From assembly GCF_010730355.1 (NCBI RefSeq), contig NZ_AP022576.1, positions 620,001-684,000 on the forward strand: a stretch of 64,000 nt of DNA, written 5' to 3'. The first letter of the stretch is position 1, and each line of letters opens with the position of its first letter. The stretch comes from Mycobacterium florentinum (GTDB lineage: Bacteria; Actinomycetota; Actinomycetes; Mycobacteriales; Mycobacteriaceae). Both the position numbers and the translations under genes were made by a program. Shown in pieces: positions 1 through 64,000 of this stretch. Under the pieces are notes generated by a model. The model saw only the letters and a program-made list of their open reading frames with translations. It had not been told where the DNA came from and did not search any database.

Positions 1-362
1 TGGTTCTAGAGGCGTTCACCGCGGTGCATGCCGCCTTCCCGCGGCTGGTGCGCAGTTCCAATGCGCTGGGCGCCGTACAGCTGCTGGTCGAGCTGCTCGC
101 CGACGACGCCGCGGTGCGCGCCGCCGGGCGCACTCCCCTGGCCCGCGCGCTGGTGGCCTGCGCCGCCGGGCGGGCGCCGTCCGGTGCGCTGGCCGCGGGC
201 GGTCCCAGCACCGTGGTGCGGGTGCGCCGGCTATCCGGACAGGGCAACAGTGTGATGCTTTCCGCGGCCGCTTACCTGGCCGCGGCCGCCGTTCTGGTGG
301 TGCCCACCATCGCATTGGCGGTGCCCTGGCTCACCGAGCTCAAGCGACTGTTCAACCTCTAG
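1..362 (+). CDS. BlaR-like M56 family membrane protease, C-terminal end (partial)
   Basis: Only the last ~120 residues are present; the reading frame is open from base 3 and the start lies left of the window. The visible part ends in a hydrophobic segment (about 30 residues, rich in A, V and L) followed by a short polar tail. By sequence and by position just before gnd1 it matches the end of M. tuberculosis Rv1845c, the BlaR-type integral membrane metalloprotease that works with the BlaI repressor. The HExxH zinc motif expected for the family would lie upstream and is not visible, so the assignment rests on similarity and context. Confidence 0.75.
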   Translation, partial: VLEAFTAVHAAFPRLVRSSNALGAVQLLVELLADDAAVRAAGRTPLARALVACAAGRAPSGALAAGGPSTVVRVRRLSGQGNSVMLSAAAYLAAAAVLVVPTIALAVPWLTELKRLFNL

Positions 363-464
363 CCCGGCCGACGGCGAATCCCTTTGGCGGACCTGAACTC
401 CGCTGTGCCACAGTGTGACGGAAACCGCGTAGCAAAAGTTTTCCAACTCGAGAGGCGAAGACAC

Positions 465-3418
<2,954 letters not shown>

Positions 3419-3634
3419 CACCGTTAGCGCGGGAAGGCACGTTGTACCGGAGCGGGCCAGATGTCTTCGCTACCATATGAATTTCTAGATCTTCTGGCCC
3501 GCAGCAACGCGCTGCGCGCCAACAAGCGAAAGGGATGACGTGCCTCAGGCACCCGTCGAGCCCGTCGGCTTCCGGGCGAAGCGGATACCCGCTCGGCCGT
3601 CTTCTCCCGAGCGATCGCGATAACCGCGCCCGCC
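3419..3634. promoter_or_regulatory. Intergenic region before the CBS membrane protein pair, with a 13-bp palindrome
   Basis: This 216-bp gap between guaB1 and the next gene contains a perfect inverted repeat GTGCCT-C-AGGCAC at 3540-3552, about 80 bp before the next start, and a less GC-rich stretch around 3470-3490. It could be a promoter/operator region. No reading frame in it looks like a known protein, and no clear -10 or -35 element is assigned. Confidence 0.3.
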
Positions 3635-5005
3635 ATGAACCTCACCGTCGCCCTCGTCAGCGTCCTCGCCATCGCGTTACTCATCTTCGGCAACGCGGTA
3701 TTCGTGGCGGCCGAGTTCTCGCTCACCGCGCTGGACCGCAGCACCGTCGAGGCCAACGCCCGCAAGGGAGGTCGGCGCGACCGCTACATCCAGCGCGCCC
3801 AGGACCGGCTGTCGTTCCAGCTGTCGGGCGCGCAGCTGGGCATCTCGATCACCACACTGGTGACCGGTTATCTGACCGAGCCGATGGTCGCCGACCTGCC
3901 GCACCCGTGGCTGGACGCCCTGGGTATCTCGGATTCGTTGGGCGACGGGATCACCGCGTTCATGGTGATGGTGATCGTCACCTCGGTGTCGATGGTCTTC
4001 GGCGAGCTGGTCCCGAAGTATCTGGCCGTGGCGCGGCCGCTGTCGACCGGGCGCGCCGTCGCCGGTTTTCAGCTGATGTTCTCGCTGGTGTTCACCCCGG
4101 TGATCCGGCTCACCAACGGCGCGGCGAACTGGATCGTGCGCAAGATGGGCATCGAGCCGGCCGAGGAGCTGCGGTCGGCGCGCTCACCGCAGGAGCTGCT
4201 CTCGCTGGTGCGCAGCTCGGCCCGCGCCGGCGCCCTGGATCCCGCCACCGCCGCGCTGGTGCGGCGATCGCTGCAGTTCGGCTCCCGCACGGCCGAGGAA
4301 CTGATGACGCCGAGATCGAAAATCGTGGCGCTGCAAACCGACGACACCGTTGCGGACCTGGTCGCCGCCGCCGCTGAATCCGGGTTCTCCCGCTTCCCCA
4401 TCGTCGACGGCGATCTCGACGAAACCGTCGGCATCGTGCACGTCAAGCAGGTGTTCAACGTCCCACGAGCGGAGCGCGCGGGGACGCTGCTGACCACGCT
4501 CGTGCAGTCGGTGCCGGTGGTGCCGTCGACCCTGGACGGCGACGCCGTGATGGCAGAGATCCGCGCCAACCCGCTGCAGACCGCGATGGTGGTCGACGAA
4601 TACGGCGGCACCGCGGGGATCGTGACGGTCGAGGACTTGATCGAAGAGATCGTCGGCGACGTCCGCGATGAACACGACGACGCCACACCGGACGTGGTGG
4701 CGGCCGGCAACGGCTGGCAGGTATCGGGGTTGCTGCGTACCGATGAGGTGGCCGCGGCCATCGGCTACCGGGCCCCGGAAGGACCGTACGAGACCATCGG
4801 TGGCTTGGTGCTGCGCGAACTCGGCCACATCCCGGTGGTCGGCGAAACCGTCGAGCTGACCGCACTCGACGGAGATGGCTTGCTGGACAGCGCAATTCGC
4901 TGGCAGGCGACGGTTGTTCGGATGGACGGCCGCCGGATCGATCTGCTCGAGCTGACCGAACTGAGCACGCGCAGCGAGACCCACGCGGAGCACGGCCAAC
5001 GATGA
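3635..5005 (+). CDS. CNNM/CorC-type membrane protein with CBS domains (Rv1842c-like)
   Basis: 456 aa. The N-terminal half is a DUF21/CNNM transmembrane domain (about residues 1-190, several hydrophobic segments, with the conserved [20 protein letters not shown]). It is followed by a CBS pair (~210-335) and a C-terminal CorC/HlyC domain (~350-440). The family is linked to Mg2+/Co2+ transport or tolerance; older haemolysin annotations are not supported. M. tuberculosis Rv1842c is about the same length. No strong ribosome site precedes ATG 3635, so the start is the least certain part. It overlaps the next gene by 4 bp (ATGA), so the two are translationally coupled paralogues. Confidence 0.9.
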
Positions 5006-6042
5006 ACGACACACTCGGAGTGCTGCTGGCGCTCCTGCTGATCGCGACGAACGCCTTCTTCGTCGGCGCGGAGTTCTCGCTGATCTCGGCCCGGCGCGAT
5101 CGCCTGGAAGCATTGGCCGAACAGGGCAAGAAGCGAGCGGTCACCGTGATCCGTGCCGGCGAGCAGCTCGCCTCGATGCTGGCCGGCTCGCAGCTCGGCG
5201 TCACGGTGGCCTCGCTGCTGCTCGGGCGCATCGGTGAGTCGGCGGTCGCCAACCTGCTGCATTCGGCGTTCGGGCTGACCGGGATACCCCTGGCATTGCG
5301 GCACACGTTGTCGTTCGTGATCGCACTCGCGTTGGTGGTGACGCTGCACGTGCTGCTGGGCGAGATGGTGCCGAAGAACATCGCGCTGGCCGGCCCGGAG
5401 CGCACCGCGATGCTGCTGGTGCCCCCCTACCTGGCGTACGTGCGGGTGGCCCGGCCGTTCATCGTCTTCTACAACAAATGTGCCAATGCGGTCCTGCATC
5501 TGCTGCGGGTGGAACCCAAGGACGAGCTCGACATCACGGTGTCGCCGGACGAGCTGAGCGCGATGATCGCCGAATCGGTGTCCGAGGGCCTGCTGGACCC
5601 CGAGGAACACACCCGGCTGACCCGGGCGTTGCAGATCGGCAGCCGCGTCGTCGGCGATGTGGCCGTATCGCTGTCCGACGTGCGGGCGGTGCCGGTGGCG
5701 GCGCCGGGATCCGGGCCGACGATCGGCGACGTCGAGAGCGCCCTGGCGCAGACCGGGTACTCACGCTTCCCCGTCGCGGCCGCCGACGGCAGGTTCATCG
5801 GATACCTGCACATCAAGGACATGTTGACGCTCGGCGACGACCCGCAGACCGTCATCGACCTCGCGTTGGTGCGCCCGCTGCCGCGGGTGAGCATCACCTT
5901 GCCGCTGGCCGACGCCCTGTCGCGGATGCGTCGCACCAACAGCCATCTGGCCCTGGTCACCGACGGGCGCGGCGTCGTGGCGATGGTGGCGATGGAGGAC
6001 CTGATGGAGGACCTGGTCGGCAGCATGCGCGACGCGCAGTGA
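5002..6042 (+). CDS. CNNM-type membrane protein with CBS domains (Rv1841c-like)
   Basis: 346 aa paralogue of the preceding gene: DUF21/CNNM membrane domain (~1-185) with the matching motif [19 protein letters not shown], then a CBS pair (~200-340). It lacks the C-terminal CorC/HlyC domain that its upstream partner has, as in M. tuberculosis Rv1841c. ATG 5002 overlaps the upstream stop by 4 bp. Two unequal CNNM proteins made from one message could form a hetero-oligomeric transporter or regulator; that is inference. Confidence 0.9.
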
Positions 6043-6337
6043 GACCGTCCGCCGGGCCGCCCACCCAAGAGGGCCTGGTCCAGCCCGTATGATTGAACGG
6101 CGCCAGTCCGGGATGGGGCGAAGGGGCAGGGTGCGGCGGCGGAGCACGCGTTGCCAGAAGGCGCTCCCCAGGGCCCGTCGGGAAGCCCACGGCAAGGACC
6201 GTCAACCGCACCGTGACCTGCTGTTGCGGCTTGGACGCATGCGATCGTTCGGGCCGTCGGCCGGTAGGCTGACGGCGTAGCTAGTTGGGGCCAGTCGGGA
6301 GCGAGTGGGACCAATGAGGCAACTATGGAGGAGAAAG
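6043..6337. other. Intergenic region upstream of glcB
   Basis: A 295-bp gap with no supported gene. In M. tuberculosis, from memory, this interval holds PE_PGRS34 and the VapBC13 toxin-antitoxin pair; neither is present here. The last bases before glcB contain GGAGGAGAAAG, a strong ribosome binding site, and the glcB promoter presumably lies in this gap. Confidence 0.5.
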
Positions 6338-8524
6338 ATGACTGACCGCGTGTCGGCGGGGAATTTGCGTGTTGCCCGAGTGCTCTACGACTTCGTGAAC
6401 AACGAGGCGCTGCCCGGCACGGATATCGACCCCGACAGCTTCTGGGCCGGTGTCGACAAGGTGGTCACCGATCTCACCCCGCAGAACCAGAGTTTGCTGA
6501 AGACCCGCGATGAGCTGCAGGCCCAGATCGACAAGTGGCACCGGCAGCGGGTCATCGAGCCGCTCGACCCCGAGGCCTACCGCCAGTTCCTCACCGACAT
6601 CGGGTATTTACTTCCCGAACCCGACGACTTCACCATCACCACGTCCGGGGTGGACGACGAAATCACCACCACCGCCGGCCCCCAGCTGGTGGTCCCGGTG
6701 CTCAACGCGCGTTTCGCGCTGAATGCGGCCAATGCCCGGTGGGGTTCGCTGTACGACGCCCTATACGGTACCGACGTCATCCCCGAAGACGACGGCGCCG
6801 AAAAAGGCAACAGCTACAACAGGATTCGCGGCGACAAGGTGATCGCCTACGCCCGCAGCTTCCTCGACCAGGCGGCGCCGCTGGCGTCGGGCTCGTGGGT
6901 GGACGTGACGGGCTTGAGCATCGAAGACGGCCAGCTGCGGATCGCCCTCGGGGCGGAGTCCACCGAGCTGGCCAGCCCGGAGAAATTCGTCGGCTACAGC
7001 GGCGAGCTCGGCTCCCCCAACTGGTCGGTGCTGCTGGTCAACCACGGGCTGCACATCGAGATCCTGATCGACCCGGAGTCGCCGGTCGGCAAGACCGACG
7101 CGGCCGGCATCAAGGACGTGGTCCTGGAATCCGCGATCACCACGATCATGGACTTCGAGGACTCGGTCGCGGCCGTCGACGCCGACGACAAGGTGCTGGG
7201 CTACCGCAACTGGCTGGGCCTGAACAAGGGCGACCTGGCCGAAGAGGTCAGCAAGGACGGCAAGAGCGTCACCCGGGTACTCAACCAGGACCGCACCTAC
7301 GCCACCCCGGATGGCGGCGAGCTGACCCTGCCCGGGCGCAGCCTACTCTTCGTCCGCAATGTCGGGCACCTGATGACCAACGACGCGATCGTCGACGCGG
7401 AGGGCAACGAGGTGTTCGAGGGCATCATGGATGCGCTGTTCACCGGTCTGACCGCGATTCACGGGCTGCGGTCCGGCGGCGCCACTGGGCCGCTGACCAA
7501 CAGCCGCACCGGTTCGATCTACATCGTCAAGCCGAAGATGCACGGCCCCGCCGAGGTGGCGTTCACCTGCGAGTTGTTCAGCCGCGTCGAGGACGTGCTG
7601 GGGCTGCCGCAGGGCACGATGAAGGTCGGCATCATGGACGAGGAGCGGCGCACCACGCTGAACCTCAAGGCGTGTATCAAGGCGGCCGCCGACCGGGTGG
7701 TGTTCATTAACACCGGCTTCCTGGACCGCACCGGCGACGAGATTCACACCTCGATGGAGGCCGGTCCGATGATCCGCAAGGGTGCGATGAAGAACACCAC
7801 CTGGATCAAGGCCTACGAGGACGCCAACGTCGACATCGGGCTTGCCGCCGGTTTCTCCGGCAAGGCCCAGATCGGCAAGGGCATGTGGGCGATGACCGAG
7901 CTGATGGCCGACATGGTCGAGCAGAAGATCGGCCAGCCGAAGGCCGGCGCCACCACGGCATGGGTGCCCTCCCCGACGGCGGCCACCCTGCACGCGATGC
8001 ACTACCACCAGGTGGATGTGTTCGCCGTGCAGAAGGAGCTCGAGGGCAAGAAGCGCACCACGATCGACGAGCTGTTGACCGTCCCGCTGGCCAAGGAGCT
8101 GGCTTGGGCTCCCGAGGAGATCCGCGAGGAGGTCGACAACAACTGCCAGTCCATCCTGGGCTACGTGGTGCGCTGGATCGACGAGGGTGTGGGCTGCTCG
8201 AAGGTGCCCGACATCCACAACGTGGCCCTGATGGAGGACCGTGCCACGCTACGGATCTCCAGCCAGTTGCTGGCGAACTGGCTGCGCCACGGCATCATCA
8301 CCAGCGAGGATGTCCGCGCCAGCCTGGAGCGGATGGCCCCGCTGGTCGATCAGCAGAATGCCGGCGACGCGAAATATCGCCCGATGGCGCCCAACTTCGA
8401 CGACAGCATCGCGTTCCTGGCCGCCCAGGAGCTGATCCTGTCCGGTGCGCAACAGCCCAGCGGCTACACCGAGCCGATCCTGCATCGACGACGGCGTGAG
8501 CTCAAAGCCCGCGCCAGTGCCTGA
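6338..8524 (+). CDS. glcB: Malate synthase G
   Basis: Condenses glyoxylate with acetyl-CoA to malate, the second step of the glyoxylate shunt, needed for growth on fatty acids. 728 aa, against ~741 in M. tuberculosis, and very similar throughout: [33 protein letters not shown], the [21 protein letters not shown] region and the C-terminal [19 protein letters not shown] with the conserved Asp/Glu catalytic residues. The frame is open to 6305, but ATG 6338 follows GGAGGAGAAAG and gives the family N-terminus MTDRVS. It stands alone with gaps on both sides, so it probably has its own promoter. Confidence 0.97.
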
Positions 8525-8617
8525 TTCGGGCTCAACCCGCGGCAATGCTTCTGATGACTAGACTCGGCGCCGATTCCACCACGATGACGGATCGACGGAA
8601 AGGCAGCGGGCGCCGGT

Positions 8618-10741
8618 ATGGGTAGGCACAGCATGCCCGGGAAGTCGGCCGACGAGCCTTCCGACGGGTCCGCGACGCCCAAGTTCACCGCCCGCGACCT
8701 CGTTTCCCGCTACCAGGAGGAGCGGGATAAGCCGGATCCGCGCGACATCGACGAGGACGACGACTACGGCGACTACTCGGACTCCGGTGACGACACCGGC
8801 GGTGGTGAGCCGCAGCTCGCGGACGACGACGAGTACGCCGACGACGAGTACGCCGACGAGGCCTTCCCCGCCGCCGAGGACGACTACGCCGCCGACACCC
8901 GTTTCGCGGAAGACGACGAATACCCCGACTTTCCGGCCCGGCCGGACAGTTCCGGGCCGGCGGAGCCCAAGCCCGGACTCTTCGAGTCCGGCCACCGCGT
9001 CCTGGGCGATTGGCGGGGCGGGCACCGCAGCACCGGCGGGCGACGGGGAGTCAGCATCGGGGTGATCGTGGCCCTGGTCGCGGTCATCGTGGTGGTCGGC
9101 ACCGTCATCCTGTGGAGTTTCTTCGGCGACGCGTTGTCGCATCGCTCGCACACGGCCGCGGCGCGCTGCGTCGGCGGCAAGGAAACCGTCGCCGTCGTTG
9201 TCGACCCGTCAATCGTCGACCAGGTGCGGCCGTTCGCGGAAAGCTATAACTCCTCGGCCGGCCCGGTCGGTGACCACTGCATGGTGGTGGACATCAAACC
9301 CGCCGGCTCCGACGCCGTCATCGCCGGTTTCATCGGCAAGTGGCCGGCGGAATTGGGTTCCCAGCCGGCGCTGTGGATTCCGGGCAGCTCGGTGTCTGCC
9401 GCGCGACTGTCGGCGGCCGCCGGCCAGAAGACGATCAGCGACAGCCGCTCACTGGTGACGTCGCCGGTGCTGCTCGCCGTTCGGCCCGAACTGCAGCAGG
9501 CCCTGTCCAACCAAAACTGGGGTGCACTGCCCGGCCTGCAAACCAATCCAAACTCCTTGGCGGGATTGAAGTTACCGACCTGGGGATCGCTACGACTGGC
9601 CTTGCCGATGAGTGGGAACAGCGACGCGTCCTATCTGGCGGGCGAAGCGGTGGCGGCCGCGTCGGCTCCTCCCGGCGCGCCGGCCACGCAGGGCGTCGCC
9701 GCGCTGCGGTCATTGACGAGCGCCCAACCCAAACTGGCCGATAACTCGCTGACAGAGGCGATGAACGCGCTGCTCAAACCCGGTGACGCGGCAACCGCCC
9801 CGGTGCATGCGGTGATCACCACCGAGCAACAGGTGTTCGAGCGCGGCCAGTCGGTGCCGGACGCCAAGAGCACGTTGGCTACCTGGCTCCCGCAGGGGCC
9901 GACACCGGTCGCCGACTACCCCACGGTGCTGCTCAGTGGCTCGTGGCTGTCGAAGGAACAAGCATCGGCGGCAAGCGAGTTCGCGCATTTCATGCGCAAG
10001 CCCGAACAACTCGCGAAGCTGGCCAAAGCCGGCTTCCGGGTGAACGGTGTCAAACCGCCGAGCAGCCCGGTGACGAGTTTCGCGGCCCTGTCGTCCACGC
10101 TTTCGGTGGGCGACGATGCCATGCGCGCCACCCTGGCCGATGCCATGTCCGCGCCGTCGAGTGGACTGGCGGCGACGATCATGCTGGACCAGTCGATGCC
10201 CGGCGATGAAGGCGGAAAGACCCGGCTGGCCAACGTGATCGCGGCGCTGCAAGACCGGATCAAGGCACTGCCGCCGACCGCGATTCTGGGACTGTGGACG
10301 TTCGACGGCCACGAGGGCCGCTCTGAGGTCGCAACGGGCCCCCTGGCCGACCCGGTCAACGGCCAGCCCCGCCCGGCGGCCCTGGCTGCCGCGCTGGACA
10401 AGCAATATTCGTCGCCCGGCGGCGCGGTGTCGTTCACCACGCTGCGCATGATCTACCAGGACATGCAGACGAATTACCGTGCCGGACAATCGAATTCGAT
10501 TCTACTGGTCACGGCAGGGCCGCACACGGACCAATCCCTGGACGGGCCGGGCCTGCAGAATTTCATTCGCACTAGCGCTGATGCGGCCAAACCGATCGCC
10601 GTCAACGTCATCGACTTCGGCGCCGACCCGGACCGGGCCACGTGGGAAGCCGTCGCCCAGCTCAGCGGCGGCAGCTACCAGAACCTGGCGACATCGGCGT
10701 CGCCCGACCTGGCCACGGCGATCAGCACATTTTTGAGCTGA
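8618..10741 (+). CDS. Membrane-anchored VWA / substrate-binding-like protein (Rv1836c-like)
   Basis: 707 aa. Residues 1-~115 are highly acidic and disordered-looking (runs of D and E). One transmembrane helix follows at ~147-170 (GVIVALVAVIVVVGTVILW), then a large extracytoplasmic region resembling ABC-type solute-binding proteins (~185-500), and a C-terminal von Willebrand A-like domain (~510-707) with a DQSMPGDEGG segment as a degenerate metal-binding motif. It matches M. tuberculosis Rv1836c over its length; function is unknown. The acidic N-terminus is longer than I recall for Rv1836c (~677 aa). The start ATG 8618 gives the conserved MGRHS. Topology: N-in, bulk outside. Confidence 0.85.
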   Translation: MGRHSMPGKSADEPSDGSATPKFTARDLVSRYQEERDKPDPRDIDEDDDYGDYSDSGDDTGGGEPQLADDDEYADDEYADEAFPAAEDDYAADTRFAEDDEYPDFPARPDSSGPAEPKPGLFESGHRVLGDWRGGHRSTGGRRGVSIGVIVALVAVIVVVGTVILWSFFGDALSHRSHTAAARCVGGKETVAVVVDPSIVDQVRPFAESYNSSAGPVGDHCMVVDIKPAGSDAVIAGFIGKWPAELGSQPALWIPGSSVSAARLSAAAGQKTISDSRSLVTSPVLLAVRPELQQALSNQNWGALPGLQTNPNSLAGLKLPTWGSLRLALPMSGNSDASYLAGEAVAAASAPPGAPATQGVAALRSLTSAQPKLADNSLTEAMNALLKPGDAATAPVHAVITTEQQVFERGQSVPDAKSTLATWLPQGPTPVADYPTVLLSGSWLSKEQASAASEFAHFMRKPEQLAKLAKAGFRVNGVKPPSSPVTSFAALSSTLSVGDDAMRATLADAMSAPSSGLAATIMLDQSMPGDEGGKTRLANVIAALQDRIKALPPTAILGLWTFDGHEGRSEVATGPLADPVNGQPRPAALAAALDKQYSSPGGAVSFTTLRMIYQDMQTNYRAGQSNSILLVTAGPHTDQSLDGPGLQNFIRTSADAAKPIAVNVIDFGADPDRATWEAVAQLSGGSYQNLATSASPDLATAISTFLS

Positions 10742-10849
10742 AGCAGCGAGTCTGCGAGCCACTGCACCGCCCATGCATCAAGCTAACTGATACGGCGCGG
10801 CTCGCGGGCCCGACGGTCTGACGGAGGAGGGCGGTAATGAACGGCGAGG
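10742..10849. other. Gap with a strong ribosome site leading to an out-of-frame ATG
   Basis: No gene. At 10822-10839 the sequence ACGGAGGAGGGCGGTAATG is a textbook ribosome site plus start, but the frame opened by ATG 10837 closes after 21 codons. The MarR-like coding sequence continues in a different frame from GTG 10850, which suggests an indel or rearrangement at the 5' end of that gene. Confidence 0.5.
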
Positions 10850-11206
10850 GTGGTCGAGGCGGTGCTGGCGTATCTGAGTCCCGAGGGTGTTCGGGCGACT
10901 GACCTGGCACGACTCTCCGGCCACGTCAAACAAGTGATCGGCGCGATGATCGACGACCTCGAAACCCTGGGCTATGTCGTACGCACGCCGGATCCGCTCG
11001 ACCGCCGAGCCAAGCTCGTGGTCCCCACCGCTCGTGGCCGCCGGCAGATGGATGCCGCCGACGCGATCATGGCCGACATCATGAAACGCCATTCACGCAA
11101 TCTCGGCGCCGCCAACTTCCATCGGTTCCTGGCCGATTTTCGGGCGGTCATCGATCATCAGCGCGCGGCGGTGACGGACGACGAGTCCCAAAAGCCGCAG
11201 AGCTAG
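10850..11206 (+). pseudogene. MarR-family regulator, 5'-truncated or frameshifted
   Basis: 118 codons from GTG 10850. The winged helix-turn-helix is clear: ATDLARLSGHVKQVIGAMIDDLE as recognition helices, then the wing with the family signature DPLDRRAKLVVPTARGR. The N-terminal ~30 residues that normally form the first helix and part of the MarR dimer interface are missing. The stop codon just upstream (10838-10840) excludes an in-frame extension. A strong ribosome site with ATG at 10837 is in the wrong frame. It is either a decayed gene or a short divergent regulator starting at GTG; decay is more likely. It sits at the left border of the accessory island. Confidence 0.65.
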
Positions 11207-11354
11207 CCCAGATCCGCGCAATCATTCGGTGCCCGACCGCGATTTGCTGGACAGATAGTAATTCACAAATATAGTCAGGAATAGTAACTAATAGCCCCGG
11301 CGTTCAACCAATCAAGATGCTCGGGTGTGGGGCATCGGAACGCAAGGGAGCAAC
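11207..11354. promoter_or_regulatory. AT-rich promoter/operator candidate with three ATAGT repeats
   Basis: A local AT-rich patch stands out against the GC-rich background. ATAGTAA/ATAGTCA/ATAGTAA-like repeats occur at 11255, 11271 and 11281, and AAGGGAG precedes the ATG at 11355. Direct repeats of this kind before a regulator gene would fit an autoregulatory operator for the XRE protein that follows. Inference from pattern only. Confidence 0.35.
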
Positions 11355-11576
11355 ATGCTTGGGACGAGATTTACTCGCGACAACACGGCCGTGCTGCTGA
11401 CCGATCATCAGGTGGGGCTGTTCACCGGGCGCGACCACCCGATCATCGCAGGCCTGTCATTCGAGGTATGCGCATCGCTGCCCGCAATAAGCATGCGGGA
11501 CAACGGCTTTCACCCGGCAGTCGCGGTGGACGGATGCGGCACTTTTTCGCATCACAAGCGGGTAGCGGTCCAATGA
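11355..11576 (+). pseudogene. Isochorismatase-family hydrolase remnant with internal deletion
   Basis: 73 codons from ATG 11355, which has a good ribosome site (AAGGGAG). Residues 1-~27 look like the start of an isochorismatase-like hydrolase (TAVLLTDHQVGLFTG, containing the catalytic Asp of the family). The text then jumps to the family's C-terminal core (IIAGLSFEVCASLPAIS, with the catalytic Cys, then VAVDGCGTFS). About 100 central residues, including the Lys region, and the C-terminal end are missing, all without loss of frame. The stop overlaps the start of the next gene (ATGA, 11573-11576), so the remnant may still couple translation into the regulator. Not expected to be an enzyme. Confidence 0.7.
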
Positions 11577-12466
11577 ACGAATCCGCGGCGATCGAACGCC
11601 GATCCGAGCTGGTCGACGGCGGCGGGTCACCTTCCGGCCCAGCCACTGTCGGGTCCGGTGGCGGGCGGGTGCCCAAGGCCCCGGCGCTGGCCCAATTTCT
11701 GCGTAACCGTCGTGAACAACTGCAACCGATCGACGTGGGACTGCCCAGCGGAGGACGCCGTCGCGTCGTCGGACTGCGCCGCGAGGAAGTTGCGGCACTG
11801 GCCGGCGTCAGCGTCGACTACTACCTGCGCATCGAGCAGGGCCGCGAGAAGAGTCCCTCGGATCAGGTCTTGGACGGTATCGCGCGGGCATTGAAGCTCG
11901 ACGACGGCGACGCCGCCTACCTGCGGGACCTGGTGCGGCAGCCGCGGTCCGGAAAAAGCTGCCTGAAAGATCTTGAGCCGGAGATTCATTCGCTGATCAA
12001 CAGTTGGCCGCTTACACCGGTGCACATTCACGATTGCTCACTGAATTTGGTGGCGGCCAATCCCATTGCGCGCGCTGTTTTTCCGTATATGGAGCTTGGG
12101 GACAATCCGCTGCTATCGCTTTTTCTGGACCCCGTGATGCCGAAGTTCTATCGGAACTGGGATAAATTGACGACCCGGGCGGTGTCCTGGCTTCGCGTTT
12201 ACGTGGTGCGCAATCCGGACCCGGGTTTGACCGTGGTGATCGAGGAACTCCTCAGACGAGTCGCACGATTTCGGATGCTGTGGTCGCGCCCCGATGTCAC
12301 GCACGACAACAGCGGGAAAAAGAAACTGATGCATCCTCAGGTCGGGCCATTAACGCTGCACTTCCAACATATGACACTCGAGCCGAGCGGGCATGTACTC
12401 GTTCCCTTCTGGGCGCAACCGGGATCGTCTTCCGATCGCGCGTTGCGGCAGCTCGCCGGGGCGTAA
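11573..12466 (+). CDS. XRE-type helix-turn-helix regulator with MmyB-like C-terminal domain
   Basis: 297 aa. The helix-turn-helix lies at ~65-108 (GLRREEVAALAGVSVDYYLRIEQG, typical of HTH_31 proteins). The C-terminal part (~130-295) resembles the MmyB-like putative ligand-binding domain (NLVAANPIARAVF, and near the end LTLHFQHMTLEP). Proteins of this type in actinobacteria often control a neighbouring oxidoreductase or hydrolase, here plausibly the cassette at 12821-16048. ATG 11573 overlaps the stop of the isochorismatase remnant by 4 bp. The frame is open upstream, but only as the shadow of that remnant. Confidence 0.85.
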   Translation: MNESAAIERRSELVDGGGSPSGPATVGSGGGRVPKAPALAQFLRNRREQLQPIDVGLPSGGRRRVVGLRREEVAALAGVSVDYYLRIEQGREKSPSDQVLDGIARALKLDDGDAAYLRDLVRQPRSGKSCLKDLEPEIHSLINSWPLTPVHIHDCSLNLVAANPIARAVFPYMELGDNPLLSLFLDPVMPKFYRNWDKLTTRAVSWLRVYVVRNPDPGLTVVIEELLRRVARFRMLWSRPDVTHDNSGKKKLMHPQVGPLTLHFQHMTLEPSGHVLVPFWAQPGSSSDRALRQLAGA

Positions 12467-12820
12467 GCGCGAGTTGCCTGGGGGGTGTCGCGTACCCACG
12501 AACATTTCGGCCTGTGCAGATACATGCAACCGGCCGACGATTGGCAAAGAGGATACAAACAAGCGCAGGGCAAAACGGCGTTGCGCCAACGGAATCGAGG
12601 ACATGGTGACAACGCCGAACGTCATCCTCGATCCGTTTGCCGGAGGCTCCATAGGTGGTCTCTTCGGCACGTATCGTCGGGCCTATGGGGGAAGAATCCG
12701 TCGATTACGACGGGAAATACGACTAGTGCGCGTTAACAGGCGCGTTCGAATCCCGTTGCAAGACAGACTGGTTCTCGGCGCCGAGCCCCACGCAAAGCAC
12801 TAGTTTCGAGGAGTACTCGC
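12467..12820. other. Intergenic region before the hydrolase-SDR-monooxygenase cassette
   Basis: 354 bp without a convincing gene. Several short open frames overlap, none with a recognisable family. One short stretch in frame near 12686-12727 reads like VDYDGKYD, vaguely similar to luciferase-like monooxygenases, too little to call. GAGGAG lies 10 bp before the ATG at 12821. The region probably contains the promoter of the cassette. Confidence 0.4.
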
Positions 12821-13681
12821 ATGCAATCAATCAAGTCGATCAATGTCAACGGCCGCCGTACTCGCGTCCGGATCGAGGGCGACGCAGACCGGCTTCCAAT
12901 CCTGTTGCTGCACGGCGTCAGTCGCAGCTTGGAGGATTGGGAGACGCAGTTCTTGCCGCTGCGGCAGGCCGGCTATCGGGTCATTGCTCTTGACTTACCG
13001 GGTTCCGGTTTTTCCGACCGCCTTCCCGCCTGGACCACGCTGCCCGGACTCGCGCAGGGCGTCATCGAAACGGTCGATGCGATTGGCGAGACCAGGCCTC
13101 TGCACGTAATGGGCCATTCGCTGGGCGGTGCGGTCGCACTGCAGTTGTTGGCCTCCGATCCCGACCGGGTAGCCACGCTGAATCTGGTCAGCAGCGCAGG
13201 ATTCGGTGCCCCATTGCATCCCATGCTGCGGTTGATGTCCGTGCCGGTCATCGGCCCCGCAGCGGCCCGGCACACCAACCGGGCCACCGTTCGGATGCTT
13301 GAGCGACAAATCTACGCCGACCGATCGTTGGCGACCGCCGAGCGCATCGATCGCGCGTTGGGGTTCGCACGGCAGCCCGACAACGGCGAGGTCGTGCACG
13401 AGACGGCTCGCGCGCTAGCCACCATCCGGGGCGTCCGAGTGCAATGGCGAGATGGGTTGCTGGCCAAGGTGTCCGAACATCCTCGTCCGACTCTGGCCGT
13501 CTGGGGCGATCGCGATCGCATCTTGCCCGGGCGGCAGATGGACGCGACGCGGCGGTTGCTTCCACACGCCCGGGTGCATCTCTTCCGGGCGGTCGGCCAC
13601 GCGCCGCATGTGGAAGCCGCCGACAGGTTCACCGAATTGACCCTCGATTTCCTTCGTTCGCAGCCCGCAGTGTCCGCATGA
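12821..13681 (+). CDS. Alpha/beta hydrolase (esterase-like)
   Basis: 286 aa, single alpha/beta-hydrolase domain. The oxyanion-side HGVSRSLEDW lies at 31-40, the nucleophile elbow GHSLGG with Ser100, the acid in WGDRDRI (Asp230 or Asp232), and the catalytic His260 in VGHAPHVE. No signal peptide. The start is ATG 12821 with GAGGAG upstream. It is followed by an SDR remnant, an intact SDR and a Baeyer-Villiger-type monooxygenase. In such cassettes the hydrolase cleaves the ester or lactone made by the monooxygenase; the substrate here is unknown. Confidence 0.85.
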   Translation: MQSIKSINVNGRRTRVRIEGDADRLPILLLHGVSRSLEDWETQFLPLRQAGYRVIALDLPGSGFSDRLPAWTTLPGLAQGVIETVDAIGETRPLHVMGHSLGGAVALQLLASDPDRVATLNLVSSAGFGAPLHPMLRLMSVPVIGPAAARHTNRATVRMLERQIYADRSLATAERIDRALGFARQPDNGEVVHETARALATIRGVRVQWRDGLLAKVSEHPRPTLAVWGDRDRILPGRQMDATRRLLPHARVHLFRAVGHAPHVEAADRFTELTLDFLRSQPAVSA

Positions 13682-13717
13682 CCTCGATCACCGAATAACC
13701 ACCGATAAGGGAAAACC

Positions 13718-13795
13718 ATGGGCATGCTCGACGGCAAGGTCGCCTTCATCACCGGCGTCGCTCTTCCGGTCGACGCGGGATTCGCGGTCAAATAA
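13718..13795 (+). pseudogene. SDR remnant collapsed to 25 codons
   Basis: The short frame reads MGMLDGKVAFITG joined directly to VALPVDAGFAVK and a TAA stop. The first part is the N-terminus of an SDR up to the TG of the cofactor motif. The second is the typical C-terminus of mycobacterial (mycofactocin-coupled type) SDRs, normally preceded by VTG. About 240 residues are gone with the frame kept. The codons for Thr-Gly (ACCGGC) would have occurred at both ends of the lost segment, so a deletion between short repeats is a simple explanation. A ribosome site (AAGGGAAAACC) still precedes the ATG. Confidence 0.8.
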
Positions 13796-13830
13796 CCGGA
13801 GGGCACACGCATATTGGCTGAGGAGGCGAT

Positions 13831-14544
13831 GTGACGAAACGGACGGCGCTGGTGACCGGCGCCACCGGCGGTATCGGAGCGGCGGTCTGCGATCAGTTGC
13901 GTGCCGCCGGCGTGACGGTGCGCACGATGGACGTCGAGGGCTCCGCCGACGTCATCGTGGACTTGTCCGCCGATCCGATTCCGGACGAGGCGACCCAGGA
14001 CGTCGACATCTGCGTGTCCGTCGCCGGCCTCGTCGACACGTTCGCCCCGGCGCATTCGATGTCGGCGAAGAAGTGGTCACGCGATATCGATGTGAATCTC
14101 ACCGGATCGTTTCGCGTCATCCAGGCCTGCCTGCCGGGGATGCGGGAACGGCGTTTTGGGCGCATCATCGCGATCTCGAGCATGGCGGCTCAACTAGGGT
14201 CGCCGGGCAAGGTTGCCTACGCGGCGTCCAAAGCCGGCCTGTACGGGATGATCCGAACAATCGCGATCGAGAACTGCTCACTGGGCATCACCGCCAATTG
14301 CGTGCTGCCCGGCATGATCGCCACTCCGAAGGTGCTGGCATTGCCCGAGGCCGACCAGGAGCGCATCCGGGCCGCGTTGCTCAGTGGACGATTCGGCCGC
14401 CCGGACGAGGTCGCCGATCTGGTCGCCTTCCTCGCGCGCGATGCCTCCGGTTACATCACCGCCCAGGAGATCGGCATTGACGGCGGGCTGCAGCTGCACT
14501 CGCTCTTTGTCGGTCCCACCCGGTCCGCACGCGCCGATGGTTGA
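13831..14544 (+). CDS. Short-chain dehydrogenase/reductase
   Basis: 237 aa classical SDR: cofactor motif TGATGGIG (9-16), catalytic Ser117 in IAISSMAAQ, Tyr130 and Lys134 in YAASK. The NNAG motif is replaced by SVAG (63-66), and the C-terminal DGG is present. It resembles FabG-type 3-oxoacyl reductases, but many alcohol dehydrogenases share this form. The start is GTG 13831 behind GAGGAGGCGAT. Its stop lies inside the next gene (8-bp overlap with ATG 14537), so it is translationally coupled to the monooxygenase and probably oxidises or reduces a substrate of the same pathway. Confidence 0.88.
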   Translation: MTKRTALVTGATGGIGAAVCDQLRAAGVTVRTMDVEGSADVIVDLSADPIPDEATQDVDICVSVAGLVDTFAPAHSMSAKKWSRDIDVNLTGSFRVIQACLPGMRERRFGRIIAISSMAAQLGSPGKVAYAASKAGLYGMIRTIAIENCSLGITANCVLPGMIATPKVLALPEADQERIRAALLSGRFGRPDEVADLVAFLARDASGYITAQEIGIDGGLQLHSLFVGPTRSARADG

Positions 14545-16048
14545 CGCGCGTGTTGCGCCGCTCGACGTGGTGATCATCGGTGCCGGTATCAGTGGGCTCT
14601 GCGTCGCCCATCGGTTGCAGCGGGCCGGCTTTTCCTACCGAGTCCTCGAGCAGGCGCACGACATCGGCGGAACCTGGCGCGACAACACCTATCCCGGATG
14701 TGGATGCGACATCCCCGCGCCGCTGTACTCGTTTTCGTTTGCCCAACGCGCCAATTGGTCGCGGCTGTTCGCATCTCAGCCCGAAATCCTGGAGTACCTG
14801 CACGAGGTCGCCGGGCAGCGCGGCGTGACACAGCACATCGATTTCGACACCAGGGTGGTCTCGGCGCGCTGGGGAGAATCCCGGCAGTCCTGGACGGTCG
14901 AGACCTCGTCGGGAACCGTGCTGGAATGCCGTTATCTGGTTTCGGCGACAGGGTTGCTTCACCGCCCCCGCTATCCCGACATCGCCGGGCGAACGACATT
15001 CGCCGGCAACGCGTTTCACTCCGCAAGATGGGACGATTCGGTCCCGTTGCGGGGCAAGCGCGTCGCGGTGATCGGCAGTGGTGCCAGCGCCATCCAATTC
15101 GTGCCTCGCATCGCACCGGATGTCAAGCAGCTCACCCTTTTTCAGCGCACCCCGGGCTGGATCGTGCCGAAAGCGGATCGGACGTTCTCGTGTCGCCAAC
15201 AGCAGTTGCGCAAGTTCGCACCGTACCGGTGGTACACCAGGGCGCGGCTGTTCTGGAGCCACGAGCGAAGGGTCGACGGCTTCCTCGACGCGTCCGCCGG
15301 GATGGCCGTCGCCGAGCGTCTGGCGCGAACGATGTTGCAGCGTACGATCACTGATCCACAGTTACGGGCCGCGCTCACGCCGGATTACGCGATCGGCTGC
15401 AAACGCCTGCTGATATCGAACGATTACTATCCGGCGCTGAGCCGCGACAATGTCACCGTGGTGAGCTCGCCGATCGCGGAGATCACCAGCGACCAGGTGA
15501 AGACCGCGGACGGGCAGTCGAGCGGCGCCGACGTCGTCATCTATGCGACCGGGTTCGACACCCAGTTCGCATTCTCCGACATCGAGATCGTGGGGCGCGA
15601 TGGCGAACGACTGTCCGATCGCTGGCAGCAGGGGTCCTCGGCCTACCTGGGCACCACCGTGTCGGGGTTTCCGAACTATTTCGTCATGCTCGGCCCCAAT
15701 TCCGGGCTGGGACACAACTCGCAGATCTTCATGATCGAAGCCCAGACGCGATACGTCCTGAGCTGCCTCAAGACGGCCCGGCGCCGGAAACTTGGCGTCC
15801 TAACCGTTCGGCCGACGGTCGAGCAGACGTTCAACGACTGGCTGCAGGGACGCCTCGCCCATTCGGTCTGGCAGGGGGGAGGATGTCGCAGCTGGTACCA
15901 GCATCCTGCCACCGGCAAAAACACCGCACTTTGGCCTTCTTCGGCAATTACGTTCTGGCGCATGGCATATCGAGTGCGGCTGTCGGACTATCACACCAGG
16001 CCCCGCATCGATTGCCACCGTGCCACCCTATTCACCGGCAGCAGGTGA
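14537..16048 (+). CDS. Flavin-containing monooxygenase, Baeyer-Villiger type
   Basis: 503 aa. FAD-binding GAGISG (15-20) is followed by GGTWRDNTYPG (the FAD-contact motif of the family), then the Baeyer-Villiger fingerprint FxGxxxHxxxW at 155-165 (FAGNAFHSARW), and the NADPH-binding GSGASA (~180-185). ATG 14537 lies inside the end of the SDR gene; longer upstream frames overlap that gene. Class B enzymes of this type convert ketones to esters or lactones or oxidise heteroatoms. With the upstream SDR and hydrolase the arrangement resembles the mymA (Rv3083) operon logic. The substrate cannot be read from the sequence. Confidence 0.9.
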   Translation: MVDARVAPLDVVIIGAGISGLCVAHRLQRAGFSYRVLEQAHDIGGTWRDNTYPGCGCDIPAPLYSFSFAQRANWSRLFASQPEILEYLHEVAGQRGVTQHIDFDTRVVSARWGESRQSWTVETSSGTVLECRYLVSATGLLHRPRYPDIAGRTTFAGNAFHSARWDDSVPLRGKRVAVIGSGASAIQFVPRIAPDVKQLTLFQRTPGWIVPKADRTFSCRQQQLRKFAPYRWYTRARLFWSHERRVDGFLDASAGMAVAERLARTMLQRTITDPQLRAALTPDYAIGCKRLLISNDYYPALSRDNVTVVSSPIAEITSDQVKTADGQSSGADVVIYATGFDTQFAFSDIEIVGRDGERLSDRWQQGSSAYLGTTVSGFPNYFVMLGPNSGLGHNSQIFMIEAQTRYVLSCLKTARRRKLGVLTVRPTVEQTFNDWLQGRLAHSVWQGGGCRSWYQHPATGKNTALWPSSAITFWRMAYRVRLSDYHTRPRIDCHRATLFTGSR

Positions 16049-16127
16049 ACCAGCTCCCTCCCATTGCCTATCGCGACCGACCCACCGCGGGCATACCATC
16101 ATGAGCATTGGCGCAGGAGGGTCGGTT

Positions 16128-17000
16128 ATGGGTCAGGAGTTCAAACCGGATTTCACCCCGGATCCACGGTTGTATCCGTTCGGATCGCGCTGGTTCGACA
16201 GCTCGCGGGGACGCGTCCACTACGTCGACGAAGGAACCGGCCCGCCGCTGCTACTGTGCCACGGCAACCCGACATGGAGCTTCCTTTATCGCGACGTCAT
16301 CACCGCCCTACGCGGTCAATTCCGTTGCATTGCACCGGATTATCTGGGTTTCGGGCTGTCGGATCGCCCGGCCGGATTCGGGTACAAGATCGACGAGCAT
16401 GCCCAGGTGATCGGCGAGTTCGTGGATCATTTGGGGTTGGACGGCTACCTGACGATGGGCCAGGACTGGGGCGGACCGATCAGCATGGCGGTCGCGGTCG
16501 AACGCGCCGAGCGGGTCCGCGGCATCGTGTTGGGCAACACCTGGTTCTGGCCGGTCGACGTGCTGACGACCAAGATCTTCTCGCGCGTGATGTCCAGTCC
16601 CCCAATGCAAAAGGCGATACTGCAGCGCAACTTCTTCGTGGAGCGACTGATCCCCGCGGGCACGGCGCGACGGCCCGGGACCGCGGTGATGGACCACTAC
16701 CGGGGCGTTCAGCCCAGCCCGGCCGCCCGCCTCGGGGTGGCCGAGATGCCCAAGCAGCTCTTGGCGGCTCGTCCGCTGCTGGAACGGCTGAGCCGCGAAG
16801 TCCCGGCCAAGCTCGGCGCTAAGCCGACGCTGCTGGTGTGGGGCATGAAAGACTTCGCGTTTCGGCCCGGTCCGAGCATCCCGCGGATGCGGGCGACTTT
16901 TTCCGATCACGTCCTGGTCGAGCTGCCCGCGGCCAAGCACTTCATCCAGGAGGATGCGCCCGACGAGATCGCCACGGCGATCATCAGGTGCTTCGGCTGA
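16128..17000 (+). CDS. dmbC: Haloalkane dehalogenase-like alpha/beta hydrolase (Rv1833c/DmbC type)
   Basis: 290 aa. It shows haloalkane dehalogenase features: HGNPTWSFLYR with the halide-binding Asn47, nucleophile Asp113 and halide-binding Trp114 in GQDWGGP, the acid probably Asp242 in WGMKDFAF, and catalytic His271 in AKHFIQED. Closely matches M. tuberculosis Rv1833c, whose M. bovis equivalent DmbC has weak dehalogenase activity; the natural substrate is unknown. ATG 16128 is chosen because AGGAGG lies ~8 bp upstream; an in-frame ATG at 16101 is possible. The gene marks the return to M. tuberculosis-like order after the accessory island. Confidence 0.9.
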   Translation: MGQEFKPDFTPDPRLYPFGSRWFDSSRGRVHYVDEGTGPPLLLCHGNPTWSFLYRDVITALRGQFRCIAPDYLGFGLSDRPAGFGYKIDEHAQVIGEFVDHLGLDGYLTMGQDWGGPISMAVAVERAERVRGIVLGNTWFWPVDVLTTKIFSRVMSSPPMQKAILQRNFFVERLIPAGTARRPGTAVMDHYRGVQPSPAARLGVAEMPKQLLAARPLLERLSREVPAKLGAKPTLLVWGMKDFAFRPGPSIPRMRATFSDHVLVELPAAKHFIQEDAPDEIATAIIRCFG

Positions 17001-17013
17001 ACGGCCTGGAAAC

Positions 17014-18322
17014 CTAGGCGGCATGCTTGGCCAGTGCGATGCCGACTCGCACTTCGATGGCACTGAACGTGATCGTGGGTGCCCGCGGCGGGGCCGTTGA
17101 CCGGTAGGTCTGGCCCGTGGGTGTGGTGAATTCTGCTGTGTGGGAGCGGGTTTCGTCGATACCGGTGGTTACCCGCCAGTCGTCGGCCTCCTTGGTGTAG
17201 TTGCACCGCTCGCACGAGCCGAGGCCGTTGGCCGCGGTGGTAGGTCCGCCTTCGGCCCATGGCTGCGCATGATCGCGATGTCGGATCGGCGCATCGCAAT
17301 AGGGTGTGCGACAACGTTGGTCCCGCAGCTCGGCAAAGCTGGCCAGACCGCGCGGGAAGAGCCGCGCCCGTGACTCCATCGCCACCAGCGCCCCGGAACG
17401 GGGATGGGCATAGAGCCTGCGCAACGTTGCCCGGGACGTCGGGTCGGTGACGGCACTAGAGACCATTGCGCGGGCCACCGCTGCCGGAATGGGACCGTAG
17501 CCGCAGATATCCGCCGGCGTGGTGCCCCCGCCCAGCAGTGTTTCGTCCGAAAGGACGAGGTTGACCGCTATCGGCGTGGGGACGGCCGTGTCGCGCCCGG
17601 TGACCCTCTCGACGAGGGTATCCGCCATGATTTGTCCACGCGAGCGTCCGTCGCCGCGCATGTCGGCTTCGCGGCGCAGCGCCGCGCGTATACCGAAACT
17701 CCCTGGGCTACCGGTAATAACGCGGTCAGATAGGTCATGGTGTCGGGTGCCGGCCGGATGGTGACGGTAGGTTCGCTCTCGGCCCTGGCGGCGCGCTCGA
17801 CGACGGCATGTGGGTCCAGCCGGTAGGCGATCGCCTTGGCCGCGGCGGCCACTCGCGCATCACCCATTCCGGTCAGGCCGACCGGATCGGCGCACAGCTC
17901 GGCATCCAATGTGCGACGGTCTTCGACGTCCAGGCACGCGCTCTCGCGCACGATCAGCGTGGCCCGCCATTCCGACAGTGCGCCGGATTCGAGTGCCGCC
18001 AGGGTATGAGGCATCTCGTGCACCAGGGCTTTGGCGACGCCAAGATGTCGCGCGCCCCGGGCGGGCGAGTCCCGTCGGGCCTGTGCGATCTCGCCGGCCA
18101 CCCCGCGCCCGCGCTGTGCCGCGGGCATCCCGGCAGCCGCCTCGGCGGCTCGGCGTGCCGCGTCCAGGGCGGCCGCCGCTCGAGCCTGGCCGCCGCTGCG
18201 GCGGATTTGAGTCGCTCCAGCTCGGCGATGCGCTCGATCAGCGCCGCTTGACGGGCCATCGAAGCGCCTTCCGCTTGCTCAATGTCGAACATGTGTTCGA
18301 GCATAGCGCGCGGCACCGACAT
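17014..18322 (-). pseudogene. DUF222/HNH endonuclease-like (13E12 repeat family) gene with two frameshifts
   Basis: Three segments on the minus strand together make one DUF222-HNH protein. The N-terminus runs from 18322 (MSVPRAMLEHMFDIEQAEGA). A middle part is in a second frame (about 18175-17690; RGVAGEIAQARRDSP, RATLIVRESACLDVEDRRTLD). The C-terminus is in a third frame, with the HNH region CRTPYCDAPIRHRDHAQPW and SCERCN. The first frame change lies near 18172-18185 and the second near 17683-17689, where a GC-rich run appears one base short. This family is multicopy in mycobacteria. The HNH zinc/catalytic residues remain, but no single frame encodes the whole protein. Confidence 0.85.
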
Positions 18323-18372
18323 TAATTCGGTTCAGGCGACCGCAGGGCTCGCGCCTGCCTGCCAAGGGCGTC

Positions 18373-21198
<2,826 letters not shown>

Positions 21199-21240
21199 GG
21201 GGCACTCCTGACATCGGCAGAGGGACTATTGGCCCTCTCC

Positions 21241-21450
21241 CTCTGTCCTTACCCAGTCACGGGCGCCTGAGAGATTCGGCGCGTAGTCCCCCCGAGCGCC
21301 TTTCCCCATCGGCGGGTGTACCGCACAAGGCGGCACCGCTTTCCAGAGGCATCGTTACCTTGACGCGGTCCGGGTGCCTGAGAGGTTGACGGAGAGGTGT
21401 TGCTCCTTCGGCGTCCATGGCTGGCGGCCATAGAACTCTCCCGCGCGGGC
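21241..21450 (-). ncRNA. Tandem glycine riboswitch
   Basis: On the minus strand, reading toward gcvB, two glycine aptamers follow each other. The first (about 21450-21360) contains GGGAGAGTTC, CGCCGAAGGAGCAA and CAACCTCTCAGGCACCCGGACCG. The second (about 21355-21241) contains CCTCTGGAAAGCG, CGCCGATGGGGAAAGGCG and CGAATCTCTCAGGC. These are the conserved cores of the gcvT/glycine riboswitch class, which normally occurs as a cooperative pair. The leader ends ~45 bp before the gcvB GTG. I see no clear terminator, so control may be at translation or by another mechanism. Confidence 0.92.
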
Positions 21451-21537
21451 GTGATGCAACGCTTAGTTTACCCGTGAGTGAAGCCCGGTACATGAAATAG
21501 CCCAACAATGCGTGTCGGGCTACCCAACAGTGGGTTA

Positions 21538-22164
21538 CTAACCGATTTTGCGGTCGCGATGCTTGCGGCGCGAGGCCAGCTCGTCCTCGGGCGCGGCGAT
21601 CGATTCGCCGCCGTCAGCGCGCTCACCTGGGAAGTCGGCGATTACGCCGGTCAGCTCCCGCATGGCGCCCGACACGGCGATACCGAACACGCCCTGGCCG
21701 CCCTGCAGCAGGTCGACGACCTCTTCGGCCGACGTGCACTCGTAAACGGTGGTGCCGTCGGAGAACAGGGTGATGTTGGCCAGGTCCTCGACGCCGCGCT
21801 GACGCAGATGGTCGACGGCGACGCGGATGTTGTGCAGCGAGATGCCGGTGTCCAGCAGCCGCTTGACGATCTTGAGAACCAGGATGTCCTTGAAGGAGTA
21901 CAGGCGCTGGCTGCCGGATCCGGCCGCACTGCGAATCGACGGCACTACCAATGACGTGCGTGCCCAGTAGTCCAGCTGCCGGTAGGTGATTCCGGCGATC
22001 TGGCAGGCACTCGGCCCGCGGTAGCCGACCAGCTCGTCGGGCACCGAATCGTCAGGAAACAGACCGGGCTGCACGGGTCCGCTGGCCACGGTGACGCTCG
22101 GTTCACCGTTGGTCGCGGCACCTTCAGCAAGATCCAGCTGTTCTTGACGTGGCTGGTCGCTCAC
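21538..22164 (-). CDS. resR: MerR-family regulator ResR/McdR (Rv1830-like)
   Basis: 208 aa. A MerR-type helix-turn-helix lies at about 45-115 (YRQLDYWARTSLVVPSIR, SGSQRLYSFKDILVLKIVK), and the C-terminal half is nearly identical to M. tuberculosis Rv1830, including the basic end ASRRKHRDRKIG. Rv1830 affects growth resumption and antibiotic recovery and has been linked to cell division control. It lacks the metal-binding cysteines of classic MerR proteins. The start is GTG 22164 with AGAGGGAACC upstream; the N-terminal ~30 residues are variable. Confidence 0.93.
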   Translation of the reverse strand: MSDQPRQEQLDLAEGAATNGEPSVTVASGPVQPGLFPDDSVPDELVGYRGPSACQIAGITYRQLDYWARTSLVVPSIRSAAGSGSQRLYSFKDILVLKIVKRLLDTGISLHNIRVAVDHLRQRGVEDLANITLFSDGTTVYECTSAEEVVDLLQGGQGVFGIAVSGAMRELTGVIADFPGERADGGESIAAPEDELASRRKHRDRKIG

Positions 22165-22474
22165 AGTGGTTCCCTCTCGCCGATCGCGCTCTAGTCACTA
22201 GCTGCGTCCACTGGCTGTCTTCACAGCCACGTTGGCTAAGGCCCGAGTGCTTGAGAGCTTACGCTGTTCAATCACTGTCGTGCCTTAACTCGTCCTCAAA
22301 GTATGGCCGCCATAAGGGCAAGGGGCGTGCTATCCATGTGGCGTGTCGAAATCACAGTGTCAGATGAGACGGATCCGTGATATCGACGCATCAGCTTAAC
22401 TCCGCGCGGGCGATACTTCTGCCTCGCCGTTTCGTGAATGCGCGCGTTGCCGGCCGGCCGAAAACCTGCGCGGC
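22165..22474 (-). promoter_or_regulatory. resR leader/promoter region with a 7-bp inverted repeat
   Basis: 310 bp between the Rv1829-like stop and the resR start. A perfect inverted repeat TGGCTGT-CTTC-ACAGCCA lies at 22212-22229, about 50 bp before the resR GTG, and the region 22250-22330 is less GC-rich than its surroundings. It could be a MerR-type operator or a leader hairpin. No gene is supported. Confidence 0.4.
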
Positions 22475-22969
22475 CTAGGTCGCCTTGAAGTCGTCGGGTG
22501 ACACGCTGTCGAGAAACTCTTTGAATTTCTCCACCTCGTCCTCGCGGACCGCGGTGTTGGATTCCTCGTCGCTCTCGTCGGGGATCAACAGACCCGCCTG
22601 CGCGAGGACGGCCTCCTCGACGTAGATCGGGACGCCGACCCGAAGCGCGATCGCCACCGAGTCCGAGGGGCGCGCCGACACGGTGATGTTGCGGTCGAAG
22701 ACGAGGTCGGCGTAGAACGTGCCTTCCTGCAGATCCACGATCCGGACTTCTTTGAGCGAATGCCCAAGGGCGGCAATGAGATCGCGAATCAGATCATGAG
22801 TCAGCGGGCGGGGCGGCTCGACGCCTTGTTGTTCGAGCGCGATGGCGGCGGCTTCGGACTGTCCGATCCAAATCGGCAGGTAACGGTCACCGTTGGCCTC
22901 GCGCAGCAACAGCACCGGCTGGTTCTGCGGCTGCTCGACGCGAATGCCGACAACACGAACTTCACCCAT
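22475..22969 (-). CDS. BFN-domain (DUF151) bifunctional nuclease family protein (Rv1829-like)
   Basis: 164 aa, nearly identical to M. tuberculosis Rv1829. The single BFN/DUF151 domain spans ~1-130 (LPIWIGQSEAAAIALEQQG, SARPSDSVAIALR), followed by an acidic tail (DESDEESN, then EFLDSVSPDDFKAT). The family includes plant bifunctional nucleases and unknown bacterial proteins, so its role here is open. ATG 22969 follows GGAGGG and gives the family start MGEVRVVG; the frame is open to 23011, but that extension is not conserved. It lies between two MerR regulators. Confidence 0.92.
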   Translation of the reverse strand: MGEVRVVGIRVEQPQNQPVLLLREANGDRYLPIWIGQSEAAAIALEQQGVEPPRPLTHDLIRDLIAALGHSLKEVRIVDLQEGTFYADLVFDRNITVSARPSDSVAIALRVGVPIYVEEAVLAQAGLLIPDESDEESNTAVREDEVEKFKEFLDSVSPDDFKAT

Positions 22970-23086
22970 TTGTGTCTGCCCTCCGCACATGCCGCCGTGT
23001 CCGACTTTCACTCGGCGCGACGACCCGGTAGAGCACCATTCCTCTCCGTGTCGCCGACCACCAAGCTGTTGAGGGAAGTCTAGTCC

Positions 23087-23833
23087 TCAGCGTCGCAGAA
23101 CGTCGCGAACGGCCGACTTGATCAGCGACGTGTGCAAAGTAATTGCGAGTGCGGCAACCTCGCGCGCCAGGTCGTCGGCGCGATCGCGGGCGCCGGCCTT
23201 GTCGGCTTTGATTAGCGGCCCGGCGATTTGGGCGATCAGATCGGACTGCCGGTCGGCGGCGGAGCGGAAGGCGCGCAGATGCCGTGGCTCGACGCCGTAG
23301 TCGGACAGCGCTCGCGCGCACTGCACGATCACGACGGTGTGCTCGTCGAAGAATCCGCCCGGACCGGTGGTGATCACCCCGGCCTTGAGCAGTGCGGTCA
23401 GCAGGTCGTCGTCCACCCCGGCGCGGTCGCGCAGGTCTTCCCGACTCAACCGGACGCGGGTGGGTGCCACCGCGGCCGCGTCGGATCCGGTATCGGGGTC
23501 GCCGTCGCCGTCGGTCACCGAAACCAATCGCGGTACGCCATAAGGCGATCCGAACGGCGGCAGTTCGCCGTCGGGCTGAGCATCAAGCTGCGCCCGGATC
23601 ACCTTCAGCGGAAGGTAGTGATCGCGCTGTGCGGTGAGGATGAAGCGCAGCCGCGCGCAGTCGTAGGCGGTGAATCTGCGGTATCCCGACGCGGCGCGCC
23701 GCGGCGTCACCAGTCCCTCTGCTTCCAAGAAGCGAATCTTGGAGATCGTGACATCGGGGAAATCCGGCCTCAACAGGTCCAAGACCGCCCCAATCGACAT
23801 CCCGGCCAGGGCCGAGCTATCGGGTGCGCTCAC
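23087..23833 (-). CDS. MerR-family regulator (Rv1828-like)
   Basis: 248 aa. The N-terminal winged helix (10-75) has [26 protein letters not shown] and [21 protein letters not shown]-terminal helical domain (~125-248) follows. M. tuberculosis Rv1828 (~247 aa) has this form and no metal-binding site. The GTG start at 23833 shares its first base with the garA stop (TAGTG), so the two are cotranscribed and coupled. Paralogue of resR a short distance downstream on the same strand. Confidence 0.93.
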
Positions 23834-24303
23834 TAGCCTCCGGATCCTCCGTCGTCGTCACCTTTGGGTCCCGTCAGGAATACCAGGCGGAACTTGCCGA
23901 TCTGTACTTCGTCACCGTTCGCCAGCACTGCCGAGTCCACCGGCTCGCGATTGACGTAGGTGCCGTTCAGGCTACCCACATCGACCACGTGGAATTCGTT
24001 GTTTTCCAACCTGAATTCGGCGTGGCGCCGGCTCACCGTGACGTCGTCGAGGAATATGTCGCTGTCGGGATGCCGGCCGGCCGAGGTGATGGCCTGGTCG
24101 AGCAGGAAGCGCGATCCGGCGTTGGGTCCCCGTTTGACGACCAGCAATGCCGAGCCCGCCGGCAGTCCTTCGACCCCGGATACCGTGCTCTCGGAGCCAG
24201 ACTGGGCGGGCGCGTCCAGTTCGTTCAGGAAGTCGGCGCGAAAGACCGAAGTCGTCTCCACGGTGACTTCGTCAGAAGTCTGGTCGTTGTCCATATCCGT
24301 CAC
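23833..24303 (-). CDS. garA: FHA-domain metabolic regulator GarA
   Basis: 156 aa. The N-terminal phosphorylation motif ETTS (Glu16-Ser19) carries Thr17/Thr18, equivalent to the Thr21/Thr22 targets of PknB/PknG. The C-terminal FHA domain (~50-145) has the phosphothreonine-binding residues in [18 protein letters not shown] and GSLNGTYVN. Unphosphorylated GarA inhibits 2-oxoglutarate decarboxylase and NAD-glutamate dehydrogenase and activates glutamate synthase; phosphorylation turns this off. A GTG start at 24303 gives MTDMDN. The N-terminus is a few residues shorter than in M. tuberculosis. Confidence 0.95.
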
Positions 24304-24530
24304 GCGCTGCTCCTCACTGGCCGCTGTGGCGTTGTCTGACCGGGCCGTTCGGCCGGCTGCCCACTAGGTTTCTTCAACCCTGTATTGCCGATTACTTGCC
24401 TTCTAACGCTGTTGTGTTGACCGTACCGCGCGGTGGTTCCGAATGCGCTAGCCACCGGCAGGATCGAAAGTCGATCGTTGGGCCGGCCCCTGTCCCCGGC
24501 GCGCAGGGCTGGCAGGGACATTAGCAACCG
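24304..24530. other. Intergenic region between gcvH and garA
   Basis: A 227-bp gap on the minus-strand series, between the gcvH stop and the garA start. It is less GC-rich around 24370-24420 and probably carries the garA promoter. No gene, and no strong hairpin seen. Confidence 0.4.
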
Positions 24531-24929
24531 TCACTCGGTGAGTGTGCCGCGGTAGGCCTCGGCATCGAGTAGCGCGGCAATGCCGGACGCCAACTCCGAG
24601 CCGTCAGAGACCTGGATATCCAGCAGCCAGCCGGCCTCGTAGGGATCGGAGTTGACCAGCTGCGGGCTGCCTTCCAGGTCACCGTTGACGGCGATCACCT
24701 TGCCGGACAGCGGCGCGTACAAGTCCGATACGGATTTCGTCGATTCCACCTCGCCAAACGATTCACCCGCGGTCACCTCGGTGCCTACGTCGGGCAGCTG
24801 GACGAAAACGACGTCGCCCAGCGCCGATTGCGCGAAGTCGGTGATTCCGACCCGCACGGTGTCGTCACCGCTCCGGCGAACCCACTCATGTTCGGCGGTG
24901 TAGTGCAGATCAGGCGGGATATCGCTCAC
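24531..24929 (-). CDS. gcvH: Glycine cleavage system H protein
   Basis: Lipoyl carrier that shuttles the aminomethyl group between the P, T and L proteins. 132 aa from GTG 24929, with the lipoylated Lys65 in VESTKSVSDLYAP and the typical HYTAEHEWV N-terminus. An in-frame GTG at 24962 (143 aa) would overlap the upstream stop as GTGA and is an alternative, but the conserved family start (SDIP.DLHYT) and an AGGA upstream favour 24929. It lies between the DUF881 gene and garA, not in an operon with gcvB. Confidence 0.93.
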   Translation of the reverse strand: MSDIPPDLHYTAEHEWVRRSGDDTVRVGITDFAQSALGDVVFVQLPDVGTEVTAGESFGEVESTKSVSDLYAPLSGKVIAVNGDLEGSPQLVNSDPYEAGWLLDIQVSDGSELASGIAALLDAEAYRGTLTE

Positions 24930-24958
24930 GGTAATCCTGTCTTCCAATAGGGACGTGC

Positions 24959-25813
24959 TCACTTGACGGGCTGAGCGTATTGGTGCGGTTTTGGTTGTCG
25001 CAAGGTGGTCACGTCGATGTGGTCGCCCTGCTGCACGGACATCTTCCCGCCGACCCGCTTGATGCTGTCCTCGGCACCGCCGGGGATGTTCATCGCCGCG
25101 GCCAGCGTGGGTGGATCCCCAATCGCCAGAATCGAATACGGCGGCGACAACGCCTTGGTGTCGATGGTCAACGCACCGGGTGTGCCCACCACCCAGGTGT
25201 CGACACCCACCCGCACGGACTGGTGTCCGCCGTTGAGTTCGATCGCCTCGGCGCCGGCGGCCCGCAATTCATTGATCACGTCGAGCATTACTTCGGGCGA
25301 CACCCCCGGACCCGGGTCGTCGATGGTGATGGTGACGCCGGGCCCGGTCGCGCCGACGGCCCCGACCAGGATGGACAGCGCGGCCAACCTGGCCTGCGCG
25401 CTCTGGATCGCGGCCTGGTCGGTGTTGCCCGACGCCTGCAACGAATTCAGGGTGTTCTGCAGGTCGTTGACTTCGCCGTTCAGCGTGCCCTCGCGCTGTC
25501 GCAACGAGTCCAGCAGCACCAGCAGATCCGCGGGGCGCGCCGTGTCCAGGGAGTCACCCGACCGGGTCTGGCGGACCTGGGTGACGATGGCGACGCCGAG
25601 GACCAGACACAGCAGCACCGCCAGGGTTCCGAACATCAGCCGGGACCGGCCGCCGCGCAGCATTCCGGACAGCCCGGTCCGGCCCACGGCTCCGATCTCG
25701 GGGCGCGGGCTGTTCTCGGGCAATTCGTGGCGACCCCGCTGGGCGGCGTCGTCGTCCCCGGTTGGCGCTTCACGACTTTCGTCGGGCGTGCCCGCTGGCT
25801 GGTCTTCGCTCAC
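24959..25813 (-). CDS. DUF881 membrane protein (Rv1825-like)
   Basis: 284 aa. An N-terminal acidic/polar segment (~1-55) is followed by one transmembrane helix (~58-80, MFGTLAVLLCLVLGVAIVTQV), a coiled-coil-like stretch (~95-145) and a DUF881 domain (~150-265; GPGVTITIDDPGPG, AGAEAIELNGG). M. tuberculosis Rv1825 is similar. DUF881 proteins in actinobacteria and firmicutes are linked to cell division or the envelope, without a fixed function. The start is GTG 25813. Paralogue of the gene at 26179-27102, with a small Sbp-like membrane protein between them. Confidence 0.88.
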   Translation of the reverse strand: MSEDQPAGTPDESREAPTGDDDAAQRGRHELPENSPRPEIGAVGRTGLSGMLRGGRSRLMFGTLAVLLCLVLGVAIVTQVRQTRSGDSLDTARPADLLVLLDSLRQREGTLNGEVNDLQNTLNSLQASGNTDQAAIQSAQARLAALSILVGAVGATGPGVTITIDDPGPGVSPEVMLDVINELRAAGAEAIELNGGHQSVRVGVDTWVVGTPGALTIDTKALSPPYSILAIGDPPTLAAAMNIPGGAEDSIKRVGGKMSVQQGDHIDVTTLRQPKPHQYAQPVK

Positions 25814-25829
25814 GCTGCCCCCATCTCCG

Positions 25830-26162
25830 CTACGCCCCGAAGAGCCGGCGCCGCAGTGCGGCGGCGTTACCGAAGATCCGGATACCCAACACGACGATGA
25901 TGGCCGTGGACAACTGCGTGCCGACGCCCAACTGGTCGCCGACGTAGACGATCAGCGCCGCCACAAAGACGTTGAACACGAACGAAATCACGAAGACTTT
26001 GGGGTCGAAGATCCGCTCCAGGTAGGCACGCAGTCCGCCGAAGACCGCGTCGAGCGCGGCGACGACGGCGATGGGCAGATACGGCTGGACGACCTCGGGC
26101 ACCGCCGGGTGTAAGACCAAACCCAGCACGATGCCGACCACGAGCGCCGCGATACCGATCAT
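25830..26162 (-). CDS. Small basic protein (Sbp/DUF1290) family membrane protein (Rv1824-like)
   Basis: 110 aa with three predicted membrane segments (residues ~1-20, ~25-45 and ~60-95) and the conserved LPIAVVAALDAVFGGLRA and LGIRIFGNAAALRR. Sbp proteins are widespread next to cell-division genes (Bacillus sbp near ftsA) and here lie between two DUF881 genes, a common arrangement. ATG 26162 begins right at the first membrane segment, like other Sbp proteins. A TTG at 26189 would give 119 aa and overlap the upstream gene; it has no ribosome site. Confidence 0.85.
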   Translation of the reverse strand: MIGIAALVVGIVLGLVLHPAVPEVVQPYLPIAVVAALDAVFGGLRAYLERIFDPKVFVISFVFNVFVAALIVYVGDQLGVGTQLSTAIIVVLGIRIFGNAAALRRRLFGA

Positions 26163-26178
26163 GCGCGATCTTTTCTCA

Positions 26179-27102
26179 CTAGGGCCCAATCTGTTTGGCG
26201 AACTTGACTTCCCGGACCGATCCGGCCGGCAGCGAGAGACCGTCGGAGACGTTCACCGTGATGCCGAGACCGTAGGAGACTTCCAGCAGCCTAAGACGCT
26301 GCAATCCAGGGCTGCTCTCGAACGCGTCCCGCATCCCGTTAGGCGGCCCGACCGCGAGGATCGTGTACGGGCTACTGGTGGGGTTGTTGTCGACCAGGAT
26401 CGCTCCCCCGGCCTGGCGGATCGTCACATTCGGTCCGATCCGCACGCCGCCGACCGAAATCGCCTCGGCACCACTGGCCCACAACGAATTGACCACGAGC
26501 TGCAGATCGCGGTCGAGGATGATTTGCCGGCTCCCGTTCACCCGCTGCTTGGACACGTCGGAAAGATTCGGGCTGGCACCGGGATCGGTCACTTTCACGG
26601 TCAGTCCGGGACCGATGATCGCTGTGCTGGCCGCCGCCAGGCCGAGGCTGTCCAGGCGGCTCAGCAGCCGCTGGCCCTCGGCATCGTCGGCCAGCGCGAG
26701 TCGCTGTACGTCGTCGACCTTGCTCGCCAGCGCGCTGCGCTGCTGGGCCAATTTCGTGTCGGATTCCTCCGTCGACCGCACGCTTCGCGCCAGCAGCTGC
26801 TGAGCCGTGCGCACCCCGGGTTCCACCGAACGGGCTTGGGCGACCGCGGCGGCGAAGACGGTGGCGACCAGCATGGCGGCCAGGGCCTGCCAGAGCCAGC
26901 CGAAGACGCGGGTCCGACCGCCGGTCGGCGGGGTCTCGGCGGCACGCCGCTGCGCTGCCGCGGCGTAGCCGGGATCCAGATGCTCCGATAGCAGCGCGCG
27001 CAGCAGCGACGGCACCGGGATGAGTGTCGGGCGCGCGGCGGCATGCGCGCTGCGGCCCGCGTTGGGGTCGTAGCCGCCGAGCAGGCGGTCCGGTTCAGGC
27101 AT
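26179..27102 (-). CDS. DUF881 membrane protein (Rv1823-like)
   Basis: 307 aa from ATG 27102; in-frame GTG 27108 is an alternative. One transmembrane helix lies at ~70-92 ([21 protein letters not shown]), then a coiled-coil-like region (~100-150) and a DUF881 domain (~165-300; [29 protein letters not shown]). The start lies inside the end of pgsA2, so pgsA2, this gene, the Sbp protein, Rv1825-like and gcvH probably form one transcript. Confidence 0.88.
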
Positions 27103-27697
27103 GCTCACCAACCCTGGGCATCCGGCGCATCACCAGGACCATCTGCCACGCGTACAGGACGAATGACCACAGGTAGGCGTACATACCCCAGATCAGGAAG
27201 CCCCAACCGCAGGCGCCGATCACCCGGCTCCACGTCGCGTCCCACGTGCCGAGCAACACCAGCGGAAAGCCGGACATCAGTGCGAAGGTCGCGGCCTTGC
27301 CGATGTAGGTGACCGGCAACGCCGCCAATCCGCGACTGCGCAGCAGCGGCAGCGTGGCGGCCAGCAGCGCGTCACGCGCTATCAGCGTGATGACGAACCA
27401 CCACGGCACGATCCCGCTCAGCGCCAGCACGACCGGCACGGTCACCATGTAGAGCCGATCGACCGCGGGGTCCAACAGGACGCCGAGGCGCGACGATTGG
27501 TTCAGGGTGCGGGCGATCTTTCCGTCGGCCCAGTCGGAGGCGCCGCTGAACATCAGGATCGCCACCGCCCAGCCATTGGCGTGCGCGAACATCAGCACAT
27601 AGATGAAGACCGGGATGAGCGCCAGCCGCAGGGCGCTCAACAGGTTGGGCACTGTCAGCACCCGGTCTGGCGGAACCGGCTCCATGAGCCGTGACAT
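27095..27697 (-). CDS. pgsA2: CDP-alcohol phosphatidyltransferase PgsA2
   Basis: 200 aa integral membrane enzyme with the full CDP-alcohol phosphatidyltransferase signature DxxDGxxARx8GxxxDxxxD: Asp55, Asp58, Gly59, Ala62, Arg63, Gly72, Asp76, Asp80. About six membrane segments. It catalyses transfer of a phosphatidyl group from CDP-diacylglycerol to an alcohol (phosphatidylglycerophosphate or cardiolipin synthesis is proposed for this paralogue); the acceptor is not shown by the sequence. Slightly shorter than the ~209 aa of M. tuberculosis PgsA2. Confidence 0.9.
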
Positions 27698-27748
27698 TAG
27701 CTCGGTGCGGATGCGGTCCGCATCGCGGGACGAGCCGCGCGACGCGGT

Positions 27749-30079
27749 CTAGCGGAATACCCCGGGCAGGCTCAGGGTGGACAACGTGTCGTCGGACAAC
27801 GGGTTGTCGTTGACCATGTATGTCCACGTCGACGTCGGTCGTGCCAGCTTGGACAGATCCAAGCCCGGCTCCTCTTCGAGCACGTTCGCCGTCTCGAAGG
27901 TCTGCTGAGCCGCCTCGATCGCGTCGGCGGCCAACGAGGCGAACGCGTCGACCGCCATCCGGTGAAATTCGTCCAGCGGGTTCTGCCGGCCCAGCGCGCG
28001 CAGATGGATGCTCTCGCGGATGTCGGCCAGATAGGCCAGGTGATCGGCCCAGCCACGGTCGAGGTGATAGAGCATGATCTGCCGGCAGATCGTCTCGAGG
28101 CGTTCGGAGGAGATTCCCTCCGTCTCGGCCAGCTCCTCGTAGCGCTTCGGCGCCAGCTCTTCAAGCTCTTCGCGCGCAGTTGCGGTGCGCAGCAACGTGT
28201 TTCGGCGGTCCACGATGATGGCGCGCTGCTGAGCGATCAGCTGGTTGTAGCGCCAGGTGTTCGCATGCACATCCAGCAGCCGGCCCTCGGCGACGCGCTG
28301 TGCGTGATCGAGCAACGCGTTGGTCTTGGAGCTGACGATCATGCCGTTCTCGTCGGTCTGCTCCGGCAACTTGTTGCGGTCGAGGTTGGCCGCGACGACG
28401 TCGTCCTCCCAGCTGGAGAAGAACACCGACGAGCCTGGGTCGCCCTGGCGTCCGGCGCGGCCGCGCAACTGGTTGTCCAGCCGCTCGGTGTGGTGGCGGC
28501 CGGTGCCGACCACGTGCAGCCCGCCCAGCTCGGCGACCCGGTCGTGATCCGCCTCGTCGGATCCGCCGAGGCGGATATCGGTGCCCCGCCCGGCCATTTG
28601 GGTGGACACCGTGACCGCGCCGTACTTGCCGGCCTCGGCGATCACCTGGGCTTCCTCGGCGTCGTTCTTGGCGTTCAGCACGACCGCCGCCACGCCGCGG
28701 CGTACCAGTCGTTCGTGGATGTCTTCGGACTCGGCCACGTCGCGGGTGCCGACCAGCACGGGTTGTCCCGTCTCGTGCACCTCGGCGATGTGGTCGATGA
28801 TCGCGTCGTTCTTGGCCGCGGCGGTGACGTACACCCGGTCGGACTCGTCCTCGCGAATATTGGGCTCGTTCGGGGGAATTGGCGAGACACCGAGCTTGTA
28901 GAACTGGCGCAGCTGCTCACCGGCGGCCAGCGCGGTGCCGGTCATGCCGCACACCGTCGTGTAGCGGTTGATCAGCGCCTGCACCGTGATGGTGTCGAGC
29001 ACCTCGCCGGTCTCGGTGGTCTCGATCCCCTCCTTGGCCTCGACGGCGGCCTGCAGGCCGTCCGGCCAGCGCTGCAGTTGCGCGATGCGCCCGCGCGAGG
29101 AGTTGATCAGATGCACGGCGTCGTCGCGGACGATGTAGTGCACGTCGCGGTGCAACAGGACATGGGCGTGCAGCGCGACATTCACCTCGGTCAGCGTGGT
29201 GGCGACATGTTCCTCGGAGTACAGGTCGATGCCGCCGAGTGCCTTCTCGACCTTGCGCGCGCCGACATCGGTCAGGTGCACGTTGCGGCTGTCGGAGTCG
29301 GTGTCGTAGTCCGTGTCGGGAGCCAGCTCGCCCACCAGTTTGATGATCTCCAGCCGCGGCGTTTCCCGGTGCGTGGTGCCCGCCAGCACCAGCGGCACCA
29401 GCGCCTCGTCGACCAGCACGGAGTCGGCCTCATCGATAAGAGCCACATCGGGATTCGGCGATACCAGGTCGTCGACGTTCGTGACCAACTGATCCCGCAG
29501 CACGTCGAAGCCGATCTCGTTGACCGAGGCGTAGGTGACGTCGCAGTCGTAGGCCGCGCGGCGCTCCTCGCTCGTCGACTCCGCGGTGATCCAGCCGACC
29601 GTCAGCCCCATGGCCTCGATCAGCGGGCCCATCCATTCCGCGTCGCGGCGGGCCAGGTAGTCGTTGATGGTCACCACGTGAACGTGCCGGCCGGCGATGG
29701 CGTATCCGGCGGCCGCGATCGCACCGGCCAGGGTCTTGCCCTCACCGGTCGCCATTTCGATCACGTCGCCGTCGAGCATGCGCAGCGCGCCCAGCAGCTG
29801 AACGTCGAACGGCCGCAACCCCGTTGACCGCTCCGCGGCTTCCCGCGCGATCGCCAGGAACTGCGAGATGTCCTCGGAGTCGGCCAGATCGTCGAGGTTG
29901 AGCAACCCGGTCGCCTTGCGCAGCTGGTCGTCGTTCAGACCGGCGGCCTTCTCGTCGTATTCGGACGAGTCGCTGACCTGGGAGAGGGAGCGCGAGCGGT
30001 TCTTTTCGGTACTGGCGCCGAGCAGCTTCCAAAATCTGCTGCTCAGGCGGCCCGGTTGGGTGCGGGTGGTCTTTGGCAC
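27749..30079 (-). CDS. secA2: Accessory Sec ATPase SecA2
   Basis: 776 aa. It drives export of a subset of proteins (in M. tuberculosis including SodA, PknG and solute-binding lipoproteins) with the canonical SecYEG. Walker A ATGEGKT has Lys115, the residue used for the known K115R dominant-negative mutant. Walker B-like [15 protein letters not shown] and the helicase motif [15 protein letters not shown] are also present. It is shorter than SecA1: the helical wing is reduced and the C-terminal zinc-binding linker is absent, as expected for mycobacterial SecA2. GTG start at 30079. ilvG ends 35 bp upstream on the same strand. Confidence 0.97.
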
Positions 30080-30114
30080 AGGTCAACGGTACGCGGTGAA
30101 CAGTGCCGCTTCGG

Positions 30115-31758
30115 TCAGGCCAGGTTGGATCGGCGCGGGTAGGCGATGCTCGGGTCGGTGAGCACGTTGACGACCGCGGGCAGGCCGCTGGCAAAGGAGC
30201 GTTCCAGCGCGGGCCGCAGCTCGGCGGGCGCCGATACCAGTTCGCCGTGGCCGCCGAGGGCACGCACCACCTCGTCGTAGCGGGTGCCCGGACGCAGCTC
30301 CGCCACCACCGAGTAGCCGTAAATCGCCTCCATCGGATGCTTTTCCAGGGCCCAGATTCCGTTGTTGCCGATCACCGACACGACGGGCACCTGGTGGCGC
30401 ACCAGGGTGTCCCATTCCATGCCGCTGAAGCCGAAGGCGCCGTCGCCTTGCAGCAGCACGACCTGACGCTCGGGGTGGGCCAGTTTGGCGGCCAGTGCGT
30501 AGCCGGGGCCCGAGCCCAGACAGCCGAACGGGCCACTGTCCAGCCAGCAGCCCGGCTGATAGCTGTCGATCATCCGGCCCGCATAGGAGCCGAAATCACC
30601 GGCGTCGATCACCACGATGGCGTCGCGATCCAGCATCGGCGCCAGTTCGGCGTACACCCGCATCGGGTGCAGCGGGATGCGGCCGTCACCGAGATCCGCC
30701 GCTTCGTGATCGCGCGCGGCGGTCTCGGCGGTACGCAGCGCGTCGATCCAGTCGCCGTGGTCGGCGCCGCTCGGGCCGGACAGCGCCGCGAGAATGCCCG
30801 AAAGATCGCCGTAGAGGCCCGCGGCGATCGGCCGGGGATGCTCACGATCGGGCTCGACCCGATCCGCCACGATGAGCTGGGTTTCGGGCCCGAACACCGT
30901 GCCGAAGCCGAGCCGAAAATCCATCGGCACCCCGACCACGAGGGCCACATCGGCCTCGCCCAGCGCTTTCGACCGCGCCCGCGAGAACGCCAACGCGTGA
31001 TCGGCGGGTACCACGCCGCGGGCCATGCCGTTCATCAGCACCGGGAGCCGTCGTTCCTCGGCGAGCCGCAGCAGGGCGGCCTCGGCGTGTCCCCACCACA
31101 CGTTGGTGCCGGCCATGATCACCGGCCGCCGGGCGGACGCCAGCAGGCTGACCGCGCGGTCCAGCGCGTTGCCGTCGGGGGTCTGCGGCGTCGGCGGCGC
31201 GGTCAGCGCGCCGGGTCGGCCGTCGTCCTCGGAGACGGCAAACACGTGATCCATCGGAAAGTCGACGAATCCGACCCCCGACGGTGCGCCGACGGCGGCG
31301 CGCAGTGCCTCGTCGACGAGCCGGCCCGCGTCGGCGGCGGACTGTGCGGTGGCCGCGAAGCGAGCCAGCGGTGCCACAAACGGCACGTGGTCGATCTCCT
31401 GCAGCGATCCCATGCCCCAGCGCTGCGCGGGCGCCCGTCCTCCGAGCACCACCAACGGGGACTGGTTTTGCTGCGCGGCCGCCATCGCGCTCATGCCGTT
31501 GGTGACGCCGGGACCCGCGGTCAGCGCGGCCACGCCCGGCACCCGGGTCACCTTCGACCAGCCCTCGGCTGCGAACGCCGCGGTCTGCTCGTGGCGGGTG
31601 TCGATGAGTCGGATGTCCTCGTCACGGCAGCCGTCGTACAGGGAGAACAGGTGACCGCCGGACAGCGTGAAGAGGGTGTCGATACCGCTGGCCCGCAGGC
31701 GCCGGGCGATCAACCGGCCGGCATGGACAATCTGGCTGGACGGAGCGTCGATGCTCAT
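30115..31758 (-). CDS. ilvG: Thiamine-diphosphate-dependent acetolactate synthase-like protein IlvG
   Basis: 547 aa, the length of M. tuberculosis IlvG. Three TPP-enzyme domains: N-terminal PYR domain with the activating Glu57 in [15 protein letters not shown], a central domain (~195-330), and a PP domain with the TPP/Mg2+ motif [18 protein letters not shown]. It could be a catalytic subunit of acetohydroxyacid synthase, but similar proteins are oxalyl-CoA decarboxylase or 2-hydroxyacyl-CoA lyase-like, and the regulatory IlvN subunit is not adjacent. Start ATG 31758; it faces the ABC transporter gene, leaving ~94 bp for two promoters. Confidence 0.9.
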
Positions 31759-31852
31759 CCTGGCAGCCTATCCGCCGGTCTCGGGTACCTTCGCTGGGAA
31801 GCATTCGCCCAGAGGCTCCTCCGGATGCCTCGATAGCAAGGAGACGTCGAAG

Positions 31853-33772
31853 TTGGGTCCCACGCTATTCAAGCCATCCATCGACTGGTCATCGGCAGTT
31901 CCGGACTCGTTGCAGTGGGTCGCCATTGCCTGGGCGATCGGGGCGGTGTGTCTGATCGTCGTGCTGGCCGCATTCCGGTATTTCACGCCCTGGGGCCGGC
32001 AGTTCTGGCGGATCACCCGCGGGTATTTCGTCGGCCCGGCCAGCGTCAAGGTGTGGCTGGTACTCGGGGTGCTGCTGCTGTCGGTGCTGCTCGCGGTGCG
32101 GCTGACCGTGCTGCTCAGTTACCAGGGCAACGACCTGTACACGTCGGTGCAGATCGCGGTCCAGGGCACGGCCGCCGACGATGACGCCGTCAAACAATCA
32201 GGCATTCACGGCTTTTACATGTCGCTGCTGATTTTCAGCGTGCTGGCCACGCTCTACGTCATCCGATTCATGCTCGACATCTACATCACCCAGCGGTTCA
32301 TGATCGCCTGGCGCATGTGGTTGACCGCGCACCTGACCGACGACTGGCTGGACGGCAAGGCGTATTACCGGGATCTGTTCATCGACAACACGATTGACAA
32401 CCCCGACCAGCGTATCCAGCAGGACATCGACATCTTCACCGCGAATGCCGGCGGAACCCCCAATAACCCGTCCAACGGCACCGGCGGCACCTTGCTGTTC
32501 GGGGCCGTCAACGCGGTCGCTTCGGTGATCTCGTTCGCCGCCATCCTGTGGAACCTGTCCGGGGACCTGACCCTGTTCGGTATCACGTTGCCGCGGGCCA
32601 TGTTCTGGACCGTTTTGGTCTATGTGCTGATCGCGACGGTCGTCGCGATTTGGCTTGGGCGCCCGCTGATTTGGCTGAGCTTCAACAACGAGAAGCTCAA
32701 CGCCGCGTTCCGCTATGCCCTGGTGCGGCTACGCGACGCAGCGGAAGCGGTCGGCTTCTACCGCGGCGAGCGGGTCGAGCGGTCGCAACTGTGGCGGCGC
32801 TTCACGCCGATCATCGACAACTACCGCAAGTTCGTCCGCCGAACCATCATCTTCAACGGCTGGAACTGGTCGGTGTCGCAGGCAATTGTCCCGCTGCCGT
32901 GGATCATCCAGGCCCCGAGGTTGTTCTCGGGCAAGATCAACTTCGGCGACGTCGGCCAGACGGCAACGGCATTCGGCAACATTCACGATTCGCTGTCGTT
33001 CTTCCGGAACAACTACGACGCGTTCGCGTCGTTCCGGGCGGCCATCATCCGGTTGCACGGGTTGGTCGACGCCAACGCCCAGGGCCGCGCGCTGCCCGCG
33101 GTGCTGGTCAAACCGAGCCAAGACAAGACGGTCGAGCTGGCCGGTATCGAGGTGCGCACGCCGGCCGGCGATCAACTCATCGACTCGCTCGACATCGAAC
33201 TCGACAGCGGCGACACCCTGGTGATCACCGGGCGTTCCGGTGCCGGCAAGACCACTCTGCTGCGCAGCCTCGCCGAACTGTGGCCGTACGCATCCGGAAC
33301 GCTCTGCCGCCCAGACGGCGACAACGCGACGATGTTCCTGTCGCAGCTGCCGTACGTGCCGCTGGGCAGTCTGCGCGGCGTGGTGTGCTACCCGAACCCG
33401 ACGGACTCCATCTCCGATGGCGAGCTGCATGACGTGCTGACCAAGGTGGCGCTGGCCCCGCTGATCAGTCGGCTCGACGAAGAGCAGGACTGGGCCAAGG
33501 TGCTCTCGCCGGGAGAGCAGCAGCGCGTGGCGTTCGCCCGGGTGTTGCTCACCAAGCCGCAGGCCGTCTTCCTCGACGAGTCCACTTCCGCACTCGACGA
33601 GGGGCTGGAATTCGCGCTGTATCAGCTGCTGCGCAGCGAGCTACCGGAGTGCGTCGTGGTCAGCGTCAGTCATCGCCACACCGTCGAGCAGCATCACGAG
33701 CAAGAGCTGCAACTGCTCGGCAGCGGCCGTTGGCACCTCGGACCGGTGGGCCAAGAGCCCGCGACGGTTTAG
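31853..33772 (+). CDS. bacA: BacA/SbmA-type ABC transporter (Rv1819c-like), membrane and ATPase fused
   Basis: 639 aa, the same length as Rv1819c. The N-terminal SbmA/BacA-like membrane domain (~1-400) has about six segments. The C-terminal ATPase has Walker [10 protein letters not shown], signature [13 protein letters not shown], Walker B AVFLDES and the H-loop SVSHRH. Rv1819c imports cobalamin and other hydrophilic compounds such as bleomycin and antimicrobial peptides through a large water-filled cavity. TTG 31853 is chosen because AAGGAGA lies ~9 bp upstream. Its stop overlaps the convergent flavoprotein gene by 4 bp. Confidence 0.95.
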
Positions 33773-35253
33773 CGGCGTGCGGCCGCGTGCGTTCCGGCGC
33801 GGCGGCCGAAGAATGAGCCCTCGCCCAGTTGCGTGCCGCTGGCATAACCCTTGCCGTCCTGGGCGATATTGGACGCGCACGCCGCGACGGCGTACAGGCC
33901 GGGCACCGGCGTGCCGTCTTCGCGCAGCACCTCACCGTCCACCGAGGTGGTCAGCCCGCCCATGGTGAATCCCGAGTACATGGCCCGACCCAGCGATAGG
34001 TCGAACACCGCCCAGGGCCCATTGTCTTGCGGCGCAAGGTATTCGGGCTGCTTGTGGAAATCCGGGTCCTCCCCCTTGGCCGCGAACTCGTTGTAACGGT
34101 CCAGCGTCGCGGCGAGGTTGCCGCTCGGAATACCCACCGCTTCCTCCAACTCGGCGATGGTCTCGTAGCCGTCGAGGAATTTGATCAGCGGCAATTCGGG
34201 CATCTCGGTGTGCGCCTCGTCGACGATCAGGTAGGCGGTTTGCTCCGGCTGCTCGAGCACGAATGCCGAGGTGCGCGAGTGGTAGGAGTCCTCGGTGACG
34301 AAGCGCTTGCCGTCCTTGTTGACGATCACACCGGTCAGCAGAATCGCGGGCGGGTACGCCGCCGCGGTGATGAACAAGTCGTTCATGTTCTTGGCGACTC
34401 CGCCCGCCGAGACGCCCATCCGGATGCCCAGCCCGTCGTCGTTCGGGTTGCCCAGGATGTAGGGCGCGACCGTGCCGTGGTGCTTGGTCTTGCGCTCCTG
34501 CGCCAGCGCGGGAGTGTGCTCGGCGACCATCTCCGGATTCATCACGAAACCCCCGGCGGCAATGATCACCGACTTTGCTTTGATCGCACCGGTTTCGGTG
34601 AAGTGCTTCCACGCGACACCGACCACCGCGCCGTTGTCGTCGACGACGAGGTTGGTTGCCCCGGTCTCGTAGCGGACCTGGACGCCCAAGTCGGCAGCGC
34701 GCTTGACCAGAAGGTCGATGACCATCGCGGCGCCCCCCAACTCGCCGGGCACCGGCACCGAATGCCCGCGCGGCGCGGGCTTGGCCTGCTCGCAGAAGGG
34801 CCACACCTTTTCGTTGCCGGTGTAGCTCAGACCCTCGGTCCCCGGCGGGACGACCACTTTGCCCGGGTAGAAGCTGCGCTCGAACTGGAAACCCAGATCC
34901 TCCAGCCAGTTGAAGTGCTCGACACTGCCGTCGCTGTACACGCGAATCTTCTCGAGGTCGGGCTCGCGAGACACCGCGACTAGGTACTTGTACATCTCCT
35001 CGGCGGAATCGTCTTGCCCGGTGGCCTGCTGGACCGCGGTGCCGCCACCCAGGTAAAAGTGGCCGCCGGCCATCGACGAGGTCCCGCCCGCCGCGGCCGC
35101 GCGCTCGACGACCAGCACTCGCGCGCCGGCGGCCGCCGCGCTCACCGCCGCGCATCCACCACCGATGCCGAAGCCGATCACGAGCACGTCGACGTCGTCC
35201 GACCAGGACGTCACTGTGGCCGCGTCGACCGTTGCTGGGATCTCGGTGCTCAC
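33769..35253 (-). CDS. FAD-dependent dehydrogenase (Rv1817-like, ketosteroid dehydrogenase/fumarate reductase family)
   Basis: 494 aa. N-terminal dinucleotide-binding motif [11 protein letters not shown] (residues ~23-33), then [21 protein letters not shown] and a C-terminal FAD contact ([22 protein letters not shown]). This is the FAD_binding_2 family that includes 3-ketosteroid delta-1-dehydrogenases and fumarate reductases. Similar to M. tuberculosis Rv1817. GTG 35253 overlaps the stop of the VOC gene (GTGA), so the two are coupled. In M. tuberculosis PE_PGRS33 lies between this gene and the transporter; here the two genes converge with a 4-bp overlap. Confidence 0.85.
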
Positions 35254-35750
35254 CCTTGCTCCTGTTTGATGTAGTCGTAAAACGCCCGCATCTCGGGTGA
35301 GATGTAGGCGATCTCCACGAACGGCACGGCCGCCTGTGGTGCTGCGAGGTAAGCGAATTGGATGCCGCCGGGCATCACGCCCTGCTGCACCACTTCGGCG
35401 CCGTGGTTGGCGGCGTCGGCGAGTGCCGCATCGAATCGCTCGGGGCTTTCGGCCTCCATGCAGATGTGGTGCAAACCCGGTCCGGAGTCACGGAGAAATT
35501 CACTATAGACGTTCTCCCCGCTAACCGGTTCGATGAGCTCCAACTGCATGTCACCGAGATAGCTCAGGGAGATGCTGGCGACGAAGTCGGCCGGCTTGCC
35601 ACGGTAGCTACAGCTGTCCGGAGCAAAGTGCACCTCGGGTATGCGGACCCACTTCCGGGCGCCTAACAGGCCGGTGAGAGCCGTTTCGGTGGCATCGAGA
35701 TTCTGGGTGACCCAGGCGATCTGTATCGGTGATTGAACTTCAAGCGTCAT
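35250..35750 (-). CDS. VOC superfamily (glyoxalase/dioxygenase fold) protein
   Basis: 166 aa from ATG 35750. VOC-type repeats: IQIAWVTQNLDATETALTGLLG at the start, then QLELIEPVSGEN, GPGLHHICMEA (metal-ligand-like His) and AYLAAPQAAVPFVEIAYIS with a possible Glu ligand near the end. The function is probably a lyase, isomerase or dioxygenase on a small hydrophobic substrate. Translationally coupled to the FAD dehydrogenase, so they may act on the same compound, perhaps steroid- or lipid-derived. I do not recall this gene at this place in M. tuberculosis. The open frame continues upstream to 36017, but without conserved sequence. Confidence 0.8.
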   Translation of the reverse strand: MTLEVQSPIQIAWVTQNLDATETALTGLLGARKWVRIPEVHFAPDSCSYRGKPADFVASISLSYLGDMQLELIEPVSGENVYSEFLRDSGPGLHHICMEAESPERFDAALADAANHGAEVVQQGVMPGGIQFAYLAAPQAAVPFVEIAYISPEMRAFYDYIKQEQG

Positions 35751-35875
35751 CGTCTGGCAGGATAGCCCAGTCTGTCGGCCCCCAGAAAGAGCCAGAAATT
35801 CTTTGCCGTGATCCGATGCCCAATGCCCGGAAACGCCGGGTGAACACGTTCTAATTCGGGCGACGGCCCGCTGCG

Positions 35876-36577
35876 TCAATGCTGGGCGAGCACTTCCACC
35901 AGCAGCCCCAGCTGGGTGTTGAAGACGGCCTCGGGATCGGTCACGGTGTCGGCGCCGTACTGTCCGAACACCTCGAGGTTGATGGCGCCCAGCACTCCGG
36001 CCCAGAACAAGAAGCACTTGGCGATGACGGCGTCGTCGCCGGGAAAGCCGAACTCGTGCCGGATCCGGTCGAAGTCCGACGACATCGGTTGCGCCACAAC
36101 GCTATTGGTCAGCCTGATATCGCCGGTGGTGATTCCGGCGGCGATGGCGTCGAAGATGGCGCCGACCACGCGGGTGCCGACTCCGACGGTTCGTTCGGCA
36201 GGGGCGTGGTAGCCGGGGACCGGGCTGCCGTACAGCAGCGCCCATTGCGCGGGATGCTCCACTGCCCAGCGCCGCACGGCCCGGGCGATGGCGACGACGT
36301 CGTGGCTCCACAGCTCGTCCGCGGTGTCGCGGGCCCGGTCCACCGCGTTGGCCAGGTCCGAATAGGCGTCGACGAGCAGCAGGGTGAGCAGTTCGTCGCG
36401 GCTCGACACGTATCGGTATACCGCCGAGGAGACCATGCCGAGGTCGCGCGCGATCGCGCGCAGCGACAGTCCGGCCGCGCCGCGATCGACCAGATGTTGA
36501 CGGCCCAGCTCGACGATGCGCGCCGCGATCTGTTCCCGCGACTCCTGGCGTTTGCCCACGTAGTCAGTCTGACACAA
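35876..36577 (-). CDS. TetR-family regulator (Rv1816-like)
   Basis: 233 aa from TTG 36577, aligning with the M. tuberculosis Rv1816 start (MCQT); GTG 36559 is an alternative. Helix-turn-helix at ~15-60 (GAAGLSLRAIARDLGMVSSAVYRYVSSRDELL), with a C-terminal ligand-binding domain (WALLYGSPVPGYHAP, FGQYGAD). It is divergent from the reductase gene at 36681, and a perfect 15-bp palindrome lies between the two starts, a probable operator for this regulator. The effector is unknown. Confidence 0.9.
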   Translation of the reverse strand: MCQTDYVGKRQESREQIAARIVELGRQHLVDRGAAGLSLRAIARDLGMVSSAVYRYVSSRDELLTLLLVDAYSDLANAVDRARDTADELWSHDVVAIARAVRRWAVEHPAQWALLYGSPVPGYHAPAERTVGVGTRVVGAIFDAIAAGITTGDIRLTNSVVAQPMSSDFDRIRHEFGFPGDDAVIAKCFLFWAGVLGAINLEVFGQYGADTVTDPEAVFNTQLGLLVEVLAQH

Positions 36578-36632
36578 ACCGAGATCACCGCTCTTGCTTT
36601 CTGCCGGGTGTTGTGCCATTGTGACCAAGCAA

Positions 36633-36647
36633 GAGAGCACTGCTCTC
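36633..36647. promoter_or_regulatory. Palindromic operator candidate between TetR and reductase genes
   Basis: GAGAGCA-C-TGCTCTC is a perfect 7-1-7 inverted repeat in the 103-bp divergent gap. It is 34 bp before the reductase ATG and 56 bp before the TetR TTG. Size and position fit a TetR dimer site controlling both genes. Binding is inferred. Confidence 0.6.
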
Positions 36648-36680
36648 ACGTCTTCCGAAGGCCGGCCGAGAGGATCCACG

Positions 36681-37124
36681 ATGTCCACGCGCTACGAAGA
36701 ACCCAACCGCGTCGCCCGGGCCGGTAACGCCGTCATCCGCGGGCTGGCCGATCTCGGGATCAGCATCGCCGGCACCCGGGCGCTGCGCGTCCGCGGGCGC
36801 AAGACGGGAAAACAGCGCGCCGTGGTGATCAACCTGTTGGCCATCGACGGCGTGGACTACCTGGTCTCGCCGCGAGGCAACACCCAGTGGGCACGCAACG
36901 TCAGGGCCGCCGGTGTCGTCGAAGTGGGGCCGCGCTGGCGGCGCCGAACCCTTCAGGCCACCGAGGTCGACGACGCGGCCAAGCCCGCGTTGTTGAAGCG
37001 CTACCTGGACAGGTGGTATTGGCAGGTCAAGGGCTATGTGGCCGGTCTGACGCCGGATTCCAGCGATGACGAGTTCCGGGCCGGCGCCCCGTCCATACCG
37101 ATGTTCGTGCTCAGGCCGCAGTAA
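36681..37124 (+). CDS. DDN-like deazaflavin (F420)-dependent reductase family protein
   Basis: 147 aa, split beta-barrel of the nitroreductase/F420H2-dependent quinone reductase family (Rv3547/Ddn type, DUF385). Typical stretches: LRVRGRKTGKQRAVVINLL, YLVSPRGNTQWARNVRAAG, and the C-terminal SIPMFVLRP. Members use F420H2 to reduce quinones or nitro compounds, or bind other flavins. ATG 36681 follows GAGAGGA. It is divergent from the TetR gene with a palindrome between, so it is probably controlled by that regulator. Confidence 0.85.
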   Translation: MSTRYEEPNRVARAGNAVIRGLADLGISIAGTRALRVRGRKTGKQRAVVINLLAIDGVDYLVSPRGNTQWARNVRAAGVVEVGPRWRRRTLQATEVDDAAKPALLKRYLDRWYWQVKGYVAGLTPDSSDDEFRAGAPSIPMFVLRPQ

Positions 37125-37130
37125 CGGGCG

Positions 37131-37808
37131 TCAGCCGGGGTTGACCTGCCCCGCCATGTCCTGGTGGACCTGTTCGGAGGTGGACCGCCACGACACCGCC
37201 GCCGGGAAGTCGCCCCACATGCTGTTGAATATCCCGACGATCTGTCCGGGTCCGCCGCCGGCCAGGTAGACCGGTCCGCCCGAGTCTCCCGGGTGGCTCT
37301 GGACGCCGTGGGACATGGTGAACCAGCCGTTGTTGACGGCTTCGACGGTGCCGCAGGTTTCACCGGTGGACACGCCGAAGTGGCAGACCGCCTGCCCGGG
37401 GGAAAGCGCGACGTTTGGGCTCGATACCAGCGGACGTCCGCCCGGCAGGATGTTGTTCAGCGGAATATTGGGATCCAGCGCGATCACCTCGTAATCGCTG
37501 ATCGCCTGGTCGACGGCGACCGTCGAGCCGCTGGGGGTGTCGTCGCGAAAGGTCGCGAGATGGCCGATCGGGTTGCGGTTGCGGTCGGTGACGATGTTTC
37601 CGGTGCTGCGGCAATGTCCCGCGGTGTATGCGACTCTCGCGGCCTGATCGACGTAACCCAGCGTGCACAGGCGGTTGTCCTGCAGGATCTCCATGCCCGG
37701 GGACACCACCACCGGGTCTGCGTGAGCGGTGGCGGCCGGCAATCCGGGAGTGAAGGCCAACGCAGCAATCGCCGCGCCCACTACTCGAAGTGCCATGCGA
37801 TACACCAT
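37131..37808 (-). CDS. Secreted trypsin-like serine protease (Rv1815-like)
   Basis: 225 aa with an N-terminal signal peptide (~1-30, hydrophobic, ending AHA). The S1-family catalytic triad can be read: His65 in TAGHC, Asp105 in ISDYEV, Ser176 in GDSGGP. Cys residues around 142 and 152 could pair. It closely matches M. tuberculosis Rv1815. Exported, perhaps cell-envelope or host-directed; the substrate is unknown. ATG 37808 has GGAACGGAG upstream. It converges with the F420-type reductase. Confidence 0.9.
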
Positions 37809-37903
37809 GGACGGACTCCGTTCCGTCAAGGCCGGCGCGTGCTCCGACCACAAGTTGAGATTACGTCGTTACTGTTTCGACATCGACCGATTCGCGGTCA
37901 GCG

Positions 37904-38836
37904 TTACAACGACGAGGCCAGCCGAACGGAGTCGGTGGTCACAGCGGCCGGGCGCGGAGTCCAGCCCGGCGGTCCGAAAACATAGCCCAGCCGGTCGCGA
38001 AGCCGACTCGCCGACCGCCAGTCGCGCGCGATCGCGACGTATTCGCGCGTCTGCAGGTTCCAGATGTTGAAGGTGTCCACCTGCTTGGTGAGGCCGTAAT
38101 GCGGGCGGAACGTCTCGGCCTGGAAACTGCGGAACAGGCGGTCCCAGACGATGAAGATGCCCCCGTAGTTCTTGTCCAGGTAGATCTGGTCCATCCCGTG
38201 GTGCACCCGGTGGTGCGACGGTGTGTTGAAGACGAACTCGAGCGGCCGCGGCAGTTTGCCCACCCGCTCGGTGTGCACCCAGAACTGGTAGATCAGATTC
38301 AGCGACCAACTGAAGAAGACCATCCAGGGCGGAAGACCCAACAGCGGCAACGGAATCCACAGCAGGATTTCGCCGCTGTTGTTCCACTTCTGGCGCAGCG
38401 CGGTCGCGAAATTGAAGTACTGGCTGGAGTGATGGGCCTGGTGGGTCGCCCAGATCAGCCGCACCCGGTGCGCGATGCGGTGGTAGGCGTAGTACAGCAG
38501 GTCGACGCCCAGGATCGCGATGACCCACGTGTACCACTGGCCGACCGAGAGGTGCCAGGGCGCCAGATAGGCGTAGATGGCGGCATAGCCGAGCAACGCC
38601 AGCGTCTTCCAGGCGGCCGTGGTACCCACCGAGACCAGCCCCATCGAGATGCTGGCCAGCGAATCACGGGTGAGGTAGGCGCCGGATGCCGGCCGTTCGG
38701 AGGCCTCGAGACGCTCCAATTTGCGGGCCGCCGTCCACTCGAGGGTCAACAGCAGCAGGAAGAACGGGATCGCGAACAGCACCGGGTCCCGCATCTGCGG
38801 GGGTAACGCGAGCCAGAACCCGGTGACGGCATGCAC
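37904..38836 (-). CDS. erg3: Sterol desaturase / fatty acid hydroxylase family protein
   Basis: 310 aa membrane protein with the three His boxes of the non-haem di-iron family: H119xxxH123 (YHRIAHR), H132xxHH136 (HQAHH) and H208HxxHH213 (SHHRVHHG). Four or more membrane segments. M. tuberculosis Rv1814 is annotated Erg3, a C-5 sterol desaturase homologue, but mycobacteria do not make sterols de novo, so the substrate may be a host sterol or a lipid. ATG 38836 gives MHAVTGFWLALPP. It is divergent from the NDH-2-like gene with a 71-bp gap. Confidence 0.88.
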   Translation of the reverse strand: MHAVTGFWLALPPQMRDPVLFAIPFFLLLLTLEWTAARKLERLEASERPASGAYLTRDSLASISMGLVSVGTTAAWKTLALLGYAAIYAYLAPWHLSVGQWYTWVIAILGVDLLYYAYHRIAHRVRLIWATHQAHHSSQYFNFATALRQKWNNSGEILLWIPLPLLGLPPWMVFFSWSLNLIYQFWVHTERVGKLPRPLEFVFNTPSHHRVHHGMDQIYLDKNYGGIFIVWDRLFRSFQAETFRPHYGLTKQVDTFNIWNLQTREYVAIARDWRSASRLRDRLGYVFGPPGWTPRPAAVTTDSVRLASSL

Positions 38837-38907
38837 ACCGATAGATTACGGCTATCGGTCTAGCAGTTGTCATAGTCGGTCGCCGACATCAATGAGGTGG
38901 TGAGGGC

Positions 38908-40098
38908 GTGACCGCCGTGATCGTCGTCGGCTCCGGGTTCGCTGGGCTATGGGCAGCGCTCGGCGCCGCCCGTCGGTTGGATGAGCTCGCCGTCGCGCCG
39001 GGCACCGTCGATATCACCGTGCTGAGCGCTACCGGATTCCACGACATCCGGGTCCGCAATTACGAGCCCGATTTGAGCGCCTGCCGTATCCCGCTCGCCG
39101 ACGTCCTGGATCCCGCCGGGGTGTCTCACGTCGTCACCGACGTGACCGGGATCGACACCGCCGCGCACACCGTGACCACCTCGGACGGTGCGGCGTACGG
39201 CTACGACCGGCTGGTGCTGGCGTCGGGCAGCCGGGTGCTCAAGCCCGCGGTACCGGGGCTGCGCGAGTTCGCTTTTGACGTCGACACGTATGACGGCGCC
39301 GTCGCGCTGCAACGGCATCTGCAGCGGCTGGCCGAGGCTCCCTCGGCGCCCGCGGCGGCGACGGTCGTCGTGGTCGGGGCCGGGCTGACCGGCATCGAGA
39401 CGGCGTGCGAGCTGCCGAACCGGTTGCGCGCGTTGTGCTCTGGAAACCCCCGGGTGATTCTCGTCGACCGCAACCCGCTGGTCGGCTCCGATATGGGTTC
39501 CTCGGCCCGGCCGGTGATTGAAAAGGCGTTGTCGGACAACGGGGTTGAGACGAGGACGGGAGTCACAGTCGACGCCGTCGCCCCGACCGGCGTGTCGCTG
39601 TCCTCGGGTGAGCAGGTCGAGGCGGCCACCGTGGTGTGGTGCGCCGGGATGGCGGCCAGCCCGCTGACCGAACGGCTGCCGGTCGACCGCGATCGCTCGG
39701 GCCGGGTACCCGTCGACGACTACCTGCGGGTGATCGGCGTCGAGTCGATCTTCGCCGCGGGTGACGCGGCGGCGGCCCGCATGGATGCCGAGCATCTGTC
39801 GGTGATGTCGTGTCAGCATGGGCGGCCGATGGGCCGCTATGCCGGCTACAACGTCATCAGCGACCTGTATGGAGAGCCGCTGCTGGCCCTTCGAATCCCT
39901 TGGTATGTAACCGTTCTCGATCTAGGACCGGCCGGCGCCGTCTACACCGAAGGGTGGGATCGGGTGGTGGTGTCGACGGGCGCGCAAGCCAAGACCACCA
40001 AGCAGACCATCAATTCCGAGCGGATCTATCCCCCGCTGACCGGCATTCGCGCCGACCTGCTGGCCGCGGCCGCGCCGGAGCTACAAGCCCGCCCATAA
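38908..40098 (+). CDS. NDH-2-like NAD(P)/FAD oxidoreductase (Rv1812c-like)
   Basis: 396 aa, two Rossmann folds: FAD-binding VIVVGSGFAGLWAAL (residues 4-18) and NAD(P)-binding VVVVGAGLTGIETACELP (~150-167). The third FAD contact is IFAAGDAAAARMD. It belongs to the type II NADH dehydrogenase family, related to Ndh/NdhA, but without the long membrane-anchoring C-terminus. M. tuberculosis Rv1812c is about 400 aa and reported as a probable dehydrogenase. GTG start at 38908. It converges with mgtC, 11 bp apart. Confidence 0.9.
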   Translation: MTAVIVVGSGFAGLWAALGAARRLDELAVAPGTVDITVLSATGFHDIRVRNYEPDLSACRIPLADVLDPAGVSHVVTDVTGIDTAAHTVTTSDGAAYGYDRLVLASGSRVLKPAVPGLREFAFDVDTYDGAVALQRHLQRLAEAPSAPAAATVVVVGAGLTGIETACELPNRLRALCSGNPRVILVDRNPLVGSDMGSSARPVIEKALSDNGVETRTGVTVDAVAPTGVSLSSGEQVEAATVVWCAGMAASPLTERLPVDRDRSGRVPVDDYLRVIGVESIFAAGDAAAARMDAEHLSVMSCQHGRPMGRYAGYNVISDLYGEPLLALRIPWYVTVLDLGPAGAVYTEGWDRVVVSTGAQAKTTKQTINSERIYPPLTGIRADLLAAAAPELQARP

Positions 40099-40109
40099 CC
40101 GAGTCCCCG

Positions 40110-40820
40110 TTAGTCGGACTGAGTTTCGTCACCGGCATACCACTGCACCGCGCGAACCCCGGGTTGCAGGGACAGCTCGGCGACCAATCGCTCGAGCTTG
40201 GCCGGCGTATGACCATCCACGAGAAGGTGTGCGGTCAAAGTGATCTCGTCGTCGGCGGCCTGTCCGGTGTGGATGCCGCGCAGCGTGAGGTCGTTGCTGC
40301 TGGCGTGCTGGACCAGTTGTGCGCGGGCGTACTTCTCGGATTTCGGGCGGCAGATCGCCTGCACCAGGAACGGTTGACGGCCTTCGTCTTCTTCGGTGTT
40401 GTTGTCATGGTCGATCACCCGCCCGAGCGGCCGACCCACCACGTGGATGGTGATGACGGCCAGGGTGGCGATCAACGTGAACACCAGATTCCCGGAGGCG
40501 GCCAGTACACCTATCGCCGCGGAGCACCACAGGGTGGCGGCGGTGTTGAGGCCGCGGACGTTGACGCCCTCGCGCAGGATCACGCCACCGCCAAGGAACC
40601 CGATACCGGACACCACGTAGGACGCGACTCTGGTAGGGCTGCTGTCCGGGGTGGCGACCGCGTACAGCACGAACAAGGTCGCACCCGCGGCGACCAGCGC
40701 GTTCGTCCGCAGACCGGCCCTGCGCGCTCGCCATTGCCGTTCCATGCCGACCAGGGCGCCGCAGCCCACCCCGACGCCCAGCCGGAGCGCGAAATCGGCG
40801 ACGCTCAGCGTCTGCGTCAT
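40110..40820 (-). CDS. mgtC: MgtC family membrane protein
   Basis: 236 aa. The N-terminal MgtC/SapB domain (~1-135) has four to five membrane helices (ALRLGVGVGCGALVGMERQWRA, YVVSGIGFLGGGVILREG, NTAATLWCSAAIGVLAA). The C-terminal cytosolic ACT-like domain (~150-236) ends AELSLQPGVRAVQWYAGDE. MgtC is needed for growth in low Mg2+ and in macrophages; it modulates ATP synthase or phosphate balance in Salmonella and is a virulence factor in M. tuberculosis (Rv1811). ATG 40820 follows AAGGAG. It lies just downstream of the PPE block headed by an M-box. Confidence 0.95.
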   Translation of the reverse strand: MTQTLSVADFALRLGVGVGCGALVGMERQWRARRAGLRTNALVAAGATLFVLYAVATPDSSPTRVASYVVSGIGFLGGGVILREGVNVRGLNTAATLWCSAAIGVLAASGNLVFTLIATLAVITIHVVGRPLGRVIDHDNNTEEDEGRQPFLVQAICRPKSEKYARAQLVQHASSNDLTLRGIHTGQAADDEITLTAHLLVDGHTPAKLERLVAELSLQPGVRAVQWYAGDETQSD

Positions 40821-40978
40821 ACCGGACTCCTTCCCCCGACGACGGGCCCCCGCCCTGCGGCCATACCGGCAGCGACCAGCCTGCCACGCGCAGGTGAACA
40901 GTAGATGGCTCCAGGCCACGCCGGTCCACCGACGGCCATCCCCGCGCAACCTCGGCGCGGGAGGTGGTTGGGCCGTCG

Positions 40979-41311
40979 CTACTGCGGTGCGGGCCGGCTG
41001 TCGGCGAGTTGCTGCGGGCAGTAGTACTTCGCCGCGATGCCGATGAACAGGGTCGCATGAGCGGTGGTCAATCCGGGGTTTTTACGTTGCAGGTCTCCAA
41101 CCAGCTCCGGGCCGGGCTTACCTGCTCTGATCAAGCCGCACACCGATTTTCCGAATGCCACGGCCTGACCCGAGTCGGTGTAGGTGATGCCCGCGCCGCG
41201 CACGGTCGCGAGGAAGCCGGCGTCGTCGGGAGCGGCGTCCGGATCGCCGTGGGCGGGCGCGGCCAGGCCGATCATTGCGGAGACGCCGAGGAGCGCCAGG
41301 AGCCATCGCAT
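40979..41311 (-). CDS. Secreted DUF732 protein (Rv1810-like)
   Basis: 110 aa: signal peptide (~1-22, ending AHG), then a DUF732 domain (~27-100; DDAGFLATVRGAGITYTDSGQAVAFGKSVC, GLTTAHATLFIGIAAKYYCP) with two conserved cysteines expected to pair. DUF732 proteins are small mycobacterial secreted proteins of unknown role. Directly downstream of another DUF732 gene (17-bp gap) and upstream of mgtC. ATG 41311. Confidence 0.88.
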   Translation of the reverse strand: MRWLLALLGVSAMIGLAAPAHGDPDAAPDDAGFLATVRGAGITYTDSGQAVAFGKSVCGLIRAGKPGPELVGDLQRKNPGLTTAHATLFIGIAAKYYCPQQLADSRPAPQ

Positions 41312-41327
41312 TCCGGCCGACTCCCGA

Positions 41328-41651
41328 TCAGGCCTTCGAAAGTTGGTGCGGGCAATAGAATTTCGCTGAGATCGCGGCGAAGTCGGAAGCCATCTCCATA
41401 CTCATTCCGGGGTTGTGATTTTTCACGTCATGCACCAGTTCCAGGCCCGACTCGCCGTTGTTCAGGCACGAACACACCGCCCGTCCGGCGGCGACAGCCG
41501 AACCTTCACTGGCAAAGCTGAAGCCGGCCTGATGCAGCGCGGCGATGAAGCCCGCGTCGTCGCCGTCCGGCTCGGGGACCGGTTCGGCATACGCCGGCGC
41601 GGCGAGGGTGACCGCGGCGAACACGGCCAGTAGACCCATTAGCCGTTTCAT
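41328..41651 (-). CDS. Secreted DUF732 protein
   Basis: 107 aa, paralogue of the next gene: signal peptide (~1-22, ending AYA), DUF732 domain with DDAGFIAALHQAGFSF, SAVAAGRAVCSCL and ISAKFYCPHQL. An extra Cys occurs beside the first conserved one (VCSCL). It follows a PPE gene by 50 bp, the same order (PPE then DUF732) as at 45812/45449, so the two pairs look like copies of one unit. ATG 41651 with AGAAGGTAACTG upstream. Confidence 0.88.
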   Translation of the reverse strand: MKRLMGLLAVFAAVTLAAPAYAEPVPEPDGDDAGFIAALHQAGFSFASEGSAVAAGRAVCSCLNNGESGLELVHDVKNHNPGMSMEMASDFAAISAKFYCPHQLSKA

Positions 41652-41701
41652 CAGTTACCTTCTCTCGTGTTGAGCTGCTGATGAATCAAAGTCCCTGTCC
41701 C

Positions 41702-43111
41702 CTAACCTAATTGCGCTTCTTCGGACGGGATGACCTTGGACTTGCCCTTTTTCAGGTGCACCGCGTGGATTCCGGGCTTCTTGGCTAGCTGCTCGAGCAG
41801 CGCATCGAGACCTTCCTGATCTACGTTATGGTGCTGCACTGCTTCGGGCTTCTCCGAAATCTCTGCGACCAGACGCTTCAGGTGCTCGGGCGAGTTTTTG
41901 TCCTTGAGGTCCTTGAGCGGTTTCATCCGGTTGCGGATGCTTGCGTTCACCACGGTGGGACCGCCGGCGCCCATCGCGCTGCCCAACATTCCCGCCATTC
42001 CCAGCGAGCTGAACAGGCTGCCTTCCCCGAGCGCGGCTGCGGGAATCGCCTCGGGCCCGGCGGCCGTCAAGGCGGCCGCCACTGTCCGGATGGCCGGGGT
42101 GGCCGAGGCCCAACTCGGCGGGACCGTCAACGAGCCCACCAGGGTGCCGCGCGCGAAACCGGCTGTCGGGCTTATTGCGTCGAACAGCGTGCCCCGGGTG
42201 AAGCCCAGCGCACCGAGACCGGCGCCCAGCGCGTCCTTGGGGAGCGCGCCGTATGCCACCGGTGGCGCGAACTTGAGCCATTGCGACACCGGGAAGTTGA
42301 TCAGCAGCCCGATGTCGTTGAACTGCGTGGTCAGGCCGATCGGCACCTTGACGGCGTTGTACATCGCCGTATAGAAATTCGCCCCGCCCGGGATGATGTT
42401 CAGCAGATTCGTCCAGAAGTTCTGGTAGGCAGTGGCGATGTCGGCAAGGCCGGCCAGCGGCCCGGTGGCGCCGGTCGCAGTGGTGGCCAACTGGGTTGTT
42501 CCTGCCAGCTTGGATACCACATTGCCGGCTGCGTTGCTCGTGGACTGGGTCAGCGCGGCCGCCTGCATCGTCGTGCCCGCCTCGTTGGTGGTCTGCGGCG
42601 CCGGGCTGAACTCCTCCAGGTTGTTGGAGGTGGTGGCCGAGGAGGCGAAGTAGGTGTCCATCGCCTCGGCATCTTGGGCCCACATTTCGCCGTATTGAGC
42701 CTCGGTGGCCGCGATCGCCCCGGTGTTCTGCCCGAAGAGGTTGCTCGCCATCAGCTCGGCCAGCAGTTCACGGTTGGCCGCGATCAGCGGCGGCGGTACG
42801 TGTGCGGCGAACGCCGTCTCATAGGCGGCCGCCGCCTCGGTGGCCTGGGCCGCAGTCTGCGCGGCCTGGGTGGCGGTTTGCTGCATCCAGGCCACGTAGG
42901 GCGTGGCGGCGGACGCCATGGCCAGCGAGGACGGGCCCACCCAGGGTCCGGTGGTCAGATTCGACAGCACCGACGAGTATGCGGTCGCCGCGGCCTGCAG
43001 CTCGGCGGCCAGGTTCTCCCAAGCCGTGGCCGCCGCAACCAGCGACTCTGCCCCCGGACCGGCGTACATCCGGCCCGAGTTGAACTCCGGTGGAAAGGCT
43101 CCATAAAACAT
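41702..43111 (-). CDS. PPE-SVP family protein with charged C-terminal extension
   Basis: 469 aa. PPE domain (~1-175) with PPE at 8-10, WMQQTATQAAQTA in the helical core and the WAQDAEAM tail. The SVP-type motif appears as VGSLTVPPSW (~330). Unlike its neighbours it does not stop at the usual PPE C-terminus but continues with ~74 highly charged residues (from MKPLKDLKDK) containing two similar ~22-residue units. Expected to be an ESX-5 substrate paired with a PE protein; no PE gene is adjacent. It resembles M. tuberculosis PPE33 (Rv1809) in place and length. A ribosome site (AAGGGG) precedes ATG 43111. Confidence 0.88.
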   Translation of the reverse strand: MFYGAFPPEFNSGRMYAGPGAESLVAAATAWENLAAELQAAATAYSSVLSNLTTGPWVGPSSLAMASAATPYVAWMQQTATQAAQTAAQATEAAAAYETAFAAHVPPPLIAANRELLAELMASNLFGQNTGAIAATEAQYGEMWAQDAEAMDTYFASSATTSNNLEEFSPAPQTTNEAGTTMQAAALTQSTSNAAGNVVSKLAGTTQLATTATGATGPLAGLADIATAYQNFWTNLLNIIPGGANFYTAMYNAVKVPIGLTTQFNDIGLLINFPVSQWLKFAPPVAYGALPKDALGAGLGALGFTRGTLFDAISPTAGFARGTLVGSLTVPPSWASATPAIRTVAAALTAAGPEAIPAAALGEGSLFSSLGMAGMLGSAMGAGGPTVVNASIRNRMKPLKDLKDKNSPEHLKRLVAEISEKPEAVQHHNVDQEGLDALLEQLAKKPGIHAVHLKKGKSKVIPSEEAQLG

Positions 43112-43184
43112 GTCGTTACCCCTTACCTGGTGGCTAAAGCCGGGCTGGACGGAGCTGGTTTGTGGTGCGCCGTGTTCATCGCGA

Positions 43185-44417
43185 TCAGTCCTCCAGAGCC
43201 GGGATCACGATGATCGTGGCGGCGGCGGGGTCGGCCTCGGCAACAAGCCCACCCAGGGCCGCTGCCGTGGCGGCGTTGCCGCTTACCGTGTGGGTCGAGG
43301 TGGCGGCGACGGCACGACCCGCCAGGCTCGACAACGCCATCTGGCTGAAGACGCCTTCCTCGCCGATCATTGCCGCGGGCGCGGCCGACAAGTTGGCGGG
43401 CAGCGACTGCGCAAGCATCCTGATGTTCGGGGCCGCCTCGGTCCAGCCCTGGGGCACCGACATGCCTCCTACCAAAGCCGATTTGCCCATCGACCCGGTG
43501 ACCGGAGCTCCACTGACGGCGGAGCTCAGCATGGGGTGAACGGCGCTGGGCACCCTCATCAGCGGCTCCAACGCCCCCTTGATGGCTTTCGGCCCGGCCA
43601 GATAGGCCGCGGCACTTTGCCCGTTCTGACCCCAGGCGTAGGCCTGCCCGAACGACAGGAACGGGCCACCCGGGATCGAGGACCAGGACTGGGGCGAGAA
43701 CACCCCGGTGACGGCCGACCAAATGGTGTTCCAGTTCGTCACGGCGGGCGGCACCGTCAACCCCGCCGACGGATCGGCCGCCGCCGCGACATTCGTCGTC
43801 ACGGCCTGGGAAAGTTGCAGGGCGGTGCGGCTGCCCGAAGTGCTGCTGGACTGGGCCACCGCGGCCGCCTGCATCCCCGAACCGGAGTCGTTCGTGGTCC
43901 GCGGGGGCTCGGTGAACGGCTGCAGCTGCGACGCCGTCGCCGACGACCCGGCATACCCGTACATCGCGGCGGCGTCCTGCGCCCACATCTCCATGTACTG
44001 GGCTTCGGTGGCCGCGATAGCCGGAGTGTTCTGGCCCAGGATGTTGGTGGCGACCAACGACGCGAGCAGCGAGCGGTTGGCCGCGATGACGGGCGGCGGT
44101 ACCGTCGCCGCGAAGGCCGCCTCGTAGGCGCCCGCGGCGAGCTTGGCCTGGGTGGCCGCCTGTTCAGCCTGGGCTCCCGTCGTGCTCATCCACTGCACGT
44201 ACGGGGCCGCGGACGCGGCCATCGCGATCGAGGAGGGACCGGTCCACGGCCCGACGGACAGGTTTTGAATCGTCGAGCCGTACAGGGCCGCAGTCGAATA
44301 GAGCTCGGCAGCCAACTCGTCCCAGGCGGCCGCGGCGGCCAACAACGGCCCCGCACCCGCACCGACATACATTCGACCGGAGTTGATCTCCGGTGGTAAC
44401 GCCCCGAAGTCCAACAT
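43185..44417 (-). CDS. PPE-SVP family protein
   Basis: 410 aa. N-terminal PPE domain ([34 protein letters not shown]) with the [15 protein letters not shown] end of the core; SVP motif GGMSVPQGW (~340). The C-terminus is short and ends with hydrophobic residues ([12 protein letters not shown]) rather than the RPP.AG tail of the PPE genes to the right. ATG 44417 follows GGAGGTAAAA; an upstream in-frame Met at 44465 lacks a ribosome site. The next PPE gene starts 73 bp downstream, so the two are probably cotranscribed. Confidence 0.9.
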
Positions 44418-45012
44418 TTTTACCTCCGCTCCCTCATTTGGCCGCCATGGTAGGCGCGGTTTCACAGCCCTCGCCGCAAACGCGCCGCAGCTCTAATGAA
44501 ATACATCGAATCCACGTTGTATTACACGTGCTTAACGACAACAGGTTCATACTCTCCTGGCTGAAATTCCCCAAGATCCTCGTCCGGTCCAGCTTCGGGC
44601 GCGAGGCCCCAATATTGCAATCATTGTGGCCAGAAATTATGCGCGACGCGTTCCCGTCGGGTAATCGCGGTGTAAAAAAGAAATGTCATTGTGGTGAGCA
44701 CTCGTGTGAGAACGCAGGCGTGACACAGCTAACAGTGAGGACAACAAACTACCTGGTTACCCCAACTGTTGCCAGCACACAGCGACGGACCATGGGAGTC
44801 CGCCATATTGAGGCTTCGGCGAATACAGCGCCTGATCGATGCCAACCGCAATCGAGTTGCTTGCCATTCAATGTTATTGTCGCCGACTTGATCGCGAGTT
44901 CTTCGACCTCCCATCCTATAGCGCCGAATAATTTGCTTTAGGGAACACAAAAACACCCGAACATTGAGATTACCGTTCCCGATTTATGGACGAACTCAGA
45001 CGTCCATCAATT
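44418..45012 (-). other. AT-richer intergenic region upstream of the PPE pair
   Basis: 595 bp between the EsxN-family pseudogene and the PPE start, clearly lower in GC than the flanks, especially 44490-44720 and 44860-44980. I see no coding similarity on either strand; short open frames are without family features. It presumably holds the promoter of the PPE pair, and may be old decayed sequence or acquired DNA. Confidence 0.4.
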
Positions 45013-45297
45013 TCATACACAGCGACAATCGACGGCACGATTGGTGCTTGCCAAATTGCTGCCGATCGTCAAAACTTTTCGCCCGCAGGTATTCGCGTGG
45101 CAGTTTATGCCGTGGAAATTCAGGCCCGGCCGCGCGACGAACTCCCGGTGCGCCATTGCCCTGGCGTTGTCCCAAAAGCCCCCTGCGCCAAGCGCATCGC
45201 CCGGGCCGGACTAGGGCTCGGCCTCCGGTGCGGCGGCGTGCGCGCGGACCGGCACCCCGAGGTCGTCGAAGGCGCCGAATTTATAGGCAATGGTCAT
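45013..45297 (-). pseudogene. EsxN-family (WXG100) gene, full length but with a nonsense codon
   Basis: Minus-strand ATG 45297 opens MTIAYKFGAFDDLG and reaches TAG at codon 29 (45211-45213). Reading through gives exactly 94 codons to TGA 45015-45013, the length of EsxN. By hand, about 40 of 94 positions equal the intact esxN at 56588-56872, without a gap: RA.AA..EAE, GGFWDNA, EFVARPGLNF, ASTN.AV. The nonsense codon sits at EsxN Gln29 (CAG to TAG fits one change). The WXG turn is lost (W42-D-N instead of W-G-G). AGGGGAG precedes the ATG. There is no EsxM-like partner upstream, only 151 bp to the DUF732 stop. A decayed, strongly diverged esx paralogue inside the PPE block. Confidence 0.85.
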
Positions 45298-45448
45298 ACT
45301 GAGCTCCCCTACATTTCACCTAACGTAAACATGTAGAACTGCTACGAGGCTTATTGGCTTCTGAAGGTTCGCTGTGAGGGTTGGCGACTCAACAAAGTGC
45401 CGCGATCGGCGGTGGCCGAGAAGGTGTAACCGGGGCTGGCGCCCGCGG

Positions 45449-45805
45449 TTAGCCGCCCCCGCCGCCCCCGGCATCGCCGGTGCCAGGGTTGGTGCCGCCG
45501 CTGTCGGTGGAGAGGCGTTCGGGGCAGTAGGCCATGGCGGCCGCCTTGGCGAATTTGGCGGCGCTGGTCATCGTGAATGCGGGGTTGAGGTCGCGGATGT
45601 CGCGGATGATGTCCAGCTGCGACGTCCCGGAGTTGGCTAGGTCGCAGACTTTTTGGCCGGCTTTGATCGCATGCTCCGGATCGTGATAGGTGATGCCCGC
45701 GTTGTTGAGCGCTGCGAGGAAGGCGTCGTCAGCCGGATCGGCATGTGCCGGTGCGGCCAGGCCGATCAGGGTGACGACGCTTGCCAGAAATGGTAGGGCC
45801 TTCAT
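45449..45805 (-). CDS. Secreted DUF732 protein
   Basis: 118 aa: signal peptide (~1-22, ending AHA), DUF732 domain (DDAFLAALNNAGITYHDPEHAIKAGQKVC, FAKAAAMAYCPERL) with two conserved Cys, and a Gly-rich tail (GGTNPGTGDAGGGGGG). It follows the PPE stop by 6 bp and is almost certainly cotranscribed with the M-box-led PPE genes. Similar in size to M. tuberculosis Rv1810. ATG 45805. Confidence 0.9.
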   Translation of the reverse strand: MKALPFLASVVTLIGLAAPAHADPADDAFLAALNNAGITYHDPEHAIKAGQKVCDLANSGTSQLDIIRDIRDLNPAFTMTSAAKFAKAAAMAYCPERLSTDSGGTNPGTGDAGGGGGG

Positions 45806-45811
45806 GGGTCG

Positions 45812-47014
45812 CTATCCGGCGGCGGGCGGGCGCCCAATGACGCGGGGCCGGAAGCCGTAGATCGGATCGGCGAACTCGTCCTCGTGCGAACCCGGGATGC
45901 CGGCCAGCGGAACCCCGGGCATGCCCACTGCCCCGGCTTCTTCCATCACCATCGGGGTAGCGGCGCCGAAGCTGTGGTACGCCCCGGCTCCGACCTGAGT
46001 CGTCGCCGCAACCGTGCTGACGGTTGCCCCGGTACCTGCCCAGGTCGGCGGGACCGACAGGGCCCCAACCAGACTTGCCTGTCCCACTGCCGCGGTCGCA
46101 GCCGCGCCCGGCAGGCTCGTCACAGACGACACGGCAGCGGCAGTGCGCAGACCGGCGGACAGATCTTCCAGGCCCGAGGTGGTCGCGCTTTGTACGGCCC
46201 CGCTTGCGGCGGCCGTGGCGGCCGGATCGATGATTGTCGTCGGGTTCAGAATGCCGTTGGTGGTGAAACCGTTGGAGATGCCGGAGACCGACGCGTTGTT
46301 GAGGAAGGCGCCGATGAGGTTCGGGTTGGAATTGCTCAGGAAGTTCATCACCCCGGCAAGCCCCTCGGTGGAGGTATTCGAATTAGGCGACAGACCCAGC
46401 CAATCCCAGATGCTCGTCGCCTGAGCGGCCGGGGCGGCCAGCGTGGCATTGTTGACGGCGTCGGCCTGCAACGCCGTTGCATCCGCGGTGGTGTCGGCCT
46501 GGGGATCGCTGAACGTCGTCATGGTGCTGGCTGTGCGCGAGGCGGCGGTGTAGCTGGTCATCGCCGAGGCGTCTTGGGCCCACATCTCGCCGTATTGGGC
46601 CTCGGTGGCCGCGATTGCCCCGGTGTTCTGCCCAAAGATGTTGCTGGCCACCAGGTTTGCCTGCAGCGTGCGGTTGGCCGCCACGACCGGTGGGGGCACC
46701 GTCGCGGCAAACGCCGCCTCGTACGCGGCCGCGGCCGCGTTGGCTTGAACGCCGGCCTGCTCGGCCTGAGCCGCGGTGGTGTCCAGCCACGCCACATACG
46801 GCTGGACGGCCGCAGCCATCTTCGCCGACGCCGGACCCAGCCAGCCCTCGCTGACCAGCGAGTTGATTACAGCCTCGTAATTGGTTGCCGCCGAACGCAA
46901 TTCAGCAGCCAAGGCATTCCATGCGGCCGCGGCCGCCAGCATCGATCCCGACCCGGCACCGGCATACATCTTGGCCGAGTTGACTTCAGGCGGTAACGCC
47001 CCAAAATTCAGCAT
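45812..47014 (-). CDS. PPE-SVP family protein
   Basis: 400 aa. [17 protein letters not shown] start, core with [17 protein letters not shown] and [12 protein letters not shown] motif [10 protein letters not shown] (~310), and a [15 protein letters not shown] terminus. ATG 47014 follows GAAGGAGATGTC. It lies 21 bp after the preceding PPE gene and 6 bp before a DUF732 gene, forming an operon PE remnant - PPE - PPE - DUF732 under the M-box leader. In M. tuberculosis the M-box controls PE20/PPE31 and following genes. Confidence 0.92.
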
Positions 47015-47035
47015 GACATCTCCTTCTGAAGTCTC

Positions 47036-48235
47036 TTAACCGGCGGCCGGTGGACGTGGCATGACGACGGGCCTAAACCCGTACCTGGGGATGGCGCGGC
47101 GCAACCTCTTCCCGGTCCCACCCAGCGGGCCGGCAACACCGCCCGGCCCGCCCGCGGCGGGCGTCCCAGACGACCCGATATCACTAAGGCCGGTGACCGG
47201 CGCCGGACCTTGGCCCGGGGTGATATTGGCTGCGGAGGCCCAGGTCTGGGGTACCGACATCGAACCCACCAGATGCGCGTTACCAATTCCCGCCGATGCG
47301 CCACCCATGCTCACCGACCCCACCGAGTTGGCGGTCAAGCTGGTGGTGGCGGCCTCGGCGCCGGCGGTGAAGTCGTCTAGACCGCCGAGCGTCGTGGCGG
47401 TCGTCTGCAGGAAATTGAAACCCTCGACCGTTCCAATGATGGACTGCGGGTTGAACGGGCCACCGGCGATCGTGCCGTTCAGAATGTTGTTGCTGAAGAA
47501 GTTACTCCCCAAGAAACTCCCCAGCGCGGTGTTGTTCGACCCATCCAACAGACCCGTCAGATAGTCACTGATCGGCCCCTGCGGCGCGGCGAAAGCATTG
47601 ACGTCGTTGGCCGACACGTCGTTGGCCGACAGCATCGATTGCGTATTCCCGGCTGCTGTGTTGACTGCTTGCGAGACGGCCTCGTTTTGTCCCGTCACCG
47701 CGTCCGGAGTGGTGTTGGTCTGCGGCGAGGTGAACGACTCCATTCGTGCCGCGGAGTTCGACGCCGCGGCGTAGCCGTTCATCGCCCCGGCGTCCTGCGC
47801 CCACATCTCCATGTACTGGGCCTCGGTGGCCGCGATCGCCGGGGTGTTCTGCCCGAAGATGTTGGAGGCCACCAGGTTCGCCAACAGGGTCCGGTTAGCC
47901 GCCACGACCGGCGGGGGCACCGTCATCGCGAACGCGGCCTCGAAAGCGGTCGCGGCAGCGTTTGCTTGCATACCGGTCTGCTCGGCCTGCGCCGCAGTGG
48001 TATTCAGCCACGCGAGAAATTGCGCGGCTGCGGCCAACATCGACGTCGACGATGGGCCGTTCCAGCCAACGCTGATCAGCTCCCTGATGACCGACTCGTA
48101 ATCGGTTGCTGCCGAACGCATCTCGGCTCCCAGTGCATTCCAGGCGGCGGCAGCGGCCAGCAACGGTCCCGAGCCGGGGCCGGCATACATTCTGGTCGAA
48201 TTGACTTCCGGCGGTAAGGCCGCAAAATCCAGCAT
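47036..48235 (-). CDS. PPE-SVP family protein (PPE31-like position)
   Basis: 399 aa. [17 protein letters not shown] start, core [17 protein letters not shown] and MWAQDAGAMNGY, SVP motif VGSMSVPQTW (~330), and the tail RYGFRPVVMPRPPAAG. ATG 48235 follows GAGGGGGAATC. The stop of the 25-codon PE remnant is 16 bp upstream, as expected for a PE-PPE pair. With its PE partner collapsed, this PPE would need a PE protein from another locus for export by ESX-5. Confidence 0.92.
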   Translation of the reverse strand: MLDFAALPPEVNSTRMYAGPGSGPLLAAAAAWNALGAEMRSAATDYESVIRELISVGWNGPSSTSMLAAAAQFLAWLNTTAAQAEQTGMQANAAATAFEAAFAMTVPPPVVAANRTLLANLVASNIFGQNTPAIAATEAQYMEMWAQDAGAMNGYAAASNSAARMESFTSPQTNTTPDAVTGQNEAVSQAVNTAAGNTQSMLSANDVSANDVNAFAAPQGPISDYLTGLLDGSNNTALGSFLGSNFFSNNILNGTIAGGPFNPQSIIGTVEGFNFLQTTATTLGGLDDFTAGAEAATTSLTANSVGSVSMGGASAGIGNAHLVGSMSVPQTWASAANITPGQGPAPVTGLSDIGSSGTPAAGGPGGVAGPLGGTGKRLRRAIPRYGFRPVVMPRPPAAG

Positions 48236-48251
48236 GATTCCCCCTCGGCGC

Positions 48252-48329
48252 CTAACAGGTGGCCGCTACGTCGGCTGCCTCGGTGGCCGCACACGAACCG
48301 GCTGTGGCTTGTACGTTGACAGAGCTCAT
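48252..48329 (-). pseudogene. PE gene remnant (PE20-like), collapsed to 25 codons
   Basis: ATG 48329 has an excellent ribosome site (GAGGAGAACTCCG). It encodes MSSVNVQATAG followed by SCAATEAADVAATC and TAG. The first residues resemble PE starts (MSFVTTQ..). The end matches the PE C-terminal helix (SYAATEAANAAAAG in the intact PE at 57450-57749). About 70 residues between are missing with the frame intact, and the Tyr of the YxxxE export motif is Cys. It occupies the place of the PE partner of the PPE that starts 16 bp downstream. It may still be translated as a leader peptide. Confidence 0.8.
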
Positions 48330-48597
48330 CGGAGTTCTCCTCAGGAATAAGGGTGAGCCGGAGACGCGACCCTTGCCAGGACATACACCGATTGCGCAAC
48401 GTGGGTAGGCGACTCGGTGCAAGCCGATAGGCGAGAGCGACGCCATAGTCGGCTCGAACGAAACGTCATCGATCGAGAATATGGACTATCAGCGGGATTA
48501 ATTTCGTTCTCACCTCCTCATCGCCTGGGCACACCGAGATGCCATTTATTCTGCACGAAGAGGTGGGGACACCCGGCGCGTTCGCCGGATCCGGCAC
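48330..48597 (-). other. Leader segment between the M-box and the PE remnant
   Basis: 268 bp of untranslated leader, with no supported gene. A perfect palindrome GCCGGATCCGGC at 48584-48595 directly follows the M-box and could be part of its expression platform. The stretch around 48480-48550 is less GC-rich. Confidence 0.45.
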
Positions 48598-48765
48598 CCC
48601 TCTCATCAGAGCTTCGGCACCACACTGCGTATCCGGCGAAACGCCAGAAGCCACTTGGGCTCAACCCTTAAGCCGGGAAGAGCTGTCCTGACCCTGGGCG
48701 TCTTTCGACGTTTGGGGTCAGTGGCCTGTATCCGTAATGGAAGCCTCACCTAACGAGGTGCTTGC
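48598..48765 (-). ncRNA. M-box (ykoK) magnesium riboswitch
   Basis: Minus strand, reading toward the PPE genes: CCTCGTTAGGTGAGGCTTCC (48759-48740) is the conserved 5' core. Then come ACGGATACAGGCCACTGACC, the GTCGAAAGACGCCCAGGGTC segment, and at the 3' side GTGCCGAAGCTCTGATGAGAG. These match the conserved blocks and spacing of the M-box class, which folds when Mg2+ is bound and turns expression off. M. tuberculosis has an M-box before PE20 (Rv1806). The leader continues to the PE remnant and PPE genes, so these should be induced in low Mg2+. Confidence 0.87.
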
Positions 48766-48894
48766 ACACGCCATCGTGGCATTCGAGACAGAGTGAGTCA
48801 AGCTTGCTGCGAGGCGTTTGCAACAATTCACTGCCGCGCTACGCGCACGCCGTTCGGAATTCCTGCGGCAGTGTTAGCAGTTAGCCGGAGACCG
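48766..48894 (-). promoter_or_regulatory. Promoter region for the M-box transcript
   Basis: 129 bp between the eccA5 stop and the start of the M-box core, on the same strand. It must contain either read-through from eccA5 or a promoter for the riboswitch-led operon. No clear -10 element is assigned. Confidence 0.35.
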
Positions 48895-50727
48895 CTAGCT
48901 CGACTTCTTCTCGGCGACTGCCGCGCTGAGGCCCTCGAGCAGGTCCTCCCCGCTGAGCTCCCTGAACCGAAGCAACTGAAGCTCGGTGAATTCGGTGGTG
49001 TCGGCGGCCAATACCGCGTCGAGGTCCTCGTCGTCGAGACGGAAACTCCGGTGGTCGCGGGCCTTCTCCACCACATTTCGCACGAAGCCGGCATTACCGA
49101 GCGTGTCGATTCCGCGAATCAAGTCCCCGTCCTCCGAGTAGCTCTCGTCGAGATAGAACCTGGTGTACGAGGGCAGCAGATCCTGCGCCGCCTCCTCGGT
49201 GATGACGTCTTCGTTCTCCTGGCCCATCAAGCGGGTCAGGGCGACCAGCTCGTCCGGCGTGTAGCTGAAGAACTCGATGACGGTCGAAAAGCGCCGGCGC
49301 AGACCCTGGTTCACCTCGAGCATCTTGTCCATCGCCTTGGCATAGCCGGCGCCGAAGACCACCAGATCGTCGCGATGGTTCTCCATGTACAGCAGCAACG
49401 TGTTGATGATCGCGTTGCCGTACGGGTCACCCTGTTGGTAGCCCTTTTCGTGCAACGTGTGCATCTCGTCGAAGAAGACGGCGCCGCCCAACGCTTCCTC
49501 GAGCATCTCCTCGGTGTTCTTCTCGGCGTCGGCCATGTAGCGGCCCAACAGCTTGGTCCGGCTGGTCTCCACCACCACGGGCTTGCGCAGCACGGTCAAC
49601 CCGCACAGCTGCTTGCTGAAAGCGCGTGCCACCGAGGTCTTTCCGGTCCCGGGCGGCCCGAGCAACAGGGTGTGGCGCGAGGTCACGGGCACCGGAAGGC
49701 CCATCTTCGCGCGGGCCAAATTCACCCTGGTCGTGGACTTGATGAGTTTGATCTCGCGCTTGGCTCGCTCCATGCCCAGCATGGCGTTGAGCTCCTCGTC
49801 GCCCTCTTCCAGGTATTTGGCCGCCGTCTCGGCCTGCCGGGCCGCCTCGTTCTCTTCCCGGGTCGGAGCGCTGTCCGGGTCCCATGGGTCGGTGCGGGCT
49901 TCGATGGTCTCCGGATCGGTCAGCACCAACTGGTAGTTGGGGTTGTCGAGGGCCTCGCGGGCCGGGCCGAACTTGGGGTCCCGCGAGTACACCCGGCGCA
50001 GCACCTCGACGGCTTCTTCCTCGCGTCCGAGGTGCCGCAGGCACATGCCCTGGGTGTACAGGGCGACGTTGGCCGCGCCCGGTACCCGATCCGCCTCGAT
50101 GGCGTCTTGGCTGCGCCGGACCGCCTCCTCGAACACGCCGAGCGACGCCAGCGCGGTGGTCGCCATCGCGGCGCCGGCGGCCTTCAACTCGGGGTTGCGC
50201 CAGATCTTTCCCTCGGGGAATTGTGCGAGCACGTCCGGCCATCGCCCGGCGCGGAAGTAGAGAATCCCGCGCACGTAGGCGATCAGCTCTTCGTCGATGG
50301 GCTGGCGGGGTTCGATGCCATCGAGCAGCTTGACGGCTTCCTCGTAGCGCTTCGCCTCCGCGAGCACTGCCGCGTACGCGCACGCGAGCGACTCCACGCT
50401 GAGGACCGCCAGCCGCAGAAACAACCCGTCGGAGACGTCGGGATGAAACTGCATTTCCGTGACACCGAGCCGACGGGTTTCCCAGCCGAACGTGCCGACC
50501 GCCGCCCAGGCACCGGAAACCACCTCGATGCTCTGGTCACCGGCCAGCAGCCGTGCCAGCCAGGCATCGCACATCGCCGGGTCGCGGGTGGTGGCCGTGG
50601 TGAACATCCGCAGCGCCACTTGCGGGTTGTGGCTGGGCTGCAGCCCGTTGACGGAGATTCCCGACGCCAACAGGCCGGCGACCATCGCGTTACGGGCGTC
50701 CTCCGCCGCCGATTGCGGGCGGCTCAT
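48895..50727 (-). CDS. eccA5: ESX-5 AAA+ ATPase EccA5
   Basis: 610 aa, equal to M. tuberculosis EccA5. N-terminal TPR-like helical repeats (~1-280), then a CbxX/CfqX-type AAA+ domain with Walker A GPPGTGKT (Lys363) and Walker [11 protein letters not shown] cytosolic factor that interacts with EspG chaperones and PPE substrates. ATG 50727 overlaps the eccE5 stop by 4 bp (ATGA). Last gene of the ESX-5 core on this side. Confidence 0.97.
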
Positions 50728-51923
50728 TGACCTGTAAGCAAGCGCTCAGCGCCCTCCCGCACCTGGCCTACCTGGAGCACTAAATCGTCGTCGGGAAGCA
50801 GACCCCGGGTGGGCACGACCAGCAACGGGCGAGTCGTCGGAGCGGGCAGGCTGGCGCGTACCGCGGCCAACTGGCGGCCGGTGAGCCGGTTGAGTCCGGA
50901 CGACACTCCCCTCGGCAGCCGGCTATCGCTGTGGTAACGCACCCAGCCCGAAACCTGGGGCCGGCCGTCGTCGGCGGTGAGCTGAATGGTCACCACGGTC
51001 GCCTCGGCGTCGGGCAGCCACAGCTCCTCCAGTGTCTCGGTGGTGATGTCCGACGGCGTCAACCAGAAGCTGGTCGCGAACCCGTTGAAGTGCTTGAGGT
51101 AACGCCAGCCGGGGCGGCTCCAGGTCGGTTCCAGGTCCGCCAGCACGGCACTGTCGACCTCGGCGATCCCCTCGGAGGTCAACGGCCGGGGCGTGCAACC
51201 GGGCGCGTCGAGATCCTGGACCAGCCGCTCGGTGGCCGCGACCAGCGTGGAAGCCAGCGAGTCACGGGCCGCGACCGCCGCGACGTTGGACTGCGGGTTC
51301 ATCCGCAGCACCAGCCAGGTGCGGCGCACGTACGACGCGGGCTGATCGCTGACCAGCCCCCACTCTTCGGGACCCAACTTGTCGAGTTTGGACAATTCGG
51401 CGGCATTGCCGCCACGGCGCATTTGCACCGAGACGATGTCGATGCCCTCGAGGTTGACGTCGAACTGGCGCAGGCCGGCGGCAGCCGAGCGAACCAGCAG
51501 GCTGGCCGGCGGCGCGCTCTTCTGGCGGTGGTGGCGCGAGGCCGGGTCGTCGTCGCCGTCCAGCGCGATCACGGTGACCAGGCGGCCGTCGTACTCGCGC
51601 ACCCCCACCTTGTCGCGTCCGAATCGGCGCTGGTAGTCGAGGGCGGGCGTGCACCCCGCGGCCAGCGTGGTGCCCGGGTCGGCGGACCAGTCCCACAGCC
51701 AGCCCGCCAAGCCGGAGGTCACGGTGAGGCCGTGATGGGTGACCAGCGACAGCAACGCGATGATCGCCGAGATGCCGACCCCCACCCACCAGGCGATGTG
51801 GTGCTCGCCCTGCCACGAGTCGGGGCAGTGACTGGCGATCAACAGGATGCCGACGATGACCAAGAACACGACCGTGACTCGCGCCCACGACAAGGACAAC
51901 CCAAACCTGCGCTGAGCCTTCAT
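50724..51923 (-). CDS. eccE5: ESX-5 membrane component EccE5
   Basis: 399 aa: two transmembrane helices near the N-terminus (~14-32 [15 protein letters not shown] and ~44-62 [17 protein letters not shown]), then a large EccE domain. It forms the outer rim of the EccBCDE membrane complex. ATG 51923 ([13 protein letters not shown]) lies 19 bp from the mycP5 stop. eccB5 and eccC5 are not in the window and probably lie beyond the right end. Confidence 0.95.
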
Positions 51924-51942
51924 TGCTTTTACTGCTCCGCCC

Positions 51943-53850
51943 TTATTGTTGCTGCCTGCGGCGCTTCATCAACGTCGCGATACCGAATACTGCGCCGCCT
52001 ATCAGGAGTGCTCCGGTCAATCCCCCGGCCGCCACCCACACCGGCAGCATGTCGCGGTGCGGAGGCGGTTTGGGCACATTCAACGGTATCGACAGTTGCT
52101 GTGGCGGCTTCAGCGGGCCGTCGGGAATGTCCCAGGTCAATGCTGCTACCGGGTCGATGACGCCGTAACCGAGCTGGTTGTCGACCCCGCGCGACGGTGC
52201 CCGCGCGGAGCGCTCCAGCCGGTTGATCACTTGATATGCGGACAGCTGGGGGTACTTGGCGCGGACCAGTGCGGCCACCCCGGACACGATCGCGGCCGAG
52301 AAGCTGGTGCCGCTGGGAACCAGCAGCGAGTTGTCCGGCCCGTCGATCGCGTTGATCAGGCCGTCATCGCGCGGCGAGAGCCCGATAACGTCACTTCCGG
52401 GCGCGGCGATCCCGACCCACGGACCGGCGACGCTCGACGGCCCCTGCCCCTGACTGCCCTGTGTCTGCGGGTGACCCTCGGAATCCACCGCGCCGACGGT
52501 CAAGACGTAGTCGCTGAACCAGGAGGGCGTCACCACGGTGGTGACGGCATTCCAGTCGCGCGGGTCTTTGGGCTTGAGCGGGTCGAAGATCGGGTTCTGC
52601 TTGCAGTCCTTTTTGCTGGTGTCGCCGGCGGCGGCCACGATGACGGCGTTGCGGTCGACCGCCGCATAGCGGACGGCCGCTCCCAGTGCGCGCTGATCGA
52701 TGATGTTGCGCGCACTCATGCAGGTCACATCGGAGATGTTGATCACCGAGGCCCCCATGTTGGCCGCGTGCACGATCGCGCGTGCCATCGTCTCGACGCC
52801 GGAGATCTTCGCCGACGTCTGCGGGTCCTCGTCGCCGGTGTAGGCGTCCTTGAGGCCGAAGGCCTGGCTGGACTGGCGGATCGAGATGATGTCCACGTCG
52901 GGGGCGATACCGCTGTAGGCGTCGGGCCCCGCGGACGGTGCCGGCGGTGGTGGCGCCGGCGGTGCCGGCGGTGCCGGCGGCGCCAGCGGGTGCGGATTGC
53001 CGACGTGAATCGTCTGGCCGCCACCGGAGTAGCTCGGGATCGTCACCGTGCCGCCGCCGTGGTTGGCGGCTCCCGGGTTAGCCGGGCCGGGCGGCGGACC
53101 GACCGGGGCCGCCGGTGCTTGTGCCGGGGCTTGCGGCGCCGCCGGGGCGCCAGGCGCGGCAGGTGCGGCCGGCGCTTGCTCGGACGGCGACGCCGGAGCC
53201 GCGGGTGGTTGCGGCATCCACGGTGGCAGGTTCTCCTGAGGCGGCGGAGCGGGCACCATCGTCACCGTCTGCGGCAATGGCGACAGCGTCACGGTCTGCG
53301 GCGGCGGAGCTTTCGGCGGCGCTTCAGTGGTGGGAATGGTCACCGGCTTGCGCGGCCCCGCCACCGGCGGCGGTGGTGCGCCGTTGGCCGGCGCCGCGCC
53401 GATCATCGACGCCACGATGGTGCCGTGCGCGTCGCAGTCGGACAACCCGTCGCCGCCCATGATGTAGTCCCCGCCGGGAATCAGATGCGGAAACCGGGGG
53501 TGCGGCGTCACACCCGTGTCGATGACGGCGACCTTGATCCCCGCGCCGCGGCCGAATTGCCATGCCTCCTGCATATTCAGCATGTCCATGTACTTCGGCT
53601 GCAGCTTGAAATCGGTGCCGGGCAGCACGCCGACCTCGGTGCAGTACGAGTTCTGCTTCATCGGCGCCGGCGGACCCGGCGGACCGTCCGGCGGCACCGC
53701 CGCCGGGTCGATCGTCGGCGGCGATATCGCGTAGGCGGGCGGTAACCCGGCTAGTGAACCCGATGTGAGCAGGAGTGCGGCGATCGCCGCACGGGAAGCG
53801 CGCCTACGCCACACCTTGCCGTTACCGGTACCGGATCGCTGCATAAACAT
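51943..53850 (-). CDS. mycP5: ESX-5 mycosin serine protease MycP5
   Basis: 635 aa. Signal peptide to ~41 (PPAYA), then a subtilisin-type domain with catalytic Asp111 (AVIDTGV), His142 (DAHGT) and Ser516 (GTSFSAA), and a C-terminal membrane helix (~603-628) with a basic tail. A Pro/Ala-rich loop (~152-315) lies inside the protease domain and is longer than in M. tuberculosis MycP5 (~585 aa). Mycosins are required to stabilise the ESX membrane complex. ATG 53850 or 53844 (MQRSG) could be used; both lie inside the end of eccD5. Confidence 0.95.
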
Positions 53851-55333
53851 TCATCAACCACAACGCCAGCGGGAAGATTGGCATCAGGCAGACGTATTCA
53901 ATCCATTCCACGAACTTGCGGAACAGCGGGCTGTAGATGCTGTTCGGCACGACCGCCGCAGACACCAGGCCAGCCGCGGGCAGCAGCACCAGGATTCCCA
54001 CGCAGACCGACACCGAGAGCGGCGACTGCAGTTCCAGTGCGTAGCGCACCACGACTGTCGCGACGATCGCCACGGACGTCCCGGCCAGGGTGATCGCCTG
54101 CAGGCGATCCACGTAGGAACGGCCGCGCAGCATCAGGAAGCCCGCGCTGAAGCCGGCCAGCAGCAGCGGCAGCCACCGTTGCCCGGTGTGCGGGTCAGAC
54201 AGCCCCGCCAGCGACACCACCATCAGCACGCCGAAGCCGAGCAGCAGGCCCGACAGGAACGACCGGGCACGTTCGGCTTGCAACAGCACGTCGCGCACCG
54301 ATGCGGGTCCCTCGAGGACCGGCGGGCCGCCGCCGGTGCGGGTCACGGTGGTGGGCAGATCGGGCCGGGCCTCGAAGACCCAGCGGCTGGTGGCCGACGG
54401 GAACACCGGCAGCCGGATACCGGACAGCCGGCGCGACATGGCCGGTGCGCACTGGTAACCGATCACGCAGACCAGCACGATGGTGGTCAGCATGGTGACG
54501 GCGCTGGTCATCGCGACCATGCGCGCCAGGGCCGCGATCGTTGTCAGCGAGCTGACGGTGATGATCGCGGTGTACAACCCGAGCCGACGTCCGGTGAACC
54601 GCAGCGCCAGGATCGCGGCAATGGTGAGGACACCGAAGCCCAACACCGCATGCGGCGATCCGACCCCGCCGGGTGGCGCTCCGGCCGCGGCGATCGCCAG
54701 CGGTCCAAGGCTGCTTACCAGCATGATGTCGGCGACGCGCCGATCGGCCTGCGTCTGGGCGCGCATCAGCAGCATCGTCGAAACGCCCAGCGCGACGGCG
54801 GCGATGGCAGCGGCGTAGATGGTGGTCAGCCACGAGTTGTGGTGCCAGCGCCACCAGCCCAGCAACACCGAGGCCAGGAGAACGCCGCCGGCCACCATCG
54901 AGGCGCCGACCTGTACCGCAACGACCGGGTCGATCGCGGCGAACCGCTTGCTCAGGTTCTGCGAGACGGCGGTGGAAATGTGCTCGATGACCTGGGAGCG
55001 CTTCTCGGTGTCCGCGACGAACCGGATCCACAAGCGATCGCCGTCGAGGACGTCCTGCTCGGTCAGCGACTGGGTGGCCCGCAACGGCGAACCGTCGACC
55101 AGGCACAACGCCCACTTGCCGCGACCCGTCGCCTCCAGCGGAGTCTCGCCGAGCTCGCGCAGGCGGCTGTTGACCACCTTCAGCAGCGGGTCGGTCATCA
55201 CCGAGACCGGGGCGTTGGCGTCCAACAGAACGCCGATCTGGACACCCTCGCCGGCCATGATGCCAACTACGACTGCCCGTGGCTGTGAGATTCCCTCAAT
55301 ATCAGCCTGTGGCGCATCAGCTACCGCAGTCAT
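53822..55333 (-). CDS. eccD5: ESX-5 membrane component EccD5
   Basis: 503 aa. N-terminal ubiquitin-like cytosolic domain (~1-110), followed by about 11 transmembrane helices (~130-500). EccD dimers form the membrane ring of the secretion complex. Length equals that of M. tuberculosis EccD5. The mycP5 start lies in its last codons. A gap of ~260 bp separates it from the espG5 stop, so it may have a separate promoter. Confidence 0.96.
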   Translation of the reverse strand: MTAVADAPQADIEGISQPRAVVVGIMAGEGVQIGVLLDANAPVSVMTDPLLKVVNSRLRELGETPLEATGRGKWALCLVDGSPLRATQSLTEQDVLDGDRLWIRFVADTEKRSQVIEHISTAVSQNLSKRFAAIDPVVAVQVGASMVAGGVLLASVLLGWWRWHHNSWLTTIYAAAIAAVALGVSTMLLMRAQTQADRRVADIMLVSSLGPLAIAAAGAPPGGVGSPHAVLGFGVLTIAAILALRFTGRRLGLYTAIITVSSLTTIAALARMVAMTSAVTMLTTIVLVCVIGYQCAPAMSRRLSGIRLPVFPSATSRWVFEARPDLPTTVTRTGGGPPVLEGPASVRDVLLQAERARSFLSGLLLGFGVLMVVSLAGLSDPHTGQRWLPLLLAGFSAGFLMLRGRSYVDRLQAITLAGTSVAIVATVVVRYALELQSPLSVSVCVGILVLLPAAGLVSAAVVPNSIYSPLFRKFVEWIEYVCLMPIFPLALWLMNVYAAIRYR

Positions 55334-55593
55334 CGGGCTGCACCCCCTGTCGTGGTGAACGTGTGGCTCCGGCTCGCCAGCCGCGCGGAGGGCTCTGTCG
55401 ACTTACTTACCGACGCTTCGGAAAGTAGTAGTTCGACGTTTTCCAATTTCATTTACCCTGCCTCGCGATTCGTGAATCCGGTGACACTGACTTTCATATT
55501 TGCTGCTTATTATGAGTGAAGTATGACGCCTTCGTGGCCTGGCCGCACCCCGAGTTCAAAAGCGTTACAAGCCTTAACAATTGATACTTCTCG
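55334..55593 (-). other. Intergenic region between espG5 and eccD5
   Basis: 260 bp on the same strand, AT-richer around 55430-55600. It may carry a promoter for eccD5-mycP5-eccE5-eccA5. No gene or strong hairpin supported. Confidence 0.4.
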
Positions 55594-56496
55594 TTACACC
55601 CTGCTGTGGGTCTTCCACTCGCCATAAGGAAGTGTGTCCAGCACGGTCTTGACGCCCACTTGTACCAGCTGCGGGGTTGCCGGGCAGATGGCCAGCCACG
55701 CCTCCCCCGAACCGGCGGTCCGCGCCTGTTGGTAAAGCGCGATACGGCCGCCCGAACCGTCCTTTAGCGAAAGCACCGAGGCACTGGGGCCTTTGGCGTC
55801 GTCTCGGTATTGGCGGGCATACACAGCAACCTCGGCTGCCGGGTCCGAAAGGGCCTGACCCAGCGCGGCAACGGTGGCGGCACTGATGCCCATCCGGCGC
55901 AGATCGCCGCCGGAGAAGACGTTGAAGCCGGACTCTTGCCACGACTTGGTGGCTTCCAGCATGTCGTCCAACGGGACGTTGACCGCGTTGATCGCGGCGG
56001 GCTCTGCGTGGTGAATCGACTCCAGGCCGTCCAGCACGAGGGCTGCGATCGACGCGCTGTCCGCGACGGCGACGTCGTCGACGGTGATATCGCCACCTAC
56101 GCGAACCGCGGAGACCCAGTGCTGGCCGCGTCGTGCCAGTACCACCCGGAACTCGTTGTCCGGGATATCGCGCGAGCCCGGGGGCTGTGTCTCGTCATCC
56201 ACGACGCCGTAGAGGAGCTTGCCTCGCGACAGCAGTGCAATGACCTCTAGATCTGGCGCGGCGAGCACCCGCATCCGCGCCGCTACTTCTTCATTGACCT
56301 CGTCGCCGACGACAATGCCCTGCTCACGCATCACCTTCATGCCGGGATGGTCGTTGAGCCAGTCACTGCTGTCAGTGGATACGTACGGCCGACACCGCAG
56401 CTCCGGAGCGACGTGCCGAATGTCCAGTAACGCCTGAAGCATCCAGAAGCCGTCGACGTTGACGGTGATGTCGGTGCGAGTGCTCTGTTGGTCCAT
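55594..56496 (-). CDS. espG5: ESX-5 PE/PPE-specific chaperone EspG5
   Basis: 300 aa, the same length as and nearly identical to M. tuberculosis EspG5 (start MDQQSTRTDITVNVDGFWML). EspG5 binds the hydrophobic tip of PPE domains in PE-PPE dimers and keeps them soluble for ESX-5. The frame is open five codons further, but ATG 56496 gives the conserved start. It lies downstream of esxN behind a strong hairpin. Confidence 0.97.
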   Translation of the reverse strand: MDQQSTRTDITVNVDGFWMLQALLDIRHVAPELRCRPYVSTDSSDWLNDHPGMKVMREQGIVVGDEVNEEVAARMRVLAAPDLEVIALLSRGKLLYGVVDDETQPPGSRDIPDNEFRVVLARRGQHWVSAVRVGGDITVDDVAVADSASIAALVLDGLESIHHAEPAAINAVNVPLDDMLEATKSWQESGFNVFSGGDLRRMGISAATVAALGQALSDPAAEVAVYARQYRDDAKGPSASVLSLKDGSGGRIALYQQARTAGSGEAWLAICPATPQLVQVGVKTVLDTLPYGEWKTHSRV

Positions 56497-56535
56497 CAGT
56501 ACCCCAGACAATTGTTGTGCACGGTAACCGCAGGA

Positions 56536-56571
56536 CGCGGCAGCACACCGAACCGATGGTGTGCTGCCGCG
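56536..56571 (-). terminator. Strong hairpin between esxN and espG5
   Basis: Perfect 14-bp stem (CGCGGCAGCACACC paired with GGTGTGCTGCCGCG on the + strand, loop of 8), beginning 16 nt after the esxN stop. There is no U-run, so it may be a partial terminator, an mRNA 3' stabiliser or a processing site that keeps espG5 and the core genes lower than the abundant Esx/PE/PPE substrates. Confidence 0.7.
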
Positions 56572-56587
56572 CCTGAAGTTTCGGGTG

Positions 56588-56872
56588 TCAGGCCCAGCTG
56601 GACCCGACGGCGCTGTCGGTGCTGGCCATGTTGTTGCCGGCCGACTGCACCTTCTGCCCGTGCTGGTTGGCCTGCTCGTAGATCACCTGGAAGTTACGAC
56701 CCAACTGGGTGATGAACTCCTGGCACGCCACCGAACCGGCGCCACCCCAGAAGTCACCGGCAGCCAGCACATCGCGAACGATGGCCTGGTGCTCGGCCTC
56801 CAACGAAGCAGCCTGCGCGCGAATCAACGCACCGTGCGCGTCCACATCCCCGAACTGGTAGTTAATGCTCAT
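56588..56872 (-). CDS. esxN: WXG100 secreted protein EsxN
   Basis: 94 aa, Mtb9.9 family: helix-turn-helix hairpin with the WXG motif W42-G-G44 (FWGGAG), almost identical to M. tuberculosis EsxN (MSINYQFGDVDAHG, SSWA end). It forms a heterodimer with EsxM and is exported by ESX-5. A ribosome site (TTAGGAGAAAACGCT) precedes ATG 56872. Confidence 0.97.
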   Translation of the reverse strand: MSINYQFGDVDAHGALIRAQAASLEAEHQAIVRDVLAAGDFWGGAGSVACQEFITQLGRNFQVIYEQANQHGQKVQSAGNNMASTDSAVGSSWA

Positions 56873-56920
56873 AGCGTTTTCTCCTAATGTCTGAAGGTTA
56901 CGCAGCCGCAGCTATGACGG

Positions 56921-57217
56921 CTAGTGGCTGAGGGCCTGCTGCGAGGCCTGCTCTTGCGTCTCGTAGTTGTTGGCGTCACGGATGAGCCCGTCACGCACAC
57001 CGTGGAGCATGTTGACAATGTTGTTGAACGCCTGGTTCATCTGACCCATCGTGTCGTACGACGTGGCCTGCGCCTGACCACTCCAGCCCGCACCGGCGAT
57101 GTTCATCGACGACGCCCACATCTTGCGAGCCTCATCCGACACCGTCTGCGCGTGCATCTCAAAACGGCCCGCCATCGCACGCATCGCGTGCGGGTCGGTC
57201 ATAAAACGTGTTGCCAT
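56921..57217 (-). CDS. esxM: WXG100 secreted protein EsxM
   Basis: 98 aa full length: WXG motif W45-S-G47 and the C-terminal secretion signal YxxxE in NNYETQEQ. Partner of EsxN, 48 bp downstream. It is intact here, whereas in some modern M. tuberculosis strains, as I recall, esxM is cut short by a premature stop. ATG 57217 follows AAGGAGAAAGGC. Confidence 0.96.
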
Positions 57218-57352
57218 GTTGCCTTTCTCCTTAATTCATTGCTCGAGATTTTGTTGTGATGGATAGCGATGGTTCGGCTGAGTTACGAGTGCTGATGCAA
57301 CTGCCGAACCGGGTACCTGGGGATGTTCCCCCTCTTAGCCAGCACCCACCGG

Positions 57353-57421
57353 ACCGTCTACTCAATGAGACGGTTTGCCCGACCGTTGGGCGGCTGACGT
57401 GGAACCCACTTCAGTGTGGGT
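57353..57421 (-). terminator. Two hairpins between the PE gene and esxM
   Basis: In the 232-bp gap after the PE stop there are two perfect inverted repeats: ACCCAC-6-GTGGGT at 57404-57421 and ACCGTCT-8-AGACGGT at 57353-57374. They may uncouple PE from esxM transcripts or protect mRNA ends. No U-run follows. Confidence 0.45.
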
Positions 57422-57449
57422 GTCCTTAGCCTCAAATGACGAAAACCAG

Positions 57450-57749
57450 TTAGCCGGCCGCGGCCGCGTTGGCCGCTTCAGTCGCGGCGTACGATCCGGA
57501 GCTGGTCGACAGCGTGTTCACGAACTGCTCGTGAATCGCCGTGGCCTGAGCGCTGACTGCCTGGTACATCTGTGCATGCGCGGCGAACTGAGCAGCGGTA
57601 AGTGCTGAAACCTCGTCGGCAGCTGCCGGCACCACCCCGGTCGTCGGGGCCGCCGCAGCCGCGTTTTGGGCGCTCAGAGCAGATCCGATACCCTGCAGGG
57701 TCCCGGCTGCCGCGGCCAAAGCCTCCGGCTGTGTCGTCACGAACGACAT
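57450..57749 (-). CDS. PE family protein (PE19-like position)
   Basis: 99 aa consisting only of the PE domain: PE at 8-9 (TTQPEAL), a two-helix hairpin, and the C-terminal YxxxE export motif (SYAATEAANAAAAG). No PGRS or other extension. It pairs with PPE proteins and is exported by ESX-5. It lies directly upstream of esxM, the place of PE19 (Rv1791) in M. tuberculosis. ATG 57749 follows GGAGGAGGAAACAAT. Confidence 0.94.
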   Translation of the reverse strand: MSFVTTQPEALAAAAGTLQGIGSALSAQNAAAAAPTTGVVPAAADEVSALTAAQFAAHAQMYQAVSAQATAIHEQFVNTLSTSSGSYAATEAANAAAAG

Positions 57750-58223
57750 ATTGTTTCCTCCTCCATGATCCCCAAACTCTCTGATGAGAGTAGATGACGG
57801 TGTTCTGCAAAGCCTGGTACGTAGACCGCCCGTTCGCAATTGTTCACGGAACGGTACGGCGAATTCACTTTTAGTAACGACACAGTAACAGCGTAAGGCC
57901 TCCTTTGGGGGTCCTGAGCAGCGAAATCGCAGCATTGACACAGAGTGACGTCCGTGGTTGTCAAGAGTCTGCTGGCAGGGGCATCGACAGATGCCGAGGT
58001 GGCTGCCCTGGGGATAAAATCTCGTCGCCGGTAACCCGCGCGAGCCGCGGCGGTATAGCTAACTGTTTCTCGCGTGCCGGGGCGCCATTCATGCGGGCTA
58101 TCCGGCGCGCCAGCCAGCAGAGATGTGCTCACAGGCGCCATTGCCGCCGTCGGCCGGCAACTGCCGGCAGGTCGGCCACGCGTCAGGGAGAACACCTCTG
58201 CCGCCGCCGGGTCGATCCGGTGG
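57750..58223 (-). other. Intergenic region with PPE downstream element copy 3
   Basis: 474 bp between the PPE stop (58224) and the PE start. It contains a copy of a ~30-bp element (58011-58040) shared with the other PPE gaps and, nearer the PE gene, an AT-richer stretch (57830-57880) that may be the promoter for PE-esxM-esxN. No gene supported. Confidence 0.45.
58011..58040 (-). repeat. PPE downstream element, copy 3
   Basis: Shares GGGATAAAATC.CGTCGC.GGTAA with the copies at 59781 and 61461 (+ strand spelling). Lies ~185 bp after the stop of the PPE gene at 58224. The most diverged copy; the inverted repeat seen in copy 1 is not preserved. Confidence 0.5.
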
Positions 58224-59450
58224 TCAGCCGGCGAAGGGTGGGCGGGCCATGACCGTGGGACGGAAGCCGTACCGGGGGCCCGACGCGCCGACGCCGTGCG
58301 AGCCGCCCATACCGGCCAGTGGCATGCCGCCGAGCAGGTTGCCCGAGCCCGCGGCCTCCGGGGCCGCACTGATCGCGCTGACGGGCACCGCCGCGGCGTG
58401 GCTGACCGCCGGTGCGGCTCCCGACCACACCGCCGGGACCGACAACCGGCCGACCGAGGCCGCGTTGCCCAGACCGGCCGCCACCGCCGGCGCCGCGTGG
58501 GCACCGCCGCCGAGCATGCCGCCCAGACCGGCCAAGCCCTTGGGTGCCGCGGCCGCCGCGCTGGCCGCCGCACCACCGATGGCCCCGGTACTTTTGGCGA
58601 TCTGCACACCGCTGTTACCCATACCAACGGAGAAGTACGGCAGACCCTCGGTGTTATAGGCGAAACCGGCGAACGGGCTCAGACCATTGATGAACGTCGC
58701 GAAGCTGCTGGGCAAGATCGTCTGCCCGGTCAACAGGAACCACGCCTCGGTGAACGGGTCCGTGGTCGAGGTGGTGGCCGCGGCAGCCGCGGGCGTCGCC
58801 GCTGCCTGCAGCGTGCTCGGTGTCTGCTGGATGGCATCCGCGGTCGTCTTCGCCGCGTTGCCCGCCCCGGTGGCCGACGCCGCCGACGTCGCCGCGCCCT
58901 GCTTGGCCTGGGCGTCCGCCGTGGTTACCTCGGGGGCATTCTGGAACGGGGTCACCTTGGTCGCGCTCGAGGACTGCGCCGCGTAGTTGTACATCGTGCT
59001 GGCGTCCTGGGCCCAGAACTGACCGTATTGGGCTTCGAGTTGCGCGATCACGCCGGTGTTTTGGCCCAGCACGTTGGTCTGCATCGCCTGGGCCAGCAGG
59101 GCACGGTTCTGCGCGATCACCGGCGGCGGCACCACCGACGCGAACGCGGCCTCGAACGCCGCCGACGCCGAGCTCAGCTGCTGGGCAGCCTGTTCGGCCT
59201 GCGACGCGGTGGTCTTCACCCAGGTCACATACGGAGTCAGAGCCTGGACCGCCGCGGCCGAGGCCGGCCCCAGCCACTCCTCGCTGGACAGCTGCGAGAT
59301 CACGCTCTCATAGCCCAATGCGGCCGAATTCAGCTCGGCGGCAAGCGAATTCCACGCCGAGGCGGCCGTGATCAGCGACGTCGAGCCGGCGCCCGAATAA
59401 AGGCGCGCAGAGTTGACCTCCGGTGGCAACGCCCCAAAATCAATCGACAT
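58224..59450 (-). CDS. PPE-SVP family protein (PPE26/27-like)
   Basis: 408 aa. [18 protein letters not shown] start, core WVKTTASQAEQAAQQLS and FWAQDASTMYNYAAQ, SVP motif VGRLSVPAVW (~318), and the tail RYGFRPTVMARPPFAG. Its C-terminal part is nearly identical, including a 438-bp DNA stretch, to the PPE gene at the window end. ATG 59450 follows AGGAGG. An ESX-5 substrate expected to pair with the neighbouring PE protein. Confidence 0.94.
   Translation of the reverse strand: MSIDFGALPPEVNSARLYSGAGSTSLITAASAWNSLAAELNSAALGYESVISQLSSEEWLGPASAAAVQALTPYVTWVKTTASQAEQAAQQLSSASAAFEAAFASVVPPPVIAQNRALLAQAMQTNVLGQNTGVIAQLEAQYGQFWAQDASTMYNYAAQSSSATKVTPFQNAPEVTTADAQAKQGAATSAASATGAGNAAKTTADAIQQTPSTLQAAATPAAAAATTSTTDPFTEAWFLLTGQTILPSSFATFINGLSPFAGFAYNTEGLPYFSVGMGNSGVQIAKSTGAIGGAAASAAAAAPKGLAGLGGMLGGGAHAAPAVAAGLGNAASVGRLSVPAVWSGAAPAVSHAAAVPVSAISAAPEAAGSGNLLGGMPLAGMGGSHGVGASGPRYGFRPTVMARPPFAG
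58306..58743 (-). repeat. 438-bp identical block shared by two PPE genes, copy A
   Basis: By direct comparison this stretch equals 63216-63653 base for base, at an offset of 4910. Just outside it, at 58291-58305 and from 58744 on, the two genes differ. The third gene of the same type, at 61549-62781, differs at many positions within the block. Confidence 0.85.
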
Positions 59451-59915
59451 AACTGTGCCTCCTGAATGCTGGCCGGATTGCGTGCTGCCTTGAATTGCTC
59501 GCGGTGAGGTCTATGAGTTTGGCATGAGTTTCGGCTTGGCTCGACGCTAGTTGGCCGGTCCCGACGGCCGCTGCCGGCGTGCGATTCACAGTCGCGCCCG
59601 CGCGCACCCGCGACCGCGGCGCCGAGGGTGCACCGGCTTCGACCGAGCGCGGTGTGGCGAAAGCTCCGCCACACGGTTGACGTGCGACAACAATCGCCGG
59701 CCGGAGTGCGGTCACCGGGCGACCCCCACCGGCGAGGCGGCCGCCCAGGCCGCCAGGCCGGCGCGGCGAACATCGCCCCGGGAATAAAATCCGGTCGCGG
59801 CTAAACGCCTGCCCGCGGATGCGGATGCCGGCTTTGCCCTGTGCGCCAGACGGTTTGCGTATTGATGGGGATACGCAGCCTTCAGCGCGAAAGGCCGTGC
59901 GGGATTACGCATCAG
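59451..59915 (-). other. Intergenic region between PPE genes
   Basis: 465 bp. It holds the downstream element copy at 59781-59810, and close to the PPE start (59460-59530) sequence similar to that before the PPE gene at 62781 (GGCCGG.TTGCGTG, GAGTTTGG), so the duplicated unit included the promoter region. No gene supported. Confidence 0.45.
59781..59810 (-). repeat. PPE downstream element, copy 2
   Basis: GGAATAAAATCCGGTCGCGG followed by CTAAACGC on the + strand. Aligns with copy 1 at 61461 with few changes. About 105 bp after the stop of the PPE gene at 59916. Confidence 0.6.
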
Positions 59916-61151
59916 TTATCCGGCCGAGGGTGGTCGGACAAGCACGTTGCGCTTGAAGCCGTATTTGTGGGTGAAGCCGGCGGCCGCGCGCCGGCCGCCT
60001 CCCGTCATGGGCATGCCCTGCAGGATGCCGTTGTTGGCGGGCCCGGCGGCGCTGGTGGCGTAGTTGACCATGGTGGCCTGAACGGCTTGTTCCTCGACCG
60101 CCGCGGGTGCGACACCACCCCACGTGGAGGGCACCGACAGGCCGCCGATCTTGGCCGAGGAGGCCAAGTGCGCGGTCGCCGCGACGCCGCCCGGGTGCCC
60201 GCCGCCCAGGGCCGCCAAACCGGCGAACTGCGGCGTCGGATACCACGCACCGCTCGCACCGGCCGTGGTACCGATACCGAACGTCGTCTGCTGCTGAATC
60301 GAATAACCGAAAGCTCCCAGTCCCGTGCCGAAGTAGGGAAAGCCGGTGAGCTGCTTGAAGATGACCTGCGGGACGCTGGAACTCCATCCCATCGGGTTGT
60401 CCGGAGTGGGAATGGTGAACCAATTGGCCCACCATGGCGGATCGGACGCCGTGGCCGATGGATCGGCGGACGCTGTTACGTTGGTCGAAAGTTGTTGCAG
60501 TGCTTGCGGAACCGCGTTGGTAGAAGCCGATTGCGTGGTCGCATTCGCCGCGGTCTGACCGGACTGGCCCGCAGGCTCGGAGGCGGCTTTGCTCACCGCG
60601 AGGGCCTGGTCGGCCGTTTTGTCGGGCTCGGTGGTCTGCGGCGACGACGAGAACGGGGTCAGATCCGTGGCGACCGCCGATGCCGCGGCGTAGCCGTACA
60701 TCGCGGCGGCGTCTTGGGCCCACATCTCCAGGTACTGAGTCTCGGTGACCGCGATCGCCGGCGTGTTCTGCCCGAAAAAGTTGGTCGCGACCAGATTCGC
60801 CAACAAAACCCGGTTAGCCGCGATCACCGGCGGGGGCACGGTCGCCATGAACGCCGCCTCGAAAGCCGCCGCGGCAGCGCGAGCCTGCGTAGCGGTCTCC
60901 TCGGCCTGAGCGCCCGCGGCACCGAGCCAGGTTACGAAGGGTGACACCGCGGACACCATCGACGCCGACGCCGGTCCGATCCATGGCCCGCTCGTCAGCT
61001 CCGAAATCACCGAGTTGTAGCCGGTGGCCGCGGTGGCCAGCTCAGCCGCCAGCCCATCCCAGCCCGCGGCGGCGGCCATCAGCGGCCCCGACCCCGGACC
61101 CGTGTAGATCAGGGCCGAAGTGATCTCTGGCGGTACGGCACCGTAGTCCAT
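59916..61151 (-). CDS. PPE-SVP family protein (PPE25-like type)
   Basis: 411 aa, of a different subtype from its neighbours: [18 protein letters not shown] start, core [17 protein letters not shown] and [19 protein letters not shown] motif GGLSVPSTW (~335), and the tail [24 protein letters not shown] middle. No clear ribosome site before ATG 61151. Lies between two PPE genes of the [11 protein letters not shown] type. Confidence 0.92.
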
Positions 61152-61548
61152 GGTCTACGAAGCGCCCGGTTCGAACGGCATGTGTTCCTCGCAAGTGGAA
61201 TTTCTCGACGACCTTCACCGAAATTGCTCGTTGCGAGGCTAAGGCGCGGGGCTCTCCCGCTGCGGCGGCGCGGCTCGGCGGACCGCACGACGGTCGCACC
61301 GGCGGGTCGGGCTATCCCACAGAAGTACAAGACGGCAGCAGCGGCTCATCTCGCCGCGTATACGCACCATCACCTGCGTGAATTAACGGTGTCGCCGCCG
61401 TGCGCCGCTCGCCGTCCGCACATGCAACCGGGAACTCGGCCGGCGCGAAAACGTCATTGCCGGATAAAAATCCGCTCGCGGATAAAACGCGCATCGCCGA
61501 CTTCGGCGGCGACGCGTTACCCACCGCGCATCAGCGGAAAATCCGGGG
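61152..61548 (-). other. Intergenic region between PPE genes
   Basis: 397 bp with the downstream element copy at 61461-61490 and otherwise no recognisable feature. It should contain the promoter of the PPE gene at 61151. Confidence 0.45.
61461..61490 (-). repeat. PPE downstream element, copy 1, with terminator-like hairpin
   Basis: On the minus strand it reads ATCCGC-GA-GCGGAT (61483-61470) followed by a run of T residues: a short stem with U-run, 66 nt after the PPE stop at 61549. The best-preserved copy of the element found in three PPE gaps; here it could act as a weak intrinsic terminator. Confidence 0.6.
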
Positions 61549-62781
61549 TCAGCCGGCGAAGGGTGGGCGAGCCATGACCGTGGGACGGAAGCCGTACCGC
61601 GGGCCCGCGGCGCCGACGCCGTGCGAGCCGCCCATGCCCGCCAGCGGCATGCCGCCGAGCAGGTTGCCCGAGCCGGCCGCTTCGGGGACGGCGCTGATGG
61701 CGCTGACCGGAACGGCCGCGGCATGGCTGACCGCGGGAGCAGCCCCGGACCACAAGGCTGGGACCGACAACCGGCCGACCGAGGCCGCGTTGCCCAGACC
61801 GGCCGCCACCGCCGGCGCCGCGTGGGCACCGCCGCCGAGCATGCCGCCCAAGCCGGCCAACCCCTTAGGTGCCGCCGCCGCCGCGCTCGCAGTCGCCGAG
61901 ACGATGCCGCCCGTACTTTTGGCGATCTGCACACCGCTGTTACCCATACCAACGCTGAAGTACGGCAGGCCCTCGGTGTTATAGGCGAAACCGGCGAACG
62001 GGCTCAGACCGTTGACGAACGTGGCGAAGCTGTTGGGCAACGTGGTCTGCCCGGTCAGCAGGAACCACAGTTCGGAGAACGGGTCCGTGGGCGTCGTGGC
62101 GGCCGCCGCTGCTTGTGCCGCGGGTGTCGCCGCGGACTGCAGGGTGCTGGGCGTCTGCTGGATCGCACTCGCCGTCGTGCTGGCGGCGTTGCCCGCCCCG
62201 GTGCTCGCCGCCGACGAGGTCGCTTCGCCCTGCTTGGCTTGGCCGGAGGGGTCGGTGACCTCCGGTGCCGATTTGAATGGGGTCACCTTGGTCGCCGAGG
62301 AGGACTGAGCCGCGTAGTTGTACATCGTGGTGGCGTCCTGGGCCCAGAACTGACCGTATTGGGCTTCGAGTTGCGCGATCACGCCGGTGTTTTGGCCCAG
62401 CGTGTTGGTCGCCTTCGCCTGGGCCAGCAGGGCGCGGTTCTGTGCGATCACCGGCGGCGGCACCGCCGAGGAGAACGCGGCCTCGAATGCGGCCGCAGCC
62501 GAGGACAGCTGCTGGGCAGCCTGTTCGGCTTGAGTCGCGGTGGTCTTCACCCACGTCACGTATGGGGTCAACGCCTGAACCGCCTTCGTCGAAGCGGCCC
62601 CCAGCCACTCCTCGCTGGACAGCTGAGTGATCACGTTCTGGTAGCCCATCGCGGCCGAATTCAGCTCTGCGGCCACGGAATTCCAGGCCGATGCCGCCGT
62701 GATCATCGACGTCGCACCCGCGCCCGCATATAGGCGCGCAGAGTTGAGCTCCGGCGGCAACGCCCCAAAATCAATCGACAT
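61549..62781 (-). CDS. PPE-SVP family protein (PPE26/27-like)
   Basis: 410 aa, close paralogue of the genes at 58224 and 63134: [18 protein letters not shown] start, core WVKTTATQAEQAAQQLS and FWAQDATTMYNYAAQ, SVP motif VGRLSVPALW, and the same RYGFRPTVMARPPFAG tail. It has more differences in the C-terminal half than the other two have from each other. ATG 62781 follows AGGAGG; the longer upstream frame has no conserved sequence. Confidence 0.94.
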   Translation of the reverse strand: MSIDFGALPPELNSARLYAGAGATSMITAASAWNSVAAELNSAAMGYQNVITQLSSEEWLGAASTKAVQALTPYVTWVKTTATQAEQAAQQLSSAAAAFEAAFSSAVPPPVIAQNRALLAQAKATNTLGQNTGVIAQLEAQYGQFWAQDATTMYNYAAQSSSATKVTPFKSAPEVTDPSGQAKQGEATSSAASTGAGNAASTTASAIQQTPSTLQSAATPAAQAAAAATTPTDPFSELWFLLTGQTTLPNSFATFVNGLSPFAGFAYNTEGLPYFSVGMGNSGVQIAKSTGGIVSATASAAAAAPKGLAGLGGMLGGGAHAAPAVAAGLGNAASVGRLSVPALWSGAAPAVSHAAAVPVSAISAVPEAAGSGNLLGGMPLAGMGGSHGVGAAGPRYGFRPTVMARPPFAG

Positions 62782-63133
62782 GCTTGAGCCTCCTGGATCC
62801 CGGCCGGGTTGCGTGACGCATTGATTTGATCGCGAATACCGTTCGGGATCTACGAGTTTGGACTTTTGACGACGCCCGTTGTCGGGTGACCGGGTCCGTT
62901 GCCGCGTGCCTGCCGCGCTGGCATTCTGGCAGGTGGACATATCGGGCCGAGGGGTTACGGGCGAATCGGGAGGTGAGCGAAATGCGCTCAGCCAGAACCG
63001 ATCAGCGACTCGTACGGGAGTCGTGGACTCTCCTGCTTTCCGCTTCGCCCGTTCGCACCGAGTCGGGGAAAACGAGATGCACGCACAACGGCTACGGGGC
63101 CGTCATGCGTGCATCTCGCAATGAATCAGATGG
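62782..63133 (-). other. Intergenic region between PPE genes
   Basis: 352 bp containing the strong hairpin at 63073-63118 near the upstream PPE stop, and, before ATG 62781, sequence related to that before the PPE gene at 59450. No gene supported. Confidence 0.45.
63073..63118 (-). terminator. Intrinsic terminator-like hairpin after a PPE gene
   Basis: A perfect 13-bp stem (CGAGATGCACGCA paired with TGCGTGCATCTCG) with a symmetric CA/CA internal loop and an inner 5-bp stem (ACGGC/GCCGT). It begins 16 nt after the PPE stop at 63134. On the minus strand it is followed by TTTTCCCC. One of the most convincing terminators in the window. Confidence 0.8.
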
Positions 63134-64000
63134 CTACCCGGCGAAGGGTGGGCGGGCCATGACCGTGGGACGGAAGCCGTACCGGGGGCCCGACGCGCCG
63201 AAGCCCTGGCCGGCACCCATACCGGCCAGTGGCATGCCGCCGAGCAGGTTGCCCGAGCCCGCGGCCTCCGGGGCCGCACTGATCGCGCTGACGGGCACCG
63301 CCGCGGCGTGGCTGACCGCCGGTGCGGCTCCCGACCACACCGCCGGGACCGACAACCGGCCGACCGAGGCCGCGTTGCCCAGACCGGCCGCCACCGCCGG
63401 CGCCGCGTGGGCACCGCCGCCGAGCATGCCGCCCAGACCGGCCAAGCCCTTGGGTGCCGCGGCCGCCGCGCTGGCCGCCGCACCACCGATGGCCCCGGTA
63501 CTTTTGGCGATCTGCACACCGCTGTTACCCATACCAACGGAGAAGTACGGCAGACCCTCGGTGTTATAGGCGAAACCGGCGAACGGGCTCAGACCATTGA
63601 TGAACGTCGCGAAGCTGCTGGGCAAGATCGTCTGCCCGGTCAACAGGAACCACCCCTGGGTCAGCAGATCGGAGCCCGAGGTCGTGGAGGCCGCGGGCGT
63701 CGCTGCCGCCTGAATCGTGTTGGGCGTCTGGGTGATCGCGTCCGCGGTCGTCTTCGCCGCGTTGCCCGCCCCGGTGGCCGACGCCGCCGACGTCGCCGCG
63801 CCCTGCTTGGCCTGCGCATCCGGGGTGGTTACCTCGGGGGCGTTCTGGAACGGGGTCACCTTGGTCGCGCTTGCGGACTGCGCCGCGTAGTTGTACAGCG
63901 TGCTGGAGTCCTGGGCCCACATCTGACCGTATTGCGACTCGAGCTGAGCGATCACGCCGGTGTTTTGGCCCAGCACGTTGGTCTGCATCGCCTGGGCCAG
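63134..64000 (-). CDS. PPE-SVP family protein, N-terminus cut by window end
   Basis: The C-terminal 288 codons are present; the frame runs on past base 64000, where the PPE domain should begin. Visible: LAQAMQTNVLGQNTG, MWAQDSSTLYNYAAQ, SVP motif VGRLSVPAVW and the tail RYGFRPTVMARPPFAG. Nearly identical to the PPE gene at 58224 in its C-terminal part. The stop is followed by a strong terminator-like hairpin. Confidence 0.93.
   Translation of the reverse strand: MAQAMQTNVLGQNTGVIAQLESQYGQMWAQDSSTLYNYAAQSASATKVTPFQNAPEVTTPDAQAKQGAATSAASATGAGNAAKTTADAITQTPNTIQAAATPAASTTSGSDLLTQGWFLLTGQTILPSSFATFINGLSPFAGFAYNTEGLPYFSVGMGNSGVQIAKSTGAIGGAAASAAAAAPKGLAGLGGMLGGGAHAAPAVAAGLGNAASVGRLSVPAVWSGAAPAVSHAAAVPVSAISAAPEAAGSGNLLGGMPLAGMGAGQGFGASGPRYGFRPTVMARPPFAG
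63216..63653 (-). repeat. 438-bp identical block shared by two PPE genes, copy B
   Basis: Base-for-base equal to 58306-58743. The flanks differ: CGAAGCCCTGGCCGGCA versus CGACGCCGTGCGAGCCG on one side, CCCTGGGTC versus GCCTCGGTG on the other. Confidence 0.85.

What the first reader, a model, noticed from the sequence alone, without database searches (positions are those of the whole stretch)
45013..45297. Hidden EsxN-family gene with a single nonsense codon inside the M-box PPE block
The frame is exactly 94 codons, gap-free with esxN at 56588-56872 (about 40 of 94 identical by hand), but codon 29 is TAG and the WXG turn is changed to W-D-N. Only one stop in such a diverged copy suggests it evolved as a functional paralogue before being lost, or that the stop is recent or read through. 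It lies away from any EsxM partner.
Basis: partly seen in the sequence, partly recalled or inferred. Interest (0 to 1): 0.75.

Follow-up and report, generated by a model that had tools for sequence, protein, structure and literature searches.

The report
Dead esx gene behind living promoter
The spot holds the long-dead remnant of a secreted-protein gene that many related mycobacteria have also lost, but the DNA in front of it has stayed almost unchanged, which suggests a switch that now serves the neighbouring genes.

Summary
The frame is real: 45013-45297 (minus) aligns without gaps to EsxN (40 of 89 residues), with TAG at codon 29 and W-D-N for W-G-G. It is a neutral relic. Differences from ten syntenic relatives fall evenly on codon positions, before and after the stop (chi-square p 0.15-0.92), whereas esxN and DUF732 controls show strong third-position excess. 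The TAG is shared with three other species. Of 40 loci with the upstream block that I examined, only G001 and G038 hold an intact solo esx gene.

The surprise is that upstream block. The 90 bp at 45285-45374 differ by 4% from the two nearest copies, where the relic differs by 26-29%; the block persists where no esx remnant is detectable. It carries four triplets (CAG, CAG, AAG here/CAG elsewhere, CAG) at exact 11-bp steps, the layout of tandem OmpR/PhoB-family response-regulator sites. In G001 and G038 the order is eccA-block-esx-PPE-PPE-DUF732-MgtC. Best reading: a retained regulated promoter of PPE-PPE-MgtC whose first gene died. Binding and transcription are untested.

The parts
45013..45297 (-). 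esxN-family relic (pseudogene), 94-codon frame with one internal stop
45211..45213 (-). premature TAG, codon 29; shared with G361, G277, G235
45285..45376 (-). conserved block upstream of and just into the dead gene (operator/promoter, inferred)
   Evidence: divergence measured on 45285-45374
45339..45374 (-). four 11-bp-phased triplets: CAG 45372-45374, CAG 45361-45363, AAG 45350-45352, CAG 45339-45341
45322..45327 (-). TACGTT, fits the recalled mycobacterial -10 pattern TANNNT; starts 14 bp after the start of the fourth triplet
   Evidence: function inferred; not found by the sigma-70 scan
45304..45310 (-). AGGGGAG, ribosome-site-like, 6 bases before the dead ATG
   Evidence: function inferred
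45449..45805 (-). DUF732 protein (Rv1810-like by position), gene upstream of the block
43185..44417 (-). PPE-SVP gene, first intact gene after the relic (start placed at the conserved ATG)
41702..43111 (-). PPE-SVP gene
40110..40949 (-). MgtC gene, end of the putative unit
48591..48764 (-). M-box (magnesium) riboswitch upstream of PPE-PPE-DUF732
48895..50727 (-). EccA-type gene (taken as eccA5 from its neighbourhood; recalled naming)
56588..56872 (-). intact esxN (reference for the relic)

Best explanation
The frame is an old pseudogene of a solo EsxN-family gene that was the first gene after a regulated promoter lying downstream of eccA and ahead of PPE-PPE-(DUF732)-MgtC (ancestral order inferred from G001 and G038). 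The coding part has drifted neutrally in the window and its relatives and carries a stop shared with three other species (shown). The upstream block, four CAG-cored repeats one per 11 bp followed by a TANNNT-like box, is under purifying selection and has outlived the gene in most lineages examined (shown). It most likely is the binding array and promoter of an OmpR/PhoB-family response regulator (inferred from period and position), kept because it still drives the PPE-PPE-MgtC genes by transcription through the relic, which has become a leader (inferred). Which regulator binds is open; PhoP is the lead candidate only. The confidence given is for pseudogene plus retained functional cis element; I put the response-regulator reading at about 0.75 and the 'drives PPE-PPE-MgtC' step at about 0.5.
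For: Relic neutrality: chi-square p 0.15-0.92 for evenness over codon positions in ten relatives (one search gives 0.16-0.83 for eight of them from the counts), against 1/0/9, 4/1/17, 2/1/9 for esxN in 3 relatives and 47/27/200 summed over 8 relatives for DUF732. Relic divergence from G361 (69 of 270, 26%) is like DUF732 third positions (22 of 95). Shared stop: the window and three other species. Block: 4/90 differences to G361 and to G277 versus 69/270 and 79/272 in the relic (Fisher p 3e-6 and 2e-7) and versus DUF732 third positions (p 2e-4, 6e-5). Block kept in G338, where no esx match was found (4-8 differences of 60 to its seven group mates). Phasing: over the 39 loci counted, mean commonest-base frequency at the three triplet phases is 0.91/0.99/0.97 against 0.50-0.74 at the other eight phases; lag 11 gives the highest self-identity among lags 3-19 in both groups tested, 0.41 and 0.51. 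The whole pattern plus TANNNT occurs once in the 6.2-Mb genome even with one mismatch, control 0. OmpR/PhoB regulators bind direct repeats, PhoP as 7 bp + 4 bp, and PhoP bound three or four motifs in a row more tightly than two (PMC4832192, passages and section 13). Synteny eccA-block-esx-PPE-PPE-DUF732-MgtC in G001 and G038. No intrinsic terminator predicted at 44300-45500 (0 found, 1.7 expected in shuffles).
Against: No expression or binding data. The published PhoP consensus TCACAGC-N4-TCACAGC has no match here within 3 mismatches; only the first repeat reads TCACAGC. The sigma-70 promoter scan finds nothing on the minus strand at 44300-45500. The PPE after the relic has further conserved islands just upstream (44420-44770, 21-44% divergence), so it may have its own promoter. 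In the window an M-box leader further upstream may already serve the operon. Group B genomes lack a clean TANNNT at the expected place (TACTCG), and G031, G143, G242 and G173 deviate there too. The 11-bp idea arose after looking at the sequence; the lag-11 test (block-shuffle p 0.007) is not independent of that, the pattern was written from the site itself, and registers were set by matching typed consensus strings.
Confidence: 0.8

Rival explanations
1. The frame is a working gene whose stop is recent, strain-specific or read through, giving a divergent EsxN paralogue.
For: Gap-free 94-codon frame with one stop; EsxN-like residues kept on both sides.
Against: Stop shared with three other species; no codon-position bias before or after the stop; all ten aligned relatives carry indels relative to it; W-X-G turn lost.
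Confidence: 0.03
2. Plain pseudogene, and the upstream block is kept for a reason unrelated to the downstream genes, e.g. it shapes the 3' end or control of the upstream messages, or binds a nucleoid protein.
For: Block lies just after DUF732 in the window's group; the PPE downstream has other conserved islands; the sigma-70 scan sees no promoter in the block.
Against: In G001 and G038 the block follows eccA with no DUF732 or PPE between, so its persistence does not depend on those; the -10-like and ribosome-site-like parts sit on the esx/PPE strand.
Confidence: 0.25
3. The block makes a small RNA or short peptide (in the window group a 7-codon frame ATG...TAG lies inside it).
For: Block is conserved; the 7-codon frame has some silent changes among window-group species (read by eye).
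Against: Folding is no better than shuffled (z +0.81); no Rfam family there; the 7-codon frame is absent, by eye, from the other groups' blocks; conservation falls off after the dead start codon.
Confidence: 0.08
4. The solo copies were overwritten by gene conversion from canonical esxN, so their history is not that of the locus.
For: Three esxN copies in this genome are identical in protein, so conversion among esx copies happens.
Against: The window relic is only 44.9% identical to EsxN; the broken copies of G238 and G266 are closest to the G001 solo copy (89.7% and 86.9%) rather than to their own canonical copies (88.0/87.6% and 86.3/86.3%), though the margins are small.
Confidence: 0.04

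Closest known systems
EsxN / Mtb9.9 family of WXG100 proteins (esxI, L, N, O, V listed in PMC2763215, passages seen)
   Same: 94 codons, gap-free alignment, nearest solved relative 3ogi 'Putative ESAT-6-like protein 6'
   Different: Solo without EsxM partner, internal stop, W-D-N instead of W-x-G, neutral drift
pe20 - mgtC locus with M-box riboswitch (PMC12810186, passages seen)
   Same: M-box, PPE genes, DUF732/Rv1810-like, MgtC in one direction beside ESX genes
   Different: Here an esx relic and a conserved promoter-like block lie between DUF732 and two further PPE genes; the passages seen (12 of 19 places) mention no esx gene in this locus
M. tuberculosis PhoP operators, TCACAGC-N4-TCACAGC (PMC4832192, passages and section 13 seen)
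   Same: 11-bp period, CAG at the same register of the 7-bp motif, first repeat TCACAGC in the window group
   Different: Other repeats keep little beyond CAG; the double consensus is not met within 3 mismatches
Retained promoters in front of bacterial pseudogenes (general knowledge, recalled)
   Same: Dead coding sequence with upstream signals
   Different: Here the signals are strongly conserved across the 40 genomes examined (one with the left half lost) and persist where the gene is undetectable

Membership tests
WXG100 / EsxN family (functional member) | Sequence homology to EsxN over the length | tested here: met
   40 of 89 identical, no gap; piece E 2e-15
WXG100 / EsxN family (functional member) | Open reading frame of about 100 codons | tested here: not met
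   TAG at codon 29
WXG100 / EsxN family (functional member) | W-x-G turn | tested here: not met
   W-D-N
WXG100 / EsxN family (functional member) | Match to PF06013 or TIGR03930 | tested here: not met
   0 families for either piece; pieces are 28 and 65 residues, so the test is weak
WXG100 / EsxN family (functional member) | Adjacent CFP-10-type (EsxM) partner gene | tested here: not met
   No EsxM match in the window interval; G001 and G038 also show none at E 1e-5
Pseudogene | Disabling lesion at the syntenic place, shared or varied in relatives | tested here: met
   38 of 40 loci not intact (one of them, G164, open but shortened)
Pseudogene | No codon-position bias of substitutions | tested here: met
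   with esxN and DUF732 as controls
Pseudogene | No protein product | not testable with these tools
   needs proteomics or ribosome profiling
OmpR/PhoB-family tandem operator | Direct repeats about one helical turn (11 bp) apart | tested here: met
OmpR/PhoB-family tandem operator | Binding by a response regulator | not testable with these tools
   no binding data
PhoP operator | TCACAGC-N4-TCACAGC | tested here: not met
   none of the 5 window matches with up to 3 mismatches lies in the block
pe20-type M-box locus | M-box, PE, PPE genes, Rv1810-like, MgtC in one direction | tested here: inconclusive
   M-box, four PPE, DUF732, MgtC found; PE gene not identified (short frames not scanned for families)

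The most novel reading that the evidence does not exclude
A second input, not seen in the papers I searched, controls the magnesium/acid-linked PPE-MgtC locus of many mycobacteria: a four-site response-regulator promoter that once made a solo EsxN-type secreted protein. The esx gene has been lost again and again while the promoter was kept, so that a dead secreted-protein gene now serves as the leader of the PPE-PPE-MgtC message.
Probability: 0.4. Interest if true: 0.65.

Novelty: new variant of a known kind. Interest (0 to 1): 0.5.

Why it matters
It turns an apparent one-stop hidden gene into a recurrent gene loss that can be followed across species, and shows a cis element that outlives its gene in most of the 40 genomes examined. 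If it binds a response regulator, it names a concrete, testable second control (besides the M-box) of PPE-MgtC genes linked in print to growth in low magnesium and low pH, and it points to two genomes with an intact solo EsxN-type gene, a natural comparison for why that gene is dispensable.

Tried and rejected
Rejected: recent or read-through stop. Rejected: structured RNA in the block (fold z +0.81; no Rfam hit). Rejected: a lost EsxM partner in the window interval (no match; weak chance-like matches in some relatives, best E 0.07 in G061). Not supported: canonical PhoP box. MprA sites could not be compared (one search listed 5 papers, none opened; one search listed none). The downstream-PPE tree and the tree of the 941-residue ORF both place the window with G031 (support 0.93 and 0.98); G110 joins them only. 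Neither groups the window with the other three TAG bearers, so the TAG was overwritten in G110 and G031 or moved by recombination; I could not tell which. The named-genome scan gave one short match (Massilia agri, query residues 2-33), so species could not be named. Unexplained: spacer 44771-45012 is more diverged (40-60%) than the relic in nearly all relatives (26-57%), perhaps through alignment failure. Dropped before counts: G143 from the relic-plus-block tree; G217 from the phasing count (left half of block lost) while G250, out of register through an 8-base deletion, was kept; G103 (contig-edge fragment); 7 of the 16 regions (L094, L095, L099, L100, L105, L107, L108), where the DUF732 copy has no matching PPE downstream or the contig ends; none of the seven shows the block (best 10-13 mismatches of 29). 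For G269, whose DUF732 region L094 was dropped, the block was found elsewhere (L141, L174). In one search one query (the nearer downstream PPE) was mis-framed; one search repeated it correctly for 10 of the 18 loci.

Full report
What is there. On the minus strand 45297 down to 45013 reads a 94-codon frame with TAG at codon 29 and TGA at the end. Intact EsxN from the same window aligns to it over residues 1-89 without gaps, 40 of 89 identical; the 65-residue piece after the stop alone gives 26 of 56, E 2e-15, and matches the solved chain 3ogi_A, 'Putative ESAT-6-like protein 6' (E 8e-9). The tryptophan turn is W-D-N. The genome (G000, 6.22 Mb, one contig) holds three EsxN copies identical in protein plus this relic. 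Profile libraries do not see the pieces.

Setting. The relic lies in a magnesium-linked locus next to ESX genes: EccE and EccA (50724-51923, 48895-50727; taken as ESX-5 from recalled gene order), an M-box riboswitch (48591-48764), PPE, PPE, DUF732, the relic, PPE, PPE and MgtC (40110-40949), all on the minus strand. This resembles the pe20 locus described in PMC12810186 (passages seen: PE20, PPE31-33, Rv1810, MgtC under an M-box), except for the relic and the extra PPE genes; I did not identify a PE gene.

Sampling. Four genus searches each covered 396 genomes drawn evenly from a larger group. The window-type block was found in 13 of 396 and a homologous block of a second type in 27 of 396 (one, G103, a contig-edge fragment). 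With G173, reached through DUF732, that makes the 40 loci examined here, window included.

Age and mode of decay. Ten relatives with the order DUF732 - relic - PPE were aligned to the window. The TAG is shared with G361, G277 and G235. In a tree of the 941-residue ORF at 18373-21198 (21 relatives) those three form one group, while the window groups with G031 and G110, which do not carry it; so it predates that split or has moved, and either way is not private. Differences from the window fall evenly on the three codon positions in all ten (p 0.15-0.92), with no clear third-position excess before or after the stop, while esxN in three relatives gives 1/0/9, 4/1/17 and 2/1/9 and DUF732 over eight relatives gives 47/27/200. 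Relic divergence from G361 (69 of 270) is like DUF732 third positions (22 of 95). The single stop is what drift would give: 16 of 837 single changes in this frame make a stop. All ten relatives have indels relative to the window copy. G164 has an open but shortened frame (36-base deletion), also without codon bias against G076 (20/18/16).

Intact copies. Across the 40 loci an EsxN gene or remnant is detectable in 29 (18 of the 22 at E up to 0.05; 11 of the other 18 at E up to 0.01) and not in 11. Only two are complete: G038 and G001, 96.8% and 95.7% identical to the window's EsxN. These two differ from each other at 2/3/17 codon positions, so they look selected. G238 and G266 carry copies broken by a frame change (G266 also by a stop) but still 90% and 87% identical in DNA to the G001 solo gene: probably recent losses. 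In G001 and G038 the EccA gene (89% identical) lies immediately before the block, and the PPE after the solo gene is 72-75% identical to the PPE after the window relic; then follow PPE, DUF732, DUF732 and MgtC. No M-box was found in the 10 kb held for these. I infer that the window's M-box-PPE-PPE-DUF732 part came to lie between eccA and the block.

The conserved block. The 90 bases 45285-45374 differ at 4 of 90 from G361 and from G277, against 69/270 and 79/272 in the relic (Fisher 3e-6, 2e-7) and against DUF732 third positions (2e-4, 6e-5). Over ten relatives the block differs by 4-28%, the relic by 26-57%. In a second group of species the homologous block is kept even in G338, where no esx match was found (4-8 differences of 60 to seven group mates). 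It is single-copy in this genome (next match E 0.1).

Anatomy of the block. In the 39 loci counted (G217 left out; G250 counted although out of register), the commonest base at +0/+1/+2, +11/+12/+13, +23/+24 and +33/+34/+35 is C-A-G, C-A-G, A-G and C-A-G in 37-39 of 39; position +22 is C in 26 of 39, and A in the window group. By phase of the 11-bp period the mean commonest-base frequency is 0.91, 0.99 and 0.97, and 0.50-0.74 at the other eight phases. Lag 11 gives the highest self-identity among lags 3-19 in both groups tested (0.41, 0.51) and the highest autocorrelation of between-group agreement among lags 2-19 (0.32, block-shuffle p 0.007). A TANNNT box (TACGTT in the window) starts 14 bp after the start of the fourth triplet in most window-group and G001-like genomes; the second group has TACTCG one base further on, and G031, G143, G242 and G173 deviate. 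The full pattern occurs once in the genome with up to one mismatch, control none, but that pattern was written from the site.

Mechanism. Direct repeats one helical turn apart are the mark of OmpR/PhoB-family response regulators; M. tuberculosis PhoP binds 7-bp motifs with 4-bp spacers and bound three or four in a row more tightly than two (PMC4832192: passages and section 13). The first repeat in the window reads TCACAGC, PhoP's motif, but the double consensus is not met, so PhoP is a lead, not a result. An array ending just upstream of a -10 box is the arrangement of an activator-dependent promoter (general knowledge of PhoB-type promoters). No intrinsic terminator is predicted between block and PPE, but the sigma-70 scan also sees no promoter in the block. 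I infer a regulated promoter that once led with a solo esx gene and is now kept for PPE-PPE-MgtC. The further conserved islands at 44420-44770 could be a second promoter and are the main point against that last step.

What is in print. Searches for EsxN with pseudogene/ESX-5/duplication, Rv1810 with PPE33 and PhoP, M-box with PE20 and PPE31, esx pseudogene/noncoding terms, EsxN with mgtC, PhoP with mgtC and Rv1811 and response-regulator repeat terms listed no paper whose title or shown abstract concerns a solo esx relic or this block. Beyond listings I saw passages of five papers (PMC4832192, PMC12810186, PMC2763215, PMC3388012, PMC1660551), none read whole; subscription papers are mostly missing from the library.

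Noticed in passing
G000:C1:676591-676872, 5644516-5644797, 4883174-4883455: Three EsxN copies identical in protein, each beside a WXG100 gene of equal score (EsxM-like): concerted evolution.
   Followed up: no
window 44420-44770: Conserved islands upstream of the PPE gene, including a T-rich stretch and GTTAGCT..TCAC, more conserved than the spacer before them.
   Followed up: partly
window 45309-45332, minus: A 7-codon ATG...TAG frame inside the block, with some silent changes in the window group but absent by eye from the other groups' blocks; probably chance.
   Followed up: partly
window 21356-21453, minus: Glycine riboswitch upstream of the 941-residue ORF 18373-21198.
   Followed up: no
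L161 (G038) and L162 (G001): Intact solo EsxN-type gene between eccA and PPE-PPE-DUF732-DUF732-MgtC, no EsxM match beside it.
   Followed up: yes
L076 (G164), L163 (G238), L164 (G266): G164 has an open but shortened relic frame; G238 and G266 carry little-diverged broken copies: stages of the same loss.
   Followed up: partly
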